Shown here piece by piece: positions 1 to 64,000 of a stretch of DNA of 64,000 bases. The notes below the pieces were generated by a model that ran no database searches, was not told the origin of the DNA, and worked only from the letters and a program-made list of their open reading frames with translations. This stretch comes from Roseateles hydrophilus (GTDB lineage Bacteria > Pseudomonadota > Gammaproteobacteria > Burkholderiales > Burkholderiaceae_C): NCBI RefSeq assembly GCF_026712245.1, contig NZ_JAPPUY010000002.1, positions 930,001-994,000 of the forward strand. Direction: 5' to 3'. Numbering within the stretch: position 1 is the stretch's first letter; the number at the start of each line of letters is the position of its first letter. A program made the position numbers and the translations under genes.

Positions 1-453
1 GTTCTGCGCGATCAGCACGAGCTTGAAGCGCGGCGTGCCGGCGTCGTCGCGCACGAGGAATTCGCTGCCGATCAGCAGCTTCAGCGTGACGGGCGCGCTG
101 CCTTCCTGCTCGGCCGCCTCGCGCATCTCGCGCAGCTGCTTGTGCGCCCGCACGACGCCAGCCAGCGAGCATTCGTCGGTGATGGCCAGCGCCTCGTAGC
201 CCTGCTTGACGGCACGCTCCACCAGCTCGGCCGGCTCGGACGCGCCGCGCAGGAAGCTGAACGCCGTCAGGCAGTGCAGCTCGGCGTAGCGCGGCAGTTC
301 GCGGGGCGGCCACGGCGCGGCGTGCGTCGGATCGCGGGGCATGGCGGTGGGCGAGCGTGCATCGGCCAGGCGCCGCATGGCGGCATCCGACGCGAAGCCG
401 AGCCGGCGCAGCGCATGCAGGTGATCGTCGCGGTCGGACTGTGGCGGGCTCAT
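1..453 (-). CDS. dnaE2: Error-prone DNA polymerase DnaE2/ImuC, N-terminal part (runs off window)
   Basis: N-terminal 151 codons of an alpha-type C-family polymerase; the rest lies beyond base 1. After a short variable leader comes the PHP-domain opening ([17 protein letters not shown], then [14 protein letters not shown]), typical of DnaE2/ImuC. In the family this subunit carries out translesion synthesis with ImuA and ImuB. Its ATG overlaps the imuB stop (ATGA at 450-453), so translation is probably coupled, and it is the last gene of the SOS-type operon starting at 2568. The PHP start plus the imuB neighbour separates it from replicative DnaE1. Expression is probably LexA-controlled through the box at 2632-2647. 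Confidence 0.93.
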
Positions 454-1751
454 GCAAACACCCCGTGCAGGAACCAGCCCGACATGGCCGCCTCGCGGGT
501 GCGCTCGGTGGCCGACAAGCGCTCGTGATAGACCCACAGCAGCCCGCGTGCGGCGCTGCGGTAGACGTAGTAGTCGCGCGTCTGCAGCTGGCCCGGGCCC
601 GCCCACCAGCCGGCCTCCACGCGGTGCGGCCCGCTGATGCGCGCCAGCGCGCCGCAGTACATCGGCTGCTCCCGCGCATCGCAGCGCAGCGGCAGCGGCG
701 GCTCCACCAGCCAGGTGGGCTGCGGCCCGGGCGGGGGGCGCACGGGCGGCGACGCGGGCGCGGGCCAGGGCAGCCAGTGCTGCATGTGGTCCAGCCGGTG
801 GTCCTCCTGCAGCCGGCCTTCACAGACATGATCAGCCCCCAGCCGCACCGACAGCCGCTCCAGCAGCGCATGCGTCGTCGCGCGCTCGGCCGGGTCGGTC
901 GGGCCGGGCAGCAGGCTGTGGCTGCTTTCCTGCAGTGGCAGCAGCGTGTCGGCGCTGAGCGTGATCTCGCCGGCCGGCGCGGCCAGCGTCGTGCGCGCCA
1001 GGTGCTCGCCCAGCAGCCGGGTCAGGCGCGGCAGGTCGCGCGTGGTGTCGGCGGTGGCCACGGTCAGCTCGCCGCCGCCGGCCACGTCCCGGGCGCGCAT
1101 CGCGTCGTGCTGCCAGGCCAGCCGCAGCAGGCGCACGCCGGCATGGCGAGTGGCGAGAAAGGCGCAGAGCTGGTGCAGCAGGGTTTCGGCAAAGCTCAGC
1201 AGCACCGGCGCATGCTCGACGCGCCAGGGCAGCTCCAGCCGGGCCTCGAAGCGGTCCGGCAGCGTCAGCCAGTCATGCACCTCGGGCAGGTCGCCGTAGG
1301 CCTGGTCCAGTGCCGTCAGCAGCGCAGGGCCGAAGCGCCGGGCCAGCGCCGCGCGAGGCAGCCGGCGCAGCTCACCCAGCCGCGTGCAGCCCAGCCGCGC
1401 CAGCATCGCGTGGTGGGCCTGGGCGGCGGTGAGGGCGGCCAGCGGCAGCGCGTCCAGCCGGTCGGCGAGCCGGCCCTGCCGGGGCGCGTCGGGGCAGCGG
1501 GCCAGGGCCAGCGCCGCCAGCGCAGTGGGCGCCCAGGCCAGGGCGCCCAGCGGCAGGCCGGCTCGCACCGCGTCGGCCTGCAGCCTCAACCGCAGCGCGC
1601 GGGCACCGCGGAACAGCCGCAGGCTGCTCGACACCTCGGCCACCACCGCCTCCTCCAGCCGGGCGACGCGCGGCGTGAAGCTCAGCGCCAGCCAGGCCAG
1701 GGCGTCATTGCCTGCCGCATCAGGCGTGCAACACAGTGCGAGCCAGCGCAT
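450..1751 (-). CDS. imuB: ImuB, catalytically inactive Y-family polymerase-like mutasome protein
   Basis: 433 aa. It matches the Y-family polymerase fold of ImuB proteins (start [10 protein letters not shown], then [17 protein letters not shown]). The N-terminus lacks the acidic metal-binding motif that active DinB/UmuC enzymes carry there, as known for ImuB. The family role is to bind the beta clamp and bridge ImuA and DnaE2 at lesions. The start overlaps the last 32 nt of imuA, and the stop shares ATGA with dnaE2, giving a tightly coupled imuA-imuB-dnaE2 operon. The C-terminal part is proline-rich (near [13 protein letters not shown]). Identity rests on overall family resemblance and operon context. 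Confidence 0.92.
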
Positions 1752-2568
1752 GGTCGCGCTCCAGCGGAGGAGAAGCCGGCGCGGGGGCGGGCGAGGGCAC
1801 CGGGCCTGGCGCCGGCTGTGGCTTGCGCCGCGCCGCCGTCAGCAGCGGCTCCACCGCGCCGGGCACGGCGGGCAGCGTCAGCCAGCCCTCGTGCGCCGGC
1901 CCGCGGCGCTTGAGCAGGTGCACGTCCAGCGCCCAGCCCTCACCGGGCTTCACCGCCAGGCGCAGCGGTGCGGCCGAGGACTGCTGGCCCGCGCGCTCCG
2001 GCCGCATGAGGAAGGCCGGCGCGTCCGAACTCAGCGCGCTGACCTGCAGCCGGCGGATCTGTTCCGGCCGCGCCTCGGGCAGCCAGGCCAGCACCGCCAC
2101 GCGCGACTTGATGGCCTGCTCCGCGGCCCACAGCGCTTCAGCCGGTGTGGCGGCATCCACCCAGATCAGCGCGGACGGCGGCAGCCCCAGCGCCTGCAGG
2201 CCCGGCAGGTGCGGCGCGTGCGGCGGGTTGATGAGCAGCAGCGAGCGCAGCACCGGCGCTGCCGTGTGCCGGCGGCGGCCTGTGGTGGCGGGCAGCGCCT
2301 GGGCGCACCACCAGCGCCGCAGCGCCGGCGCCAGCAGCCGCCACTCCAGCACACCGAACTGCGGCGTCAGCAGCTCGGTGACGGCCTGCAGCGGCCAGCC
2401 GTCGCCGGGCAGTTCGGCGTCCAGCGCCGCGAAACCGCTGGGCAGCGTGGGCGCGGCGCTGGCGCTCAGGCTGCTGCCGCGCCACAGCCGGCCTGCCAGC
2501 CGGGCGTCCAGCGGCGGCAGGCCCGGAAAGCCCGGGGCAGCGGTAGGGGAGTGCAGGGCGGACAGCAT
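1720..2568 (-). CDS. imuA: ImuA, SOS translesion synthesis accessory protein
   Basis: 282 aa, RecA/SulA-related ImuA family. Diagnostic segments are FAALDAELPGDGWPLQAVTE near residue 45 and LLLINPPHAPHLPGLQALG in the middle. ImuA is the first component of the imuA-imuB-dnaE2 mutasome and modulates its recruitment. This is the first gene of the operon: 138 bp separate it from the upstream srkA stop, and that gap contains a LexA-like palindrome about 64 bp before the ATG. A long reading frame on the opposite strand here is a high-GC shadow. Confidence 0.9.
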   Translation of the reverse strand: MLSALHSPTAAPGFPGLPPLDARLAGRLWRGSSLSASAAPTLPSGFAALDAELPGDGWPLQAVTELLTPQFGVLEWRLLAPALRRWWCAQALPATTGRRRHTAAPVLRSLLLINPPHAPHLPGLQALGLPPSALIWVDAATPAEALWAAEQAIKSRVAVLAWLPEARPEQIRRLQVSALSSDAPAFLMRPERAGQQSSAAPLRLAVKPGEGWALDVHLLKRRGPAHEGWLTLPAVPGAVEPLLTAARRKPQPAPGPVPSPAPAPASPPLERDHALARTVLHA

Positions 2569-2631
2569 GGCCGGACGAACGCAACCAGGGGCGGCAGGGG
2601 AAGCAAGTGGAGCGTGGATGAGACCACAATA

Positions 2632-2647
2632 CTGTATGTATATCCAG
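2632..2647 (-). promoter_or_regulatory. LexA (SOS) box of the imuA operon
   Basis: CTGTATGTATATCCAG is a 16-bp near-palindrome matching the proteobacterial LexA consensus CTGT-N8-ACAG with one mismatch (CCAG). It is AT-rich at its centre, unlike its surroundings, and lies 64 bp upstream of the imuA ATG. It is the only such site noticed here. Regulation by LexA is inferred from the match and from the known SOS control of imuA-imuB-dnaE2 operons. Confidence 0.8.
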
Positions 2648-2706
2648 TATTTTCCGACTGCCGTCCCGGGTCACCGCGATCCGACGCCCGGCGTGGCGGC
2701 GCGCGC

Positions 2707-3765
2707 TCAGGCGAAGCCGTCGCCGTCGAAGTTCACTTCGTCTTCGTCGCGGGCGAGCACCGGCGGTGCGTCCTTGGGACGCATGGCCTCCAGCTGCTCG
2801 CGCAGCTTGGCCACCTGGTCCAGCCAGTAGTTGGGCGTGCCGAACCACGGGAAGGCCAGCGGGAAGGCCGGGTCGCCCCAGCGGCGCGCCAGCCAGGCGC
2901 TGTGGTGGATCATGCGCATGGTGCGCAGCGGCTCGATGAGACGCAGCTCGCGGTCGTCGAACTCGGCGATCTGCTCGTAGCCGTCCAGCACGGCGTTGAG
3001 CAGCTGGCGCGCGGCGTCGGGCTCGCCCGGCAGCAGCATCCACAAGTCCTGCACGACCGGGCCGGTGACGGCATCGTCCAGGTCGACGAAATGCGGCCCG
3101 CGATCCGGCGTCCACAGGATGTTGCCCGGGTGGCAGTCGCCGTGCAGGCGCGTGAGCGCCAGGTCGGGCAGGCTGTCGAAGGCGGCCTGGATGCTGTCGA
3201 TGCAGCGACGCGCGGCGTCGTCCCAGTTGGGCGCGATCTCGGGCGGGATGGCGTCGTTGTGCATCAGCCAGTCACGCGCCGCTTGGGCCGGCGCGGCACT
3301 GGCCCAGGACAGGCGGTGCTCGAAGGGGCGGGCGCGCCCCACACCGTGCAGCCGCGCCAGCAGCCGGCCTATCCAGCGCAGCACCTCGGGGTCTTCCAGC
3401 TCCGGCCCGCGCCCACCCTGGCGCGGCGTGACGGCCAGGCGCTGGCCCTGGTAATGGAACAGCGTGGTGCCGCCGTCCAGCAGCCAGGGCGCAGCCACGG
3501 GCACCTCGGCGGCAGCCAGTTCGGCGGCGAAGGCGTGCTCCTCCAGGATCTGCGCGTCGCTCCAGCGGCCAGGCCGGTAGAACTTGGCGACGCCCACGCC
3601 GCGGCCGGGGCGGTCGTCCTCCAGGTGGACCTGCAGCACGCGGTTCTCGAAGGAGTTGAGCTGCAGCATCCGGCCGTCGGCACGCAGGCCGGCGGCATCC
3701 AGGGCGTCGAGCATGAACCCCGGCGTCAGGTCGCCGAAGCTGAGGTCAGGGGTCGCGTGGTGCAT
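2707..3765 (-). CDS. srkA: Stress response kinase A-like serine/threonine kinase (SrkA/YihE family)
   Basis: 352 aa, aminoglycoside phosphotransferase-like kinase fold. It shows the SrkA start (LTPGFMLDALDAAGLRADGR), a likely ATP-binding Lys61 in VAKFYRPGRW, the catalytic loop HGDCHPGN with Asp210 and Asn215, and the metal-binding Asp228 in FVDLDD. The E. coli homologue is a protein kinase that counteracts MazF-mediated death under oxidative stress. Length is close to the family norm (about 330 aa). The gene lies 27 bp after the start of the DUF2726 gene on the same strand, so the two may be cotranscribed. Its cellular target here is unknown. Confidence 0.9.
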   Translation of the reverse strand: MHHATPDLSFGDLTPGFMLDALDAAGLRADGRMLQLNSFENRVLQVHLEDDRPGRGVGVAKFYRPGRWSDAQILEEHAFAAELAAAEVPVAAPWLLDGGTTLFHYQGQRLAVTPRQGGRGPELEDPEVLRWIGRLLARLHGVGRARPFEHRLSWASAAPAQAARDWLMHNDAIPPEIAPNWDDAARRCIDSIQAAFDSLPDLALTRLHGDCHPGNILWTPDRGPHFVDLDDAVTGPVVQDLWMLLPGEPDAARQLLNAVLDGYEQIAEFDDRELRLIEPLRTMRMIHHSAWLARRWGDPAFPLAFPWFGTPNYWLDQVAKLREQLEAMRPKDAPPVLARDEDEVNFDGDGFA

Positions 3766-3792
3766 CCGGCGAGTGTCGCCGGTCGGGCTGGC

Positions 3793-4650
3793 TCAGCGGC
3801 GGCGGGGCCGTTCGGTCGCGTAGCGCGGCGCGTCGACGACGACGCCCACGATGTCGTCCATCATGGCTTCTTCGTCGGCATCGTCCAGCACCGGCAGGCT
3901 GCGCGGGTTGTAGCGCGTGGTATCGAGGCGGCGCGGCGGCGCGCGGCGTTCGATCGGCGGCTGGACACGCGGCGGCGGGGCGGGCATGCGCGGCTGGCGC
4001 GGTTCGGCGTAGCCTGGCTCCTGGCCGCCGAAGGCATGGGCGTCCTGCCACAGCGGCAGCGGCTGCGAGAACGGCGCCCAGTCGCTGCCGAACTCGTCCT
4101 CGCCACCGCGACGGCGCGGCAGGCTGTGCGTTGCAGCCGGCGCCGGCAGCGGGCCGCGCGGGTTGCTGCCTTGCGGCACCAGCAACTGCAGCTCGGCGAC
4201 GCTGGGCAACTGGTCCATCGCGCAGCGCAAATAGCGCACGCGGCAGGCGGACAGCACGGCATGCTTGATCTGCAGGCTGCGCGGCGTGACGCCCCGCTCG
4301 CCTTCCAGGTCGATGGCGGCCAGCACGCGCCCGTTGGGGCTGCAGACGGCAAAGGTCACATGCGAGGCACCCAGCAGGTCGAACCAGTAGCGCACTTCCT
4401 TGGCCTCGGTCGGCTGGCAGAAGCGCACCAGCGGCAGCTTGGACAGCACGACATGGTGTGGAAGGGCTTCACGCAGCAGCCGGAAGACGCGCCGCTCGTC
4501 GGATGTGAACACCGGCCGGGCCGTGAGTGACCACTCGCCAGGGAGGCCTTTGTTGGCGTAAGCCGGCCGCCGCAGCGCCCAGACCAGGCAAATGGCCAGG
4601 CCCAGCACGCAAACAGCCAGCGCGGCGATCCAATAGATGGCGTACGGCAT
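3793..4650 (-). CDS. DUF2726 domain membrane protein
   Basis: 285 aa. Residues 4-26 form one hydrophobic segment (IYWIAALAVCVLGLAICLVW), followed by a DUF2726 domain at about 50-170. Its signature is a basic/aromatic core (SDERRVFRLLREAL, then RYWFDLLG and VLAAIDLEGE), which resembles a nuclease-like or nucleotide-binding fold of unproven function. The C-terminal third is low-complexity, rich in Pro and Arg. The start follows a good GAGGGA ribosome-binding site. The likely topology is a membrane-anchored cytoplasmic domain. No enzymatic role can be assigned. Confidence 0.8.
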   Translation of the reverse strand: MPYAIYWIAALAVCVLGLAICLVWALRRPAYANKGLPGEWSLTARPVFTSDERRVFRLLREALPHHVVLSKLPLVRFCQPTEAKEVRYWFDLLGASHVTFAVCSPNGRVLAAIDLEGERGVTPRSLQIKHAVLSACRVRYLRCAMDQLPSVAELQLLVPQGSNPRGPLPAPAATHSLPRRRGGEDEFGSDWAPFSQPLPLWQDAHAFGGQEPGYAEPRQPRMPAPPPRVQPPIERRAPPRRLDTTRYNPRSLPVLDDADEEAMMDDIVGVVVDAPRYATERPRRR

Positions 4651-4788
4651 GTCCCTCGGGAATTCGGCGGTGTCGCCGACGGACTCGCGGCGTATCGGGA
4701 ATTCAATGTAGCGTAATCAAGGGACAGCTCATTGCTCGCTATTCCTGATTCCCCCGGCATGAGGGGCCCCAGGGCAAGGGGCCGCTGG

Positions 4789-5595
4789 CTACTCCTTGGC
4801 CGCGCGGCCCGAGGCGTCGAAGTGCGACTTGACCTCGGCGACGCTGTCGACGAAGTCGTTCAGCACCCGGGCCTGGCGCTTGAACTGGAAGTCCAACTCA
4901 CCCAGGTGGCGCTCCAGGGCCTGCTCGACCTGGGAGCCGAAGGAGTCGGGCGGCAGGCGCAGCCAGGCGGCGGACTCGCTGCCGTCGCGCTCGACGACGG
5001 CACCCGCTGCGGTCGCGATGTGCAGCATGGGGCGGTTTTCGCTCAGTGCGTGGATGAAGAGCGTGTCGATGCCGCGATTGCGGGCGTGCAGCGCCGCTGT
5101 CTCGAACAGCCGCCGCCCCAAGCCCCGGCCGCGCGATTCGGGCAGCACCGACACGCCGAACTCCGCCATGGTGCGCGGCGGGTCGCCCTGCGCGGGCAAG
5201 CCGTAAGCCAGGTGGGCCATGGCCACCAGCCGCAGCCGGCGGTTGAAGATGCCCAGCACCTCATCGAGAGAAAAGTCCAGTGACAGCGCGTAGCGCCGGA
5301 TCTGCTCGTCGGACGCGGCGTAGCCGAAGCGCAGATAGCGGTCGCGGGCATCGAGTGCGAACAGGTGGTCGATGATGCGGCGGCGGTGGCGGCGTGCCAG
5401 CGAGCGGATGGGCACCCAGGTCGACAGCCGCTCCAGCGCGGCGCGTGCAGTCGCCAGCAGCGGGCCGCTGCCTTCCTCGGGGCGTGCAGCGGCGGCGGGG
5501 GCTGGATGCGGGTCGGGCCCGAACGCCGACAAGACCTCGTCCCAGCCGGTGGCCGGGGCGTCCGATGAGGGGGCTGTGGTGGGCTTGCGGGGCAT
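4789..5595 (-). CDS. GNAT-family N-acetyltransferase
   Basis: 268 aa from the chosen ATG at 5595, which begins MPRKPTTAPS and has AGGAG about 10 nt upstream. An upstream in-frame ATG at 5640 has no comparable site. The GNAT acetyl-CoA loop is visible as RGRGLGRRLFE, preceded by VSVLPES and followed by a motif-B-like ENRPMLHIATAAGA. The N-terminal 60 residues are Pro/Ala-rich. Substrate unknown: the family acetylates amines, proteins or small molecules. It is divergent from the ribosomal protein operon and shares that intergenic region. Confidence 0.85.
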   Translation of the reverse strand: MPRKPTTAPSSDAPATGWDEVLSAFGPDPHPAPAAAARPEEGSGPLLATARAALERLSTWVPIRSLARRHRRRIIDHLFALDARDRYLRFGYAASDEQIRRYALSLDFSLDEVLGIFNRRLRLVAMAHLAYGLPAQGDPPRTMAEFGVSVLPESRGRGLGRRLFETAALHARNRGIDTLFIHALSENRPMLHIATAAGAVVERDGSESAAWLRLPPDSFGSQVEQALERHLGELDFQFKRQARVLNDFVDSVAEVKSHFDASGRAAKE

Positions 5596-5634
5596 GGCCT
5601 GGCGCTCCTGGGCATAGAGTAGCGCGCCGGGCCT

Positions 5635-5663
5635 TTTCAAACCAGTGGGCTGCCTGCTACACT
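5635..5663 (+). promoter_or_regulatory. Putative sigma70 promoter of rplM-rpsI
   Basis: TTTCAA (5635-5640), a 17-bp spacer and TACACT (5658-5663) form a moderate sigma70 match. It leaves a leader of about 130 nt before the rplM ATG at 5803, long enough for the autoregulation by L13 described in enterobacteria. Leader structure was not modelled. Confidence 0.45.
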
Positions 5664-5802
5664 CGCCGGCTTTTCCGTCAAAAGGCTGCGGGAAAGAAGC
5701 CGCTCGAGAGGCTGTGCGTCAGATACAGCACCGAGAGTGACAAGAAGTTCAGCCATCCATCGCCGGCGTGTTCAACCCGCCGGCACAGCGAAAGCAAATC
5801 TC

Positions 5803-6231
5803 ATGAAGACCTTCAGCGCCAAGCCGGCCGAAGTGACGCACGAGTGGTTTGTGATTGACGCCACCGACAAGGTGCTCGGACGTGTTGCCAGCGAAGTGGC
5901 ACTCCGTTTGCGCGGCAAGCACAAGGCCATTTACACGCCTCACGTCGACACCGGTGATTTCATCGTCATCGTCAACGCCGACAAGCTGCGTGTCACCGGC
6001 AACAAGGCCACCGACAAGGTGTACTACCGTCACTCGGGCTTCCCCGGCGGCATCTACGCCACGAAGTTCAAGGACATGCAAGCCAAGCACCCCGGCCGCG
6101 CGCTGGAGAAGGCCGTCAAGGGCATGCTGCCCAAGGGCCCGCTGGGTTACGCCATGGTCAAGAAGCTGAAGGTCTACGCTGGCCCGACGCACCCGCACAC
6201 CGCCCAGCAGCCCAAGGCTCTGGAAATCTAA
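5803..6231 (+). CDS. rplM: 50S ribosomal protein L13
   Basis: 142 aa, the exact family length. Characteristic segments are the start [49 protein letters not shown] and [20 protein letters not shown]. It is an early-assembly protein of the large subunit. The ATG at 5803 was chosen over an upstream in-frame start because L13 proteins begin here. It is cotranscribed with rpsI, 9 nt downstream, the universally conserved L13-S9 pair. Confidence 0.99.
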
Positions 6232-6240
6232 GGAACGGCC

Positions 6241-6633
6241 ATGATCGGAAACTGGAATTACGGTACCGGCCGTCGCAAGTCGTCGGTCGCTCGCGTCTTC
6301 ATCAAGAAGGGCACGGGCCAGATCGTCGTCAACGGCAAGCCCATCGAGAGCTACTTCGGCCGTGGCACGTCCATCATGATCGCCAAGCAGCCCCTGCTGC
6401 TGACGAACAACGGTGAAGCCTTCGACATCAAGGTCAACGTGCACGGTGGCGGCGAGTCCGGCCAGGCCGGCGCGCTGCGCCTGGGCATCACCCGCGCGCT
6501 GATCGACTACGACGCAGCCCTGAAGCCCGAACTGAGCCGCGCCGGCTTCGTCACGCGTGACGCGCGTGAAGTCGAGCGTAAGAAGGTCGGTCTGCACGGC
6601 GCCCGTCGCCGCAAGCAGTTCAGCAAGCGTTAA
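6241..6633 (+). CDS. rpsI: 30S ribosomal protein S9
   Basis: 130 aa, the standard length. It opens [17 protein letters not shown] and ends with the basic tail [14 protein letters not shown], whose C-terminal SKR reaches the decoding site in the family. It is the second gene of the rplM-rpsI operon and is followed by a strong intrinsic terminator at 6650-6680. Confidence 0.99.
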
Positions 6634-6649
6634 TCCGACGCTTCGACTC

Positions 6650-6680
6650 AAAAGGCCGCTTCATGCGGCCTTTTGTTTTT
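6650..6680 (+). terminator. Intrinsic terminator of rplM-rpsI
   Basis: A perfect 10-bp stem, AAAAGGCCGC (6650-6659) with GCGGCCTTTT (6665-6674), has a 5-nt TTCAT loop and a T-rich tail (GTTTTT). It lies 17 nt after the rpsI stop. Confidence 0.9.
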
Positions 6681-6732
6681 GCGCTGACAATCCCCATCTA
6701 CGTTTCCCGACAGATTCCAACAGGAGCCCGCC

Positions 6733-7095
6733 ATGAGCGCCGTGCTTGACACCCCCACCGACATCCCCGTGCCCCTGGTCTTCACCGACAGCGCCGCCGA
6801 CAAGGTGCGCGACCTGGTCGCCGAAGAGGGCAACCCGGACCTGAAGCTGCGTGTGTTCGTGCAGGGCGGCGGCTGCTCCGGCTTCCAGTACGGCTTCACG
6901 TTCGACGAGGCCGTCAACGATGACGACACGCAGATGCAGAAGAACGGCGTGACACTGCTGATCGACTCGATGAGCCTGCAGTACCTGATGGGCGCCGAGA
7001 TCGACTACAAGGAAGACCTGCAAGGCGCGCAGTTCGTCATCAAGAACCCGAACGCGACGACGACCTGCGGTTGCGGCTCGTCCTTCTCTGTTTGA
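6733..7095 (+). CDS. erpA: Iron-sulfur cluster insertion protein ErpA
   Basis: 120 aa A-type carrier (HesB/IscA family). The three conserved cluster-ligand cysteines are Cys48 ([10 protein letters not shown]), Cys112 and Cys114 (TTCGCGSSF). In the family it delivers Fe-S clusters to apoproteins such as those of isoprenoid synthesis and respiration. The short N-terminal extension ([18 protein letters not shown]) is typical of betaproteobacterial ErpA. It has an AGGAG ribosome-binding site (CAACAGGAGCCCGCC) and sits alone between the rpsI terminator and the convergent anmK. Confidence 0.96.
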
Positions 7096-7133
7096 TCGAC
7101 CTGCGGAGGCAGGTTCGGCTTGTCCCGGTCTGA

Positions 7134-8324
7134 TCAGGCCGGGTACAGGCAACCCAGGAGCCGCAGCCCGGCGGCTCCCGTGACGGCCGGCAGATTGCCC
7201 GGCCGTTTTTCATGGAAGCACTGCGCCAGCCAGGCGAAAGCGGCGGCCTCCACCTGATCCACCGGCAGACCGTGGTCAGCGCTGGATTCGAGCGTCACGC
7301 TGGGCAGCAGGTCCGCCAGGCGCTGCATCAGCCGCCCGTTGCGCGCGCCGCCGCCGCAGGTGATCAGCGTGGCTGCAGAGGGCATTTGCGAGCCCAGGGC
7401 CTCGGCGATGCTGCGCGCCGTCAGCTCCAGCAGCGTGGCCTGCACGTCGGCCGGCGCGGCGTCGGGCGGGAGCCGTGCGTCCAGCCAGTCGAGGTGGAAG
7501 AGGTCGCGGCCGGTGCTCTTGGGCGGTGTGGCGGCGAAGAAGGGCTCGGCCAGCAGGCGCTCCAGCAGGGCGGGCAGCACCTGGCCGCTGGCGGCCCAGG
7601 CGCCGTCGGCGTCGAAGGCCAGGCCGCGGTGGCGGGCGATCCAGCCATCCATCAGGCAGTTGGCCGGGCCGGTGTCGAAGCCGCCGGTGTGCCCGTCGGC
7701 AAACAGCAGGCTGAGGTTGGCGATGCCGCCCAGGTTCAGCACAGCAACATCTTGCTGATTGCTGCCGAAGAAGGCGCGGTGGAAGGCCGGCACCAGCGGG
7801 GCGCCTTGGCCGCCGGCAGCCACATCGCGGCTGCGCAGGTCGCAGATGACGTCGATGCCGGTCTGCTCGGCCAGCAGGGCGCCGTTGAGCAACTGCGTGG
7901 TGTAGCCGAGCGGGCCGTCGGGGCGGTGGCGCACGGTCTGGCCGTGGGCGCCGAGTGCGGTGATCTGTTCGCGGCGATGGCCCGTAGCCTCCAGCAACTG
8001 GGCGACGACATCGGCGTAACTGCAGGCCACGCCGTTGGCGGCCAGGGCTGCGCGGTGCAGTTCGTTGTCGCCAGGGCTGTTCAGGGCGAGCAGTTCATCG
8101 CGCAGCGCGTGCGGGAAGGCCCGGTGGACATGTCCCCGCACGGCCCGGCCGTCGAACAGCACGGCATCCACGCCGTCGAGCGAGGTGCCCGACATCAGCC
8201 CGACAAACAACTGACCTTCAGGCGCGGAAGGTGTCCGGGCCTCCTCGGGGGCGGTTGTGCTCAGCTCGGGGTGGCCCGTCGCCGACGCATCGAGGCGGCC
8301 TTCAGTCGGCGGCAGAGATGCCAT
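7134..8324 (-). CDS. anmK: Anhydro-N-acetylmuramic acid kinase
   Basis: 396 aa. AnmK converts 1,6-anhydroMurNAc from peptidoglycan turnover to MurNAc-6-phosphate. The family motif LFVGLMSGTSLDGVDAVLFD lies at about 39-58, with later motifs GAHGQTVRHRPD, VLNLGGIANLS, DTGPANCLMDGW and TCGGGARNGRLM. The first 38 residues are a nonconserved Pro/Thr-rich extension. The annotated ATG overlaps the M23 peptidase stop by 23 nt; no ATG lies between it and the conserved core, though a GTG start is possible. Its placement after a peptidoglycan peptidase fits cell-wall recycling. Confidence 0.94.
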   Translation of the reverse strand: MASLPPTEGRLDASATGHPELSTTAPEEARTPSAPEGQLFVGLMSGTSLDGVDAVLFDGRAVRGHVHRAFPHALRDELLALNSPGDNELHRAALAANGVACSYADVVAQLLEATGHRREQITALGAHGQTVRHRPDGPLGYTTQLLNGALLAEQTGIDVICDLRSRDVAAGGQGAPLVPAFHRAFFGSNQQDVAVLNLGGIANLSLLFADGHTGGFDTGPANCLMDGWIARHRGLAFDADGAWAASGQVLPALLERLLAEPFFAATPPKSTGRDLFHLDWLDARLPPDAAPADVQATLLELTARSIAEALGSQMPSAATLITCGGGARNGRLMQRLADLLPSVTLESSADHGLPVDQVEAAAFAWLAQCFHEKRPGNLPAVTGAAGLRLLGCLYPA

Positions 8325-9699
8325 CCACTGTCTGGGCCACGCTCAGCTGGGTCTTCACGCTGGCGACGACCTGCTGGAACTGGGCCTTGGCGTAGTTGGG
8401 CAGCGTGACGGCTTCGGAGGCGCGGGCGATCACGCGCGGATCGACATGGCGGCCGCCAACGCGGAACTCGAAGTGCAGGTGCGGGCCGGTGGCCCAGCCC
8501 GTGGAGCCGACGGCGCCGATGCGCTGGCCTTGCTCGATGCGCTGGCCTTTCTTGACGTCGATCTTGCTCAGGTGGGCGTAGACGGTGGTGCGGTCGCCGG
8601 CATGGCGCACATGCACCACGTTGCCGAAGCCGTTCTGCCAACCGGCCATCTCGACGACGCCGTCACCCACGGTGCGCACGGCCGTGCCGGTGGGGGCGCC
8701 GTAGTCCAAGCCGTTGTGCTGGCGCCAGGTCTTGTGGATGGGGTGAAAGCGCATCGCGAAGCCGCTGGTGACGCGCGAGAACTCCATCGGGCTGGCCAGG
8801 AAGGCGCGGCGCTTGCTCTGGCCGTCGAAGCCGTAGAAGCTGCCGCGGCCGGTGGCGCTGTCCTTGAAATAGACCGCCGAATAGGTGCGGCCGTTGTTCG
8901 TGAACTCGGCGGCCAGCAGGCGGCCGGCGCCGCCGTCCCACTGCACAGGCTCGCCGTCGGCGGTCAGCGTTTCGTAGACCAGGCTGAAGCGGTCGCCCTT
9001 GCGCAGTTCGCGGTGGAAGTCGATGTCGCCCGAGAACATGTCGGCCATCTGCGAGGCGATGGCGTCCGGGATGTTGGCGTCGTCCGTCGCGGCGAACAGC
9101 GAGGTGCGGATGCTGCCGCTGCCCAGCGCGATCTGGGCCTGCAGCGGGGCAGTCTCGGTGCGGGCTGTGAAGCGCTCGCCGTCGCGCGCGATGGTCAGCC
9201 GCGTGAAATGCGTGCCCGCCTGTTCGGCCTTCTCGGCCGGGAAGCGGGCAACGATCTGGTGCACCCGGCCGGAGGCATCGGCCGTCACGTGCACCATCTT
9301 GCCGGCACGGCCTTGCAGCACGCGGCGGGCCAGCGGGTCGGTGCGCAGGAAGGCAGCGGCGGCGGTGTCGAAGGCGCCGGCACGGCGCAGCAGGCTGTCA
9401 GGCGTGTCGCTGGAGCGGGTGGCCTCGGCGCGGGTCAGGCCGATGGCGTGGGTGGCCAGCGCTTCCAGCTGGGCTTCGATATCGGGGGTGGCAATCGTCT
9501 CGACCACCGTGCGGCGCGGCAGCTCGGTAGCGTCCGGGGCCAGCGGTGCGATGCCGAAGGCGGTGACGGCGAAGCAGCTGAGCGCGCCGACCACCGAGGC
9601 GGTCAGGGCGCGGGGGTGCTTGGCGGCGAAGGTCTCGGCGCTTTGCAACGCCGTCTGCAGCTGTCGGACTCGTTGTTGGAAGGCGGTCACGCTGGGCAA
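8302..9699 (-). CDS. M23-family murein endopeptidase (MepM-like)
   Basis: 465 aa. An N-terminal membrane anchor (about 33-53, ALTASVVGALSCFAVTAFGI) is followed by a periplasmic region and a C-terminal LytM domain. The metal-binding and catalytic residues are present: His328 and Asp332 in HNGLDYG, His376 in YAHLSKI, and His407/His409 in HLHFEF. Such enzymes cleave peptide cross-links to allow wall growth. It is divergent from tyrS and overlaps anmK downstream, matching a gene order common in Burkholderiales. The start is preceded only by a weak ribosome-binding site. Confidence 0.92.
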   Translation of the reverse strand: MPSVTAFQQRVRQLQTALQSAETFAAKHPRALTASVVGALSCFAVTAFGIAPLAPDATELPRRTVVETIATPDIEAQLEALATHAIGLTRAEATRSSDTPDSLLRRAGAFDTAAAAFLRTDPLARRVLQGRAGKMVHVTADASGRVHQIVARFPAEKAEQAGTHFTRLTIARDGERFTARTETAPLQAQIALGSGSIRTSLFAATDDANIPDAIASQMADMFSGDIDFHRELRKGDRFSLVYETLTADGEPVQWDGGAGRLLAAEFTNNGRTYSAVYFKDSATGRGSFYGFDGQSKRRAFLASPMEFSRVTSGFAMRFHPIHKTWRQHNGLDYGAPTGTAVRTVGDGVVEMAGWQNGFGNVVHVRHAGDRTTVYAHLSKIDVKKGQRIEQGQRIGAVGSTGWATGPHLHFEFRVGGRHVDPRVIARASEAVTLPNYAKAQFQQVVASVKTQLSVAQTVDGISAAD

Positions 9700-9858
9700 T
9701 CTCGGGGTTGTCGCTGGGGCAATCCCGGCCAGGCCGGTTCCACGCGAGGGCCGCTGGTGGCGGCCTTAAAATCCATGACGGTTGTGTTGAAGCAACACCC
9801 CGTGCTCGAAGGGTGAATTCTAACGGCTCCCGCCTACACGGGGTGCCGGTTTACCCCG

Positions 9859-11139
9859 ATGGATCAACAACTTAACAATTTCGTTCGGCGTGCTGCCGAA
9901 CGGCGCTGCGCCATGTCCGACGACGCCAAGTTCCCCGTCACCGATGCCGTCCTGGAGGCGCTGGCCATCACGCGCCGCGGCGTGGATGAGCTGCTGCCCG
10001 AGGCGGAGTGGACCCGCAAGCTGGCGCGCTCGGCCGCCACCGGCGTGCCGCTGCGCATCAAGCTGGGCCTGGACCCGACGGCGCCCGACATCCACGTCGG
10101 CCACACCGTGGTGCTCAACAAGATGCGCCAGCTGCAGGACCTGGGCCACCAGGTCATCTTCCTGATCGGCGACTTCACCTCGTTGATCGGCGACCCCTCC
10201 GGCCGCAATGCCACGCGCCCGCCGCTGACCAAGGAGCAGATCCAGGCCAACGCCGAGACCTACTACGCCCAGGCCAAGCTGGTGCTGGACCCGGCCAAGA
10301 CCGAGATTCGCTACAACTCCGAGTGGTGCGAGCCGCTGGGCGCGGTGGGCATGATCCAGCTGGCGGCCAAGTACACGGTGGCCCGCATGATGGAGCGCGA
10401 CGACTTCACCAAGCGCTTCGCCGCCGGCACGCCGATCTCGGTGCACGAGTTCCTGTACCCGCTGATGCAGGGCTATGACTCGGTCGCGCTGAAGGCCGAC
10501 CTGGAGCTGGGCGGCACCGACCAGAAGTTCAACCTGCTGATGGGGCGCCACCTGCAGCAGGAGTACGGCCAGGAGCCGCAGTGCATCCTGACCATGCCGC
10601 TGCTGGAGGGCCTGGACGGCGTCGAGAAGATGTCCAAGTCCAAGAACAACTACATCGGCATCACCGAAGCGCCGAACACGATGTTCGCCAAGATCCTGTC
10701 GATCAGCGACGTGCAGATGTGGAAGTGGTACGACCTGCTGTCGTTCAAGTCCATCGCCGAGATCGCCGCGCTGAAGGCCGAGGTCGCGGCTGGCCGCAAC
10801 CCCAAGGACGCCAAGGTCGCGCTGGCCAAGGAGATCACCGCGCGCTTTCACAGCGCCGCGGCGGCCGATGCGGCCGAGCAGGACTTCATCAACCGTTCCA
10901 AGGGCGGCATCCCGGACGACATCCCGACGGTGGAGCTGACCGGTGCGCCGCTGGGCATCGCCCAGGTGCTCAAGGCCGCCGGCCTGGTGGTGTCCACCAG
11001 CGAAGGCCTGCGCATGGTGGAGCAGGGCGGCGTGCGCCGCGGTGGCGAGGTGATCTCGGACAAGGGCGTCAAGCTCGATGCCGGCGAGCACGTGCTGCAG
11101 GTGGGCAAGCGCAAGTTCGCGCGCGTCGTGCTGGGCTGA
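9859..11139 (+). CDS. tyrS: Tyrosyl-tRNA synthetase
   Basis: 426 aa from the first ATG; an alternative ATG at 9913 ([11 protein letters not shown]) would give 408 aa, and neither start has a strong ribosome-binding site. It is a class Ic synthetase of the longer TyrRS type: signature HVGH in [12 protein letters not shown], class loop KMSKS in [14 protein letters not shown], and a C-terminal S4 RNA-binding domain ([19 protein letters not shown]). It is divergent from the M23 peptidase across a 159-bp gap that must hold both promoters. Confidence 0.97.
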
Positions 11140-11143
11140 GCCC

Positions 11144-11488
11144 TTGAGCGCGCCCGTGCGCCTGGCCGTGCCCGAGGCGGCTGACCTGCGCGCACTGGCG
11201 GCCGGGTGGGTGAGCGCCGGGCGGCTGGATGCGGCGCTGGACCTGAGCGTCGTCGAGTTCGACGACCTGGCGCAGCTGGCCGGGGTCACCGTGACCGAGG
11301 TGCTGCTGTCGGGCGATGAGGTGGCGCTGCACTACCGCGTGGCCTGGACGGCCTTCCACGCCTGCGACGACCGCCACATCGGCGGCCAGCATGCGCGCGT
11401 GCTGCGCGGCCAGCGCGAGGGGGCTGCATGGGTGTTCCCGCCGCAGGCGCCCTGGCCCACCGCGCGAGACACGGCCGACGAGTTCTGA
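11144..11488 (+). CDS. Small conserved-looking protein downstream of tyrS, function unknown
   Basis: 114 aa if translation starts at the TTG at 11144, four nt after the tyrS stop; a GTG at 11156 is the alternative and there is no ATG nearby. It is acidic and soluble, without membrane segments. It has an alternating pattern (VTVTEVLLSGDEVALHYRVAWTAFH) that suggests a small alpha/beta fold. I do not recognise the family. It is probably cotranslated with tyrS. Codon use matches its neighbours, which supports a real gene. Confidence 0.6.
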   Translation: MSAPVRLAVPEAADLRALAAGWVSAGRLDAALDLSVVEFDDLAQLAGVTVTEVLLSGDEVALHYRVAWTAFHACDDRHIGGQHARVLRGQREGAAWVFPPQAPWPTARDTADEF

Positions 11489-11496
11489 GCGCCAAC

Positions 11497-11521
11497 AAAA
11501 AAGGGAGGCCGCGGCCTCCCT
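11497..11521 (-). terminator. Intrinsic terminator of the tricorn-like protease gene
   Basis: A perfect GC-rich palindrome (AGGGAGGCCG at 11502-11511 paired with CGGCCTCCCT at 11512-11521) is followed on the minus strand by six T residues. It lies 8 nt past the minus-strand stop at 11529. The symmetric stem may also act weakly on the plus strand, just after the small gene ending at 11488. Confidence 0.8.
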
Positions 11522-11528
11522 GTGGCGT

Positions 11529-14500
11529 TCACGGCTTCACGGGCCGAGGGTAGGGGCCGGGCTTCACGACCGGCACGGGCTGTTCGGCGATCTTGCGCTG
11601 GAGCTCGGCGATGGCGGCATCCAGCTGTGCGTCCTGGCCCAGGAAGGTGGCGCGGGGCGGGTTGTCGACGTCGATGTCGGGTTTCACGCCGATGCCCTCG
11701 ATGAGGAAGCGGCCGTCCGGTGCGATCTGGCCGAACTCGGCGGCGCGCATGATGCCGTTGTCCAGCAGCCGGTTGCCGTCGGACAGCCACACGCCCGCGC
11801 CCGAGCTCTGGCGGCCGATGACCGGGCCCAGTTGCAGGCGCTTGAAGCCCTCGGCAAAGGTCTCGCCGTCGGAGTAGGTGGCCTCGTTCATCAGCACCAC
11901 CGTGTGGCCGCGCCAGACGTTCTGCATGTTGGGATAGGTCGCGGCGCCGCCCGGCGAGCGCGGCTGCCAGAAGGCCCAGGCGCGGCGCAGCAGCTTCTCC
12001 AGGATCCAGCTGTCGATGCTGCCGCCGTTGTTGTGGCGCACGTCGATGATGAGACCGGCGCGGTCACCGGCGGCGTAGAACTCGCGCACGAAGTCGGCGA
12101 TGTCGGCGCCGCCCATGGCGCGCAGGTGCACATAGCCGATGCGGCCCTGGCTGGCCTGCGCTACGGCCCGGGCGCGGCTGGTGCGCCAGTCGTTGTAGCG
12201 CAGCTGGTTCTCGCGCATCTGGTTCACCGGCGTGACGATGCGCTGCACCGGCTTGCCGCCCGCCGCCGGCTTCACGTCCAGCAGCACCTGGCGGCCGGCC
12301 TGGCCGCGCAACAGCTCCAGCAGGTGCGGTGCCTCAGCCGTGGCGCGGCCGTTCACGGCAGTGATGACGTCGCCCACCTTGAGCGCCAGGCCCGGTGCGG
12401 CCAGCGGCGGCGCGTCGGACGGCAGCTCGGTGTCGTAGGCGTAGATGGCGTCGATGCGCCAGCCGTCGGCCACCTTGGAGAAGCGGCCGCCCAGGCCTGC
12501 AAGCCCTGGCACCTCGCCAGCCTCACGCGTGTCGCCCGCGCCGATCTGGCTGTGCAGCGCGCCCAGCTCGCTGGCCATCTGGGCCATCAGCTCGGCCAGC
12601 TCCAGGCGGTCGGTCACGCGGTCCACCAGCGGCTCGTACTTGGTGCGCATGGCGGCCCAGTCAACGCCGTGCATGCCCTTGTCGTAGAAGTGGTCGCGCT
12701 GCAGGCGCCAGGCGTCGGCAAACATCTGCCGCCATTCGGCGCGCGGCTGCGTGGCGATCTGCCAGTCACTCCAGCGCACCTGATGCTTGGCCAGCTCGGT
12801 GGGCAGCTTGGGCGCGGCGTCCACGATCAGCACCTCCGGCGCGCCCTGGCCCTGGTTGCGCATCAGCATGAGCTTCTTGCCGTCGGCGCTCAGGTCGTAG
12901 CCGCGCACGTCCGGGGCCAGCGTCTCGGCGGCAGCGCCCTGGTTGTCGATGGCGATGGACTTGAGCTGGGTCTTGCGCTCCAGGTCGGTGTCCAGGAACC
13001 ACAGCCGCTTGCCGTCCGTCTTCAGGGCCCGGTAGGTGCCGGCCGGCACCGGCAGTTCATGCAGCCGCTCGGCCAGGCCGTCGAAGACGATGGCGGGCTT
13101 GGCCTTCTTGTCGTCCTTCTTGTCCTCGGCCTTCTTGTCGGTGGCCTTGCTTTCAGGTGCGGCCTTGTCTGCGGGTTTCTCGGCAGGCTTGTCGGTGGCC
13201 TTGTCCGTGCTGCCCTCCAGCTCGTCCTTGGCGGCGAACGGCGAGCGCAGGCCCGGCTGCAGCGCCAGCGCAAAGAGCTTGCTGCGCGAGCCGAAGAACG
13301 GGCCGGTGTTGCGGTCGCCCCAGGGGCTGGAATTGCCGGTCACCGCGAAGTGGCGGGCCGAGGCGAAGTACAGCCACTGGCCGTCCGGGCTGAACGTGGC
13401 GCCGCTGACGTCGAAGCGGTCGCTGGTCAGCGTGTGGGTGCGGTTCTCGGCGATCTGGTGCAGCTGCAGCTGGCTGCGGTCGTCGTGGTTCAGCGGCACG
13501 GTCCAGGCCAGCACCTTGCCGTCGGCGCTGAAGCCTTGCAGCGTCGGCACGTCGTTGAAGCGGCCGCGCGCGATCTCGCGCGTGGCCAGCGTCTTCAGGT
13601 CGGTCAGCCAGACGTGGCCTTCCTTGTCGGTGTGGGCCAGCCAGCGGCCGTCGGGCGAGGGCAGCAGGTCACCGCGCTGCGTGACGACGCCGTTCGGGTT
13701 GCCGCGCGTGATCTGTTCGGGCTTGCCCGTGCCGTTGGCGGCAAAGCGCCAGATCTCGGTTTCGCCGCTGAAGTCGCAGGTGGCGAACACCTGCTTGCTG
13801 TCGCTGCTGAACTCGGCCTTGCGGCAGCGGCCGTCGGCGGGCTGCAGCAGCTCGGCGCGTCGAAGCTGCTGCACGCCCTGCGTGGCCAGGTGGCCGCGCG
13901 CGGCCAGCACGACGCGCTCGCCGTTGGGCGCGAAGGCCACGTCGGTCAGGAAGTCCTGTGGCTTGCGCACCCAGCGCTCGCGGGTCTGGTCGAAGTCGCC
14001 GCCGAGGGCGACGGCGAGCCGGGTCGGTGCGCCGCCCTGGGCGAGGTCCAGCGTGTGCAGGTCGGCCCCCAGCGCGTAGACGACGCGGCTGCCGGCGATG
14101 GAGGCGTGGCGGATGTCCCAGCCTTTGTGCGTGGTGTGCTGGCGCAGGTCACCGCCTTGCGCGTTGGCCGACCACAGGTTGACCGTGCCGTCGCGGTCCG
14201 ACAGGAAGGCCACGCGGGCCTCGCCGGTGGCCGTGCGATAGGGCAGGGGGCGGCGGTCGTTGTGGCCCTCGGCGATGAAGGGCCGGGCCTCGGCGTTGCC
14301 GCTGAGGTCCAGCGCCCACAGGCGGGCGATGTCGCCACCGCGGTACTGGCGGGCGTTGTCGTTGCGGGTCTGGCCGTTGCGCGTGAAGTACAGCGTGCGG
14401 CCGTCGGCGCTGAGGGCGCCATCGGCGGCCTGGGCCACGGGCAGCTGGCGGCGTTGGCCGGTCTGCGGGTCCAGCGCATACAACTGCGTGCCGGGGTGGG

Positions 14501-14885
14501 CAGCCAGGCCGGTGTAGATCACCTCGCCCGCGGCGCTGAAGCCCCACACCTTCACACCGCCGCCTTCCCAGGTCAGCCGCCGCGGTGCGCCGCCGGCCGT
14601 GGGCATGACGTAGACCTCGGTGCCGCCGTCGTACTGCCCGCTGAAGGCCAGCCAGCGGCCGTCGGGCGAGACAGCGGGCTGGCTCTCCAGGCCGGGGTGG
14701 GTGGTCAGGCGCTGGGCCGCGCCGCCCGCGACACCGGTGCGCCACAGGTCGCCCTCGGCGACGAAGTAGACGTGATCGCCGCTCAGCGCGGGCTGGCGAT
14801 AGAAGCCGTTGGTGCTGGCCCAGGCGCTGGTGGCGCCGGCCATGCACAGGGCCGCGGTGAGGGCGGCAAGGGGCAGACGGGGCAT
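11529..14885 (-). CDS. Tricorn-like S41 family periplasmic protease
   Basis: 1118 aa. A signal peptide (LAALTAALCMAGATSAWA) is followed by an N-terminal TolB-like beta-propeller with repeated PDGRWLAFSG and SADGKVLAW blades. A second propeller, a PDZ segment (LALKVGDVITAVNGRA) and a C-terminal S41 peptidase domain follow, with the likely nucleophile Ser1005 in NEATYSDGETFAEG. Archaeal tricorn degrades peptides released by the proteasome; bacterial versions are probably periplasmic peptidases. A Lys/Ala/Asp-rich linker of about 40 residues lies between propellers. The gene is alone, with its own terminator. Confidence 0.9.
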   Translation of the reverse strand: MPRLPLAALTAALCMAGATSAWASTNGFYRQPALSGDHVYFVAEGDLWRTGVAGGAAQRLTTHPGLESQPAVSPDGRWLAFSGQYDGGTEVYVMPTAGGAPRRLTWEGGGVKVWGFSAAGEVIYTGLAAHPGTQLYALDPQTGQRRQLPVAQAADGALSADGRTLYFTRNGQTRNDNARQYRGGDIARLWALDLSGNAEARPFIAEGHNDRRPLPYRTATGEARVAFLSDRDGTVNLWSANAQGGDLRQHTTHKGWDIRHASIAGSRVVYALGADLHTLDLAQGGAPTRLAVALGGDFDQTRERWVRKPQDFLTDVAFAPNGERVVLAARGHLATQGVQQLRRAELLQPADGRCRKAEFSSDSKQVFATCDFSGETEIWRFAANGTGKPEQITRGNPNGVVTQRGDLLPSPDGRWLAHTDKEGHVWLTDLKTLATREIARGRFNDVPTLQGFSADGKVLAWTVPLNHDDRSQLQLHQIAENRTHTLTSDRFDVSGATFSPDGQWLYFASARHFAVTGNSSPWGDRNTGPFFGSRSKLFALALQPGLRSPFAAKDELEGSTDKATDKPAEKPADKAAPESKATDKKAEDKKDDKKAKPAIVFDGLAERLHELPVPAGTYRALKTDGKRLWFLDTDLERKTQLKSIAIDNQGAAAETLAPDVRGYDLSADGKKLMLMRNQGQGAPEVLIVDAAPKLPTELAKHQVRWSDWQIATQPRAEWRQMFADAWRLQRDHFYDKGMHGVDWAAMRTKYEPLVDRVTDRLELAELMAQMASELGALHSQIGAGDTREAGEVPGLAGLGGRFSKVADGWRIDAIYAYDTELPSDAPPLAAPGLALKVGDVITAVNGRATAEAPHLLELLRGQAGRQVLLDVKPAAGGKPVQRIVTPVNQMRENQLRYNDWRTSRARAVAQASQGRIGYVHLRAMGGADIADFVREFYAAGDRAGLIIDVRHNNGGSIDSWILEKLLRRAWAFWQPRSPGGAATYPNMQNVWRGHTVVLMNEATYSDGETFAEGFKRLQLGPVIGRQSSGAGVWLSDGNRLLDNGIMRAAEFGQIAPDGRFLIEGIGVKPDIDVDNPPRATFLGQDAQLDAAIAELQRKIAEQPVPVVKPGPYPRPVKP

Positions 14886-14940
14886 GGGGGTCTCCTCAAG
14901 GAGGCCGCATTGTGGGCCGGCGCTGTGCGCCGGCTATTCG

Positions 14941-15831
14941 TCACCCGCCCGCAACGCCCATGGCCACCTGGCCTGCTGGCACGTGGGCGGCGGCGCTCTG
15001 CACATGGCCGGCCTGGTCGTCGAAGAAGAAGTCCGGCTCGAACTCGCGCAGGAACTCCCCCTTGGCCAGGCCACCGAGGAACATGGCCTCGTCCACCTCG
15101 ATCTGCCAGTCCATCAGCGTGCGCAGCGCGCGCTCGTGGGCCGGCGCGCTGCGGGCCGTCACCAGCGCCGTGCGCACCCGCATGCCCGGCGCCTGCTGCA
15201 GCGTGTGCAGCGCCTGCAGCAGCGGCTTGAACGGGCCGGCGGGCAGCGGTCGGTGGGCGTGGTGGCGCTCATGAGCCTGGAAGGCAGCCAGGCCGTCGCG
15301 CTGGAACACCTGCTCGGCCTCGTCGGAGAACAGCACGGCGTCGCCGTCGAAGGCGATGCGCAGCTCACCCGGGTGGGCGGCCGAGGCGCGGGCCGCATCG
15401 GGCAGCACACGTGCTGCAGCCACACCGGCCGCCAGCGCCTGGCGCACATCGTCCTCGTTGGCCGACAGGAACAGCTCGGCCGACAGCGGCCGCAGATAAC
15501 GCCACGGTGACGCGCCACGCGTGAACACGCCGCGCTCGATGGCCAGCCCGTAGTGCTTGGCCGAGCGGAAGACGCGCATGCCCGAGACCGGGTCGTTGCG
15601 CGACAGCACCACCACCTCCACGCGCGGCGTGCCGCCGGTGTTGAAGGCCAGCAGCTTCTTCACCAGCGAGAACGCCACGCCGGGCGGCGCGGGCTCCTCC
15701 ATCAGGCGCTGCTGCAGCGCCATGTAGGCCCGGTCGTCCCCGGCCTCGAAGACGCGGTTCTCGGCTTCGAAATCGAAAAGGGCGCGCGACGAGATCGCGA
15801 CGACGAGCTGACCGGTGAGCGTGGCTGGCAT
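14941..15831 (-). CDS. 5'-nucleotidase (PF06189-type)
   Basis: 296 aa. It matches the cytosolic 5'-nucleotidase family: VVAISSRALFDFEAENRVFE near the N-terminus, IAFDGDAVLFSDEAEQVFQ as the HAD-like aspartate motif, VTARSAPAHERALRTL, and a late FFFDDQAGHV. Members dephosphorylate nucleoside monophosphates. No signal peptide is seen, so it is cytoplasmic. It is transcribed toward the tricorn-like gene with a 55-bp gap and diverges from the solute-binding protein gene at 15892. Substrate preference cannot be read from sequence. Confidence 0.85.
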   Translation of the reverse strand: MPATLTGQLVVAISSRALFDFEAENRVFEAGDDRAYMALQQRLMEEPAPPGVAFSLVKKLLAFNTGGTPRVEVVVLSRNDPVSGMRVFRSAKHYGLAIERGVFTRGASPWRYLRPLSAELFLSANEDDVRQALAAGVAAARVLPDAARASAAHPGELRIAFDGDAVLFSDEAEQVFQRDGLAAFQAHERHHAHRPLPAGPFKPLLQALHTLQQAPGMRVRTALVTARSAPAHERALRTLMDWQIEVDEAMFLGGLAKGEFLREFEPDFFFDDQAGHVQSAAAHVPAGQVAMGVAGG

Positions 15832-15891
15832 GCGCGTGATTGTCGCGGCAGCAGCCGCGCCCTAGGATGCGGCCGCTCTAGGGAGAAAGCA

Positions 15892-16674
15892 TTGAAGCGT
15901 CGACACTGCATCGCCGCCTGTATCGCCTGTGCCGGTGGAGCGCGGGCCCAGGCCTTGCGTCCGCTGCCGGCTGCCATCGGTTTTGATGAGGGCAGCCTGC
16001 CCACCATGTACCGCTCGGGCGCGCCCGCGCCGGCTCATGGCATCTACCCGGCCCTGGTGGGCGCGGCGTTCGCGCAGATGGGCCGGCCGTGCGAGCTGCA
16101 GGCCGTGCCCTTCAAGCGGCTGATCAGCGAGACCGACGCGGGCCATGTGCTGGCCGGCGCCGTCATCCGCACGCCTGAGCGCGAGCAGCGCTGGTTGTTC
16201 AGCCAGCCCTACTTTGTCGAGCGGCTGGCGGTGTATGGCACCGGCGCGCCCTTCAGGGGGCTGGACAGCCTGGCCGGCAAGCATGTGGGCGTGATCCGTG
16301 GCTGGTCCTACGGCGAGGCCTTTGACAACGCGCGCCGCCAGGGGCTGTTCCAGTGCGAGGAGGTGGCCGCCGACGTCAACAACTTCGCCAAGCTGCTGCG
16401 CGGCCGCATCGACTACGCCGTGGCCACGGAGCTGGGCGGCCGCATGCTGCAGCAGCTGCCGGCCTATGAAGGCCGGGTGCTGGCCGGCAGTGCGCCGCTG
16501 GGCGCCACACCCATCCACCTGGCGGTGCTGCGCGGCCTGGACGGTGCGGCGGCCTTGCTGCCGTCCTTCAACGCGGCGATGGAGTTGATGCACCGCAGCG
16601 GGCAGGCCGACGCGCTGGTGGCGCGCGAGATCGCGGCAGCGGCCGAACTGGTGAGATTGCTCCCCGCCGGCTGA
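15892..16674 (+). CDS. Periplasmic solute-binding protein, family 3-like
   Basis: 260 aa from a TTG start at 15892, which has a good GGGAG site 7 nt upstream. It begins MKRRHCIAACIACAGGARAQA, a signal peptide ending ARA-QA. The body follows the bacterial extracellular solute-binding 3 pattern: VPFKRLISETDAG, a motif near LFSQPYFVERLAVYGTG, then LAGKHVGVIRGWSYGEAF. No permease or ATPase genes are adjacent, so it is an orphan that may sense or bind a small polar compound. It is the left neighbour of the retron. Confidence 0.8.
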   Translation: MKRRHCIAACIACAGGARAQALRPLPAAIGFDEGSLPTMYRSGAPAPAHGIYPALVGAAFAQMGRPCELQAVPFKRLISETDAGHVLAGAVIRTPEREQRWLFSQPYFVERLAVYGTGAPFRGLDSLAGKHVGVIRGWSYGEAFDNARRQGLFQCEEVAADVNNFAKLLRGRIDYAVATELGGRMLQQLPAYEGRVLAGSAPLGATPIHLAVLRGLDGAAALLPSFNAAMELMHRSGQADALVAREIAAAAELVRLLPAG

Positions 16675-16759
16675 GCTGGCTGGCCCTACCATGCGGCCCG
16701 CGCTGGGCCCGGGTGGGCGGGTGCATGTCATGTTCACGCTCTGAGCAGGGAGGCTCTGG

Positions 16760-19700
16760 ATGCAGAAGTTGGCTCGTGCGACGCTGGCGCGCTCGTGCCC
16801 GTCGGCGCAGCACTGCACGGTCGAGGTGGTGGCGCTGGACCTCGCCGGTGCGGCCCGCCATGTCGTGACGGTGCGCGATGGCGTGCGCGAGTCGGCGCTC
16901 ACGGCCATGCCCTGCGAACTGCCCGAGGCGCGGCGACTCGCGCTGGACTGGCTGCGCCGCCGGCTTGGGGCCGGCGACCGGCTGGTGTCGCAGGACGGCT
17001 TCCCCGAACTGGCTCAGGACGCCGTCGGCCCGCGCATCGTGCCGCTCGCGCCCGCGCCCGTTGCCGCCGCGGTGCAGCCCGCCGTGGCGGCCCTGGTGGC
17101 GCGCTTCCAGCCGGCGCGCTGGAAGCTGGAGTCGCCAGCACGGCGTGCCCGCGCCGCCTGGCGGGTGGCTGAACTCAGTGCCGCCGATGCGCATGGCGCC
17201 AGCCCCACGCAACAGGCCTTGCGCGGCCTGGTGCCGCGCCTGGTGGACTTGCTGGGCAGTGGCGATGACCTGCTGGACCTGTGCCTGGCCGCGGCCATCG
17301 GCCGGCTGGGCGATGCCGGCGCGGCCGAGGCCATGCGCCAGCTCGCGCAGCGCGGCCGCAGCCCGGCCTGCTGCCGCATGGCCCGCCAGGCCTGGCTGAT
17401 GCTGCTGACGCCGGCCCAGCGTGAGGCTGAGGTTGCCACGCTGCTGCCTGGCTGGCGCGACGAGCTGTGCAGCGAGCTGCCAGCCGAGGCACTGCAGGCG
17501 CGCATCGAGACCGCGCTGCCGCTGCGCGGCGCCGCCTGGCCGGCGCTGCTGACCGACTGGTACGACATCGCCTGGGCCGAGCCCGCAGCGCGTGCGGCGC
17601 TGCTGCGGCTGCTGGCGGCCCTGCCGTTGCAGGCGCCGTACTTCCAGGGGCTGCGCTACCTGTACAAGGCGGCCGAGCTGCGGCGCGATGCCGACCTGCT
17701 GGGGCTGCTGCATGCCCGCTTCGAGAACACCACGCCAGCCCTCGGTGCCGCAGCGCCTCGGCGTTATGTGTCGCCCGCCACGGGGGGCTGGTTGCAGCGC
17801 GCCACCGGTGGCGCCCGTGCCCCGGCGGTGGCGTTTGGCGCCCGCACCCGCGACTACCTGCGCCTGCGCGCCTGGCGCCAGCTGCGCCGGCTGGCGGCCG
17901 TGCAGCATCCGTACGCGCCCACCCTGGCCGTGGCCCTGCTGCTGGGGCTGGTGGATGACGAGCAGCCCGCGCCGCGCGAGGAGCAGCGCTGGGAGGTGGT
18001 GGACGGCCGCTACCAGCGCGCGACGCGCCTGCATCACCGCGGCGCCAGCTGGCTGCTGGTGCCCCGCCTGCTGCTGGCCCACTGGCCCGGCCTGTGCACG
18101 AGCCGCCGCGCCATGCGCTGGTGGACGCGTCTGCCGCTGGACACCTCGCGCCCCTTTGCTCAGCGCCCCGAGGCGCTGCAGCCGCTGTGGGATGCCCACC
18201 CCGAAGCCCTGCTGACGCTGGCGCTGCGCAGCCGCAGCTCGCTGGTGCAGGCCGTGGTGGCCCGCGCGCTGCAGGACCATGCAGCCTTCCTGCAGCAGCA
18301 GCCGGCCGAGGTGCTGGGCGCGCTGCTGCGCAGCGACTACGAGACGGCGGCCGGTGTGGGTTTCGGCGCTGCCCGCGAGCGCCTTGCGGCGCTGGCCGAT
18401 GTGGCTGCCCAGGCGCCGTGGCTGGCGCTGCTGGCCACCAGTGCCCATGCGCCGGCCCGCGACCATGCCTTGCTGCAACTCGCCGCCGACCCGGCTGCGT
18501 TCGCGACGCAGGTGGCGCTGGTCGTGGCCCTGTTGCTGGCCGCCGACGGGCGTGTGCGCGCCCAGGCGCGCGGCATGGCCCAGCTGGCACCGGCCGAGCC
18601 GCTGCTGCGCGAGCTGCTCGCCGCGCTGCTGGCGGCCGATGCGCAGGCGCCGGGCGTAGCGGCCGGCGCAGCGCTGGCCGCCCAGTTGCTGCAGGGGCCG
18701 CTGGCGGCGGCCGCGGCTGGCTGGCAGGGCCTGGGTGAGTTGCTGCCGCTGCTGGCGCATCCGTCGGCCGAGGTCGTCGCGCTGGCGGTGGACTGGCTTC
18801 TGCTGCACCCGGCCGGCCTGGTGGTGCTGCCGCCAGCCACGCTGACGCGGCTGCTGGCCGCGCCCGAGGAGGCCTTGCGCGCCTGTGGCGCCCGCCTGCT
18901 GGCGGGCCTGCCGGACGCGCAGCTGGCCGGCCAGGTGGCCCTGCTCGTCGAGCTGGCCCTGCAGCCGGCTGCCAGCGTGCGCGCCGCCGTTGCCCCGGCG
19001 CTGCTGCGCCTGGCCGCGCGCGACGAGGCGCTGGCCCGCACGCTGGCCGACCGCCTGCATGCCGCGCTGTTCCAGGCTGAAGCGGGCGAGGGTCTGCATG
19101 ACGACCTGCTGCGCTGGCTGAGCCAGCACCTGCAAGCGGTGGCGCCCGCGCGCGACCCGTCCGGCGTCTGGCGCGCGCTGCAGGCCCGCAGCGCCGGCGC
19201 GCAGCGCTACGGCGCCTGGGCGCTGCCCGGCCTGGCGCCGGCCGACTACAGCCTGCGCCAGCTCGCCACGCTGGCGCGGCATGCCGACGCCGCGGTGCGT
19301 CGCTGGGCCATGCAGGGGCTGGACACCTGCCTGCCGACGCAGCCCACGCCGGAGCAGGTGGCCGAGCTGCTGCCGCTGGCCGACACCGCCTTCGACGACG
19401 CCCAGGCCTACACCCGCACGCTGTTTGGCGAGCGGCTGGCCGATACGTCGCTGAATGTGGAGCTGCTGATCGCCTGGGTGGACCATCCCCAGCCCTGGGT
19501 GCAGGCGCTGGGCCGCAGCCGCCTGGTGCGCCGCATGAGCGCAGCCGACGCGGCGCTGTGCCTCACGCGGCTGAGCCAGCATCCCAGCCCGGCGGTGCAG
19601 CTGTTCGTCACGCAGTGGCTGCTGGCGCTGCCCACCGACGACCCCGCCGCGCTGGCCCGCCAGCTGCGCGCGCTGACGCCCTATCTGCTGACCGTGCTCA

Positions 19701-19924
19701 GCCAGGTGCACCGCGGCCGCGTGGCCAAGACGCGCGTGACCGAGTTCCTGCGCGCACAGGTGGCGGCGCCCGAGACGGCGGAGGTGGTGGCCGAGATCTT
19801 TGCGCGCCAGGTCGTCACGGCCAGCCTCACCGACAAGCCCCAGTACATCGCCGGCCTGCGCGACATCGCGCGCCGCCATCCGCAGCTGCCGCTGCCCTTC
19901 CTGGCCTGGAACAGCGCCGCCTGA
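16760..19924 (+). CDS. Retron-associated HEAT-repeat protein
   Basis: 1054 aa, Ala/Leu-rich. It consists largely of tandem amphipathic helical pairs of HEAT/ARM type, for example LLPLLAHPSAEVVALAVDWL, LLAAPEEALRACGARLLAGL and LARHADAAVRRWAMQGLD, each about 35-40 residues. No catalytic motif was recognised. The start has GGGAGG 7 nt upstream. The stop is only 3 nt before the SWIM gene ATG, indicating coupled translation. I recall HEAT plus WH-SWIM proteins as partners of the type XIII retron class. Its likely role is a scaffold or effector arm of the RT/msDNA complex, inferred from context. Confidence 0.8.
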   Translation: MQKLARATLARSCPSAQHCTVEVVALDLAGAARHVVTVRDGVRESALTAMPCELPEARRLALDWLRRRLGAGDRLVSQDGFPELAQDAVGPRIVPLAPAPVAAAVQPAVAALVARFQPARWKLESPARRARAAWRVAELSAADAHGASPTQQALRGLVPRLVDLLGSGDDLLDLCLAAAIGRLGDAGAAEAMRQLAQRGRSPACCRMARQAWLMLLTPAQREAEVATLLPGWRDELCSELPAEALQARIETALPLRGAAWPALLTDWYDIAWAEPAARAALLRLLAALPLQAPYFQGLRYLYKAAELRRDADLLGLLHARFENTTPALGAAAPRRYVSPATGGWLQRATGGARAPAVAFGARTRDYLRLRAWRQLRRLAAVQHPYAPTLAVALLLGLVDDEQPAPREEQRWEVVDGRYQRATRLHHRGASWLLVPRLLLAHWPGLCTSRRAMRWWTRLPLDTSRPFAQRPEALQPLWDAHPEALLTLALRSRSSLVQAVVARALQDHAAFLQQQPAEVLGALLRSDYETAAGVGFGAARERLAALADVAAQAPWLALLATSAHAPARDHALLQLAADPAAFATQVALVVALLLAADGRVRAQARGMAQLAPAEPLLRELLAALLAADAQAPGVAAGAALAAQLLQGPLAAAAAGWQGLGELLPLLAHPSAEVVALAVDWLLLHPAGLVVLPPATLTRLLAAPEEALRACGARLLAGLPDAQLAGQVALLVELALQPAASVRAAVAPALLRLAARDEALARTLADRLHAALFQAEAGEGLHDDLLRWLSQHLQAVAPARDPSGVWRALQARSAGAQRYGAWALPGLAPADYSLRQLATLARHADAAVRRWAMQGLDTCLPTQPTPEQVAELLPLADTAFDDAQAYTRTLFGERLADTSLNVELLIAWVDHPQPWVQALGRSRLVRRMSAADAALCLTRLSQHPSPAVQLFVTQWLLALPTDDPAALARQLRALTPYLLTVLSQVHRGRVAKTRVTEFLRAQVAAPETAEVVAEIFARQVVTASLTDKPQYIAGLRDIARRHPQLPLPFLAWNSAA

Positions 19925-19927
19925 GTC

Positions 19928-21610
19928 ATGCAATTCCGCTACCAGTACTACGGTGCCAGCACGGTGGACGACAGCGCCACGGCGCAGGCCTTCCGGCTGG
20001 CGCCCGACACGCTGCGCCCGCCCACCCACTTCCAGGGCCAGCTGCGCCGCGACGCGCACGCGCACCTGGTGTTCCGCGAGGCGCTGTCGGCGCTGCATGC
20101 GGTGGTGGTGAGCGACCAGCGCCCGCGCGGCCGCAACCCGGCGGCCTACCAGGCCTGGCTGCAGGCCCACGAGGGCGAGCTGCTGGCCCGCTTCATGGCC
20201 CAGGCGCAGACGCTGAAGGCGCGCGCGGCGGCAGCCACTGCCGAGCTGGCCCAGCTGCGCGAGAAGAAGGCGTCGCTGCTGGCGCCGTTCTACAAGGCGC
20301 GCCAGCGCTACTTCGACTGGCTCTACCAGGCCCACCGCGACACCTGGTTCGTGCTCGACCCGGTCATCACCGTGCACCCCGAGCGCCTGCTGTTCGAGGC
20401 CTTCAGCCAGGATGAGTCCAGCTACTGCGCCGTCAGCCTCTCTCACGAGCTGTTCGAGCGCGTGGGTGACATGGCCTGCGGCACCACCAACATCGACTAC
20501 TCGGCCAGCCTGTACGAGGAGTTCCAGAAGGTCCGCGACTACAAGGCCACGCAGTTCGCCGTGGACCCGACGGGCTTCACCGTCGCCACCGGCGACGACC
20601 CGGCTTTCGTGGAGGAAAAGATCGACCTGCCTGACAGCTGGGTGCGCGGCTTCCTGCAGGTCTCGAGCGCAATGACGCTGCCGGCCACCGTGCTGGAGCT
20701 GCACCCGATGGACCTGCACAACCTGTGCAGCCTGCTGCGCCAGCGCAAGGAGCGCGCCGGGCCGCGCTCGCTGCGCTTCGAGCTGGTGCCGGGCCAGCCG
20801 GCGCGCCTGGTGCTGGAGCCGTGGAACCTCACGCTGACCGCACGACGCAGCGCCATCGTCGGCGCGCCGCTGGCCGCGCCGCGTGCGGTGCGGCTGTGGG
20901 GGCGCCGCCGGCTGTTGACGCTGGAGCGGCTGATCCCGCTGGCCACCCGGGTGCGCGTGCACTTGCTGGGCTCGGGCATGCCCAGCTTCTGGGTCGTGGA
21001 GATGGGCGGTGTGACCGTCACGCTGGGGCTGTCGGGCTGGACGGCCAACGACTGGTCGGCCGCCGGGCGCTTCGACCTGCTGCAGGCGCGGCACGAGGTC
21101 AGCGAGGCCAGCCAGCTGGCGGTGGCCGGGGCCCTGCAGTCGACCTGGCTGGCCACACCGGCCGAGCTGGCCGCACGCACCGGCCTGCCGCAGGCCGATG
21201 TGGATGCGGCCATGACGGCCTGGGTGCAGGCCGGTCGCGCGATCTTCGACCTGCCCACGGGCCGCTACGCGTGGCGTGAGCTGTCGCGCGAGCCGCTGCC
21301 GCTGAACACGCTGCGCTTTGCCAGCCCTGAGGAGTCACAGGCGCTGGCGCTGGTGCACGCGCGCGGCGTGCGCCTGGGCGGCATCCGCCGTGAGGGCGGG
21401 CGCCTGCTCATCGAGGGCACGGTGAAGGCCGGCGAGCGCAGCTACACGCCGCGCCTGACGTTGAATGCCGACGAGCAGCTGCAGGACGGCCACTGCGGCT
21501 GCAACTTCTACAGCCAGAACAAGTTGCGCCGCGGCCCATGCCAGCACCTGCTGGCCTTGCGCCAGGTGGCCCAGCCGCAGCTGGACGATGCGAGGACCCA
21601 GGGGGAGTGA
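19928..21610 (+). CDS. Retron-associated winged-helix SWIM zinc-finger protein
   Basis: 560 aa. A short coiled-coil-like stretch lies at about 84-116. A probable winged helix spans about 398-448 (TPAELAARTGLPQADVDAAM, then AGRAIFDLPTGRYAWREL). The C-terminus carries a SWIM zinc finger CxC-x12-CxH with Cys523, Cys525, Cys538 and His540 (HCGCNFYSQN, then GPCQHLLALR). SWIM and winged-helix modules usually bind nucleic acid or protein partners, so it could read the msDNA or the RT. It lies 3 nt after the HEAT gene stop and ends 28 nt before the retron RNA. Function as effector or sensor is inferred. Confidence 0.85.
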   Translation: MQFRYQYYGASTVDDSATAQAFRLAPDTLRPPTHFQGQLRRDAHAHLVFREALSALHAVVVSDQRPRGRNPAAYQAWLQAHEGELLARFMAQAQTLKARAAAATAELAQLREKKASLLAPFYKARQRYFDWLYQAHRDTWFVLDPVITVHPERLLFEAFSQDESSYCAVSLSHELFERVGDMACGTTNIDYSASLYEEFQKVRDYKATQFAVDPTGFTVATGDDPAFVEEKIDLPDSWVRGFLQVSSAMTLPATVLELHPMDLHNLCSLLRQRKERAGPRSLRFELVPGQPARLVLEPWNLTLTARRSAIVGAPLAAPRAVRLWGRRRLLTLERLIPLATRVRVHLLGSGMPSFWVVEMGGVTVTLGLSGWTANDWSAAGRFDLLQARHEVSEASQLAVAGALQSTWLATPAELAARTGLPQADVDAAMTAWVQAGRAIFDLPTGRYAWRELSREPLPLNTLRFASPEESQALALVHARGVRLGGIRREGGRLLIEGTVKAGERSYTPRLTLNADEQLQDGHCGCNFYSQNKLRRGPCQHLLALRQVAQPQLDDARTQGE

Positions 21611-21638
21611 TGAGGAATTCCGTGGCTACACTGCCGGC

Positions 21639-21650
21639 GAGTGCAGTGCG
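21639..21650 (+). repeat. Retron a1 repeat
   Basis: GAGTGCAGTGCG is the perfect reverse complement of 21856-21867. It forms the base of the folded retron RNA and sets its 5' end. Confidence 0.87.
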
Positions 21651-21710
21651 TGGGCTCTTGCAACCCGGGCGGTGTTTCGCCGCCCTTGTGAACTGCCGTT
21701 CTACGCACCA

Positions 21711-21822
21711 CGGGGTCCGTCTTCACTGTGCCGGGCTGCCACCCGTAGCGCCGTGCCGATGGGGTTCGCTTCGAACGCACAGGCGCTACGGGTGGCGCCC
21801 GGCGTCGAGTGGACAGACCCCG
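21711..21822 (+). other. msd hairpin (predicted template of the retron DNA)
   Basis: Nested perfect arms are: CGGGGTC (21711-21717) with GACCCCG (21816-21822); GTC/GAC and CACT/AGTG (21719-21727 with 21808-21814); GCCGGGC (21730-21736) with GCCCGGC (21797-21803); GCCACCCGTAGCGCC (21738-21752) with its exact complement at 21782-21796; GTGC/GCAC; and a tip GTTCG-CTT-CGAAC (21764-21776). The single T21737 bulge and two small internal loops are the only interruptions of the lower stem. The exact ends of the reverse-transcribed part are not known. Confidence 0.8.
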
Positions 21823-21855
21823 CCCCTCAAGCCCTGCGGGCTCTTCGATGAGAAG

Positions 21856-21867
21856 CGCACTGCACTC
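21856..21867 (+). repeat. Retron a2 repeat
   Basis: CGCACTGCACTC is complementary to a1 over all 12 bases. It ends 29 nt before the RT start codon, the usual placement for a retron RNA. Confidence 0.87.
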
Positions 21868-21896
21868 ACCTTTTCTGCCTCGAGCGCGGAGGCTGC

Positions 21897-23777
21897 ATGA
21901 CCGAGCGCATGCCCACCCGCGCGGAGCTGCTCGCCCGCATCGCGGCCAGCAGCAAGGACGCCGTCGTTCTTGCCGAGATGCAGCGCCTGGGCTACTGGCC
22001 CCGCGATGCCGACCAGCCCACCATCGAGGCCGCGCTGCTGCAGCGCGAGGCCGAACTGCACCAGGCCTTGCAGCAGCTGCAGCAGGAACTGCAGGTCAAG
22101 GGCGATCCGCAGGCTGCGCTGCAGGCCATGCGTCGCGAGCGCATGGCCCAGGCCCGCGAGCAGCGCGAGGCACGCGCGCAGGCCCGCGAGCGCGGCCGCT
22201 ACGAGCGCGCGCTGCGCTGGCACGCGACGCGCCAGACCACGGCGGGCTACCTGGGCGAGGGCGTGTCGGGCGGCCTGGGGGCCGAGACCGACCCCGAAGC
22301 CGCCAAGGCCCGGCTGCAGGCGGCCGGCCTGCCCGCGCTGACCACGCCGCTGGAACTCGCCCAGGCCATGGGCCTGAGCCTGCCGGAGCTGAAGTTCCTG
22401 TGCTTCCACCGCGAGGTGGCGCGCGGCACGCATTACCGGCGCTTTCACCTGCCCAAGAAGACGGGCGGCGTGCGCACCATCTCCGCCCCCATGCCGCGCC
22501 TGAAGCGTGCGCAGTACTGGGTGCTGGACAACCTGCTCGCCAAGGTGCCCGTGCACGCGGCGGCGCACGGCTTCCTGCCGGGGCGCAGCATCGTCAGCAA
22601 CGCGCGGCCGCACTGCGGGCAGGACGTGGTGATCAACCTCGACCTGAAAGACTTCTTCCCCAGCGTGCACCAGCCGCGCATCAAGGGCGTTTTCCGCGGC
22701 CTGGGCTATGGCGAGGCGGTGGCCAGCCTGCTGGCGCTGCTGTGCAGCGAGAACGCCTGCGACGAGCTGACCGTGGATGGCGAGCTCTTCTTCGTCGGCG
22801 GCAAGGGCCGTGAGCGCGTGCTGCCGCAGGGCGCGCCCACCAGCCCCATGCTCACCAACATCCTGTGCCGCAAGCTGGACCGCCGGCTGCAGGGCCTGGC
22901 CGCCAAGCTGGGCTTTGCGTACACACGCTATGCGGACGACCTGACGTTCTCCGCCGCGGGCGAGGCCGCGCAGCGCGTCGGCAAGCTGCTGCGCCAGGTG
23001 CACCACGTGCTGCGCGACGAGGGCTTCACGCCGCACCCCGACAAGCAGCGCGTCATGCGCCGGGGGTCGCGCCAGGAGGTGACGGGCGTGGTCGTCAACC
23101 ACCAGCCCTCGGTGTCGCGCGACGAGCGCCGCCGCCTGCGCGCCGCGCTGCACCGTGCGGGCCAGCAAGGCCTGCAGGCCGCCACCTGGCAGGGCGCGCC
23201 GGCCACGCGCGACACGCTGGTGGGCTACGCGCGCTTCGTGCACATGGTCAACACCCAGCAGGGGCAGGCGCTGTTGCAGCGGGCGCTGGCACTGCCGGGC
23301 GCAGCGGCCGCGCGGCGCCCCGACGCCTTCCGTGCCCAGGCCGCGCAAGGCCTGGCCCCGGCGCGCCGGCAGGGCGACTGGTGGCAGGTGGCGCCGCCGC
23401 CCGAGCCGCAGCTGGCGCTGACGGCAGGCCAGCTGAAGGCGGCGCGCCAGCAGCGCATTAATGCCGAACGCGCGGCACGCCAGCCGCCGCGCCAGGAGCG
23501 CTCAGCGGCGCCGCCACGTGCCGGGCAGGCCACGGCACCCACGGCCGAGCCCATCGGCACGAGTCTTGGCACGCCGCCGCCCGTGCCGTGGGGGCGCTAT
23601 GGCGCGCAGCTGCTGGCCATGCTGTTGATGTCCATCAGTCACCGCAGCCTGTGGTTCCTCATCCTGGGCCTGGCCTGGGTGGCGCTGTCGCTGAAGCAGC
23701 ACAAGCCCTCGTGGCTGCGCTTCCTGGTGGGGGTGTTCTTGATCGGCCTGGTGGTCCAGGTGATCGACCCGCGCTAG
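21897..23777 (+). CDS. Retron reverse transcriptase with C-terminal membrane segments
   Basis: 626 aa, start set by GGAGG 4 nt upstream. Residues 45-105 are a charged coiled-coil-like region. The RT domain (about 165-455) shows retron hallmarks: NARPH (235-239, the NAxxH motif), motif A with Asp249 in INLDLKDFFPSV, LPQGAPTSPMLTN (309-321), catalytic YADD (345-348), and VTG (395-397). It lacks group II intron maturase or HNH parts. A Pro/Ala-rich linker (500-565) leads to two hydrophobic segments at about 570-598 and 607-622, which would anchor the enzyme in the membrane. It primes on the RNA at 21639-21867. The stop overlaps the convergent gene. Confidence 0.95.
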   Translation: MTERMPTRAELLARIAASSKDAVVLAEMQRLGYWPRDADQPTIEAALLQREAELHQALQQLQQELQVKGDPQAALQAMRRERMAQAREQREARAQARERGRYERALRWHATRQTTAGYLGEGVSGGLGAETDPEAAKARLQAAGLPALTTPLELAQAMGLSLPELKFLCFHREVARGTHYRRFHLPKKTGGVRTISAPMPRLKRAQYWVLDNLLAKVPVHAAAHGFLPGRSIVSNARPHCGQDVVINLDLKDFFPSVHQPRIKGVFRGLGYGEAVASLLALLCSENACDELTVDGELFFVGGKGRERVLPQGAPTSPMLTNILCRKLDRRLQGLAAKLGFAYTRYADDLTFSAAGEAAQRVGKLLRQVHHVLRDEGFTPHPDKQRVMRRGSRQEVTGVVVNHQPSVSRDERRRLRAALHRAGQQGLQAATWQGAPATRDTLVGYARFVHMVNTQQGQALLQRALALPGAAAARRPDAFRAQAAQGLAPARRQGDWWQVAPPPEPQLALTAGQLKAARQQRINAERAARQPPRQERSAAPPRAGQATAPTAEPIGTSLGTPPPVPWGRYGAQLLAMLLMSISHRSLWFLILGLAWVALSLKQHKPSWLRFLVGVFLIGLVVQVIDPR

Positions 23778-24550
23778 CGGTAGCCCACCTGGCGGCGGAA
23801 GTCGTCCAGCAGCCGGGCGTAGCTGCCGTCGCGTCGCATCTGCGCCAGGCCGCGCCCGAAGGCCTGCGCCAGCGCGGGGCCGTCCGGGTGCGTCTTGGCG
23901 AAGGCGATCCAGAACGCGTCGGCGCTGACGATGCCGCGTCGCACCACCTTGCCGCGGAACTCGGGGCTGGCGTCGATGCGCATCCAGCCCGGCGTGCGGT
24001 TCAGCAGGATGTAGTCCACGCGGCCGGTGAGCAGCATGCGCAGCAGGTTGGTGTCCGAGGTGGCCGTGAAGCGCTGGATGCGCGGGTCGCGCATGAACTC
24101 GGTGGGGTAGGTGTAGCCGTTGGTGATGGCCACGCGCTTGCCGCGCAGGTCGGAGAGCCGCAACTCCGGGCCTGCCTCGCCCGCCCGGCCGAAGATGGAC
24201 AGCTCCTCCTCGAACATGGGCGGCTGGTGCCAGAGGTAGTCGTCGCGGTTGTCGTCGGTGATGGTGGCGTTGAAGCAGCCGGCCACCTGGGCCGCCTTGG
24301 CCATGCGCATGCAGCGCGCGAAGGGCACGGTGACGAACTGCGGCGTGAGGCCCTGGGTGGCGAGTGCGGCGCGGATCAGCGTGACGCTGAAGCCCTTGGG
24401 TGGCACCTCCTGCGGGCTGCTGGCGCTCTCGGCCGCGCTGTAGGGCGCCCAGTCGTCCTCGCCGGCCAGCAGCACGGGGCCGGCTGCCCCTGCGGCCAGG
24501 GGAAGCGCCAACGTCATTGCCAACAGGCATCGCCACGTCATTGCCGACAT
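23774..24550 (-). CDS. Periplasmic solute-binding protein, family 3-like
   Basis: 258 aa with a signal peptide (CLLAMTLALPLAAGAAG). Solute-binding 3 features include DDWAPYSAAE, PPKGFSVTLIRAALATQG, VPFARCMRMAKAAQVAGCFN and LRGKRVAITNGYTYPTEFM. The gene starts 10 nt after the gspF stop on the same strand, so it is probably transcribed as the tail of the type II secretion operon although it has no known place in that machine. Its stop overlaps the retron RT stop (convergent). No permease or ATPase is nearby, and the ligand is unknown. Confidence 0.82.
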   Translation of the reverse strand: MSAMTWRCLLAMTLALPLAAGAAGPVLLAGEDDWAPYSAAESASSPQEVPPKGFSVTLIRAALATQGLTPQFVTVPFARCMRMAKAAQVAGCFNATITDDNRDDYLWHQPPMFEEELSIFGRAGEAGPELRLSDLRGKRVAITNGYTYPTEFMRDPRIQRFTATSDTNLLRMLLTGRVDYILLNRTPGWMRIDASPEFRGKVVRRGIVSADAFWIAFAKTHPDGPALAQAFGRGLAQMRRDGSYARLLDDFRRQVGYR

Positions 24551-24560
24551 GGCCCCGATG

Positions 24561-25772
24561 CTATTTCACCCAGGTGTTGAGCTGGATGATGGGCAGCAGC
24601 ACGGCCAGCACGATGAGCAGCACGATGGCGCCCATGGCGACGATGAGCAGCGGCTCCAGCAGCGTGGCGGCGGCCATGGAGCGGCGCGTCACTTCCACGC
24701 TGAGCTGGCGCGCGGCGCGGCTCAGCATCTCAGGCAACTGGCCGGTCTGCTCGCCCAGCCGCGCGAACATGGCCAGGATGCCGGGGAAGCGCTTCTTGCC
24801 GGCCAGCGCCGAGCCCAGCGGCGCGCCCTCGCGCACCTGCACCAGCGCGTCCAGCGCGTCGGCCTGCATGGCGCGGTTGGACAGCGTCTCGGCCGCCGCC
24901 TGCAGCGCCTTCAGGATGGGCACGCCGGCCGAGGCCAGCATGGCCAGCGTGCCGGCGAAGCGTGCCGCGTTGTAGCCGCGCGCCAGCCGGCCGATCAGCG
25001 GCACACCCAGCAGCGCCGCGTCGAAGCGCAGCCGGAAGGCGGGTGCCTTCAGCGCCTGGCGCAGCAGCAGCGCGCCGCCCACGGTGGCCGCAAGCAGCGC
25101 CCAGCCCCAGGTGCGCACGAAGTCGCTGATCGCCAGCATGGCCACGGTCAGCGCCGGGAGTGCGCGCTTGGAGCTGGTGAACACGGTGGCGATCTGCGGC
25201 ACCACGTAGGTGACGAGGAAGATCACGATCAGCACCGAGATCGCCGAGATGATGGCCGGGTAGGCCATGGCGCCGACGAGCTTGCCCTTGAGGTCCTCGC
25301 TGGCCTCCAGGTCGTCGGCCAGCTTCTCCAGCACCTGGCCCAGCGCGCCGCTCTGCTCGCCGGCCGCCACCACGCCGCGGTAGACGTCGTCGAACTCACG
25401 CGGCGCCGTGGCCAGCGCCCGCGCGAACGCCGAGCCGGCATTCACCTCGGCCTTGAGCTGGCTGATGAGCTCGCGCTGACGCCCGTCCTCGCTCTCGTCG
25501 GCCAGCGCCGTCAGCGCCCGCTCGATGGGCAGGCCCGAGCCCACCAGGCCGGCGAGCTGGCGCGTCCAGACAGCCAGCGCCGTGGTGCTGAACACGCGGC
25601 GCGTGAAGCGGCTGGACTCCGGCGCGCCATGCTGCTGCACCGGCTCGATGGACAGCGGCGTCAGCCCCTGGGCGCGCACGGCGGCGCGCGCAGCGCGCGG
25701 GTTGTCGGCTTCGATCAGGCCGCTGCTCTGGCGGCCGGCGTCGGTGAGGGCTTCGTACTTGTAGGCGGGCAC
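24561..25772 (-). CDS. gspF: Type II secretion system inner-membrane platform protein GspF
   Basis: 403 aa, the family length. It opens MPAYKYEALTDAGRQSSGLI and carries two T2SF domains, each ending in a hydrophobic segment, for example PAIISAISVLIVIFLVTYVV. The last membrane stretch is LEPLLIVAMGAIVLLIVLAV near the C-terminus. GspF links the GspE ATPase with the pseudopilus base. It is the last core gene in the gspG-to-gspF run and follows gspE by one base. Confidence 0.97.
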   Translation of the reverse strand: MPAYKYEALTDAGRQSSGLIEADNPRAARAAVRAQGLTPLSIEPVQQHGAPESSRFTRRVFSTTALAVWTRQLAGLVGSGLPIERALTALADESEDGRQRELISQLKAEVNAGSAFARALATAPREFDDVYRGVVAAGEQSGALGQVLEKLADDLEASEDLKGKLVGAMAYPAIISAISVLIVIFLVTYVVPQIATVFTSSKRALPALTVAMLAISDFVRTWGWALLAATVGGALLLRQALKAPAFRLRFDAALLGVPLIGRLARGYNAARFAGTLAMLASAGVPILKALQAAAETLSNRAMQADALDALVQVREGAPLGSALAGKKRFPGILAMFARLGEQTGQLPEMLSRAARQLSVEVTRRSMAAATLLEPLLIVAMGAIVLLIVLAVLLPIIQLNTWVK

Positions 25773-25773
25773 G

Positions 25774-27201
25774 TCAACCCTCTCGGGTCACGCGGAGGAC
25801 TTCCTCCAGCGACGTGATGCCAGCCTCGATCAGCCGTTCGCCGTCCTCGCGCATGGAGCGCAGCCCGGCGGCCTGTGCCGCGGCCAGCAGCGCGCTCTCG
25901 GCGGCGCGGTTGTGGATGAGGCTGCGCACGGCGTCGTCGGCCACCATCAGTTCGTAGACGCCGGTGCGACCCTTGTAGCCGGTGTGGCCGCAGGCCTCGC
26001 AGCCCACGGGGTGCCAGCGCTGGTGTTCATCCTGCGTCTTGCACACCGGGCACAGCCGGCGTACCAGGCGCTGCGCCAGCACGCCCAGCAGCGAGCTGCT
26101 GAGCAGAAAGGGCTCCACGCCCATGTCGGTCAGCCGCGTGACGGCGCTGGGCGCGTCGTTGGTGTGCAGCGTGGCCAGCACGAGGTGGCCCGTGAGGGAC
26201 GCCTGGATGGCGATCTGCGCGGTCTCGTAGTCGCGGATCTCGCCGATCATGATGACGTCCGGGTCCTGGCGCAGGATGGCGCGCAAGGCCTTGGCGAAGG
26301 TCAGGTCGATCTTGGCGTTGACCTGCGTCTGGCCGATGCCGGGCAGCTCGTACTCGATCGGGTCTTCCACCGTCAGCACGTTGGTGGTGCTGGTGTCCAC
26401 CGTCTGCAGCGACGCGTACAGCGAGGTCGTCTTGCCCGAGCCCGTGGGGCCGGTGACGAGCACGATGCCATGCGGCTGCTGCACCAGGCGCTTGAAGGCC
26501 GACAGCACGCTGCCGTCCATGCCCAGGCCTTCGAGCGTGAACTTGGATTCGCTCTTGTCCAGCAGGCGCAGCACGGCGCGCTCGCCGTGGGCCGACGGCA
26601 GCGTGGACACGCGCACGTCGATCGCTCGGCCGCCGATGCGCAGCGAGATGCGGCCGTCCTGCGGCAGGCGCTTCTCGGCAATGTCCAGCTCGGCCATGAT
26701 CTTCAGCCGGCTGATCAGCGCCGCGTGCAGTGCCTTGTTGGGCTGCACCACCTCGCGCAGCGTGCCGTCGACGCGGAAGCGCACCGAGCTGCTGCGCTCG
26801 TAGGGCTCGATGTGGATGTCGCTCGCGCCGTCCTTGGCGGCCTGCGTCAGCAGCGCGTTGAGCATGCGGATGATGGGCGCGTCGTTGGCGGCTTCCAGCA
26901 GGTCTTCCACGGCGGGCAGGTCCTGCATCATGCGGCTCAGGTCCACGGCGCTCTCGACCTCGCCCACCACCGTGGCCGCGCTGCTCTCGCTGCCGGCGTA
27001 GGCGGCGCTGATGCGCTCGGCCAGCGTGTTGGCAGGCTCGGATTCCAGCCGGTCCACGGCGTACAGGCGCTGCACTTCGGACAGCGTGGCCCAGTCCACA
27101 TCGGGCGCGGCCCACAGCGTCAGGGCGCTGCCGTCGTCCTCCAGCAGCACGCGGTGGGCCTTGGCGAAGGCATAGGGCAGGGGGTGGCGGGGCATGGCCA
27201 T
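25774..27201 (-). CDS. gspE: Type II secretion system ATPase GspE
   Basis: 475 aa; MPRHPLPYAF at 27195 is an alternative start two codons in. A Walker A motif (GPTGSGKTTSLYA) and the Asp/His-box regions (DPDVIMIGEIRDYETA, TGHLVLATLHTNDA) define the secretion ATPase core. A CxxC...CxxC zinc-binding element (CPVCKTQDEH, then CEACGHTGYKGRTGVYEL) is typical of GspE. It powers pseudopilus assembly from the cytoplasm. The gspD stop lies just downstream of the upstream gene with a 16-nt gap. Confidence 0.97.
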   Translation of the reverse strand: MAMPRHPLPYAFAKAHRVLLEDDGSALTLWAAPDVDWATLSEVQRLYAVDRLESEPANTLAERISAAYAGSESSAATVVGEVESAVDLSRMMQDLPAVEDLLEAANDAPIIRMLNALLTQAAKDGASDIHIEPYERSSSVRFRVDGTLREVVQPNKALHAALISRLKIMAELDIAEKRLPQDGRISLRIGGRAIDVRVSTLPSAHGERAVLRLLDKSESKFTLEGLGMDGSVLSAFKRLVQQPHGIVLVTGPTGSGKTTSLYASLQTVDTSTTNVLTVEDPIEYELPGIGQTQVNAKIDLTFAKALRAILRQDPDVIMIGEIRDYETAQIAIQASLTGHLVLATLHTNDAPSAVTRLTDMGVEPFLLSSSLLGVLAQRLVRRLCPVCKTQDEHQRWHPVGCEACGHTGYKGRTGVYELMVADDAVRSLIHNRAAESALLAAAQAAGLRSMREDGERLIEAGITSLEEVLRVTREG

Positions 27202-27217
27202 GGCTGCGGGGCCGTTC

Positions 27218-29407
27218 TTACTGCTGCGGCGCGGGCTTGGCGGCCGGCGTCTTGGCCTCGGGCAGCACGGGCGCGCCGGTGTCGGGCAGCAGCACGCTCT
27301 TGCCCGGCTGTGCGCCCTGCTGCACCGCGCGGATGCTGTCGTAGCGGCCCAGCGTCAGCTCGTTGGCGCCGTCCGCCGTGCGCAGCACCACCGGGCGCAG
27401 GAAGACCATCAGGTTGGTCTTCACGCGCTTGCGGTTCTTGCTGCTGAACAGGTTGCCCAGCACCGGGATCTTGGACAGGCCCGGCACGCCGTCGTCGCCG
27501 TCGGTGTACTCGTCCTTCATCAGGCCGCCAAGCACGATGATGTCGCCGTCGTCCACGACCACCGAGGTCTCGATGGCGCTCTTGTCCAGCGTCGGACCCT
27601 GCGTGCCGCTGCTGCCGGGCACGACGGAGGAGTTCTCCTGGTAGACCACCATGCGCACCGTGCCGCCTTCGCCGATCTGGCTCTTGATCTTCAGCGTCAG
27701 GCCCACGTCCTTGCGGTCCACGGTGGTGAACGGGTTGACCGTGCCGCCGGTGCTGGAGCCGGTGTTGGCGTAGGAGCCGGTCACGAAGGGCACGTTCTGG
27801 CCGATGACGATGCGGGCCTCCTCGTTGTCCAGCGACACGAGGTTGGGCGTGGACAGCACGTTGGCGCCGCTCTGGCTCTCGAAGAAGTTGGCCACCGCGC
27901 CCAGCGTGTACAGGCTGCCGAACTTCTTCAGCAGGCCGATGTTCAGGCCGGTGGGCGCAGAGGCGCTGGCCAGTGCCGTCGTCACGCCCGAGGTGCCGTT
28001 GGCCACGGCACCGGTGGCGTTGATGATGTTGGCCAGGCCGGTGCCGTAGTTGGTGCCGGCGCCGTAGATGGTGGCGTCGCCGCTCTTGCCGAACATGTTC
28101 TGCCACTGCACGCCGAACTGGCCGGCCTTGGTGTTGTCGATCTTGACGATCAGCGACTCGACATAGACCTGCGCGCGGCGCGCATCCAACTGCTCGATGA
28201 CGGCGCGTACCTGGCGGTACAGCGGCTCGGCGGCCGTGATGATCAGCGAGTTGGTGGACGGGTCGGCCTGCACGAAGCCGCCGGTGGACGGGCCGGCCGA
28301 GGCGTTCAGCGGCGAGGTGGCCGCCGAGGACAGGCCGGTCGCGCTGGTGCTGCTGTTGGTGGTGGTCGTCGTGGTGTTGGTCTGCCCGCCGAAGCTGGTG
28401 CCCGCGCCGGCCAGGCCGCCGGTGCCGCTGCTGGTGCTGTTGCCACCGCCCGCGCTGCTGGACGAGCCCGCGCTGAAGGCCGCGCGCAGCACGGTGGCCA
28501 ACTTGGTGGCGTCGGCGTTCTTCAGGTAGACGACGCGGATCTGGTTGCCGCCGCCGTCGGCGCTGGGCTGATCCAGCTTGTCGACCATGGCGCGCACGGC
28601 GGCCAGGCGGGCCGGGTTGCTGGCGCGCAGGATCAGGCCGTTGGAGCGCGGGTCCACCAGCACGTTGACGGCGCTGCTGCTCTGGCCCGGCACGGCGGCT
28701 GCCGCGGTCTGGCCGCCATCGGCCAGGCGCTGCACCAGCGGCGCCAGGTCGGCCGCCACGGCGTGCTTCAGCGGCACCAGCTCGATGTCGCTGGTGCCCG
28801 GCGTGTCCATCGCCGCGATGATCTTGGCGATGCGGTTCAGGTTGTCCGCGTAGTCCGTGATCACCAGGCTGTTGTTGCCCGGGTTGGCGTTGATGGTGTT
28901 GTTGGGGCTGATCAGCGGGCGCAGCACGGCCACCAGGTTGTTGGCGTTCTCGTGCTGCACGCGGAAGATCTGCGTGAGGATCTGGTCGCCGCGGGCGTTG
29001 GTGCTTTCCACCGCCACCGAGCCGGCCTGCAGCTTGGCATCGGCTTCGGGCAGCACCTTCAGGAAGCCGGCGGACTCCACCACCGTGAAGCCCAGGCCGC
29101 GCAGCGCCGCCAGGTAGTTGCGGTAGGCCTCGCCCACCGACACCGCCTGCTCGCTGTACACCGTGATGGTGCCCTTGACGCGCGGGTCGATGATGATCTG
29201 GCGGTCCATCATGACGCCGATGGCGCGCGTGACGGCCTCGATGTCGGCGTTGACGAAGTTCAGCGTCACCGGCGAGCTGGCCTTGACGGCCGGGCCCTTG
29301 GTGCGGGCGCGCTGCACGCTGGCGTTGTCGGGCTGGGCGTGCGCGCTGCCGGCGGCCAGCAGCAGGGCGGCGAGGGCGGTGGCGGTGCGGTGGAGATTCA
29401 TGATCAT
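27218..29407 (-). CDS. gspD: Type II secretion system outer-membrane secretin GspD
   Basis: 729 aa. A signal peptide (ATALAALLLAAGSAHA) is followed by an N0 domain (VTLNFVNADIEAVTRAIGVM), repeated N1-N3 secretin domains (ILTQIFRVQHENANNLVAVL and relatives) and a C-terminal secretin core (VLSTPNLVSLDNEEARIVIG). A Ser/Thr/Gly-rich insert of about 65 residues, including a run of six threonines, interrupts N3. It forms the outer-membrane pore for folded exoproteins. The start overlaps gspN by ATGA. Confidence 0.97.
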   Translation of the reverse strand: MIMNLHRTATALAALLLAAGSAHAQPDNASVQRARTKGPAVKASSPVTLNFVNADIEAVTRAIGVMMDRQIIIDPRVKGTITVYSEQAVSVGEAYRNYLAALRGLGFTVVESAGFLKVLPEADAKLQAGSVAVESTNARGDQILTQIFRVQHENANNLVAVLRPLISPNNTINANPGNNSLVITDYADNLNRIAKIIAAMDTPGTSDIELVPLKHAVAADLAPLVQRLADGGQTAAAAVPGQSSSAVNVLVDPRSNGLILRASNPARLAAVRAMVDKLDQPSADGGGNQIRVVYLKNADATKLATVLRAAFSAGSSSSAGGGNSTSSGTGGLAGAGTSFGGQTNTTTTTTNSSTSATGLSSAATSPLNASAGPSTGGFVQADPSTNSLIITAAEPLYRQVRAVIEQLDARRAQVYVESLIVKIDNTKAGQFGVQWQNMFGKSGDATIYGAGTNYGTGLANIINATGAVANGTSGVTTALASASAPTGLNIGLLKKFGSLYTLGAVANFFESQSGANVLSTPNLVSLDNEEARIVIGQNVPFVTGSYANTGSSTGGTVNPFTTVDRKDVGLTLKIKSQIGEGGTVRMVVYQENSSVVPGSSGTQGPTLDKSAIETSVVVDDGDIIVLGGLMKDEYTDGDDGVPGLSKIPVLGNLFSSKNRKRVKTNLMVFLRPVVLRTADGANELTLGRYDSIRAVQQGAQPGKSVLLPDTGAPVLPEAKTPAAKPAPQQ

Positions 29408-30276
29408 CCGATCGTCAGGACAGAGCGCGCGCCTTGGCGGCGCCCGATGATGTTCAGCAGGTTGTTCAGCGCTTCCTCGCGGCCCGGCGCGGCGGCGGCC
29501 TCGCCGGTGAAGCGGCTCTTGCCGCCCGGGTTGAGCGTGCCCACGCCGTTGAGCTGCAGCGCGCCCTCCAGCGTGGACAGCTGCAGCGTGCTGGAGCCCG
29601 GGGTGGCGGTGTCAGCGTTCAGGTCCAGCCGGTAGCTGCCCAGCGGCGCGACCGTGGAGATGCGCGAGGACAGGTTGCTCAGCTCCAGCTGCAGGCTGCC
29701 GGATTGGCGCCAGCGCCCCTGTGCCGACTCCAGCACGAACTCGCGCGCCGTGAGCCGCAGCGTACCGCCCAGTTGCAGCGTGTTCCACGGCGTGCCCAGC
29801 CCAGCCAGCACGCCGGCCGGCAGGCGGGCCAGCCAGTCGGCGCGGTTCTCGAGCGCGATGCGGGTGCGGCCCAGCCCGGGCTGGATGAGGAAGCGCAGCT
29901 CGCCGTTGATGCAGCAGTCCTGTCGCGCGGCGAGCTGCAGGCCCAGGCCCTGCAGGCTCATACGCCAGTGCAGGCGGCCGGGCAGCGAGGCCGCATCGCG
30001 GCTGCCGTCACCGCCGGTCAGCACCAGCACGCCCGAGCCGTTCCAGATGCTGCCGCGGGTGTCGACCACCAGCACATGGCCGGCGCTCGCCGAAGCCAGC
30101 CAGCCGGCCAGCCAACTGGCGGGTGCGAACACGATGACGGCGGCCAGCAGTCCCGCCACCAGGCCGGCGATGCTCCAGCGCCGCGCCGGGTCCATGCGTG
30201 CGGGCCGGGCAGTTGGCAGCGCGTTCGCCGTCAGGCCGGCGTCACCGCTGTGCTTGCGTTGCAACCAGGCCATCAC
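29404..30276 (-). CDS. gspN: Type II secretion system protein GspN
   Basis: 290 aa. A single N-terminal membrane segment (IAGLVAGLLAAVIVFAPASW at about 36-56) is followed by a periplasmic beta-rich domain with VDTRGSIWNGSGVLVLTGGD and LQLGGTLRLTAREF, as in GspN. Its role in the machine is accessory and absent in many systems. It overlaps gspM upstream and gspD downstream by 4 nt each. Confidence 0.88.
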   Translation of the reverse strand: MMAWLQRKHSGDAGLTANALPTARPARMDPARRWSIAGLVAGLLAAVIVFAPASWLAGWLASASAGHVLVVDTRGSIWNGSGVLVLTGGDGSRDAASLPGRLHWRMSLQGLGLQLAARQDCCINGELRFLIQPGLGRTRIALENRADWLARLPAGVLAGLGTPWNTLQLGGTLRLTAREFVLESAQGRWRQSGSLQLELSNLSSRISTVAPLGSYRLDLNADTATPGSSTLQLSTLEGALQLNGVGTLNPGGKSRFTGEAAAAPGREEALNNLLNIIGRRQGARSVLTIG

Positions 30277-30803
30277 GCACCCCCTCCGAGGCTGAGCACC
30301 AGCGTGCCCGAATAGCCCTTGGGGCCACGCGCCAGCTGCGCTTCGACCGGGCGTGCGCGCGCCGCGGCACGGGCTTCACCCAGCCAGGCCTGCAAGGCCG
30401 GCGGTGCGATGCCGTTGAAGGTGACGACGGCGCGGTCGCCCGTGAGGCTGAGCTTGGCCACCGGGCCCAGGTGCTCGACGGACGCGGTGAGCGCCGCCTG
30501 CGCCTGGGCGGGCGGCACGGCCGGTGCGGCCTGAAGCACGCGGGCCTCCTGGGCTTGGGCCTGCATGCGCTGCAGCTGCAGTTCCAGCTGGTCGAGCTCG
30601 GCGGGCGCCGTCTTCAGCGTGCGCAAGGCCGGTGCCAGCAGCAGCGCCCAGCCCAGCAGCAGGGCCAGCAGCACACCGGCGGTGGTCAGCGCGAAGCGCT
30701 CACGCTCGCCGAGCGCCTGCCATTGCGTCAGCGCCTGCGTGCGCAGCTGGCGCCACTGGGCCGTGAGGCTGTCGCCGCCGGCGGAGGAAGAGGGGCGTGC
30801 CAT
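30273..30803 (-). CDS. gspM: Type II secretion system protein GspM
   Basis: 176 aa. A short cytoplasmic part, one membrane helix (FALTTAGVLLALLLGWALLL, about 42-61) and a periplasmic ferredoxin-like domain fit GspM. It stabilises GspL in the inner-membrane platform. Start and stop overlap gspL and gspN. Identification relies on size, topology and position, since GspM sequences diverge. Confidence 0.88.
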   Translation of the reverse strand: MARPSSSAGGDSLTAQWRQLRTQALTQWQALGERERFALTTAGVLLALLLGWALLLAPALRTLKTAPAELDQLELQLQRMQAQAQEARVLQAAPAVPPAQAQAALTASVEHLGPVAKLSLTGDRAVVTFNGIAPPALQAWLGEARAAARARPVEAQLARGPKGYSGTLVLSLGGGA

Positions 30804-32053
30804 CAGCGTCGTCCTTGCGCGGCGGCGCGGCTGAGGGTCAGCTTGCCGTCGCTCGCGTCCAGTTGCCAGCCGTCGCTTTGCAGCTGGCTGCGGAAGTTGT
30901 CGATCTGCGGCGGGGTCCAGCCCGGCGCCGCGAGGGTGAGCCGCCCGGGCTCGAAGGCCAGCGCGTCGGCGGGCGGGCGGTCGGCCGGCCAGGCTGTGGC
31001 GGCGGCGCCCAGCAGGGCTTCCAGGTCCGCGTCGCCGACGGCACCGGCGCCGGTGCGCAGTAGGTCCAGCTGCTTCTGCATCTGCACCGGCGCGTCCAGC
31101 ACGGCGCGCACCTGCGGGAAGGCCGCGGTCAGCGTGCTGCGCTGGCTGTCACGGCGCGCACTGATCTCGCGCTGCAGATGCCAGGCGCGGTAGTTCAGGC
31201 CCAGCACTTCCACCGCGATGAGCAGCAGCAGGCCGATGCGCACCGGCTTCCACGGGTTGTGCATCAGCGTGCGCGCAAACAGACGCAGCGCCCGCACACC
31301 GCGGGCGCGCGGCGCGAGTTCGAACTGGCGCAGGTCCCAGCCGTTGTCGATGACGGCGAGCGCGCGCTGGGCCGGGGTCTGCACGCTGACGGCATGGCCC
31401 AGCCAGCGCTCGGCAGCCGTGGCGGCGGACGGGGTGGCCGTCCACTGCGGAGCCGGCGTGCCTTCAGTGGCGATGAGCTGGCGCGTCAGACTGCCCTGCA
31501 GCGGCAGCGTCGCCACGCCGCCGGCATGGCTCCAGCGCAGTGCCAGTTCATCGCTGCCGTGGGGCTCGAAGACATGGCCGCGCGGCACCTCGTCGGGCCA
31601 GGACAGCGGCGCGATGCGGTCGACGAAGACCTGGGCGGCGTCCAGCTCGGCCAGGTGGCTCATCAGCCAGGGCCGCGACGCGATGGCCACCCAGGCGGTG
31701 TCACCGCCGCCGCTGTCGGGCGCCAGCGCGAAGTGCAGGCTGTCGGGCTCGTCCAGCAGCGACTCCTCCAGCCGGCCTGCCAGCGCGGCGCGCATCTGGC
31801 GGCCGGCGTGTGGAAGTGCCAGCTGGCGCCAGCTGACGTCGGACTCGGCGACCACGGCGATGACCGTGCCGGCCGCCGGCAGCGCGGTGGCCGCCGAGCG
31901 GCCCTCGCGGTCGATCTGGCGGCCGTCGGCCGTCAGTGCCCAGTCGTACTCGCGGGCCGTGCCGGCGCGGGCCATGTCGGACGCGGCAGGCGTGGCCCGT
32001 TCCGCCGCGCGCAGGCGGTTTCTGGGGGGCAGGAATAGCAGCAGGGTGCTCAT
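30803..32053 (-). CDS. gspL: Type II secretion system protein GspL
   Basis: 416 aa. The N-terminal cytoplasmic actin-like domain (LLFLPPRNRLRAAE, then SDVSWRQLALPHAGRQMRAALAG without an obvious active site) is followed by one membrane segment near 270-290 (PVRIGLLLLIAVEVLGLNYR) and a periplasmic domain. GspL connects the GspE ATPase to the membrane platform. It is preceded by a 68-bp gap after gspK, in which nothing distinct was seen. Confidence 0.92.
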   Translation of the reverse strand: MSTLLLFLPPRNRLRAAERATPAASDMARAGTAREYDWALTADGRQIDREGRSAATALPAAGTVIAVVAESDVSWRQLALPHAGRQMRAALAGRLEESLLDEPDSLHFALAPDSGGGDTAWVAIASRPWLMSHLAELDAAQVFVDRIAPLSWPDEVPRGHVFEPHGSDELALRWSHAGGVATLPLQGSLTRQLIATEGTPAPQWTATPSAATAAERWLGHAVSVQTPAQRALAVIDNGWDLRQFELAPRARGVRALRLFARTLMHNPWKPVRIGLLLLIAVEVLGLNYRAWHLQREISARRDSQRSTLTAAFPQVRAVLDAPVQMQKQLDLLRTGAGAVGDADLEALLGAAATAWPADRPPADALAFEPGRLTLAAPGWTPPQIDNFRSQLQSDGWQLDASDGKLTLSRAAAQGRR

Positions 32054-32121
32054 GGGGGCAGGCAGGCGCGGCGCATTCTAGGAGGGGGCTGTGACGGGTC
32101 TGGCCAGGGCGGTGCGAGCAC

Positions 32122-33090
32122 TCAGCGGTCCAGCAGTTGGCTGACCCGTTCGCGGGCCAGCACGGTGGTGGTCTTGCCCTGGCGCTCGACGAGCGAGCGC
32201 TGTTCGAGCTGGCGCTCGTCCAGCCGCAGCCGGCCCGTCACGATGAAGTAGGACGAATTGACCGACGCGCGGTCGGCGGCGATCTGCACATTGCCCGACA
32301 GCAGGGCGGCGGCATCGGTGATTGCCTTGAAGGCCTGGCCCTTGCGGGCCTGCACCAGGCGCTCGGCGGAGGCCAGGTCGATGTTGAGCAGCGCGGCGAT
32401 GACCTCACGCGGCGCGGTATTCAGGTTGACCGGCGTGGCCTTGGGCAGCAGCACCACGTAGGGCTGCAGGCGCCGCACGGTGTCGGTGTCCAGCCCCAGC
32501 CAGGTGAGCTGGTCCAGGCCGGCAGGCTGCAGCGGGCCGCTGCTGGCGATGCTGGTGGGCGCGCTCGCGCCGCTGGCCGGCGCAGGGTAGGCGGCGCGCA
32601 GGCCGTCGATGATGAGCGCCGCCGTGCCTGGCGGTGCGCCCACCTGGCTGCACAGCTGGTTGAGCACCAGGGCCTCGGCCGCCGGCACCTGCGGCCCTGG
32701 CAGCAGCGCGCGCAGGTTGTAGCGGCTTTGTGCGTCTTCGATGTAGCCGGACAGGAAGGCCTCGGGGCCGTCGTCGCTGGCGGTGGACTTGTCGGCCGCG
32801 AGGAAGGTGGACAGGCGGGACTCGGCCAGCGGCGTGGCCCAGAAGTCGTTGAGCTCGTCGACGCTGGGCGAGTCGCTCTTGAGGATGAGCCTCGCCCAGT
32901 CCAGCGCGCCCTGCAGCACCCACACGCTCTGCGCCCGGGCGCGGTCGGCGGCCTCCACCTGCACCGCGCGGTACTGCTGCCACACCATGCCGGCGGCCAG
33001 GCTGGCGATCAGCGTGACGATGATCATGGCCGTCAGCAGCGCGGTGCCGGCCTGCGCCCGGCGCGGTGACAGCCGTGCGGTGGCCTTCAT
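32122..33090 (-). CDS. gspK: Type II secretion system minor pseudopilin GspK
   Basis: 322 aa, the large pseudopilin. A prepilin leader ends at AGTALLTAMIIVTLIASLAAG; as usual for GspK the residue after cleavage is atypical (Thr and Ala instead of Phe). The globular part contains the Asp-rich helical regions of the family (DDGPEAFLSGYIEDAQSRYN). It caps the pseudopilus tip with GspI and GspJ. Its start overlaps the gspJ stop by 4 nt. Confidence 0.93.
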   Translation of the reverse strand: MKATARLSPRRAQAGTALLTAMIIVTLIASLAAGMVWQQYRAVQVEAADRARAQSVWVLQGALDWARLILKSDSPSVDELNDFWATPLAESRLSTFLAADKSTASDDGPEAFLSGYIEDAQSRYNLRALLPGPQVPAAEALVLNQLCSQVGAPPGTAALIIDGLRAAYPAPASGASAPTSIASSGPLQPAGLDQLTWLGLDTDTVRRLQPYVVLLPKATPVNLNTAPREVIAALLNIDLASAERLVQARKGQAFKAITDAAALLSGNVQIAADRASVNSSYFIVTGRLRLDERQLEQRSLVERQGKTTTVLARERVSQLLDR

Positions 33091-33722
33091 CGGACGGTCA
33101 CCTCCAGCTCGCGCGTGAGCGTGCCGTTGAGGCCGCTGCCTTCGGCGAACTGCATCGCGATGCGCAGGCCCGACGGCGGTTGCGTGGTCGCGTTCGGATT
33201 GGCGGGGCCCACGCTGGCCGTGTTGCCGGTGGACTGGCAGTTGGCCCAGGCGTTAGTCCAGAAACAGGCGAACTGCCAGCCGGCCACGCCGTCGAAGGCG
33301 CGCAGCGCCGGGTTGCGCTGGGCCAGTTGCTGGATGCCGCTGTCGCGCTGGGCCTGGAGGTCCTGCACCGTGCGCACGGCGGGGCTCTCCCAGCGCCAAA
33401 GGCTGCCCTCGCGCAGGCTCCACACCACGACCTGCAGGCCGCCGGGGGACTGGCGCGTCAGCACGAGGTTGCCGCCGTCGAAGGCCAGTGGCGGGATGCT
33501 GCTATGGCTGTCCTGAACGGCGCGCAGATCCACGTCCCACTGCGCCATGACAGTCTGCAGCCGCGCGGTCTGCGACAGGCGGGCCTGGGCGATCTCGCGG
33601 CTCTTGACGAGGGCGTCGATGCCGCGCCAGGCCATGGCCGCCATCGTGGCCATGACCACCAGCGCCACCAGCACTTCCACCAGCGTGAAGCCGCCCGCGC
33701 GGCGTGAGCGCGCCGCGTGCAT
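33087..33722 (-). CDS. gspJ: Type II secretion system minor pseudopilin GspJ
   Basis: 211 aa from the ATG at 33722, giving MHAARSRRAGGFTLVEVLVA. This is a short basic leader ending in Gly before the N-methylated Phe, cleaved by a prepilin peptidase encoded elsewhere. An upstream in-frame start would add 73 non-pilin residues and run through gspI, so it was rejected. The ATGA junction with the gspI stop supports this choice. It is a tip-complex subunit with GspI and GspK. Confidence 0.94.
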   Translation of the reverse strand: MHAARSRRAGGFTLVEVLVALVVMATMAAMAWRGIDALVKSREIAQARLSQTARLQTVMAQWDVDLRAVQDSHSSIPPLAFDGGNLVLTRQSPGGLQVVVWSLREGSLWRWESPAVRTVQDLQAQRDSGIQQLAQRNPALRAFDGVAGWQFACFWTNAWANCQSTGNTASVGPANPNATTQPPSGLRIAMQFAEGSGLNGTLTRELEVTVR

Positions 33723-34087
33723 CAGATGCGCCCCACGATGGTGGTCAGCGTCAGCATGGGCAGGCCTTCGTCGTTCTGGACGGCTGCGTCCACGCGTCGG
33801 AAGTCCGGGTTGGGCGTGGTGCTGACCCTGAGCTTGCCGGTGTAGCTGCGGCCCAGCTGCTCGCAGCTGAATGGCGCTTCGCCGACGCTGGGGAACTGCT
33901 GGTTCAGCCGCAAGTCCGTCAACGCGTTCTCGGCACACCATTGCGCGGCGCTGACCTGGGCCAGCCGGTCCGCGTTGTTGGCCAGCGCGCCGGCCGCCTT
34001 GATGCCTGCGCCGAGCGCAATGGCCACGATGACCAGTGCCACCAGCACCTCGATGAGTGTGAAACCGCGTTGCGCCGTGGTGCTCAT
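33722..34087 (-). CDS. gspI: Type II secretion system minor pseudopilin GspI
   Basis: 121 aa. The leader MSTTAQRGFTLIEVLVALVIV has Gly before Phe and Glu at position +5 of the mature protein. The globular domain is small (WCAENALTDLRLNQQFPSVG), as in GspI. It initiates tip-complex assembly. The start overlaps the gspH stop by 4 nt. Confidence 0.95.
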   Translation of the reverse strand: MSTTAQRGFTLIEVLVALVIVAIALGAGIKAAGALANNADRLAQVSAAQWCAENALTDLRLNQQFPSVGEAPFSCEQLGRSYTGKLRVSTTPNPDFRRVDAAVQNDEGLPMLTLTTIVGRI

Positions 34088-34557
34088 GGGGTCACGACGT
34101 CAAACGCCGACAGGCCGTCGGTGCCCAGCGTGAGCTGTTGGCTGCCCAGTTGCAGGCGCAGGCGCTGGGCCGGGATGATGGGCTCCGGCCCCAGCACCAG
34201 CGCCGGGTTGGCGGCATTGGCGTTGGCGATGGTCACGGCGACCGGCTCGCCCAGCCAACGCGAGGGCAGCTGGATGGTGCGGGGCAGGCCCTCGAACTGG
34301 AAGTGCTCACCCGTCTTGCGTGACTGGGGCAGCCAGCGCACGGCCAGCCCCGAGGCGCGGCTCTCGGCACGCGCCGTCTCCAGCAGGGCCGCCAGGCGTT
34401 GGGCTTCGCGTTGCAGCTGCAGCTCGGTCGGGTCGCGCAAGGCCAGCGAGATCGTGGCAGCCGCAATCGCCACCAGCGCGACGACGACCAGCAGCTCGAT
34501 CAGCGTGAAGCCTGCTGCCCGGCCCGCGTCACTGCCAGGAGCCGATGTCTGCGTCAC
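34084..34557 (-). CDS. gspH: Type II secretion system minor pseudopilin GspH
   Basis: 157 aa from a GTG at 34557, giving a 15-residue leader before FTLIELLVVVALVAIAAAT; GAGGG lies 2-6 nt upstream. A longer ATG start at 34611 would overlap gspG by 83 nt and give an unusually long leader. Either way it overlaps gspG: 29 nt with the chosen start. GspH is the minor pseudopilin linking the tip to the major pseudopilin shaft. Confidence 0.85.
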   Translation of the reverse strand: MTQTSAPGSDAGRAAGFTLIELLVVVALVAIAAATISLALRDPTELQLQREAQRLAALLETARAESRASGLAVRWLPQSRKTGEHFQFEGLPRTIQLPSRWLGEPVAVTIANANAANPALVLGPEPIIPAQRLRLQLGSQQLTLGTDGLSAFDVVTP

Positions 34558-34957
34558 GGCCCTCGCCGCCAGCGCGACCGTCGGCGCCGAAGCTGTAGAC
34601 ATCGACCTCACCCTTCACGCCGGGGTTGGCGTACTGGTAGGGCTGGCCCCAGGGGTCGTTGGGCAGCTTCTCGAGGTAGTTCTTCCAGTTGGGCGGCGGC
34701 GTGCCGGCCGTGGGCTTGCGCACCAGGGCGTCCAGGCCTTGCTCGGCGCTGGGGTAGCGCTGGTTGTCGAGCTTGTAGAGCTTGAGCGCCTGCATCAGGT
34801 TGTTGACGTCGGTGCGGGCGGCGGTGATGCGCGCGTCTTCGGCGCGGTCCAGCACGTTGGGCACGACCAGCGCGGCCAGCACGCCGATGATGACGAGCAC
34901 CACCAGCAGTTCGATCAGCGTAAAGCCGCGGGCGATGGAGGAACGCAGGGCAGGCAT
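34529..34957 (-). CDS. gspG: Type II secretion system major pseudopilin GspG
   Basis: 142 aa from MPALRSSIARGFTLIELLVV; the upstream in-frame ATGs at 35026 and 35011 would run into the divergent gspC. The core includes NVLDRAEDARITAARTDVNN, YKLDNQRYPSAEQGLDALV and a calcium-loop-like tail (SFGADGRAGGEGRDADIGSW). It polymerises into the pseudopilus shaft. It is the first gene of the minus-strand gsp operon, and its leader shares a 52-bp divergent promoter region with gspC. Confidence 0.96.
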   Translation of the reverse strand: MPALRSSIARGFTLIELLVVLVIIGVLAALVVPNVLDRAEDARITAARTDVNNLMQALKLYKLDNQRYPSAEQGLDALVRKPTAGTPPPNWKNYLEKLPNDPWGQPYQYANPGVKGEVDVYSFGADGRAGGEGRDADIGSWQ

Positions 34958-35009
34958 GGACAAGGTCTGGGGCAATGAAACGGCAGGAATCAGACCATCA
35001 TAATGGGCC

Positions 35010-35603
35010 ATGGTTGCTCGATTCATGGCGTTTCTGGTGTGGCTGGTGCTCGGCCTGTCGGTGGGTTACTGGCTGTTGCAAGCGGCGGCCCGGCCGCTGC
35101 CGATGCCGGCCTCCGTGCTGCCCGCGGGTGAGTCCCGCGCGGCGCAGGCTGACCTGAGCCGGCTGCTCGGCACCGTGGCGCCCGAGGCCGTGCAGGAGCC
35201 CGAGCAGGTCCAGTCCTCCCGCCTGCGGTTGTTGGGCGTCGTCGCCCCCCGCAACGCGCGCGCCGCGGAGGCGGGCGAGGGTGTGGCCCTGATCGAGGTG
35301 GATGGCGTCGCCCGCACGGTGCGCGTCGGCGCGGTGGTGGACGGCGAGTTGCGCCTGCTGCGCGTGGGCGCCCGCAGCGCGAGTCTCGGCCGGCTGGGCC
35401 AGTCACCTCAACAGGTGCTGGAGATCAGCCCGCCCGCAGCGCCTGCCACGGGCTCGCTGATGGCGGCCACGCCGTCGCCAGTGGTGCTAGGAGGCAATCC
35501 GCCGGGAGCCATGCCGCAGCAAATGCCGCCGCCGGCAGGTGCACAACCGCAGTATGGGCTGCCGCTGGCCGCATCCGTGCCGGGCGGTCAGCCGCTGCGC
35601 TGA
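35010..35603 (+). CDS. gspC: Type II secretion system protein GspC
   Basis: 197 aa. An N-terminal membrane helix (MAFLVWLVLGLSVGYWLL), then a homology-region domain (SSRLRLLGVVAPRNARAAEA, ALIEVDGVARTVRVGAVVDG) and a Pro/Gly/Met-rich tail in place of a PDZ domain. GspC couples the platform to the secretin. It is divergent from gspG, whereas many systems have it in line with the others. CATAAT at 34999-35004 resembles a -10 box but is so close to the first ATG that the ATG at 35025 may be the true start. Confidence 0.88.
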   Translation: MVARFMAFLVWLVLGLSVGYWLLQAAARPLPMPASVLPAGESRAAQADLSRLLGTVAPEAVQEPEQVQSSRLRLLGVVAPRNARAAEAGEGVALIEVDGVARTVRVGAVVDGELRLLRVGARSASLGRLGQSPQQVLEISPPAAPATGSLMAATPSPVVLGGNPPGAMPQQMPPPAGAQPQYGLPLAASVPGGQPLR

Positions 35604-35607
35604 GCCC

Positions 35608-36681
35608 TCAGGCGCCCAGCGTGGGCACCTGGGCGCCCGCTTCGGGGCGCATGGACAACCGGGCCTCAGCCACCTCGTGCAGGTCGGTCAGCAGGGCTGC
35701 CGCAGAGCGGATCATGGGCCAGGCGAGTGCCGCGCCGGTGCCGTCGGCACTGTCCATGCCGAGCTCCAGCAGCGCCGACGCGTGGAACAGCGCCAGCGCT
35801 TCATCCAGCCCGCGGTGCACGTGGCTGCGGCAGAACACGGCGTAGTCGGTCACCGGCGCGCAGATCAGCGAGGCCAGCTTGAGCGCGGCGCAGGCAGCGA
35901 TGCCGTCGACGATGATGAGGCTGCGCTTGCTGGCAGCCACCAGCATGGCGCCGACCATCACCGCCAGCTCATGCCCCCCGAAGGCGGCCAGCAGGTCCAT
36001 TGGATCCTTGGCATCGCGGTGGCGGGCCTGGGCGCCGTGCAGCACGTCCAGCAGGTGAACGAGGTCGTCCTGGCGCATGGTGGGGCCGGACACGACGAAG
36101 TCCCGCACCGGTAGATCGGCCAGCCGCGACAGCACCAGCGCCGCGCATTCCGCCGAGCCCTGGCCCATGGATGCGCAGGCCAGCACGTTGCCGGGCAGGT
36201 TGTCGGCGATCTCCATACCCACGCGCACGCCGGCATGGGCCTGCTCCAGGCTCATGGCTGGCGCCGTGCGCGCATTGCGCGTGCCGTGCGCGACCTTGCG
36301 GGCCAGCAGGCGGGCATGCGGCGGCAGGTTGTCGGCGACGCCGCAGTCCACCACGGTCAGGTGCAGGCCCTGCAGCCGCGCGAACACGGAGACGGGCAGT
36401 TGGGCGTGCAGCGCCATCTGCACCTGGTCTTTGGTGGCGCGGCCCCATTGGGCACCCACGCCATCGACGACGATGCCGTGATCCGCGGCGAACAGCGCCA
36501 GCACGGGATCGCGGAAGCGCGGCGTCAGGCTGTTCTGCACAAGGCCCAGGCGCACGGCCAGGGGTTCCAGTTCGCCGAGGCCGCCGGCAATGGCCGACCG
36601 CCGGTCGACGCGGTCGCGCAGGGCTTTCTCCAGTTCAGGATTGGCGGTAGGTGAAATCAGCGACTGTTGGGCGACGGTCAT
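35608..36681 (-). CDS. CobT-like phosphoribosyltransferase (divergent paralogue)
   Basis: 357 aa from MTVAQQSLIS at 36681. The fold matches nicotinate-nucleotide--dimethylbenzimidazole phosphoribosyltransferase: FAADHGIVVDGVGAQWG, LTVVDCGVADNLP, GTRNARTAPAMSLEQA and DGTGAALAWP. Two conserved sites are altered: where classic CobT has GEMGIGNTT the sequence reads ASMGQGSAE (Ser171), and where it has GEGxGAA it reads ADGTGAA (Asp313). From memory these glutamates (E174 and E317 in Salmonella) bind or activate the base. Substrate may therefore differ. It follows ilvA by 34 nt and may be cotranscribed. No other cobalamin gene is near. Confidence 0.8.
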   Translation of the reverse strand: MTVAQQSLISPTANPELEKALRDRVDRRSAIAGGLGELEPLAVRLGLVQNSLTPRFRDPVLALFAADHGIVVDGVGAQWGRATKDQVQMALHAQLPVSVFARLQGLHLTVVDCGVADNLPPHARLLARKVAHGTRNARTAPAMSLEQAHAGVRVGMEIADNLPGNVLACASMGQGSAECAALVLSRLADLPVRDFVVSGPTMRQDDLVHLLDVLHGAQARHRDAKDPMDLLAAFGGHELAVMVGAMLVAASKRSLIIVDGIAACAALKLASLICAPVTDYAVFCRSHVHRGLDEALALFHASALLELGMDSADGTGAALAWPMIRSAAALLTDLHEVAEARLSMRPEAGAQVPTLGA

Positions 36682-36715
36682 GGCACAAGTGGCACGCAAG
36701 TGCCTGGATTTCAAC

Positions 36716-38281
36716 TCAACCCAGGAACAAGCGATAGACCGGGTTGGCCGTCTCGTCCTCAAACGGGTAGTTCAATCCTGCCAGGAACTCGCGCAACGCG
36801 GCGGCGTTGCCCTTGGGGACCTGGATGCCGACCAGGATGCGGCCGTGGTCTGCGCCCTGGTTGCGGTAGTGGAACAGGCTGATGTTCCAGTCCGGGTGCA
36901 TGCTGGAGAGGAACTTCATCAGCGCGCCCGGCCGCTCGGGGAACACGAAGCGGTACAGCCGCTCGTTGCGCGCCAGCTCGCTGTGGCCGCCCACCATGTG
37001 CCGCACATGCTGCTTGGCGAGTTCGTCGTTGGTCAGGTCCAGCGTCTCGAAGCCCGCCTTTGTGAAGGTGCGCGCCAGCTTGGCAGCCTCGTCGGGCTTG
37101 GAAATGCCGATGCCGACGAAGATGTGCGCAACCTGCGCGTCGGCGATACGGTAGTTGAACTCGGTGACGCTGCGCGGGCCCAGCAGTTCGCAGAAGCGCT
37201 TGAAGCTGCCGCGCGCCTCGGGAATGGTGACGGCAAAGAGGGCCTCACGCTGCTCGCCCACCTCGGCCCGCTCGGCGACGAAGCGCAGGCGGTCGAAGTT
37301 CATGTTGGCGCCACAGGTGATGGCAATCAGGTTCTGGCCCTTGGCGCCAGTTCTCGCTGCGTACTGCTTGACAGCGGCGACGCTCATCGCGCCCGACGGC
37401 TCCAGGATGGAGCGCGTGTCCTCAAAGACGTCCTTGATCGCCGCGCAGACGGCGTCGGTGTCGACGACGATGTAGTCGTCCACCAGTTCGCGGGCGATGC
37501 GGAAGGTCTCCTCGCCCACCAGCTTGACGGCCGTGCCGTCGGCGAACAGGCCCACGTCGTTCAGCGTGACGCGCTTGCCGGCCTTGACCGAGCGCAGCAT
37601 GGCGTCGGAGTCGGTGGTCTGCACGCCGATGATCTTGATCTCGGGGCGCAGCGCCTTCACGTAGGCCGCGACGCCGGAGATCAGCCCGCCGCCGCCGATG
37701 GCGACGAAGATGGCGTCAATGGGGCCGGGGTGCTGGCGCAGGATCTCCATCGCGATGGTCCCCTGGCCGGCGATGACGTCGGGGTCATCAAACGGATGGA
37801 CGAAGGTCAGTCCCTGTGCGGCCTCCAGTTCCTTGGCGTGGCCGTAGGCGTCCGTGAAGCTCTCGCCGGACAGGACCACTTCCCCACCCAGCGCCTTGAC
37901 GGCATCGACCTTCACCTGCGGCGTCGTGAGTGGCATCACGATGACAGCGCGGCAGCCCAGCTTCTTCGCCGACAGGGCCACGCCTTGCGCGTGATTGCCG
38001 GCAGATGCACAGATGACACCGGCGGCGCGCTGCTCGGTCGTCAGGTGCGCCATCTTGTTGTACGCGCCGCGCAGCTTGAAGCTGAACACGTCCTGCTCGT
38101 CCTCGCGCTTGAACCAGACCTTGTTGGCCAGCCGTTTGGACAATTTGGCTGCGTGCGTCAGGTCAGTTTCCTTCGCCACTTCATAGACCCGGGCATTCAG
38201 GATGCGCTGCAGGTAGCTGCTGCCGGGCGGCAGCATCGCGGGCGCCTGGGATGCGGGCGGGCGGCGGCGCGAGGCGCTCAT
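36716..38281 (-). CDS. ilvA: Threonine ammonia-lyase, biosynthetic
   Basis: 521 aa from the ATG at 38281 with GGAGAC upstream; the open frame continues upstream without pilin-like or enzyme content and was rejected. It is a fold II PLP enzyme with Lys69 in FSFKLRGAYNKM, the SAGNHAQG phosphate loop, and GGGGLISGVA. C-terminal ACT-like domains (RLYRFVFPERPGALMKFLSS, GRILVGIQVPKG) bind isoleucine for feedback inhibition in the family. It makes 2-oxobutanoate, the first step to isoleucine. No isoleucine-rich leader peptide is present. Confidence 0.97.
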   Translation of the reverse strand: MSASRRRPPASQAPAMLPPGSSYLQRILNARVYEVAKETDLTHAAKLSKRLANKVWFKREDEQDVFSFKLRGAYNKMAHLTTEQRAAGVICASAGNHAQGVALSAKKLGCRAVIVMPLTTPQVKVDAVKALGGEVVLSGESFTDAYGHAKELEAAQGLTFVHPFDDPDVIAGQGTIAMEILRQHPGPIDAIFVAIGGGGLISGVAAYVKALRPEIKIIGVQTTDSDAMLRSVKAGKRVTLNDVGLFADGTAVKLVGEETFRIARELVDDYIVVDTDAVCAAIKDVFEDTRSILEPSGAMSVAAVKQYAARTGAKGQNLIAITCGANMNFDRLRFVAERAEVGEQREALFAVTIPEARGSFKRFCELLGPRSVTEFNYRIADAQVAHIFVGIGISKPDEAAKLARTFTKAGFETLDLTNDELAKQHVRHMVGGHSELARNERLYRFVFPERPGALMKFLSSMHPDWNISLFHYRNQGADHGRILVGIQVPKGNAAALREFLAGLNYPFEDETANPVYRLFLG

Positions 38282-38359
38282 CGAGTCTCCATGCGGTTTT
38301 GTTGCGGCGCCGCATGATAGGGGAGGCCCTTCGTGCAGCGCCGCCCGCTGGCTTCGGCG

Positions 38360-38391
38360 AAAAAAAACCCGAGCTCTTTCAAGCTCGGGTT
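38360..38391 (-). terminator. Intrinsic terminator upstream of ilvA
   Basis: A perfect 10-bp stem (AACCCGAGCT at 38366-38375 with AGCTCGGGTT at 38382-38391) has a 6-nt loop. Eight minus-strand T residues follow (plus-strand A run 38360-38367). It ends a minus-strand transcript about 80 nt before the ilvA start, so ilvA needs its own promoter or anti-termination. Confidence 0.85.
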
Positions 38392-38445
38392 GAATCCACC
38401 ATGGAGGCGGTGGAGGAGACAATCGGTGCGAAAGCTTTTTCGCGT
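38360..38445 (-). ncRNA. Candidate small RNA with an anti-Shine-Dalgarno segment
   Basis: On the minus strand a promoter-like pair (38452-38481) leads to a transcript of about 85 nt. It has a first hairpin GCGAAA-AAGC-TTTCGC, an unpaired CU-rich stretch CTCCTCCACCGCCTCC, and a strong terminator hairpin. The CCUCC core could pair with ribosome-binding sites, a pattern known from several regulatory RNAs. A tiny in-frame ATG gives MVDSTRA, whose stop lies in the terminator stem, so a leader peptide is an alternative. Expression is unproven. Confidence 0.45.
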
Positions 38446-38451
38446 GCCGCC

Positions 38452-38481
38452 AGTGTAGCGTCGAGTTATGCTGCGGTGCAA
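38452..38481 (-). promoter_or_regulatory. Putative sigma70 promoter of the candidate small RNA
   Basis: On the minus strand TTGCAC (38481-38476), an 18-bp spacer and TACACT (38457-38452) are a moderate sigma70 match placed about 7 nt before the proposed RNA start. Confidence 0.4.
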
Positions 38482-38515
38482 TATTTTTTGTGAAAAATTG
38501 GAGCTTTGCCTCTAG

Positions 38516-38953
38516 ATGAGCATGGACTGCACAGTGAGTTGGCTGGGCCCCGAGGGTCCGAGTGGGATGAGCTTCGTTGCCGAGACCGGCAGCGGCCACG
38601 TGCTGTCGATGGACGGTGCGCCCGATGGTGGCGGCCGCAACCTGGCGCCGCGGCCGATGGAGATGGTGCTGGCGGGTACCGGTGGCTGCACGGCCTATGA
38701 CGTCGTTCTCATCCTCAAACGCGGTCGCCACGATGTGCGCGGCTGCAAGGTCGTGCTGAAGGCTGAGCGGGCCACCAGTGATCCCAAGGTCTTCACGGCC
38801 ATCAATTTCCACTTTGTGGTCAGCGGCAAGGGCTTGAAGCCTGAGATCGTCGAGCGCGCGATCGGGCTGTCGCATGAGAAGTACTGCTCGGCCACCGCCA
38901 TTCTGGCCAAGACGGCAGCCATCAGCACCTCGTACGAGGTCGTCGAGGTCTGA
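38516..38953 (+). CDS. OsmC-family protein (YhfA-like)
   Basis: 145 aa; the ATG at 38522 is an alternative start two codons in. OsmC/Ohr fold with the conserved cysteine region MVLAGTGGCTAYDVVLIL (Cys58) and the later FHFVVSGKGLKPEIVERAIGLS-HEKYCS (Cys near 123). The pair of cysteines is the site of peroxidase chemistry in active members, but YhfA-type proteins have no established substrate. It is convergent with coq7, the two stops meeting at 38953/38954. Confidence 0.86.
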   Translation: MSMDCTVSWLGPEGPSGMSFVAETGSGHVLSMDGAPDGGGRNLAPRPMEMVLAGTGGCTAYDVVLILKRGRHDVRGCKVVLKAERATSDPKVFTAINFHFVVSGKGLKPEIVERAIGLSHEKYCSATAILAKTAAISTSYEVVEV

Positions 38954-39616
38954 TCAGACGCGGTGGGCCACGGTCGTCATGACCTTGGCCGCCAGGCGCA
39001 TCAGCCCTTTCACCGGCGCGGGCAGCGGCGCGGCGCCGGCAGCGAGCGCGGCTTCGGCATGCGCGGCTTCCTCGTGCTTCATCTGCTCCACGATGGCCCG
39101 GGACGCAGCGTCGCCAGCCGGCAGTCGGTCGAGATGGGAGGCCAGGTGCGCTTCCACTTGGCGTTCGGTCTCGACCACGAACCCCAGGCTCCATCGATCA
39201 CCGGCAGCGCCTGCCAAGCTGCCCCACGCAAATGCGCCAATCCACCAGACGGGTGCGAGGTGGCTGGTGTGGGCGCCCAGTTGGGCGAGGCGCTCCTCAG
39301 TCCAGGCGAGATGATCCAGCTCCTCCTGCGCTGACTGCTTGAAATGCTGCTGCAAGTCGGCAGTGCGGCCGAACAGTGCTTGCGATTGGTACAGCGCCTG
39401 GGCGCAGATCTCACCGACATGATTGACGCGCATCAGCGCGCCGGCTTCCGCGGCGTCGTGTGCGGTCATGGCATCGGACTGAATCCCCGCGGCGGGCGAG
39501 GGGCGCGACGCGCGCGTCTTGGTGAAAACTGTCCTCAGGCCGGACTCGAGCGCTGCGAGCGCACGATCGCTCGCGCTCAGACTTGGGAATCGGGATGTGT
39601 TGCTATTGGGTTGCAT
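38954..39616 (-). CDS. coq7: Ubiquinone biosynthesis monooxygenase Coq7
   Basis: 220 aa from MQPNSNTSRF at 39616; an upstream ATG at 39643 adds 9 residues. The carboxylate-bridged diiron four-helix bundle is visible: MRVNHVGEICAQALYQ, EELDHLAWTEERLAQLG, VETERQVEAHL and MKHEEAAHAE, giving the ExxH iron ligands. It hydroxylates the C6 position of the demethoxyubiquinone ring. The N-terminal 45 residues are Ser/Ala-rich and not conserved. Divergent from the porins. Confidence 0.94.
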   Translation of the reverse strand: MQPNSNTSRFPSLSASDRALAALESGLRTVFTKTRASRPSPAAGIQSDAMTAHDAAEAGALMRVNHVGEICAQALYQSQALFGRTADLQQHFKQSAQEELDHLAWTEERLAQLGAHTSHLAPVWWIGAFAWGSLAGAAGDRWSLGFVVETERQVEAHLASHLDRLPAGDAASRAIVEQMKHEEAAHAEAALAAGAAPLPAPVKGLMRLAAKVMTTVAHRV

Positions 39617-39811
39617 TCGGTTGCTGCCAGACTGCATGAACAAATCATGACATTGACGTTGCCGTTGTGGATCGGCAACGGGATTGCATCAATTCATATC
39701 CGTGAATTCCCCGAGGGGCCAAACCTGTAGTGGAATATGCGCACTCTCTCTCGGGGAGTGCGTCGCTGCGCCGTATCGGCTGGCGGCTGAATGAATTTCT
39801 AGGAGTATCGA

Positions 39812-40825
39812 ATGAAGAAAGCTCTGATTGCCCTGGCCGTGCTCGGTCTGACCGGTGGTGCTGCCGTCGCGCAATCGTCGGTCACCATGTTCGGCGTGCT
39901 GGACATGAGCCTGCGCTACACGAAGGCCAACGGCCAAACGCTGAAGCAGCTGGCCAACGATGGCTTGAACAGCAGCCGTCTGGGCGTGCGTGGCGTGGAA
40001 GACCTGGGTGGCGGCCTGAAGGCCGGCTTCTGGCTCGAAGGCCGCATCAACGGCGACAACGGCTCGGTCGACACCTCGCGCTTCTGGGGCCGTCGCACCA
40101 GCGTGAGCCTGATGGGCGACTTCGGTGAAGTGCGTCTGGGCCGCGGCAAAACCTCGACCCGCCTGCACATCGATGACTTCGATCCGTACTCGACCACCGG
40201 TCTGGGCGACGTCGAGAAGGTCTACTCGGTGCTGGGCAGCGCGTCCGACACCCTGAACCGCTCCGACAACATGGTTCAGTACTTCCTGCCGAGCAACCTG
40301 GGTGGCGTTTACGGTTCCGTGGACGTTGCTGCTGGTGAAGGCACTGCAGGCAAGAAGATGTACGGTGGTCGCCTGGGCTACAAGCAAGGCCCGATCAACG
40401 TCGCTGCCGCCCTGCAGGAGACGACCGGTACCGGCAACGTCAAGTTCAAGCAGATGAGCATTGGCGGTTCGTACGATTTCGGCATCGCCAAGCCGTCGCT
40501 GAACTACAGCCAGAACGAGTTCGGCGCTCGCGAGCAGAAGCTGCTGACCTTCGGCCTGACCGTGCCGCTGGGCCAAGGCCAGATCCTGGCTTCGTACACC
40601 GACGCCAAGGCCAACGGCGCTGCCGAGTCGCTGAGTGGCGTGGGCGATGCCAAGCTGATGGCTGCCAGCTACGTCTACAACCTGTCCAAGCGCACCGCGC
40701 TGTACACGACCGTGGCTCAGATCAAGAACAGCGGCCTGGGCCGTTTCGCACTGGCCAATTCGCCGGTCGTCACGAATGGCGCGAAGTCCAGCGGCTTCGA
40801 CGTCGGCGTTCGCCACAGCTTCTGA
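39812..40825 (+). CDS. Outer-membrane porin, betaproteobacterial trimeric type (first copy)
   Basis: 337 aa. Signal peptide MKKALIALAVLGLTGGAAVA is cleaved before QSSVTMFGVLD. The 16-strand barrel pattern alternates hydrophobic and polar residues (GVRGVEDLGGGLKAGFWLEG), with the constriction-loop-type segment RFWGRRTSVSLMGDFGEVRLG, and ends in the C-terminal Phe needed for insertion (RHSF). It allows passive diffusion of small solutes. Together with the next gene it forms a tandem pair with separate terminators. Confidence 0.95.
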   Translation: MKKALIALAVLGLTGGAAVAQSSVTMFGVLDMSLRYTKANGQTLKQLANDGLNSSRLGVRGVEDLGGGLKAGFWLEGRINGDNGSVDTSRFWGRRTSVSLMGDFGEVRLGRGKTSTRLHIDDFDPYSTTGLGDVEKVYSVLGSASDTLNRSDNMVQYFLPSNLGGVYGSVDVAAGEGTAGKKMYGGRLGYKQGPINVAAALQETTGTGNVKFKQMSIGGSYDFGIAKPSLNYSQNEFGAREQKLLTFGLTVPLGQGQILASYTDAKANGAAESLSGVGDAKLMAASYVYNLSKRTALYTTVAQIKNSGLGRFALANSPVVTNGAKSSGFDVGVRHSF

Positions 40826-40856
40826 TTCAGTGCGGCTGCGGCCGCCTTGTTCAGCC

Positions 40857-40880
40857 AAAGCCGCCTTCGGGCGGCTTTTT
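40857..40880 (+). terminator. Intrinsic terminator of the first porin
   Basis: Stem AAAGCCGCC (40857-40865) pairs with GGCGGCTTT (40870-40878) around a stable TTCG tetraloop, followed by T residues. It lies 31 nt after the stop. Confidence 0.93.
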
Positions 40881-40998
40881 CTTTGTCTCGCTGGAGACAG
40901 GGGAATCGCTGTGGACTGGGAACAACAGACGGCTCGGTGCTCGACGGTGCTTCGCTGAGAATAAGTTTGTTCACATTCCTACTCAGGAGACATCCCTC

Positions 40999-42168
40999 AT
41001 GAAAAAAGCCACCTTGGCCCTCGCCGTCCTGGCCGCCAGCACCTCGGCCGCTTGGGCTCAGTCCAGCGTCACGTTGTACGGCATCGTCGATGTGGGCGTT
41101 CGTTACACGTCGAACGCCAACGCTGGCACGTCGACCAAGACCGTGGTTCCTGGTGGCATGTCGCAAAGCCGCCTGGGTGTGAACATCACCGAGGACATGG
41201 GTGGCGGCCTGAAGGCGCTGGCCAATCTGGAGCACCGCCTGCAGTCCGACACCGGCGCGGTGTCTGGCAACCCTGATTTCTGGCGCCAGGCCTGGGTGGG
41301 TCTGCAATCCAGCGAGTTCGGCCAGATCCGTCTGGGCCGTCAGTACAACATCCTGTTTGACCTCTACACGTCGACCTTCGCCTCGTTCCGCTACTCGCCG
41401 TACATCGAGGCTTACAAGCCCGAAATCGGCCTGGCAATGACGGCGCGCCAGGACAACATGGTCAAGTACCTGGTCCAGCTGGGCAACATCTACGGTGAAG
41501 TGCAGATCAGCGCCGGTGAGGGTGCCTCGGGCGCTGCGGCTGCCCAGCCCGCCAAGACGTTCGGCGGCCTGCTGCGTTACAGCGACGGCAAGTGGGGCGC
41601 TGGTGGCGCCTACTTGGAGGCCACGGAACAGACCGGCAAGAAGATCAAGGCCACGGTGCTGGGCGCGTCCTACACCGACGGACCGCTGTACGTGCATGCC
41701 TCTTGGGGTGAGAACAAGTTCGACGGCATCTCGAACCTGATCACCGGTGCCACGTCGGTGAGCGACGCAACCAGCCCGTTCCGTGTCGGCCTGACCACTC
41801 GCGGCGCGTACACCAGCGGCCTGCTGGGTGCCAGCGTGTTCAACACGAACTCTGCTGACATCAAGACCCGCACGATGTACATGTTCGGTGCGACCTACCA
41901 GCTGACGCCGCAACTCAACATCGGCGCGAACGCTTGGCTGACCAAGCAGACGCACTACGGTCTGGCGCTGGCGCCGCTGGGTCTGTCCACGAGCGCGAAC
42001 CGCTCCTCGAAGGCTGACTTCTACGCGGTCGTGCTGGACTACGCGTTCTCCAAGCGCACCGACGCGTACCTGGAAGTCGACTACACGAAGACGAGCGGCT
42101 CGGTCGCCTTCGCCAACGGCGCGATGAAGCGCGGCGGCTCGATGGTGGGCTTGCGTCACCGCTTCTGA
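40999..42168 (+). CDS. Outer-membrane porin, betaproteobacterial trimeric type (second copy)
   Basis: 389 aa. Signal peptide KATLALAVLAASTSAAWA precedes QSSVTLYGIVDVGVRYTSN. It contains the family segments GVNITEDMGGGLKALANLEH and FWRQAWVGLQSSEFGQIRLG, and ends in the insertion signal RHRF. It is longer than its neighbour, mainly in extracellular loops. A clear AGGAGA ribosome-binding site lies upstream. It is preceded by a terminator and has its own, so the two porins can be expressed independently. Confidence 0.95.
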   Translation: MKKATLALAVLAASTSAAWAQSSVTLYGIVDVGVRYTSNANAGTSTKTVVPGGMSQSRLGVNITEDMGGGLKALANLEHRLQSDTGAVSGNPDFWRQAWVGLQSSEFGQIRLGRQYNILFDLYTSTFASFRYSPYIEAYKPEIGLAMTARQDNMVKYLVQLGNIYGEVQISAGEGASGAAAAQPAKTFGGLLRYSDGKWGAGGAYLEATEQTGKKIKATVLGASYTDGPLYVHASWGENKFDGISNLITGATSVSDATSPFRVGLTTRGAYTSGLLGASVFNTNSADIKTRTMYMFGATYQLTPQLNIGANAWLTKQTHYGLALAPLGLSTSANRSSKADFYAVVLDYAFSKRTDAYLEVDYTKTSGSVAFANGAMKRGGSMVGLRHRF

Positions 42169-42202
42169 TCCTGCGGCGGCGTGCAGCCGCCTCGTGGGTG
42201 TG

Positions 42203-42230
42203 ACGGGCCGCATCAGCGGCCCGTTTTCTT
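42203..42230 (+). terminator. Intrinsic terminator of the second porin
   Basis: Stem ACGGGCCGC (42203-42211) pairs with GCGGCCCGT (42216-42224) around ATCA, followed by a T-rich tail (TTTTCTT). It lies 34 nt after the stop. Confidence 0.92.
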
Positions 42231-42344
42231 TGTGGGCACTGCTCTTGCTGAGCTAGGGCTTTCCCGGGCGCTGGAGCGTCGTGGCCTTCGCCATGATCGC
42301 GCCTTCGCTCAGCGCCACAAGCGCAACAGGCTCTACCGAACCTC

Positions 42345-43322
42345 ATGCTGGTTTTCATCCTCCGCCGTCTGGCCCAAGCCGTCGTCGTCATGCTGTCGGT
42401 GGCCTTCATCGCCTTCATGCTGTTCCAGTACGTTGGCGATCCCGTCACCAACCTGCTGGGCCAGGACGCCACAGAGGAGCAGCGCATTGCGCTGCGCAAG
42501 GACCTGGGGCTGGACCAACCCTTTCCGGTGCAGTTCGCCCGCTTTGCAGGCAACGCTGTCCAGGGCGAGTTCGGCATCAGCCTGCGCCAAGGGCGCAAGG
42601 TGTCGGCGCTCATCGTTGAGCGCTTCCCGGCCACGCTGGAGCTGGCGCTGGTCGCTGGCCTGATTGCCTTGTCGGTCGGCATCCCGCTGGGCGTCTATGC
42701 CGCGTTGCGTCGTGGCAAGGCCAGTGCCCAGGTGCTGATGACGGGCACCTTGTTCGGCGTGAGCCTGCCCAACTTCGTCATCGGCATCGTGCTGATCTGG
42801 GTGTTTGCTGTGGAGCTGAAATGGCTGCCCAGCTTCGGCCGGGGTGAGGTGGTGACGTTGGGCGCTTGGACGACCGGATTGCTGACGCGCGACGGCCTGC
42901 TGCACCTGATCCTGCCGGCCGTCACGCTGTCGGCCTTCCAGATGACGCTGATCATGCGACTGGTGCGTGCCGAGATGTTGGAGGTGCTGCGCACGGATTA
43001 CATCCGCTTTGCCCGCGCCCGCGGCCTGACGAACCGCAGCGTCTACTTCGGCCACGCATTGAAGAACACGCTGGTGCCCGTCATCACCATCACCGGCCTG
43101 CAGTTGGGTTCTCTGATCGCCTTCGCGATCATCACCGAGCAGGTCTTCCAGTGGCCCGGCATGGGGCTGCTGTTCATCCAGGCCGTGCAGTTCGCCGACA
43201 TCCCCGTGATGGCGGCCTACCTGTGCCTGATCTCGCTGATCTTCGTCGTCATCAACCTGGGCGTGGATCTGCTTTATTTCGCCGTCGACCCGCGCTTGCG
43301 CGTCGAGGGCAAGGCTCACTGA
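42345..43322 (+). CDS. Peptide-type ABC transporter permease (DppB/OppB-like)
   Basis: 325 aa. Membrane protein of the BPD inner-membrane family. It opens MLVFILRRLAQAVVVMLSVA, has the large first periplasmic region beginning DQPFPVQFARFAGN, and the coupling loop EVLRTDYIRFARARGLTNRS that contacts the ATPase. The first gene of a four-gene permease/permease/ATPase/ATPase operon. No solute-binding protein precedes it, so the substrate (peptide, nickel, glutathione or other) is open. Confidence 0.92.
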   Translation: MLVFILRRLAQAVVVMLSVAFIAFMLFQYVGDPVTNLLGQDATEEQRIALRKDLGLDQPFPVQFARFAGNAVQGEFGISLRQGRKVSALIVERFPATLELALVAGLIALSVGIPLGVYAALRRGKASAQVLMTGTLFGVSLPNFVIGIVLIWVFAVELKWLPSFGRGEVVTLGAWTTGLLTRDGLLHLILPAVTLSAFQMTLIMRLVRAEMLEVLRTDYIRFARARGLTNRSVYFGHALKNTLVPVITITGLQLGSLIAFAIITEQVFQWPGMGLLFIQAVQFADIPVMAAYLCLISLIFVVINLGVDLLYFAVDPRLRVEGKAH

Positions 43323-43325
43323 CGC

Positions 43326-44270
43326 ATGGCTTCCGACGCCACTCCTTCTGCCGCGCCGCCGGCTTCGGCGCTGCGCCGCTTTTTCGACGGCGACATCTGG
43401 CACTCGTTCCGCTCATCGCCGGTCGCGATGCTGGCGGCGCTGATCGCGACCGTCTGCATGGTCTGCGCGTTGTTCGCGGGCTGGATCGCGCCGCACAACC
43501 CGTTTGATCTGGCCACGCTGGAGTTGATGGACTCGCTGAAACCGCCTGCTTGGGTGGAGGGCGGGGACGCGCGCTTCCTGCTGGGCACAGACGGCCAGGG
43601 GCGCGACATCCTGTCGGCGCTGATGTACGGCGCGCGCATCTCTCTGCTGGTGGGCATTGCGTCAGTGCTGCTGTCCATCGTGATCGGTGTCAGCCTGGGT
43701 CTGCTGGCCGGCTTCCTGGGTGGCCGCACGGACGCCTTCATCATGCGCCTGTGCGACGTGATGCTGTCCTTCCCGTCCATCCTCGTCGCACTGATGATCA
43801 GCGGCATCGCCCGCAGCCTGTTCCCGCAGGCGCCGGATGCGCTGGCGTTCGTGGTGCTCGTGCTGGCGATCGCATTGACCGGCTGGGTGCAATACGCCCG
43901 CACGGTGCGTGGCTCCACGCTGGTGGAGCGCAACAAGGAGTATGTGCAGGCCGCCCGCGTCATCGGTGTCGGCTCGCTGCGCATCATGCGTCGGCACGTG
44001 CTGCCCAATGTGCTGGGGCCGGTGCTGGTGCTGGCCACCATCCAGGTTGCATCGGCCATCATCACGGAAGCGACGCTGTCCTTCCTGGGCGTCGGCGTGC
44101 CGGTCACCAGCCCCTCGCTGGGCACGCTGATCCGCAATGGCAACGACACCCTGTTCTCCGGTGAGTGGTGGATCACCGCCTGGCCCAGCCTGACGCTGGT
44201 GCTCATCACCCTGAGCGTCAACCTGCTGGGCGACTGGCTGCGTGATGCGCTCAACCCCCGTCTGCGATGA
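43326..44270 (+). CDS. Peptide-type ABC transporter permease (DppC/OppC-like)
   Basis: 314 aa. The N-terminal cytoplasmic tail precedes a first membrane helix (MLAALIATVCMVCALFAGWI). The signature GTDGQGRDILSALMYGARISL and the loop ERNKEYVQAARVIGVGSLRI are typical of the OppC subfamily. It pairs with the preceding permease to form the channel. Starts 3 nt after it and overlaps the next gene by ATGA. Confidence 0.92.
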   Translation: MASDATPSAAPPASALRRFFDGDIWHSFRSSPVAMLAALIATVCMVCALFAGWIAPHNPFDLATLELMDSLKPPAWVEGGDARFLLGTDGQGRDILSALMYGARISLLVGIASVLLSIVIGVSLGLLAGFLGGRTDAFIMRLCDVMLSFPSILVALMISGIARSLFPQAPDALAFVVLVLAIALTGWVQYARTVRGSTLVERNKEYVQAARVIGVGSLRIMRRHVLPNVLGPVLVLATIQVASAIITEATLSFLGVGVPVTSPSLGTLIRNGNDTLFSGEWWITAWPSLTLVLITLSVNLLGDWLRDALNPRLR

Positions 44271-45247
44271 CTACTCCCCTGCTTGAAGTCGACCACCTGC
44301 GGGTGGAGTTCCCGACCCGGCGCGGCACGCTGCTGGCGCTGGACGACATCTCCTTCGCCATCGCGCCGGGCGAGATCCTCGGTGTTGTCGGCGAGTCCGG
44401 TGCCGGTAAATCTCTGACGGGCGCGGCCATCATCGGCCTGCTGGATCCGCCGGGGCGCATCGCTGCCGGCGAGATCCGCCTGGCCGGCCGACGCATCGAC
44501 AATCTGCCCTACGACGAGATGCGCCGCGTGCGCGGCCGCGAGATTGGCGCCGTGTTCCAGGACCCGTTGACCTCGCTGAACCCGCTCTACACGGTGGGCC
44601 GCCAGCTCACCGAGACCATCACGACCCACCTGGATCTGACGGCCTCGCAGGCCCGGGCCCGGGCCATCGAGCTGCTGGCATCCACGGGCATCCCGGCGCC
44701 CGAAGCGCGTGTGGACCACTACCCGCACCAGTTCTCCGGCGGCATGCGCCAGCGCGTGGTCATTGCACTGGCGCTGGCGGCCAACCCCAAGCTCATCGTG
44801 GCCGACGAGCCGACGACGGCACTGGACGTGTCCATCCAGGCGCAGATCATTGCGCTGCTGAAGAAGGTCTGCAAAGAGCAGGGTGCGGCCGTCATGCTAG
44901 TCACTCACGACATGGGTGTCATCGCGGAGACCTGCGACCGTGTCGCCGTGATGTATGCCGGGCGCATCGCCGAGATCGGCCCCGTGGCGGACGTTATCCA
45001 CCGGCCTGCGCATCCCTACACGGTGGGCCTCATGGGCTCCATCCCGGCCATGGACGAGGACCGTGAGCGGCTGCTGCAGATCGACGGCGCGATGCCGCGC
45101 CTGAATGCCATTCCGTCGGGCTGTGCCTTCAATCCGCGTTGCTCGCGTGTGGCGGATCGCTGCCGCATCGATCGACCCGAACTGGCTGCGGCCGGTGCGA
45201 CCCAGGCGGCCTGCTGGCTGCCGGTGACGGCGGAGGTGGCGCGATGA
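44267..45247 (+). CDS. Peptide-type ABC transporter ATP-binding protein (DppD/OppD-like)
   Basis: 326 aa. Walker A in [14 protein letters not shown], signature [14 protein letters not shown] and Walker [14 protein letters not shown] are all intact. The C-terminal oligopeptide-transport extension ([16 protein letters not shown], which in some relatives binds Fe-S) is present. It energises the import or export cycle together with the next ATPase. Overlaps both neighbours by four nucleotides. Confidence 0.94.
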
Positions 45248-46239
45248 GCAAGCCGCTCGTGGAGGTGCGTGACCTCGCCAAGCAGTTCGACGTTTCGCCG
45301 CCGTGGCTGAACCGCGTCATCGAACGCAAGCCCAAGGCCTTCGTGCATGCGGTGGACGGTGTGTCCTTCAGCATCGCGCGTGGCAAGACGCTGGCATTGG
45401 TGGGCGAGAGCGGTTGCGGCAAGAGCACCGTGGCGCGGCTGCTGGTGGGCCTGTATGGCGCGACGCAAGGCAGTGTCAGCTTCGATGGCGAGGACATTGC
45501 GAAGACGTTGTCGGGTCCTGGGGCTGCTAAGCTGCGCCGGCGCATGCAGATGATCTTCCAGGATCCCTATGCGTCGCTGAACCCGCGTTGGAAGGTGCTG
45601 GACATCGTTGCCGAGCCGCTGCGCGAGCACGGCCTCATCAAGACCGACGCCGAAGCGCGCCAGCGCGTCGGCGAACTGCTCAGCGCGGTGGGCCTGAACC
45701 CGGCCGATGCGCTGAAGTTCCCGCACCAGTTCTCGGGCGGCCAACGCCAGCGCATCTCCATCGCGCGGGCGCTGGCCACGCAGCCGGAGTTCCTGGTCTG
45801 CGACGAGCCCACGTCGGCGCTCGATGTGTCGGTGCAGGCGCAGGTCCTCAACATCATGAAGGACCTGCAGCGCGAGCAGGGCCTGACCTATCTCTTCATC
45901 TCGCACAACCTGGCCGTCGTGCGCCACGTGGCGGACGAGGTGGGGGTGATGTATCTGGGCCGTTTGGTGGAGGTGGCCGACAAGGCGACGCTGTTCTCGG
46001 CGCCCCGGCATCCGTACACGCGCATGCTGCTGGACGCGATCCCGGACATCCACATGACCGGCCGCGCCCGCACGCCCGTGCACGGCGAGGTGCCCAACCC
46101 GCTGAACCCGCCGAGCGGCTGCAGCTTCCACCCGCGCTGCCCGCTGGCGAACGCGCGCTGCAAGGCCGAGCGGCCGGCGCTGCTGGAGATTCGTGGCGTG
46201 CGCGTGGCCTGCCACGCGGTCGAGGAGGAGCGCGCCTAA
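45244..46239 (+). CDS. Peptide-type ABC transporter ATP-binding protein (DppF/OppF-like)
   Basis: 331 aa from [10 protein letters not shown] at 45244. Walker [15 protein letters not shown], signature [14 protein letters not shown] and Walker [15 protein letters not shown] are intact, followed by the OppF C-terminal motif [15 protein letters not shown]. The ATG forms ATGA with the previous stop. It ends the operon; the stop overlaps the stop of convergent lptM by two bases. Confidence 0.94.
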
Positions 46240-46382
46240 CGCGCCGCCGACTTGGGCGCGGAGGCCGCGTCGGTGGGCTTGGGTAACGTCAGCGGCCCTT
46301 TCTGTCCACAACCCGCAAGCGCGGCAAGGGTGATGGCCAGGGCGATCAGGCGCCCACCTACACTGACGGCAGTTCTCTTCAT
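46236..46382 (-). CDS. lptM: LptM-like small lipoprotein (YifL family)
   Basis: 48 aa, too short for most gene finders. A signal peptide ends in the lipobox LAGC (Cys25) followed by the family signature GQKGPLTLP. In E. coli LptM assists oxidative maturation of the LptD-LptE lipopolysaccharide translocon in the outer membrane. It is head-to-head with cyaY, only 11 bp separating the two start codons, the arrangement seen around yifL/cyaY in other proteobacteria. The usual downstream lysA is not present here. Confidence 0.88.
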
Positions 46383-46393
46383 TGCCGCAGTTT

Positions 46394-46726
46394 ATGTCCC
46401 TGTCCGACGCTGATTACCACGCCAAGTCCCACGCACTGCTGGCCCGCATCGAGGCGCAGGTCGATGCCTGGCTGGACGACGATGTAGTCGACATCGACAG
46501 CCACCGCACCGGCGGCCTGCTGGAGCTCAGCCTGCCCGGTGGCAGCAAGATCGTCATCAACACGCAGCCGCCGCTGCAGGAGATCTGGCTGGCGGCGCGC
46601 TCGGGCGGCTACCACTTCCGGTGGGACGGCGCGCAATGGGTGGACCGCGAGGGCCACGAGTTCCTGGCCCGGCTGTCCCGCAGCGCGAGCGAACAGGCCG
46701 GTCAGGCGCTGACGTTCAGCGCCTGA
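46394..46726 (+). CDS. cyaY: Frataxin-like iron-sulfur assembly protein CyaY
   Basis: 110 aa from MSLSDADYHAKSHALLARIE. It shows the family acidic helix (DAWLDDDVVDIDSHRTGGLL), then the beta-sheet segment KIVINTQPPLQEIWLAARSG and GYHFRWDGAQWVDREG. It tunes Fe-S cluster assembly by controlling iron and IscS activity. Convergent with mrcA. Confidence 0.95.
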   Translation: MSLSDADYHAKSHALLARIEAQVDAWLDDDVVDIDSHRTGGLLELSLPGGSKIVINTQPPLQEIWLAARSGGYHFRWDGAQWVDREGHEFLARLSRSASEQAGQALTFSA

Positions 46727-46732
46727 CGCGGC

Positions 46733-49138
46733 TCAACGCTTGAAGAGGTCCAGGATGGACTTCTTCTCGTCGTCGGTCGCTGCCGGCGGCGCGTTGGGTT
46801 CGGCTGCGAGTTCCTTCACGCCGCTGCCGGACGTGAACTCCTCGTAGAACCACTCGCCCTTGAGGTTGACCACACCCTCGGGCGGCGTGACCTCGTCGAC
46901 CGGCTTGTTCTTCAGCGCAAAGCCCATGTACTCGATCCACACCGGCAGGCTCAGGCCCCCGCCGGTCTCCCGGTCTCCAAGCTTGCGCGGCTGGTCGTAG
47001 CCAATCCAGACGACGGCGACCAGGTCCTTCTGGTAGCCGGCGAACCAGGCATCCATCGAGTCGTTGGTGGTGCCGGTCTTGCCGTAGACGTCCGGGCGCT
47101 TCAGCGTCGCCTGAGCGCGCGCCGCCGTGCCGCTGCGCGTGACCTCCTGCAGCAGGCTGCTCATCAGGAAGGCGTTGCGCGGCTCGATGGCGCGGGCCTC
47201 CTCAGCGAGCGCGATGGTCTGGGCTTCGTAGAGCAGGCGACCATTGCTGTCGGTGACGCGGGCGATCAGCTGGGGGCTGATGCGGTAGCCGCCATTGGCA
47301 AAGGCGGCATAGCCCTGGGCCATCTGCATCGGCGTCACCGAGCCGGCCCCGAGCGCCATGGTCAGGTAGGCCGGGTGCTTCTCCGCTTCGAAGCCGAAGC
47401 GGGTGATCCACTCCTGCGCCTCCTTCACGCCCACCGAGTGCAGCACGCGGATGGACACCATGTTCTTGGACTTGGCCAGCGCCGTGCGCAGCGGCATCGG
47501 ACCTTCGAACTTGCCGTCGTAGTTCTTGGGCTCCCACGGCTGGCTGCCGGTCGTGCCGGCGTCGAAGAACAGCGGCGCGTCGTTGACGATGGTGGCCGGT
47601 GTGAAGCCCTTCTCCAGCGCGGCGGAGTAGATGAAGGGCTTGAAGCTGGAACCCGGCTGGCGCCAGGCCTGGGTCACGTGGTTGAACTTGTTCTTGGCGT
47701 AGTCGAAGCCGCCCACCAGCGCGCGCACCTGGCCGGTTCGCGGGTCCAGTGACACGAAGGCGCCTTCCACCTCGGGCAGTTGCGTGATGGTCCACTCGCC
47801 GCCGTCCTTCTGCTTGGGGCCTTTGACCACGCGGATGACGGCGCCGCGGCGGATGCGCGTCTTGGGGTTGCCCTTGTCGGACAGGCCGGATGTGGCCGGG
47901 CGCAGGCCGTCGCCGGTGATGGTGATGGCATCGCCGCTCTGCAGCACGGCGGTCACCTTCTTGGGGTCGGCGCTGAGGACGACGGCCGCGAGCAGTTCGT
48001 CGTTGGCCGGGTGATCGGCCAGCAGCAGCGCAACGCGGGCGTCCAGTTCCTTGGCGTCGCCCGGCAGATCTGCGTAGGCCTCGGGGCCACGGTAGACCTG
48101 GCGCTTCTCATAGTCCAGGATGCCGCGCCGCAGCGCGCGGTAGGCCACGTTCTGCTCGGCGCTGTCCAGCGTCAGGTAGACGTTCAGGCCGCGCGAGTAG
48201 GCCTCCTCGCCGTACTGGCTGAAGATCAGCTGGCGGGCGGCTTCGGCCACGAACTCGGCGTGCGAGACCGACGCCTGCACCGGCCGGATGCGCAGCTTCT
48301 CGGCCTTGGCCTCATCCCGCTGTTCCTCGGTGATGTAGCCCGTCTCGTACATGCGCTCGATGATGTACTGCTGCCGGATCGTCGCCCGCTTGGGGTTGTT
48401 GATCGGGTTGTAGGAAGAGGGCGCCTTGGGCAGGCCGGCCAGCATGGCGGCCTCGGCCACGCTGAGCTTGTCCAGCGTCTTGCCGAAGTAGATCTCGCTG
48501 GCTGCCGCGAAGCCGTGTGCGCGGTGACCCAGGAAGATCTGGTTCATGTAGATCTCGAGGATCTTCTCCTTGGGCAGGGCGGCCTCGATCTTCAGCGCCA
48601 GCAGGATCTCGTAGATCTTGCGCGTGAAGGTCTTCTCGGTGGACAGGTAGAAGTTACGCGCCACCTGCATCGTGATGGTGGACGCCCCCTGGCTGCGCGA
48701 CTCCGTGACATTGGCCAGACCGGCGCGGATGACGCCCAGGTAGTCCACGCCACCATGCTGAAAGAAGCGCGCGTCCTCGATGGCCAGCACGGCCTCCTGC
48801 ATCAGCTTGGGGATCTGCTGGATGGGCAGATAGTTGCGGCGCTCCTCGCCGAACTCGCCCAGCAGCACGCCGTCGCTGGACAGCACGCGCATGGGCAGCT
48901 TGGGGCGATAGTCGGTCAGGCCGCCGATGTCGGGCAGCTTGGGGTAGGCCAGTGCCAGGCCCAGTGCCAGGAGCAGGGCCACGGCTAGCGCTCCGCCAGC
49001 CAGCAGGCCGATGCTCCACAGCGTCAGCCGGCCAAGGCGGGCAGCGAGCGTGTGGGAGGAGCCTGGATGCGGGGCGGGGCTGGCAGCTGCGTCGGGCGCA
49101 GCGGATCGAGACTTGTCTTTCATGTGCCAGCTGTGCAT
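46733..49138 (-). CDS. mrcA: Penicillin-binding protein 1A (bifunctional)
   Basis: 801 aa; MKDKSRSAAP at 49123 is an alternative start. One membrane helix at about 38-66. The GT51 glycosyltransferase motifs EDARFFQHGGVDYLGVIRA, RSQGASTITMQVARN and KEKILEIYMNQIFLG are present. The transpeptidase domain has SSFK (nucleophile Ser), SKN and KTGTTND. It builds peptidoglycan strands and cross-links. The gene is divergent from pilM, the usual arrangement in proteobacteria. Confidence 0.97.
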   Translation of the reverse strand: MHSWHMKDKSRSAAPDAAASPAPHPGSSHTLAARLGRLTLWSIGLLAGGALAVALLLALGLALAYPKLPDIGGLTDYRPKLPMRVLSSDGVLLGEFGEERRNYLPIQQIPKLMQEAVLAIEDARFFQHGGVDYLGVIRAGLANVTESRSQGASTITMQVARNFYLSTEKTFTRKIYEILLALKIEAALPKEKILEIYMNQIFLGHRAHGFAAASEIYFGKTLDKLSVAEAAMLAGLPKAPSSYNPINNPKRATIRQQYIIERMYETGYITEEQRDEAKAEKLRIRPVQASVSHAEFVAEAARQLIFSQYGEEAYSRGLNVYLTLDSAEQNVAYRALRRGILDYEKRQVYRGPEAYADLPGDAKELDARVALLLADHPANDELLAAVVLSADPKKVTAVLQSGDAITITGDGLRPATSGLSDKGNPKTRIRRGAVIRVVKGPKQKDGGEWTITQLPEVEGAFVSLDPRTGQVRALVGGFDYAKNKFNHVTQAWRQPGSSFKPFIYSAALEKGFTPATIVNDAPLFFDAGTTGSQPWEPKNYDGKFEGPMPLRTALAKSKNMVSIRVLHSVGVKEAQEWITRFGFEAEKHPAYLTMALGAGSVTPMQMAQGYAAFANGGYRISPQLIARVTDSNGRLLYEAQTIALAEEARAIEPRNAFLMSSLLQEVTRSGTAARAQATLKRPDVYGKTGTTNDSMDAWFAGYQKDLVAVVWIGYDQPRKLGDRETGGGLSLPVWIEYMGFALKNKPVDEVTPPEGVVNLKGEWFYEEFTSGSGVKELAAEPNAPPAATDDEKKSILDLFKR

Positions 49139-49168
49139 GCCCGCAGGCGCGTGGGAGAGAGGCGGCGG

Positions 49169-49174
49169 ATTATA
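49169..49174 (-). promoter_or_regulatory. Putative -10 element of the mrcA promoter
   Basis: A perfect TATAAT on the minus strand lies 31-36 nt before the mrcA ATG at 49138. No good -35 box is spaced correctly upstream, so an activator or extended element may be needed. Confidence 0.45.
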
Positions 49175-49339
49175 GGAAGCGCTGCTGGGGCGATCGGTTG
49201 GCCCGCGCGCTGCGGAAAAACTGTGTCAAATCAACGCCAGCCCTGTGTTTGCCACGAGCTTGTTTCATTGTCGAATCGTGTATGTTCAGCAACGTGGCGT
49301 TACCAGCTCGGGCCGGATTTTCGTTCGGTGTCAACGGCT

Positions 49340-49368
49340 TTGCTGCTAGCATTCAAGTAACTTATTAA
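49340..49368 (+). promoter_or_regulatory. Putative sigma70 promoter of the pilMNOPQ operon
   Basis: TTGCTG (49340-49345), a 17-bp spacer and TATTAA (49363-49368) give a fair sigma70 match in a locally AT-rich patch, 40 nt upstream of the pilM ATG. This is in the 269-bp mrcA/pilM divergent gap, which shows no gene. Confidence 0.5.
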
Positions 49369-49407
49369 TAGTCCGATACGGTACTCCGCGCATCGGCAAC
49401 AAGGGGC

Positions 49408-50487
49408 ATGGGAATACTTGACGCGCTTTTGGGTCGCAAGCACCCAGCCTTGATCGGCTTGGATATCAGTTCTTCCAGCGTCAAGCTGGTGGAGTTGAGC
49501 CAGACCAAGAGCGGCGAGTTCGTGCTGGAGCGCTTTGCCAGCGAGCCCTTCGAGAAGGGCTGGATCGTCGACGGCCAGATCGAAAAGTTCGACGAGGTGG
49601 CTGACGCCGTGCGCCGCGTCGTCGCGCGCAGTGGCACCAAGACGCGTGATGCGGCCCTGGCCATGCCGCAGTCGGCCGTCATCACCAAGAAGATCATGCT
49701 GCCCGCCGGGCTGCGCGAGGAAGAGCTGGAGCTGCAGGTAGAGGCCGAGGCCAACCAGTACATCCCGTTCTCGCTGGATGAGGTGAGCCTGGATTTCTGC
49801 GTCATCGGCCCCAGCCCGACGTCGGTGGGGGATGTCGAGGTGTTGATTGCCGCCTCGCGCAAGGATCGCGTGCAAGACCGTCAAGGCTTGGCTGAGGCCG
49901 CCGGCCTGCGGCCTGTGGTGCTCGACATCGAGTCCCATGCATCGCGCATGGCCATGGGGCGCTTGGTGCAGGCGCTTCCGAATGAAGGCAAGGACGCGCT
50001 GGTGGCGCTGTTCGAGATCGGTGCCGACACCACCAGCCTCAAGGTGCTGCGCGATGACGAGTTGCTGTACGACCGTGACCAGTCGTTCGGCGGCTCGCAG
50101 TTGACGCAGCTCATCTCGCGCCAGTACGGCTTCTCCTTCGAAGAGGCCGAGCAGAAGAAGCTGGCCAACGACCTGCCGGAAGACTACGAGACCAGCGTGC
50201 TCAACCCCTTCGTTGACAGCCTGTCCCAGGAGATCGGGCGGGCGTTGCAGTACTTCTTCACCAGCACGCCGCACCACAAGGTGCATTACGTGATGCTGGC
50301 GGGTGGCACGGCCACCTTGCCGGGCTTGAAGGAGCGTGTGACCGACCTGACCGGCTTCGCCTGCATGGTGGTCAACCCGTTTGAGAACATGGGCATGGGC
50401 TCCGCGGTGCGTGAGCCCAAGCTGCGCCGTGAGGCGCCGTCCTATCTGACCGCCTGCGGCCTCGCCATGCGGAGGTTCTTCCAGTGA
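49408..50487 (+). CDS. pilM: Type IV pilus assembly protein PilM
   Basis: 359 aa. Actin-like ATP-binding protein: phosphate-1 motif GLDISSSSVKLVELSQTK near the N-terminus, ALFEIGADTTSLKVLRDDEL, and VMLAGGTATLPGLKERVTD. It sits in the cytoplasm and binds the N-terminal tail of PilN to build the inner-membrane alignment complex. The first gene of pilMNOPQ, overlapping pilN by ATGA. Confidence 0.97.
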   Translation: MGILDALLGRKHPALIGLDISSSSVKLVELSQTKSGEFVLERFASEPFEKGWIVDGQIEKFDEVADAVRRVVARSGTKTRDAALAMPQSAVITKKIMLPAGLREEELELQVEAEANQYIPFSLDEVSLDFCVIGPSPTSVGDVEVLIAASRKDRVQDRQGLAEAAGLRPVVLDIESHASRMAMGRLVQALPNEGKDALVALFEIGADTTSLKVLRDDELLYDRDQSFGGSQLTQLISRQYGFSFEEAEQKKLANDLPEDYETSVLNPFVDSLSQEIGRALQYFFTSTPHHKVHYVMLAGGTATLPGLKERVTDLTGFACMVVNPFENMGMGSAVREPKLRREAPSYLTACGLAMRRFFQ

Positions 50488-51086
50488 TCTTGATCAACCT
50501 GCTGCCTTACCGAGAGGAAAGGCGCAAGCGGCGTAAGGCTGCGTTCTTCGCGGGGCTGGGCCTGGCTGGGCTGGTCGGGGCTGGCGTGGTTGTGGCTGCC
50601 TATCTGCTGCTGCAGTTCCTGACGCAGGAGCAGCGCTCGCACAACCAGTACATCCAGAACGAGATCTCGCGCCTGGAGGCGCAGATCAAGGACATCGCCA
50701 ATCTGAAGGCGGAGATCGAGTCCCTGAAGTCACGCCAGCGCGCGGTGGAAGACCTGCAGACCGATCGCAACACGCCGGTGCACCTGCTCAACGACCTGGC
50801 CCGCCTGGCGCCCGAGGGCATCTACCTGACGGCCATCCGCCAAGCCGACAAGGCCGTGACCGTCAGTGGTACCGCGCAGACCAACGAGCGGGTCTCCGAG
50901 TTCCTGCGCAACATCTCGCGGGGCTCGGAGTGGCTGGAGAAGCCGGACCTCATCGAGGTGAAGCTCGCCAACGTCAGCACCAGCACGCGCGACGCGCGGC
51001 GGCTGCTGGACTTCTCCATGACGGTCACGATCAAGGTACCGCCGCGTGAACCCGCTGCGGGCGCCTCCGCGCCGAACAAGGGCTGA
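50484..51086 (+). CDS. pilN: Type IV pilus assembly protein PilN
   Basis: 200 aa. The cytoplasmic tail carries the PilM-binding signature ILINLLPYREERRKRRK. One membrane helix (about 26-48) is followed by a coiled coil and a ferredoxin-like periplasmic domain. It heterodimerises with PilO. Coupled to pilM by a 4-nt overlap; pilO follows after 5 nt. Confidence 0.96.
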   Translation: MILINLLPYREERRKRRKAAFFAGLGLAGLVGAGVVVAAYLLLQFLTQEQRSHNQYIQNEISRLEAQIKDIANLKAEIESLKSRQRAVEDLQTDRNTPVHLLNDLARLAPEGIYLTAIRQADKAVTVSGTAQTNERVSEFLRNISRGSEWLEKPDLIEVKLANVSTSTRDARRLLDFSMTVTIKVPPREPAAGASAPNKG

Positions 51087-51091
51087 CCAAC

Positions 51092-51769
51092 ATGGCCATT
51101 GCACTGTCCAAGATCGACGTGAACGCCTGGTTCAACGACCTGAGCGCGCAATTCCAGGGGCTCAATCCCAACGAGCCGGGCCAATGGCCGTTGGCCCCCA
51201 AGCTGGCCTCGGCGTTGGGGGTGATGGTGGCCGTGATCGCGGCCGGCTACTTCTTCCTGCTGGCTGACGAACAGGCCGGGTTGGATGCCGAGCGGGCTCG
51301 GGAACCACAACTGCGCCAGGACTTCCAGGCCAAGTTGGCCCAGGCCGTCAACCTGCCCGAACTGCGCAAGCAGAAGAGTCAGGTTGAAGAGTACGTGACG
51401 CAACTGGAGAAGCAGTTGCCGGGCAAGGCCGAGATTGACTCGCTGCTGTCCGACATCAGTGGTGCTGGTGTGGGCCGCGGCCTGCAGTTCGAGCTGTTCC
51501 GTCCGGGTCAGGTGCTGATCAAGGACTATTACGCTGAGCTGCCGTTTGCGCTGCGCGTGTCAGGGCGCTATCACGACATCGGCGCATTCGCGGCCGACGT
51601 TGCCAACCTGTCGCGTATCGTGACGCTGCACAACCTTGTCGTGACCTCGCCGCCGGCACCCAACAGCCCGCTGAGCATGGAGGCGACGGCCCGCACCTAC
51701 CGCTACCTCGATGCGGCGGAAGTGGCGGACCAGAAGAAGGCTGCCGCCAAGGCCGGAGGCAAGAAATGA
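51092..51769 (+). CDS. pilO: Type IV pilus assembly protein PilO
   Basis: 225 aa. One membrane helix near 50-67 (LGVMVAVIAAGYFFLLADEQ), then a coiled coil (LRKQKSQVEEYVTQLEKQLP) and a periplasmic ferredoxin-like domain (FELFRPGQVLIKDYYAELPF). It partners PilN and contacts PilP. Overlaps pilP by ATGA. Confidence 0.96.
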   Translation: MAIALSKIDVNAWFNDLSAQFQGLNPNEPGQWPLAPKLASALGVMVAVIAAGYFFLLADEQAGLDAERAREPQLRQDFQAKLAQAVNLPELRKQKSQVEEYVTQLEKQLPGKAEIDSLLSDISGAGVGRGLQFELFRPGQVLIKDYYAELPFALRVSGRYHDIGAFAADVANLSRIVTLHNLVVTSPPAPNSPLSMEATARTYRYLDAAEVADQKKAAAKAGGKK

Positions 51770-52290
51770 AGCGGCTGCTGATGTGCGTGGCCGCCGCGGT
51801 CGGCCTGGTGGGTTGCGGTAGTGACGCGGAGGAACTGCGCCAGTGGATGGAGCAACAGCGCAAGGAGGCCAAGCCGTCCGTCACGCCGCTGCTGCCGCCC
51901 AAGAAGTTCCTGCCTCAGCCCTATGAGTCTGTGGCTGGGGTGGACCCGTTCAGCACGCAGAAGCTCAGCGTCGCCATCAAGCAGGAAGCGGCCCAGCCCA
52001 ATTCGCTGCTGACGGCCGAGATCAACCGGCGCAAGGAGCCGCTGGAGGCCTACCCGCTGGACAGCATGTCCATGGTGGGCAGCCTGACGCGCGACAACCG
52101 GCGCTACGCGCTGCTGCGCGTCGATAACCTGCTTTATCAGGTCAAGGCCGGGGACTACCTCGGCCAGAACTTCGGTCGCGTCACCAAGATCAGCGAAACC
52201 GAAATCACGTTGCGAGAAGTCGTCCAGGACGCTGCGGGCGAGTGGATCGAGCGCACCAGTACCCTCCAGCTACAGGAGAAGGGACGATGA
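51766..52290 (+). CDS. pilP: Type IV pilus lipoprotein PilP
   Basis: 174 aa. A lipobox signal (VGLVGC, Cys17) gives an inner-membrane lipoprotein. A proline-rich linker leads to a beta-sandwich domain (MSMVGSLTRDNRRYALLRVD). PilP links the PilNO platform to the PilQ secretin. Its stop overlaps the pilQ start as ATGA. Confidence 0.95.
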   Translation: MKRLLMCVAAAVGLVGCGSDAEELRQWMEQQRKEAKPSVTPLLPPKKFLPQPYESVAGVDPFSTQKLSVAIKQEAAQPNSLLTAEINRRKEPLEAYPLDSMSMVGSLTRDNRRYALLRVDNLLYQVKAGDYLGQNFGRVTKISETEITLREVVQDAAGEWIERTSTLQLQEKGR

Positions 52291-54491
52291 AGACACTGCA
52301 GGAGAACAAGGCCATGGGGCGTAGCGGGTTGCTGGGGGTTGCCTTTGCGCTGCTGTGCGCGCCAGCGGCATGGGCGCAGACGCAGATCCGGGCGATCAAC
52401 TCCAGCCAGCAGGCCGGGGTGGACGTCGTGCGCATCGAGCTCAGCGAACCGTTGCCGGCCGTGCCCACGGGCTTCACCGTGCAGACGCCACCGCGCATTG
52501 CCATCGACCTTCCCGGCGTCGTCAACGGCATCGGCCGCAACCTCGTGGACATCAACCAGGGCAACCTGCGTTCGGCCAACGTCGCCCAGGCGGGTGATCG
52601 CTCGCGCGTGGTGCTCAACCTGCGCCAGGCGTCCAACTACAGCGCCAAGCTGGAAGGCAACGCGCTGGTGCTGGTGCTCAATGCCACGGCTGCGGCAGCG
52701 CAGGCGCCCGGTGAGCCGGTGCACTTCGCGCAGAGCCTGAACACCGCACCGCAGGCGCTGCGCGACATCGATTTCCGTCGCGGTGCCGACGGCGCGGGCC
52801 GCGTCATCGTCAACCTGCCGAGCAATCAGGTGGGGGTCGACATCCAGCAGCAGGGCCAGAGCCTGGTGGTGGAGTTCCTGCGCTCCAGCCTGCCCGAGAA
52901 CCTGCGCCGCAAGGTGGATGTGACCGACTTCGGCACGCCGGTGCAGATGATCACCAGCTCGCAGGCGGGGGACCGCGTGCGCATGGTCGTCGAGCCCAAG
53001 GGCAACTGGGAGCACAGTGCTTACCAGAGCGACAACCAGTTCGTGCTCGAGGTGCGGCCGCAGAAGGTCGACCCCAACAAGCTCACGCAGGGCCCGGGCT
53101 ACGCCGGTGACAAGCTGTCGCTGAACTTCCAGAACATCGAAGTGCGCGCGCTGCTGCAGGTCATCGCCGACTTCACGAACTTCAACGTCGTCACCAGTGA
53201 CACCGTGACCGGCAGCGTCACGCTGCGCCTGAAGGACGTGCCCTGGGACCAGGCGCTGGACATCATCATGCAGGCCAAGGGCCTGGGTCTGAAGAAGTCC
53301 GGCAACGTGCTGTGGATCGCGCCCAAGGACGAACTGGCCACCAAGGAAAAGCTGGATCTGGAAGCCAAGGCGGCCATCGCCCAGCTCGAGCCGGTGCGCA
53401 CCCAGTCCTTCCAGCTCAACTACGTGAAAGCCGAGGAAATCGCCAAGGGCCTGACGGGTCAGAGCATCGGCAGCGGCAGCAACAGCGCCGGCGGCGGCAG
53501 CAACTCGGGCGGCAGCAGCAGCGGCGGCTCTGGTTCCGGCACGCGCATCCTGTCGCCCCGCGGCAGCGTCATCTCCGAGGCGCGCACCAACCAGCTGTTC
53601 GTGTCCGACATCCCGAGCAAGCTCGAAGAGATCCAGGCCATGATCGCCAAGATCGACATCCCGGTGCGCCAGGTGTTGATCGAGGCGCGCATCGTTGAGG
53701 CCAATGATCGTTTCGGCCGCGCACTGGGTGTGAAGCTGGGTGGCTACGACGCCCGCGGCCGCTCTGGCGGCATCCCGGGCTACAACGTGGGTGGCGACAG
53801 CTACCTGACGGTGGGCAGCAACTACAACCTGGTTGGCTGGCAGACGCGCCAGACCGCCACCGACCCGGGCTACAACAACACCAATTTCGTCAACCTGCCG
53901 GCCAACACCTCGTCGGACAGCTTTGCTGGCGCCGTGGCCCAGACCGTCGCCGTGTCGCTGTTCAGCGCCACTGCCAACCGCTTCCTGAACCTGGAGCTGT
54001 CGGCGCTGGAGTCCGACGGCAAGGGCAAGGTTGTGTCCAGCCCGCGCGTCATCACGGCCGACCAGGTCAAGGCGCTGATCGAACAGGGCGAGGAACTGCC
54101 CTACCAGGTCGCCACCGCAAGCGGCGCCACGTCCATCGCTTTCCGCAAGGCCAACCTCAAGCTCGAGGTCACGCCGCAGATCACGCCGGAAGGCAGCGTC
54201 ATCCTGAACGTGGACGTTAACAAGGACAGCCGCGGCACGCTGACGCCTCAGGGCTACGCCATCAACACCAAGCATGTGCAGACGCAGGTGCTGGTGGAGA
54301 ACGGCGGCACGGTGGTCATCGGCGGCATCTACACCCAGGACGAGGGCGAGACCATCAACAAGGTGCCGCTGCTGGGCGATGTGCCCTTCGTCGGCAACCT
54401 GTTCAAGAACAAGACGCGCACGACGTCCAAGACCGAGCTGCTCATCTTCCTGACGCCCAAGGTCGTCAGCGAGCGGGCTGCAGTTCGCTGA
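52287..54491 (+). CDS. pilQ: Type IV pilus secretin PilQ
   Basis: 734 aa from MKTLQENKAM at 52287, in overlap with the pilP stop; an upstream in-frame start inside pilP was rejected. It has a signal peptide, two AMIN domains for peptidoglycan binding (AINSSQQAGVDVVRIELSEP), an N0/N1 region (LSLNFQNIEVRALLQVIADF), a Gly/Ser-rich linker of about 25 residues, and the C-terminal secretin core (VVSSPRVITADQVKALIEQG). It is the outer-membrane pore through which the pilus emerges. Confidence 0.97.
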   Translation: MKTLQENKAMGRSGLLGVAFALLCAPAAWAQTQIRAINSSQQAGVDVVRIELSEPLPAVPTGFTVQTPPRIAIDLPGVVNGIGRNLVDINQGNLRSANVAQAGDRSRVVLNLRQASNYSAKLEGNALVLVLNATAAAAQAPGEPVHFAQSLNTAPQALRDIDFRRGADGAGRVIVNLPSNQVGVDIQQQGQSLVVEFLRSSLPENLRRKVDVTDFGTPVQMITSSQAGDRVRMVVEPKGNWEHSAYQSDNQFVLEVRPQKVDPNKLTQGPGYAGDKLSLNFQNIEVRALLQVIADFTNFNVVTSDTVTGSVTLRLKDVPWDQALDIIMQAKGLGLKKSGNVLWIAPKDELATKEKLDLEAKAAIAQLEPVRTQSFQLNYVKAEEIAKGLTGQSIGSGSNSAGGGSNSGGSSSGGSGSGTRILSPRGSVISEARTNQLFVSDIPSKLEEIQAMIAKIDIPVRQVLIEARIVEANDRFGRALGVKLGGYDARGRSGGIPGYNVGGDSYLTVGSNYNLVGWQTRQTATDPGYNNTNFVNLPANTSSDSFAGAVAQTVAVSLFSATANRFLNLELSALESDGKGKVVSSPRVITADQVKALIEQGEELPYQVATASGATSIAFRKANLKLEVTPQITPEGSVILNVDVNKDSRGTLTPQGYAINTKHVQTQVLVENGGTVVIGGIYTQDEGETINKVPLLGDVPFVGNLFKNKTRTTSKTELLIFLTPKVVSERAAVR

Positions 54492-54528
54492 GCCGTCACG
54501 ACATTCAGAGATATCCAGGAGTTCGAGC

Positions 54529-57500
54529 ATGTTGCAAACCATCGTCACGCGGGGCTGGCGACGCCTGACCCAGGCTGCGCTGGGTCTGGGGATGGCCGCC
54601 TTCCTGTCCGCCTGTGGCGGCGGCGGCGGCAGCGCCGGTGATCCGACCTTCCCCGGCACGGGTGGTGGCACCACCAGCCCCACGGCTGCGGATCTGGTCG
54701 TCACGCTGAGCGGTGGGACCCTGCCGAACGATGGCAGTGGCTCGGCGCTCGTCAGCGTCTACGCGGTTGATGCCAAGCGCAACACGGTGGCGGATGTGCC
54801 GGTGTCCTTGTCGGTCAATGCCAATGCCGTGCTGACGCCCAGCGGCACCAAGACCGATGCGGCCGGTTTGGTCACGGGCGCGGTGCGTATCGGTTCCGAC
54901 ACCGCCTTGCGCACCATCACGGTCACGGCTGTCAGCGGCTCCATCACGAAGACGGCGCAGATCACCGTCGTCACGCCCACGCCGGGCGGCACGACGTCCG
55001 GTCCGTCGCTGACGGTCGGCCTGTCCAACCAGTTGATCACCCCGGCTGTGGGCGCCACCGTGACGGTGACGCTGAAGTCCGCGACCGGGACGGCCTTGTC
55101 TGACGTGGTGGTGAACCTGTCGACCAGCCGCGGCAATCTGGGCACGCTGTCCGTCACCACGGTGCGGACGGATGCGAACGGTCAGGGCACCGCGCTGCTG
55201 AAGGCCAGTACGTCGGGCATCACCGGCGCAGACTATGTGACGGCGGTTGCTACGCTGGGCGCCTCGACGGTCAGCGCCGAGCAGGCGTTCACGGTCAGCA
55301 ACGCGCTGCCGACCCTCACCTTGAACCCCACCAGCACGACGCTGCGCCTGTCGCAGGCTGCGCCTCAGGTGACGGCGACGCTGCGCGACGCTGCCGGCCA
55401 ACCGGTGGCCAACCAGATCGTCAGCTTCGCGGCCACGTCAGGCGTCAACTTCACCCCCAACCCGGCCACCGTGCCCACCGATGCGGCGGGCGTTGCGCGC
55501 ACGACGCTGAACCTCACCGCGGCCGGCGGCTCGGTGTCGTCATCCGAGATCCTGCAGGCGACGACCAGCTACGCGGACCAGTCCCTCGCTGGCAGCGTGG
55601 TCGTCCAGATCGTTGGCGAGACGCCGACGGCGACGATGACGCTGAGCAACTCCACGATCAATTCGCTGCAGTCCTCGTCCAACGTCAACGTGCTGGTCCG
55701 GGATGTCGGCGGCAATCCGGTGTCGGGCCAGGTGGTCCGGTTCAGCTCCGAGTTCGGTCTCGTCAAGTTCGACGCGGCGACGGCCGTGACGAATGCGAGC
55801 GGCGTGGCCAGTGCCGTCGCGACGCAGGCGGTGTCGTCCTCCAACGGCGCGGACGTGATCCGCGCCACGGCTACCCTGAACAACATCACGGCCAGCGACA
55901 GCAAGCCGGTGCAGGTGGTCAGCGCCACGTCGCCGGGGTCGCCGGTGCTGCAACTGGGGCTGTCGACCACCTCGGTCAGCGCCGCCGTGCCCGCCACGGT
56001 CACCGCCACCTTGACGGATTCGCGCGGCCAGCCGGTCGCCGGTCAGGTCGTGGCCTTCACCGTCGTTCGTGGCCTGGGTCGTACCAACGTCGGCACGGCG
56101 CTGACGGACACCAACGGTCGCGCGGTGGCGCTGCTGTCGCCGTCCACCGCCGCCTCGGCCGGTGCAGACGAAGTCACGGCGTCGGTGCAGTACTCGGCCA
56201 CCACGCTGTCGGCCACGCAAGGCTTCCAGGTGCAGGCAACCAATGCCACCATCGCCAGCTTCACCGGCCCGGCCTCCATCTCGCCTTATGGCCAGGACTC
56301 GCTGACGCTGACCTTGACGGGCGCCGCGGTCGAGTCGCCGGTCAAGCTGAGCGTGTCCTCGTCCTGTGCGGCGGCCGGCAAGGCCACGGTGTCGCCGGCC
56401 ACGATCTCGGCCACCAGCAACACCGTCACGCTGCAGTACCGCGACAACGGTTGCGGTGCGGTGCAGCCGTCTGACCTGCTGCAGGTCGTCATTGACGGCA
56501 CATCCACAGCGCGCCAACTGACGCTGCCCATCGGCGCGCCTGCGGCTGTCAGTCTGGCCTTTATCTCGTCGCTGCCGGAGCAGATCTTCCTGAAGGGCTC
56601 GGGCTTCACTGAATCCTCCATCGTGACCTTCGAGGTGCGCGACGCCGCAGGCAACCCGCTGCCCAACAAGCTGGTGGAGCTGCGCCTGCAGACCGGCGCC
56701 GGTGGCACGACGATGGAGAGCCGTGGGGTCGAGTCTGTGGACCCGTTGTCGGCCAGCCCGTTCACGCAGACCTCCAACGCGCTGGGTCGTGTGCAGGTGC
56801 GCGTGAACTCCGGCACGCAGCCCACGCCGGTGCGTGTGCATGCCAAGCTGAGCGGCGAAGCGATCGCGACCGTGTCCAGCAACCTGAGCGTGGGCATTGG
56901 CCTGCCATCGCAGCTGAACTTCTCGATGTCGCAGCGCACCTTCAACATCGAAGGCTACGACCGGGACAACACGCCCAATACGTACACCATCATTGCCGCT
57001 GACCGCAGCGGCAACCCGGTGCCGGTGGGCACGGTGGTCAACTTCATTGCCGAAGGCGGCCAGATCGAGTCCAGCAAGCAGATCACGCAGACCAACGGCA
57101 TTTCGCAGGCAACGGTGAACTTCGCGTCCGCCCAGCCCAAGCCGGTGGACGGCCGCGTGAGCATCGTGGCCTATGCGCTGGGTGAAGAGTCCTTCATCGA
57201 CAAGAACGGCAACAACGTCTACGACCTGAGCCAGAACGAAGAGTTCCAGGACCTCGGCAACATCTTCAAGGATCGCAACTACGACGGCAGCTACGACAGC
57301 GCCTTTGACGAGTACATCGGCCTTACGCTGGCCAGCAACACCAACAGCAGCTGCCGCACCTGGACGGGTACGGCGGGCATCCTGTTGCGGCTGGACTCGT
57401 ACACGCCGTCTGTGCCTGCCACCTGCGATGACAAGTGGAGTGGTTCGGGCCAGGTGTATGTGCGCCGTGCAATGGAGACCGTGCTGTCGACCTCGACCGC

Positions 57501-57939
57501 GCGCCCGCTGTGGCCGTTCGGCAGCTCGTCGACCGGCAAGGCCAGCAGCCTGATGCGCCTGCAGGTTGGTCGCAACGTGACGGACACGGCGGACTTCTAC
57601 CCGCTGAGCTCGGGCGACCGCGTCTGCAATGCCGGCACCACCGGCAGCGTCTACCTGATTGCAGCCGACAACAATCCGGGCCTGATCAGCAGCGGCGTGT
57701 ACCCGCGCCTGAACCCGATGGCGGCCGGCACGGTCATCACGGCGACGACGCCGACCATCGGCTTCGCCGCCTCGGTGTCGGGCGGCTCGCCGGTGCCCAG
57801 CACCTACGATGCAACGGCCTTCGCAGTTGGCTACACCTTTGACACCGCCACCGCCGGTGCCGTGTTCGTCACGCTGACTTCTCCCAGTGGCGTGGGCACC
57901 AGCTTCGGCTTCACGGTGTACCGCGGCGCCTGCCCCTGA
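54529..57939 (+). CDS. Large Ig-like repeat lipoprotein in the pil-aro operon
   Basis: 1136 aa. A signal with lipobox FLSAC (Cys29) and a following Gly run predict an outer-membrane lipoprotein. Tandem bacterial Ig-like (invasin/Big type) domains cover most of residues 50-880, with repeated DANGQGTALL and TDTNGRAVALL strands. The C-terminal part has two EF-hand-like loops: D891 (DKNGNNVYD) and D915 (DRNYDGSYD). It starts 37 nt after pilQ and its TGA abuts the aroK GTG. A role in adhesion or pilus assembly is inferred. Confidence 0.85.
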   Translation: MLQTIVTRGWRRLTQAALGLGMAAFLSACGGGGGSAGDPTFPGTGGGTTSPTAADLVVTLSGGTLPNDGSGSALVSVYAVDAKRNTVADVPVSLSVNANAVLTPSGTKTDAAGLVTGAVRIGSDTALRTITVTAVSGSITKTAQITVVTPTPGGTTSGPSLTVGLSNQLITPAVGATVTVTLKSATGTALSDVVVNLSTSRGNLGTLSVTTVRTDANGQGTALLKASTSGITGADYVTAVATLGASTVSAEQAFTVSNALPTLTLNPTSTTLRLSQAAPQVTATLRDAAGQPVANQIVSFAATSGVNFTPNPATVPTDAAGVARTTLNLTAAGGSVSSSEILQATTSYADQSLAGSVVVQIVGETPTATMTLSNSTINSLQSSSNVNVLVRDVGGNPVSGQVVRFSSEFGLVKFDAATAVTNASGVASAVATQAVSSSNGADVIRATATLNNITASDSKPVQVVSATSPGSPVLQLGLSTTSVSAAVPATVTATLTDSRGQPVAGQVVAFTVVRGLGRTNVGTALTDTNGRAVALLSPSTAASAGADEVTASVQYSATTLSATQGFQVQATNATIASFTGPASISPYGQDSLTLTLTGAAVESPVKLSVSSSCAAAGKATVSPATISATSNTVTLQYRDNGCGAVQPSDLLQVVIDGTSTARQLTLPIGAPAAVSLAFISSLPEQIFLKGSGFTESSIVTFEVRDAAGNPLPNKLVELRLQTGAGGTTMESRGVESVDPLSASPFTQTSNALGRVQVRVNSGTQPTPVRVHAKLSGEAIATVSSNLSVGIGLPSQLNFSMSQRTFNIEGYDRDNTPNTYTIIAADRSGNPVPVGTVVNFIAEGGQIESSKQITQTNGISQATVNFASAQPKPVDGRVSIVAYALGEESFIDKNGNNVYDLSQNEEFQDLGNIFKDRNYDGSYDSAFDEYIGLTLASNTNSSCRTWTGTAGILLRLDSYTPSVPATCDDKWSGSGQVYVRRAMETVLSTSTARPLWPFGSSSTGKASSLMRLQVGRNVTDTADFYPLSSGDRVCNAGTTGSVYLIAADNNPGLISSGVYPRLNPMAAGTVITATTPTIGFAASVSGGSPVPSTYDATAFAVGYTFDTATAGAVFVTLTSPSGVGTSFGFTVYRGACP

Positions 57940-58506
57940 GTGACGCTGAAACTCTCGCTCGTCGGCATGCCCGGCGGTGGCAAGTCCACCGTCGGCAAAC
58001 AACTGGCACGCCAAATTGGCGTGCCTTTTGTCGATTCGGATCATGAGATCGAGCACCGCATCGGCGGCAGCATCAAGGACTTCTTCGCCCGCCACGGGGA
58101 AGAGGCGTTTCGTGACTTGGAGACCGAGGTCATTGCTGACCTGGTCGTCCGCCCGGGTGATTGCGTGCTGGCCACCGGTGGTGGCGCGGTGCTGCGCGAG
58201 CGCAACCGCGAGTTGCTGCACCTGAACACGACGGTGCTGTACCTGCGTTCGACGCCCGAGGATCTGTTCCGCCGCCTTCGTCATGACACGACCCGGCCGC
58301 TGCTGCAGGTGAAGGATCCGCTGGCGCGGCTGCGCGAGCTGCACCAGCAGCGTGACCCGCTGTACCGGCGTTGCGCCCACTACGTGCTGGAGAGCAGCCG
58401 GCCTGCTGTGCAGGCGCTGGTCAACATGGCGCTGATGCAGTTGGAGCTGGCCGGTTTGCTGGACCCTGCGCGTGTGTCTGCGACCGTGGGTGCAGAGCCT
58501 CAGTGA
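57940..58506 (+). CDS. aroK: Shikimate kinase
   Basis: 188 aa from a GTG at 57940 directly after the preceding stop (TGAGTG), so translation is probably coupled. Walker [15 protein letters not shown], the shikimate-binding [25 protein letters not shown] and lid region [12 protein letters not shown] are present. It phosphorylates shikimate in aromatic amino acid synthesis. It precedes aroB as in most betaproteobacteria. Confidence 0.96.
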
Positions 58507-58544
58507 GCCAGGGCATGCGTGGGTCGGCTCTTACACTTGGCCGC

Positions 58545-59639
58545 ATGCCAGCCTCAGACACCGTCCGCATCCCGCTTCCTGACGACCGAGCCTACGACAT
58601 TCGCATCGGCGCTGGGCTCTTGGATGAGCCCGCCAGCTGGCAGGGGCTGCCCAAGGCTGCGGCGGCCGTCATCGTCAGCAATGATTTGGTGGCGCCGATG
58701 TATGCCCAGCGCTTGCGCGAACGCCTGCTGGCGGTGTACTCGCGCGTGGATGTCGTGGAACTGCCCGATGGCGAGCAGTACAAGGACTGGGCCAGTCTGA
58801 ACCGCGTGTTCGACCACCTGCTGGCCCAGGCGCTGGATCGCAAGACGGTTCTTTTCGCGCTGGGCGGTGGCGTCGTTGGCGACATGACGGGGTTTGCTGC
58901 CGCGACCTACATGCGCGGTGTGCCGTTTGTGCAGGTGCCCACCACGTTGCTGGCACAGGTGGATTCGTCCGTGGGCGGCAAGACCGCCATCAACCACCCG
59001 CTGGGCAAGAACATGCTGGGCGCGTTCTATCAGCCCGAGCGTGTCATTGCCGACCTGGACACGCTGGATACGCTGCCTGACCGCGAACTGCGGGCCGGGC
59101 TGGCAGAGGTCATCAAGTACGGCCCCATCGCAGACGCCGACTTCCTGGGCTGGATCGAAGTCAACCTCGACGCGCTGCTGGCCCGTGACAAGACGGCGCT
59201 GGCCCATGCGGTGCGCCGCAGCTGCGAGATCAAGGCCGATGTGGTCGGGCAGGACGAGAAGGAGCAGGGCCTGCGTGCCATCCTCAACTTCGGCCACACC
59301 ATTGGCCACGCGATCGAGTCCGGCCTGGGCTACGGCGAGTGGCTGCACGGCGAGGCCGTCGCCTGCGGCATGGTGCTGGCGGCGGACCTGTCGCAGCGCA
59401 TGGGCCTGATGCCGGCGGGCTTCACCGCGCGGCTGCGCACGCTGATCGAGCGCGCCGGCCTGCCGGTGGTGCCGCCCAAGCTGGGGGCTGCGCGCTATCT
59501 CCAGCTGATGCGCGTAGACAAGAAGGCTGAGGCCGGTGCCATCCGTTTCGTGCTCATCGAGGCGTTGGGGCGGGCTGGCTTGCATGCGGTGCCTGACGCG
59601 CTCATCGCCGAGACGTTGACGGCGCACGGAGCCGCGTGA
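58545..59639 (+). CDS. aroB: 3-dehydroquinate synthase
   Basis: 364 aa from [10 protein letters not shown] at 58545; an upstream ATG at 58515 would add 10 residues. The NAD-binding [38 protein letters not shown] and [20 protein letters not shown], and zinc-binding [20 protein letters not shown], identify it. It catalyses the second step of the shikimate pathway. Its stop overlaps the dgt start. Confidence 0.97.
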
Positions 59640-60778
59640 TGACGCCGGCGGCCCGCCTGGCTTGTGCTGCCGACCCGGCGCGCAGCCGTGGCCGCCGTCT
59701 CCCCGAGCCGGCCGCGCCCACGCGCAGCGAGTTCCAGCGCGATCGCGACCGCATCATCCACAGCACGGCCTTCCGCCGGCTGGTCTACAAGACGCAGGTC
59801 TTCCTCAATCACGAGGGCGATTTGTTCCGCACGCGGCTGACGCATTCGCTGGAGGTGGCGCAGCTGGGGCGCTCCATTGCCCGCAGCCTGGGCCTGGACG
59901 AAGACCTGGTGGAGGCGGTGGCGTTGGCCCACGACCTGGGCCACACGCCGTTCGGGCACGCTGGGCAGGACGTGCTGGATGCCTGCATGCAGGGCCACGG
60001 CGGCTTCGAGCACAACCTGCAGTCACTGCGCGTGGTCGATCACCTGGAACAGCGCTATGCGCGGTTTGACGGCTTGAACCTGTGCTTCGAGACGCGCGAG
60101 GGCATCCTGAAGCACTGCTCAAGGCGGAACGCCGAGTTGATCGAGGCGGTCGAGCCCGGCGGCATCGCGACGCGCTTTCTGCACGGCGGTCAGCCCAGCC
60201 TGGAAGCGCAGCTGTGCAACCTCGCTGACGAGGTGGCCTACAACGCGCACGATGTCGACGACGGCGTGCGGTCTGGCCTCATCGAGCTGGATCAATTGCT
60301 GGCTGTGGACCTGGTGCATGAGCACTGGCGCGCAGCGCTGGACGAGTACCCGCAGCTGACAGGCAAGCGTCTGCTGGCAGAGACGATACGCCGCATGCTG
60401 TCGGCCCAGGTCTACGACATCATCGACGCCACGCGCGCCGCACTCGCGGACGCTGCGCCGCCGGATGCGGGCGCCGTGCGCCGTGCCGAGAAGCCGCTGC
60501 TGCGCTTCAGTCCCGACATGCGGGCGCGAAGCACGGCGTTGAAGCGTTTCCTGTTCGCCAACCTGTATCGGCACCCGCAGGTGCAGGTCACACGGGGGCG
60601 TGCCGAGGAGGTGCTGCGCGAGCTGTTTGGCATCTACGCGAACGATCCGGCCCAACTGCCTGCCGACTTCGCCGAGCGCCCCGACCGCGAGCGCGCCTGC
60701 GCCGATTACATCGCCGGCATGACAGACCGCTTTGCCATCCGCGAGCACCAGAGGTTGACTGGCAAGCAGTTGTTTTGA
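59639..60778 (+). CDS. dgt: Deoxyguanosinetriphosphate triphosphohydrolase (HD domain)
   Basis: 379 aa from the ATG at 59639 (TGATG with the aroB stop). HD-domain metal ligands are His69 (RLTHSLEVAQLGR) and His98-Asp99 (ALAHDLGHTPFGHAG). It hydrolyses dNTPs to nucleosides and triphosphate and belongs to the Dgt-like group found next to aroB in many proteobacteria. Substrate specificity beyond dGTP is uncertain. Confidence 0.94.
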   Translation: MTPAARLACAADPARSRGRRLPEPAAPTRSEFQRDRDRIIHSTAFRRLVYKTQVFLNHEGDLFRTRLTHSLEVAQLGRSIARSLGLDEDLVEAVALAHDLGHTPFGHAGQDVLDACMQGHGGFEHNLQSLRVVDHLEQRYARFDGLNLCFETREGILKHCSRRNAELIEAVEPGGIATRFLHGGQPSLEAQLCNLADEVAYNAHDVDDGVRSGLIELDQLLAVDLVHEHWRAALDEYPQLTGKRLLAETIRRMLSAQVYDIIDATRAALADAAPPDAGAVRRAEKPLLRFSPDMRARSTALKRFLFANLYRHPQVQVTRGRAEEVLRELFGIYANDPAQLPADFAERPDRERACADYIAGMTDRFAIREHQRLTGKQLF

Positions 60779-60780
60779 AA

Positions 60781-60800
60781 ATGGGGTCGGAGTCGAATAT
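60781..60800 (+). repeat. Left REP-like element of the RAYT gene
   Basis: ATGGGGTCGGAGTCGAATAT, 38 nt before the transposase ATG, is an inverted match of the right-side copies GACTCTGGCCCCATTT and GACTCTGACCCCATATT. Confidence 0.75.
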
Positions 60801-60838
60801 GCTGACTTTGGTGCGCCGTCGGCGCGACAAGGACATGC

Positions 60839-61546
60839 ATGGCTCGCCTTCCCCGATTGATCCTGCCGGAGCTCCCGCATCACGTCATCCTGCGCGGTAA
60901 CAACCGCCAGGCGATCTTCTTCAGCGATCTTGATCGCCAGCAGCTGCTGGCGACCCTGGCGGAGTCGGCGGCGCTGTACCGGGTGGCCATCCACGCCTAC
61001 GTGCTGATGGACAACCACCTGCACCTGCTGCTAACGCCGCCGTCGGCCGATGCGCTGAGTCGCATGATGCAGTCGGTGGGGCGTCGTTACGTGGGGTGGT
61101 TCAACGCACGCCACCAGCGCAGCGGCACCCTGTGGGAGGGGCGCTTCCGAGCCGGGCTGATCGAGGGCGATCGGCATCTGCTGGCCTGCATGCGCTACAT
61201 CGAGCTCAACCCCGTGCGTGCGGGCATCTGCACTGCAGCGGCGGACTGGCCTTGGTCCAGTGCCGCGCATCACCTGGGCCTGGCGCGCAATGTGCTGATC
61301 AGCGAACACGAGATGTACTGGCAGCTCGGCAACACCCCGTTTGAGCGCGAGCATGCCTACCGGGAGTTCCTGGAGCAGGGCGTCCCGAGCAACGAAAGGG
61401 CGCAGTTCACCGAAGCGGTGCTTCGCGGCCGGCCGGTGGGCAGCGAGGGGTTCTTGCGGTCGCTGGCGGTGGACCACGCGGCGGTCGTGGTGGCGCGGCC
61501 TCGGGGGCGGCCGCGGAAGCCAAAGTCTGTCGCTGACGCCTCTTGA
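60839..61546 (+). CDS. REP-associated tyrosine transposase (RAYT, Y1/HUH type)
   Basis: 235 aa. The single-strand nuclease motif HxH (His60, His62) in MDNHLHLLLTP is followed by the likely catalytic Tyr84 in GRRYVGWFNARHQRSG. YIELNPVRAGI and PWSSAAHH are family hallmarks. RAYTs move or copy REP palindromes; most are single-copy and domesticated. Flanking inverted GGGGTC(A/G)GAGTC repeats support activity or ancestry here. A basic C-terminal tail (RPRGRPRKPK) is typical. The gene sits between dgt and gltB, with no target duplication seen. Confidence 0.92.
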   Translation: MARLPRLILPELPHHVILRGNNRQAIFFSDLDRQQLLATLAESAALYRVAIHAYVLMDNHLHLLLTPPSADALSRMMQSVGRRYVGWFNARHQRSGTLWEGRFRAGLIEGDRHLLACMRYIELNPVRAGICTAAADWPWSSAAHHLGLARNVLISEHEMYWQLGNTPFEREHAYREFLEQGVPSNERAQFTEAVLRGRPVGSEGFLRSLAVDHAAVVVARPRGRPRKPKSVADAS

Positions 61547-61560
61547 CTCTGGCCCCATTT
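61545..61560 (-). repeat. Right REP-like element, first copy
   Basis: GACTCTGGCCCCATTT begins inside the RAYT stop codon. Its complement AAATGGGGCCAGAGTC matches the left element in inverted orientation with a few changes. Confidence 0.7.
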
Positions 61561-61594
61561 ATATTGACGACGACTCCTTTGGGGTTATTAAACT

Positions 61595-61614
61595 GACTCT
61601 GACCCCATATTAAT
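61595..61614 (-). repeat. Right REP-like element, second copy
   Basis: GACTCTGACCCCATATTAAT is the complement of a TATGGGGTCAGAGTC unit, the form widespread next to RAYT genes in proteobacteria. The 34 nt between the copies contain a short ACTCC/GGGGT inverted pair. Confidence 0.72.
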
Positions 61615-61618
61615 CGTG

Positions 61619-61647
61619 TTGCTGCATTTGCTGCACTGCATTACGCT
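61619..61647 (+). promoter_or_regulatory. Putative sigma70 promoter of gltB
   Basis: TTGCTG (61619-61624), a 17-bp spacer and TACGCT (61642-61647) lie 30 nt before the gltB ATG, which has an AGGAGG ribosome-binding site. The element abuts the right REP-like copy. Confidence 0.4.
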
Positions 61648-61676
61648 TCCGGGCTGTTGTGATCCAGGAGGCCGCC

Positions 61677-64000
<2,324 letters not shown>

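Follow-up and report, generated by a model that had tools for sequence, protein, structure and literature searches.

The window, a stretch of 64,000 nucleotides from Roseateles hydrophilus, carries at positions 16760-23777 three plus-strand open reading frames, encoding proteins of 1054, 560 and 626 amino acids, and an RNA (Table 1). The parts adjoin and point in one direction, and the open reading frames confirm the coordinates given for them in a preliminary description of the locus. When profile HMMs of retron proteins were searched with PADLOC, all three proteins matched type XIII models near full length: the HEAT protein matched WGR_XIII (858.9 bits, aa 1-1051), the SWIM protein SWIM_XIII (703.8 bits, aa 1-549) and the reverse transcriptase (RT) RT_XIII (580.4 bits, aa 2-497). 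The RT_XIII, SWIM_XIII and WGR/HEAT_XIII genes by which PADLOC recognizes type XIII are co-located here, and an msr-msd RNA with complementary a1/a2 ends, by which a retron is recognized, lies beside the RT. Judged from sequence, membership of the type XIII class is close to certain, and the PADLOC matches, along with a gene set that is kept in relatives, bear out the preliminary assignment to a class with HEAT and winged-helix SWIM partners. That interpretation stands as to class; it overlooked a WGR-derived N-terminus in the HEAT protein, a hydrophobic tail on the RT and a possible clamp-like fold in the SWIM protein. Type XIII was reportedly defined by Mestre et al. in 2020. We found no paper in the open literature that describes a mechanism for a type XIII retron; a PADLOC-called example in Variovorax is mentioned in one part of PMC11953036.

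Table 1. Features of the type XIII retron locus, in positions of the window
Feature	Position	Strand	Remarks
HEAT-solenoid protein	16760..19924	+	1054 aa; N-terminal WGR-derived domain aa ~1-80
SWIM zinc-finger protein	19928..21610	+	560 aa
Parts of the SWIM protein			long helix/coiled coil aa ~71-135; possible clamp-like core ~144-368; winged helix ~393-449; SWIM 523-540
Possible -10 element of RNA promoter	21627..21632	+	TACACT; suggested by alignment columns
a1 repeat of msr-msd RNA	21639..21651	+	7/13 a1/a2 pairs with compensatory change
Candidate branching guanosine	21660	+	in CTTGC; choice of this G putative
msr hairpin	21667..21685	+	helix 4, 100% of cells paired
msd long stem	21710..21823	+	apical hairpin 21764-21776; helices 5-7, 25/43 pairs with compensatory change
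a2 repeat of msr-msd RNA	21855..21867	+	pairs with a1
Retron reverse transcriptase	21897..23777	+	626 aa; RT domain aa ~140-460
C-terminal hydrophobic (probable membrane) segments of RT	23589..23777	+	aa 565-626; from hydropathy; beyond the RT_XIII match

Folding and covariation indicate that the msr-msd RNA is real. Region 21611-21896 folds at -160.2 kcal/mol (z -7.0), a value as low as which was reached by none of 200 shuffles, and 36 of its 78 predicted pairs show compensatory change across 16 sequences (the window and 15 relatives), with 0 of 500 shuffles scoring as high. An msr-msd-like RNA had been placed at 21639-21867, and the a1/a2 ends, whose pairing is supported by compensatory change, coincide with the ends of that region. 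TANACT occupies the columns of the possible -10 element in 12 of the 16 aligned sequences, and CTTGC near a1 is invariant in 26 aligned RNAs. The common branching-site motif of retrons is given as TAGC in part of PMC6868368, whereas the present RNA has CTTGC at the candidate branching site.

The RT matches Pfam RVT_1 at aa 186-398 and has the three motifs attributed to it earlier, NAxxH (N235-A-R-P-H239), YADD (345-348) and VTG (395-397), all of whose letters are invariant in an alignment of 22 RTs. NAxxH (region X) and VTG (region Y) are described as retron RT motifs in a section of PMC6868368. On model scores alone, the RT lies outside the group II intron and DGR types, since the group II model (group_II_RT_mat) gives 60.5 bits against a cut-off of 300 and RT_XIII gives 580. 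It is very improbable that the locus is degenerate and non-functional, given that the three frames are open, the catalytic motifs intact and the RNA pairs retained.

The AlphaFold model of the HEAT protein (pLDDT 86.6) has the order bbbb-a-b followed by HEAT helices, and its Foldseek matches are HEAT solenoids such as SF3B1-type, CAND1, PP2A-A and importin chains. None of the Pfam HEAT models is matched by the window's own protein, and 9 of 15 aligned HEAT proteins match HEAT_2 (E up to 1); the fold and the family matches together sustain the description of a HEAT-repeat protein of 1054 aa. The apparently interrupted HEAT protein of locus L005 was excluded, and alignment A4 contained N-terminally short Thiothrix HEAT proteins. 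The N-terminal fragment of the window's protein does not match Pfam WGR at E 1. The N-termini of the Thiothrix HEAT proteins match Pfam WGR above its cut-off, and hhalign aligns the profile of the window-family N-terminus with them at a probability of 97.8%. By these profile comparisons, the HEAT protein begins with a decayed WGR domain.

In the SWIM protein, the CxC-x12-CxH finger noted earlier is exact (C523xC525-x12-C538xH540), and all 16 aligned proteins keep the four ligands unchanged. Of the 16, 15 match Pfam SWIM (E up to 1), the sole miss being the window's own. The winged helix, also noted earlier, is predicted in the AlphaFold model, and Pfam DprA_WH matches 3 of the 16 members. For the middle of the protein, a fold resembling that of a DNA sliding clamp is predicted with modest confidence. 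In a Foldseek search of the PDB, all 50 entries among the matches listed are clamps (best E 9.7e-8), and clamp-like matches came from two structure libraries, with herpesvirus processivity factors among those from the second. The model has a mean pLDDT of 62.9, with aa 254-368 the best-predicted clamp-like part, and superposition is poor (rmsd ~9-12 Å for nearly all matches listed; TM by target ~0.4-0.5). When PDB sequences were searched with a profile, none of the 5 matches up to E 10 was a clamp. The SWIM core may share its predicted fold with PCNA/UL42-type clamps; no sequence similarity to them was found, and we do not claim membership of that family. The invariant arginines of R322-L-W-G-R-R-R328 sit at the start of a predicted helix (326-338). 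Herpesvirus processivity factors act as monomers.

It is possible, if doubtful, that the SWIM protein resembles a DNA processivity factor in function and helps the RT to make or protect msDNA, and that the HEAT/WGR protein is the killing subunit. The herpesvirus factors among the clamp-like matches would fit such a role, as would the WGR-derived domain in a large HEAT protein of unknown action, but there are relatives of SWIM whose fetched surroundings contain no RT. These relatives lie beside large DUF6493-type proteins on three plasmids, of Diaphorobacter, Asticcacaulis and Streptomyces, and tblastn found no RT within the 17-kb stretches around them. The Diaphorobacter protein, the one of the three that was compared directly, is homologous to the present SWIM protein over aa 144-550 (E 5e-32) and leaves the N-terminal coiled-coil region of the latter unmatched. 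A SWIM-type pair can therefore exist without a retron. Kinship between DUF6493 and the HEAT protein was considered and is unsupported (hhalign probability 0.4), so the stand-alone pair parallels the SWIM protein alone.

The second unexpected element is the hydrophobic C-terminus of the RT. Such segments are present in 25 of 29 type XIII RTs, comprising 25/25 from Alpha- and Betaproteobacteria and 0/4 from Gammaproteobacteria; the count omits L048/G417 (38%, no partners found, judged not to be type XIII) and the duplicates L038 and L043. No hydrophobic tail was found in 81 control RTs from outside the type, of which 73 are distinct. The loop preceding the last hydrophobic segment has a net charge of +2 to +4 in 21 of 21 Beta tails. 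The segments are probably membrane segments, which suggests that the tail is a membrane anchor. An alternative, which we regard as rather unlikely, is that the tail is itself the effector, with triggered RT oligomers perforating or depolarizing the inner membrane and the SWIM and HEAT proteins serving as sensor and scaffold. The constancy of the tail in Alpha- and Betaproteobacteria and its charged loop in the Beta tails would suit an effector, Pfam detects no catalytic toxin domain in the HEAT or SWIM protein, and PMC13405049 refers to retrons that have transmembrane effectors. Against this, the tail sequence is poorly conserved in the 22-RT alignment, and the tail is missing from the four Gamma RTs, yet three Thiothrix loci among them retain the RNA, HEAT and SWIM components. 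A separate membrane gene that might replace the tail was sought in Thiothrix, and there is none inside the three operons, in which the RT and HEAT genes share 4 nt. Type XIII retrons as a class therefore cannot depend on a membrane step. Some hydrophobic ORFs lie beyond the SWIM gene in the Thiothrix loci. The direction of tail evolution cannot be read from the RT tree, whose root is not resolved because the outgroups join by very long branches.

The same genes are found together in members of the Alpha-, Beta- and Gammaproteobacteria. They are arranged as HEAT-SWIM-RNA-RT, except in three Thiothrix loci, which have RNA-RT-HEAT-SWIM. HEAT and SWIM genes share the locus of 26 of the 29 type XIII RTs; for the other three, the contigs end too soon (L009 and L016) or the flanks were not fetched (L067). 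The site of the locus, between gspF and a 5'-nucleotidase gene, is variable within the genus. The 5'-nucleotidase, which matches the PADLOC candidate family PDC-S08, is present in 7/7 retron-less genus-mates fetched. PADLOC recognized no known defence system among the ten neighbouring proteins scanned, and the idea of a defence hotspot was discarded, the ORFs at this site being, by eye, transporter, chemotaxis-like and metabolic genes. Carriage by phages or plasmids was likewise rejected: none of 50,697 phage records matches the SWIM protein, and 7 of 72,556 plasmid records do, one of them, a 2.8 Mb record, over at least 80%. Of 111 RT relatives on viral contigs 80 were kept (identity at most 41%), and none of these covers the first 121 residues of the RT.

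The RT tree (outgroup of four retron RTs, not usefully placed, and without group II or DGR RTs) follows host lineage at supported forks, with weak deep forks, and the neighbour genes are ordinary. Both would accord with a housekeeping or regulatory role outside defence, but we consider such a role quite improbable, because just 2 of 20 genomes in the genus carry the retron, its site is variable, and in the family the number is 10 of 250, the present genome counted, a pattern unlike that of a housekeeping gene. Moreover, a defence function has been proven for other types of retron (PMC13158370). We infer that the present locus also functions in anti-phage defence.

By what mechanism might it do so? 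Our preferred but tentative reading, which could well be wrong, is a guard mechanism in which an msDNA-RT unit restrains the SWIM-HEAT pair at the membrane until a phage disturbs the msDNA; msDNA-RT units restrain effectors in other retrons, as stated in part of PMC13158370. The RT would prime DNA synthesis from a guanosine near a1, probably G21660, and copy the msd stem into branched msDNA. The RT-msDNA unit would bind the SWIM-HEAT pair and hold it inactive; where the RT has a C-terminal tail, in Alpha- and Betaproteobacteria, this tail would tether the complex to the inner membrane. A phage that binds, cuts or modifies the msDNA would free the pair, whereupon the SWIM protein could engage DNA, either the cell's own or that of the replicating phage, by means of its zinc finger, its winged helix and the body predicted to be clamp-like. 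With the HEAT protein as its scaffold, it would bring replication to a stop, and the infected cell would die or stall. A more specific and more speculative version of this guard mechanism is that the membrane-anchored retron guards a clamp-like DNA-binding protein and that the freed clamp mimic rides or blocks replicating DNA.

If this version is true, the guarding of a clamp mimic would be a novel means by which retrons kill or sense the replication of phages, and the stand-alone SWIM relatives would be its retron-free cousins. Two concrete hypotheses, one from the hydrophobic tail and one from the predicted clamp-like fold, can each be tested with single constructs. The RNA alignment sets bounds for work on the msDNA and could be a starting point for new retron tools in high-GC bacteria.

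As in known type XIII retrons, the three proteins match the class models and the RNA adjoins the RT. The present RT differs from the PADLOC RT_XIII model by ~130 extra C-terminal residues, which include the hydrophobic segments, and the WGR N-terminus has decayed to below Pfam detection here. The loci of Thiothrix and Methylococcaceae (L016-L019) share with the present locus an RT and its RNA and, in the three Thiothrix cases, WGR-HEAT and SWIM proteins, but all four have an RT without a tail, and the Thiothrix loci have the other gene order and a recognizable WGR domain. Further afield, the RT domain is homologous to those of Retron-Eco1 (Ec86; E 1.2e-42) and Retron-Eco2 (Ec67; E 3.6e-32). 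These matches are limited to the RT domain, and the partner proteins of both retrons are different from those that accompany the RT here.

The retron locus almost certainly belongs to type XIII, and it is a complete, ordinary member that gives two leads on its class. A preliminary description had claimed the type XIII set of a HEAT-repeat protein, a winged-helix SWIM protein, an RNA and a reverse transcriptase (RT), and PADLOC bore this out with a type XIII model for each protein (see table). The runner-up model for the RT was RT_other (341 bits), and a group II intron model, whose cut-off is 300, scored 60.5 bits. In the PDB the RT has matches to Retron-Eco1 (E 1.2e-42) and Eco2; the SWIM and HEAT proteins had no sequence match there at E 1. 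No mechanism for the class was found described in the literature searched.

The 286-nt gap between the SWIM and RT genes encodes an RNA with a folding energy of -160.2 kcal/mol (z -7.0), and none of 200 shuffles was as low. RNA regions were drawn from 28 loci, the window among them, and aligned as 16 RNAs from closer Burkholderiales (A1) or as 26 RNAs, without those of loci L009 and L016 (A2). Pairing occurs in 98.6% of the cells of A1, a percentage favoured by deriving the structure from A1 itself, and compensatory changes at 36 of 78 pairs, both counts referring to A1. On each of five measures, 0 of 500 shuffles scored as high as the A1 structure, and pairing fell to 34-49% when partners were slid by 1-3 columns. 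The covarying a1 and a2 strands sit at the two ends of the region originally proposed (21639-21867). CTTGC is invariant in all 26 RNAs of A2, and its G is a candidate branch point; a TANACT box, present at the same columns in 12 of the 16 A1 sequences, could be a -10 element. Rfam gave no match to the gap RNA at the gathering threshold. In three Thiothrix loci (L017, L018 and L019) the order is RNA-RT-HEAT-SWIM, the RT and HEAT genes overlap by 4 nt, and the RNA is separated from the RT gene by a G+C-rich hairpin.

Coordinates of the features discussed (window positions unless a locus or contig is named)
Feature	Position	Strand	Remarks
5'-nucleotidase gene	14941-15831	-	PADLOC PDC-S08, 427.5 bits
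SBP_bac_3 solute-binding-protein genes	15892-16674; 23774-24550	opposite strands	flank retron
HEAT/WGR protein gene	16760-19924	same as SWIM and RT	PADLOC WGR_XIII, 858.9 bits, aa 1-1051
SWIM protein gene	19928-21610	same as HEAT and RT	PADLOC SWIM_XIII, 703.8 bits, aa 1-549
TANACT box	21627-21632
a1/a2 helix	21639-21651 with 21855-21867		7/13 pairs compensated
G of CTTGC	21660
msd stem, helices 5-7	21710-21823		25/43 pairs compensated
RT gene	21897-23777	same as HEAT and SWIM	PADLOC RT_XIII, 580.4 bits, aa 2-497
Betaproteobacteria toxic small RNA	38359-38421	-	RF02278, 61.2 bits, over gathering score
REP-associated transposase-like ORF	60839-61546	+	judged by eye from first residues
Second retron-like RT, genome of window	L049 9632-10807; G000 contig C6 about 225701-226876	-	best PADLOC model RT_V, 342 bits
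Apparent HEAT gene interruption	L005 about 3267-4986		two separate matches
Plasmid SWIM zinc-finger and one or two DUF6493 genes	L033 7752-14085; L034 7782-12070; L036 7830-12069

In its AlphaFold model (pLDDT 86.6), the HEAT protein begins with a small bbbb-a-b domain and continues as a solenoid, and Foldseek matched the model to HEAT proteins. No Pfam model reached the N-terminus of the window protein. Pfam WGR was above cut-off at this end in three Thiothrix loci, and a profile built from 22 further HEAT N-termini, the window's included, aligned with the Thiothrix WGR N-termini (hhalign 97.8%, window aa 1-77), although single rows, such as that of L045, are not alike. A WGR-derived N-terminus below Pfam detection in the window may account for both the PADLOC name and the omission of WGR from the preliminary description. 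The HEAT gene of L005, from a metagenome-assembled genome, is seemingly interrupted.

The RT_XIII match stops at aa 497 of the 626-aa RT, and the last 60 residues include two strongly hydrophobic segments (aa 572-590, which by eye extends further N-terminally, and aa 605-623). A tail rule (Kyte-Doolittle hydropathy of 1.6 or more over 19 residues, from 50 residues past YADD) was positive in 25 of 29 type XIII RTs: all 25 from Beta- and Alphaproteobacteria and none of the four from Thiothrix and Methylococcaceae, which form one clade in the RT tree. None of 81 other RTs with a complete C-terminus was positive (80 viral-contig loci, L002, and L032/L048 with one RT; 83 loci). Their 73 distinct tails peaked at 1.33; only 25 were at least 100 residues long, many control RTs simply ending early, and for two without YxDD the last 150 residues were measured. 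The loop preceding the last segment has a net charge of +2 to +4 in 21 of 21 Beta tails, and a basic stretch (+3 to +8) ends three of four Alpha tails. Given a cytosolic RT and the positive-inside rule, these charges would agree with a topology of three segments for Beta tails and two for Alpha tails.

The zinc motif of the SWIM protein is exact. AlphaFold models it with modest confidence (mean pLDDT 62.9; blocks of aa 241-370 span 62 to 86), and the predicted segment 254-368 reads b-a-bbb-b-a-bbb, the order of strands and helices in a DNA-clamp domain. With this model, Foldseek returned 262 PDB matches at E <=0.001 (best E 9.7e-8), and the 50 listed among these all belong to clamps (PCNA, PCNA with clamp loader, and one viral clamp). 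Among the 50 viral matches listed, 23 carry the name PCNA, beta clamp/DnaN or processivity factor, and three more, of UL42 and ORF59 type, are proteins of this kind; the others mostly lack a telling name, and one is called ribosomal protein. Superposition on clamps gave an rmsd around 10 A and a TM by target of about 0.4-0.5, and a profile search of PDB sequences found no sequence relation to clamps. A clamp-like fold for the SWIM core is a model-based lead with roughly even chances.

SWIM_XIII also matches genes (165-176 bits) that adjoin large DUF6493-type genes on Diaphorobacter, Asticcacaulis and Streptomyces plasmids, with no RT nearby in the stretches fetched. The Diaphorobacter protein is 30% identical to the window SWIM over aa 144-550, and the coiled-coil part of the latter (aa 71-135) is unmatched. 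The pair is possibly an undescribed system. Integrase and toxin-antitoxin genes lie near it in L033 and a Fic-type toxin gene in L036.

RT_XIII (E 1e-100) matched 10 of 250 family genomes, including that of the window; 5 of 398 phylum-sample genomes, a count that includes the window genome, one genome of the family count and G417, whose locus L048 is not type XIII; and 3 of 199 in the family of genome G390, two of them already known. The last family is called Alphaproteobacterial because the RT of its member G276 is nearly identical to that of a Methylobacterium bullatum record. Within the genus, SWIM_XIII matched 2 of 20 genomes, that of the window and G642, identified through matching coordinates as the source of locus L003, which alone among 30 loci tested (two duplicates, several with short flanks) has flanking genes in common with the window. 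Between gspF and the 5'-nucleotidase gene, the seven genus-mates fetched carry other DNA (0.7 to 5.7 kb). With the retron present in few genomes and other DNA at the same spot in genus-mates, the locus therefore comes and goes. In the RT tree the supported forks follow host lineage; deep forks are weak.

The 5'-nucleotidase gene adjoins the retron and is present in all seven retron-less genus-mates fetched. PADLOC found no known defence system among ten neighbouring proteins, its one match being that of this gene to a candidate phage-defence family. Elsewhere in the genome, an RtcR/PspF CARF-AAA-HTH-kind gene lies close to the second retron-like RT.

The type XIII locus probably serves defence. 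What the analysis establishes is its set of parts, their conservation, the structure of the RNA and the hydrophobic tail. How the locus might defend can be sketched, in a scheme that is doubtful as a whole: msDNA would be made from the locus, the RT would be tethered to the membrane, and the SWIM-HEAT pair would be guarded by the retron unit and have DNA as its target. The pair would be the effector by analogy with known retrons, in which, according to PMC13158370, an effector is held by the RT and msDNA until phage acts on the msDNA.
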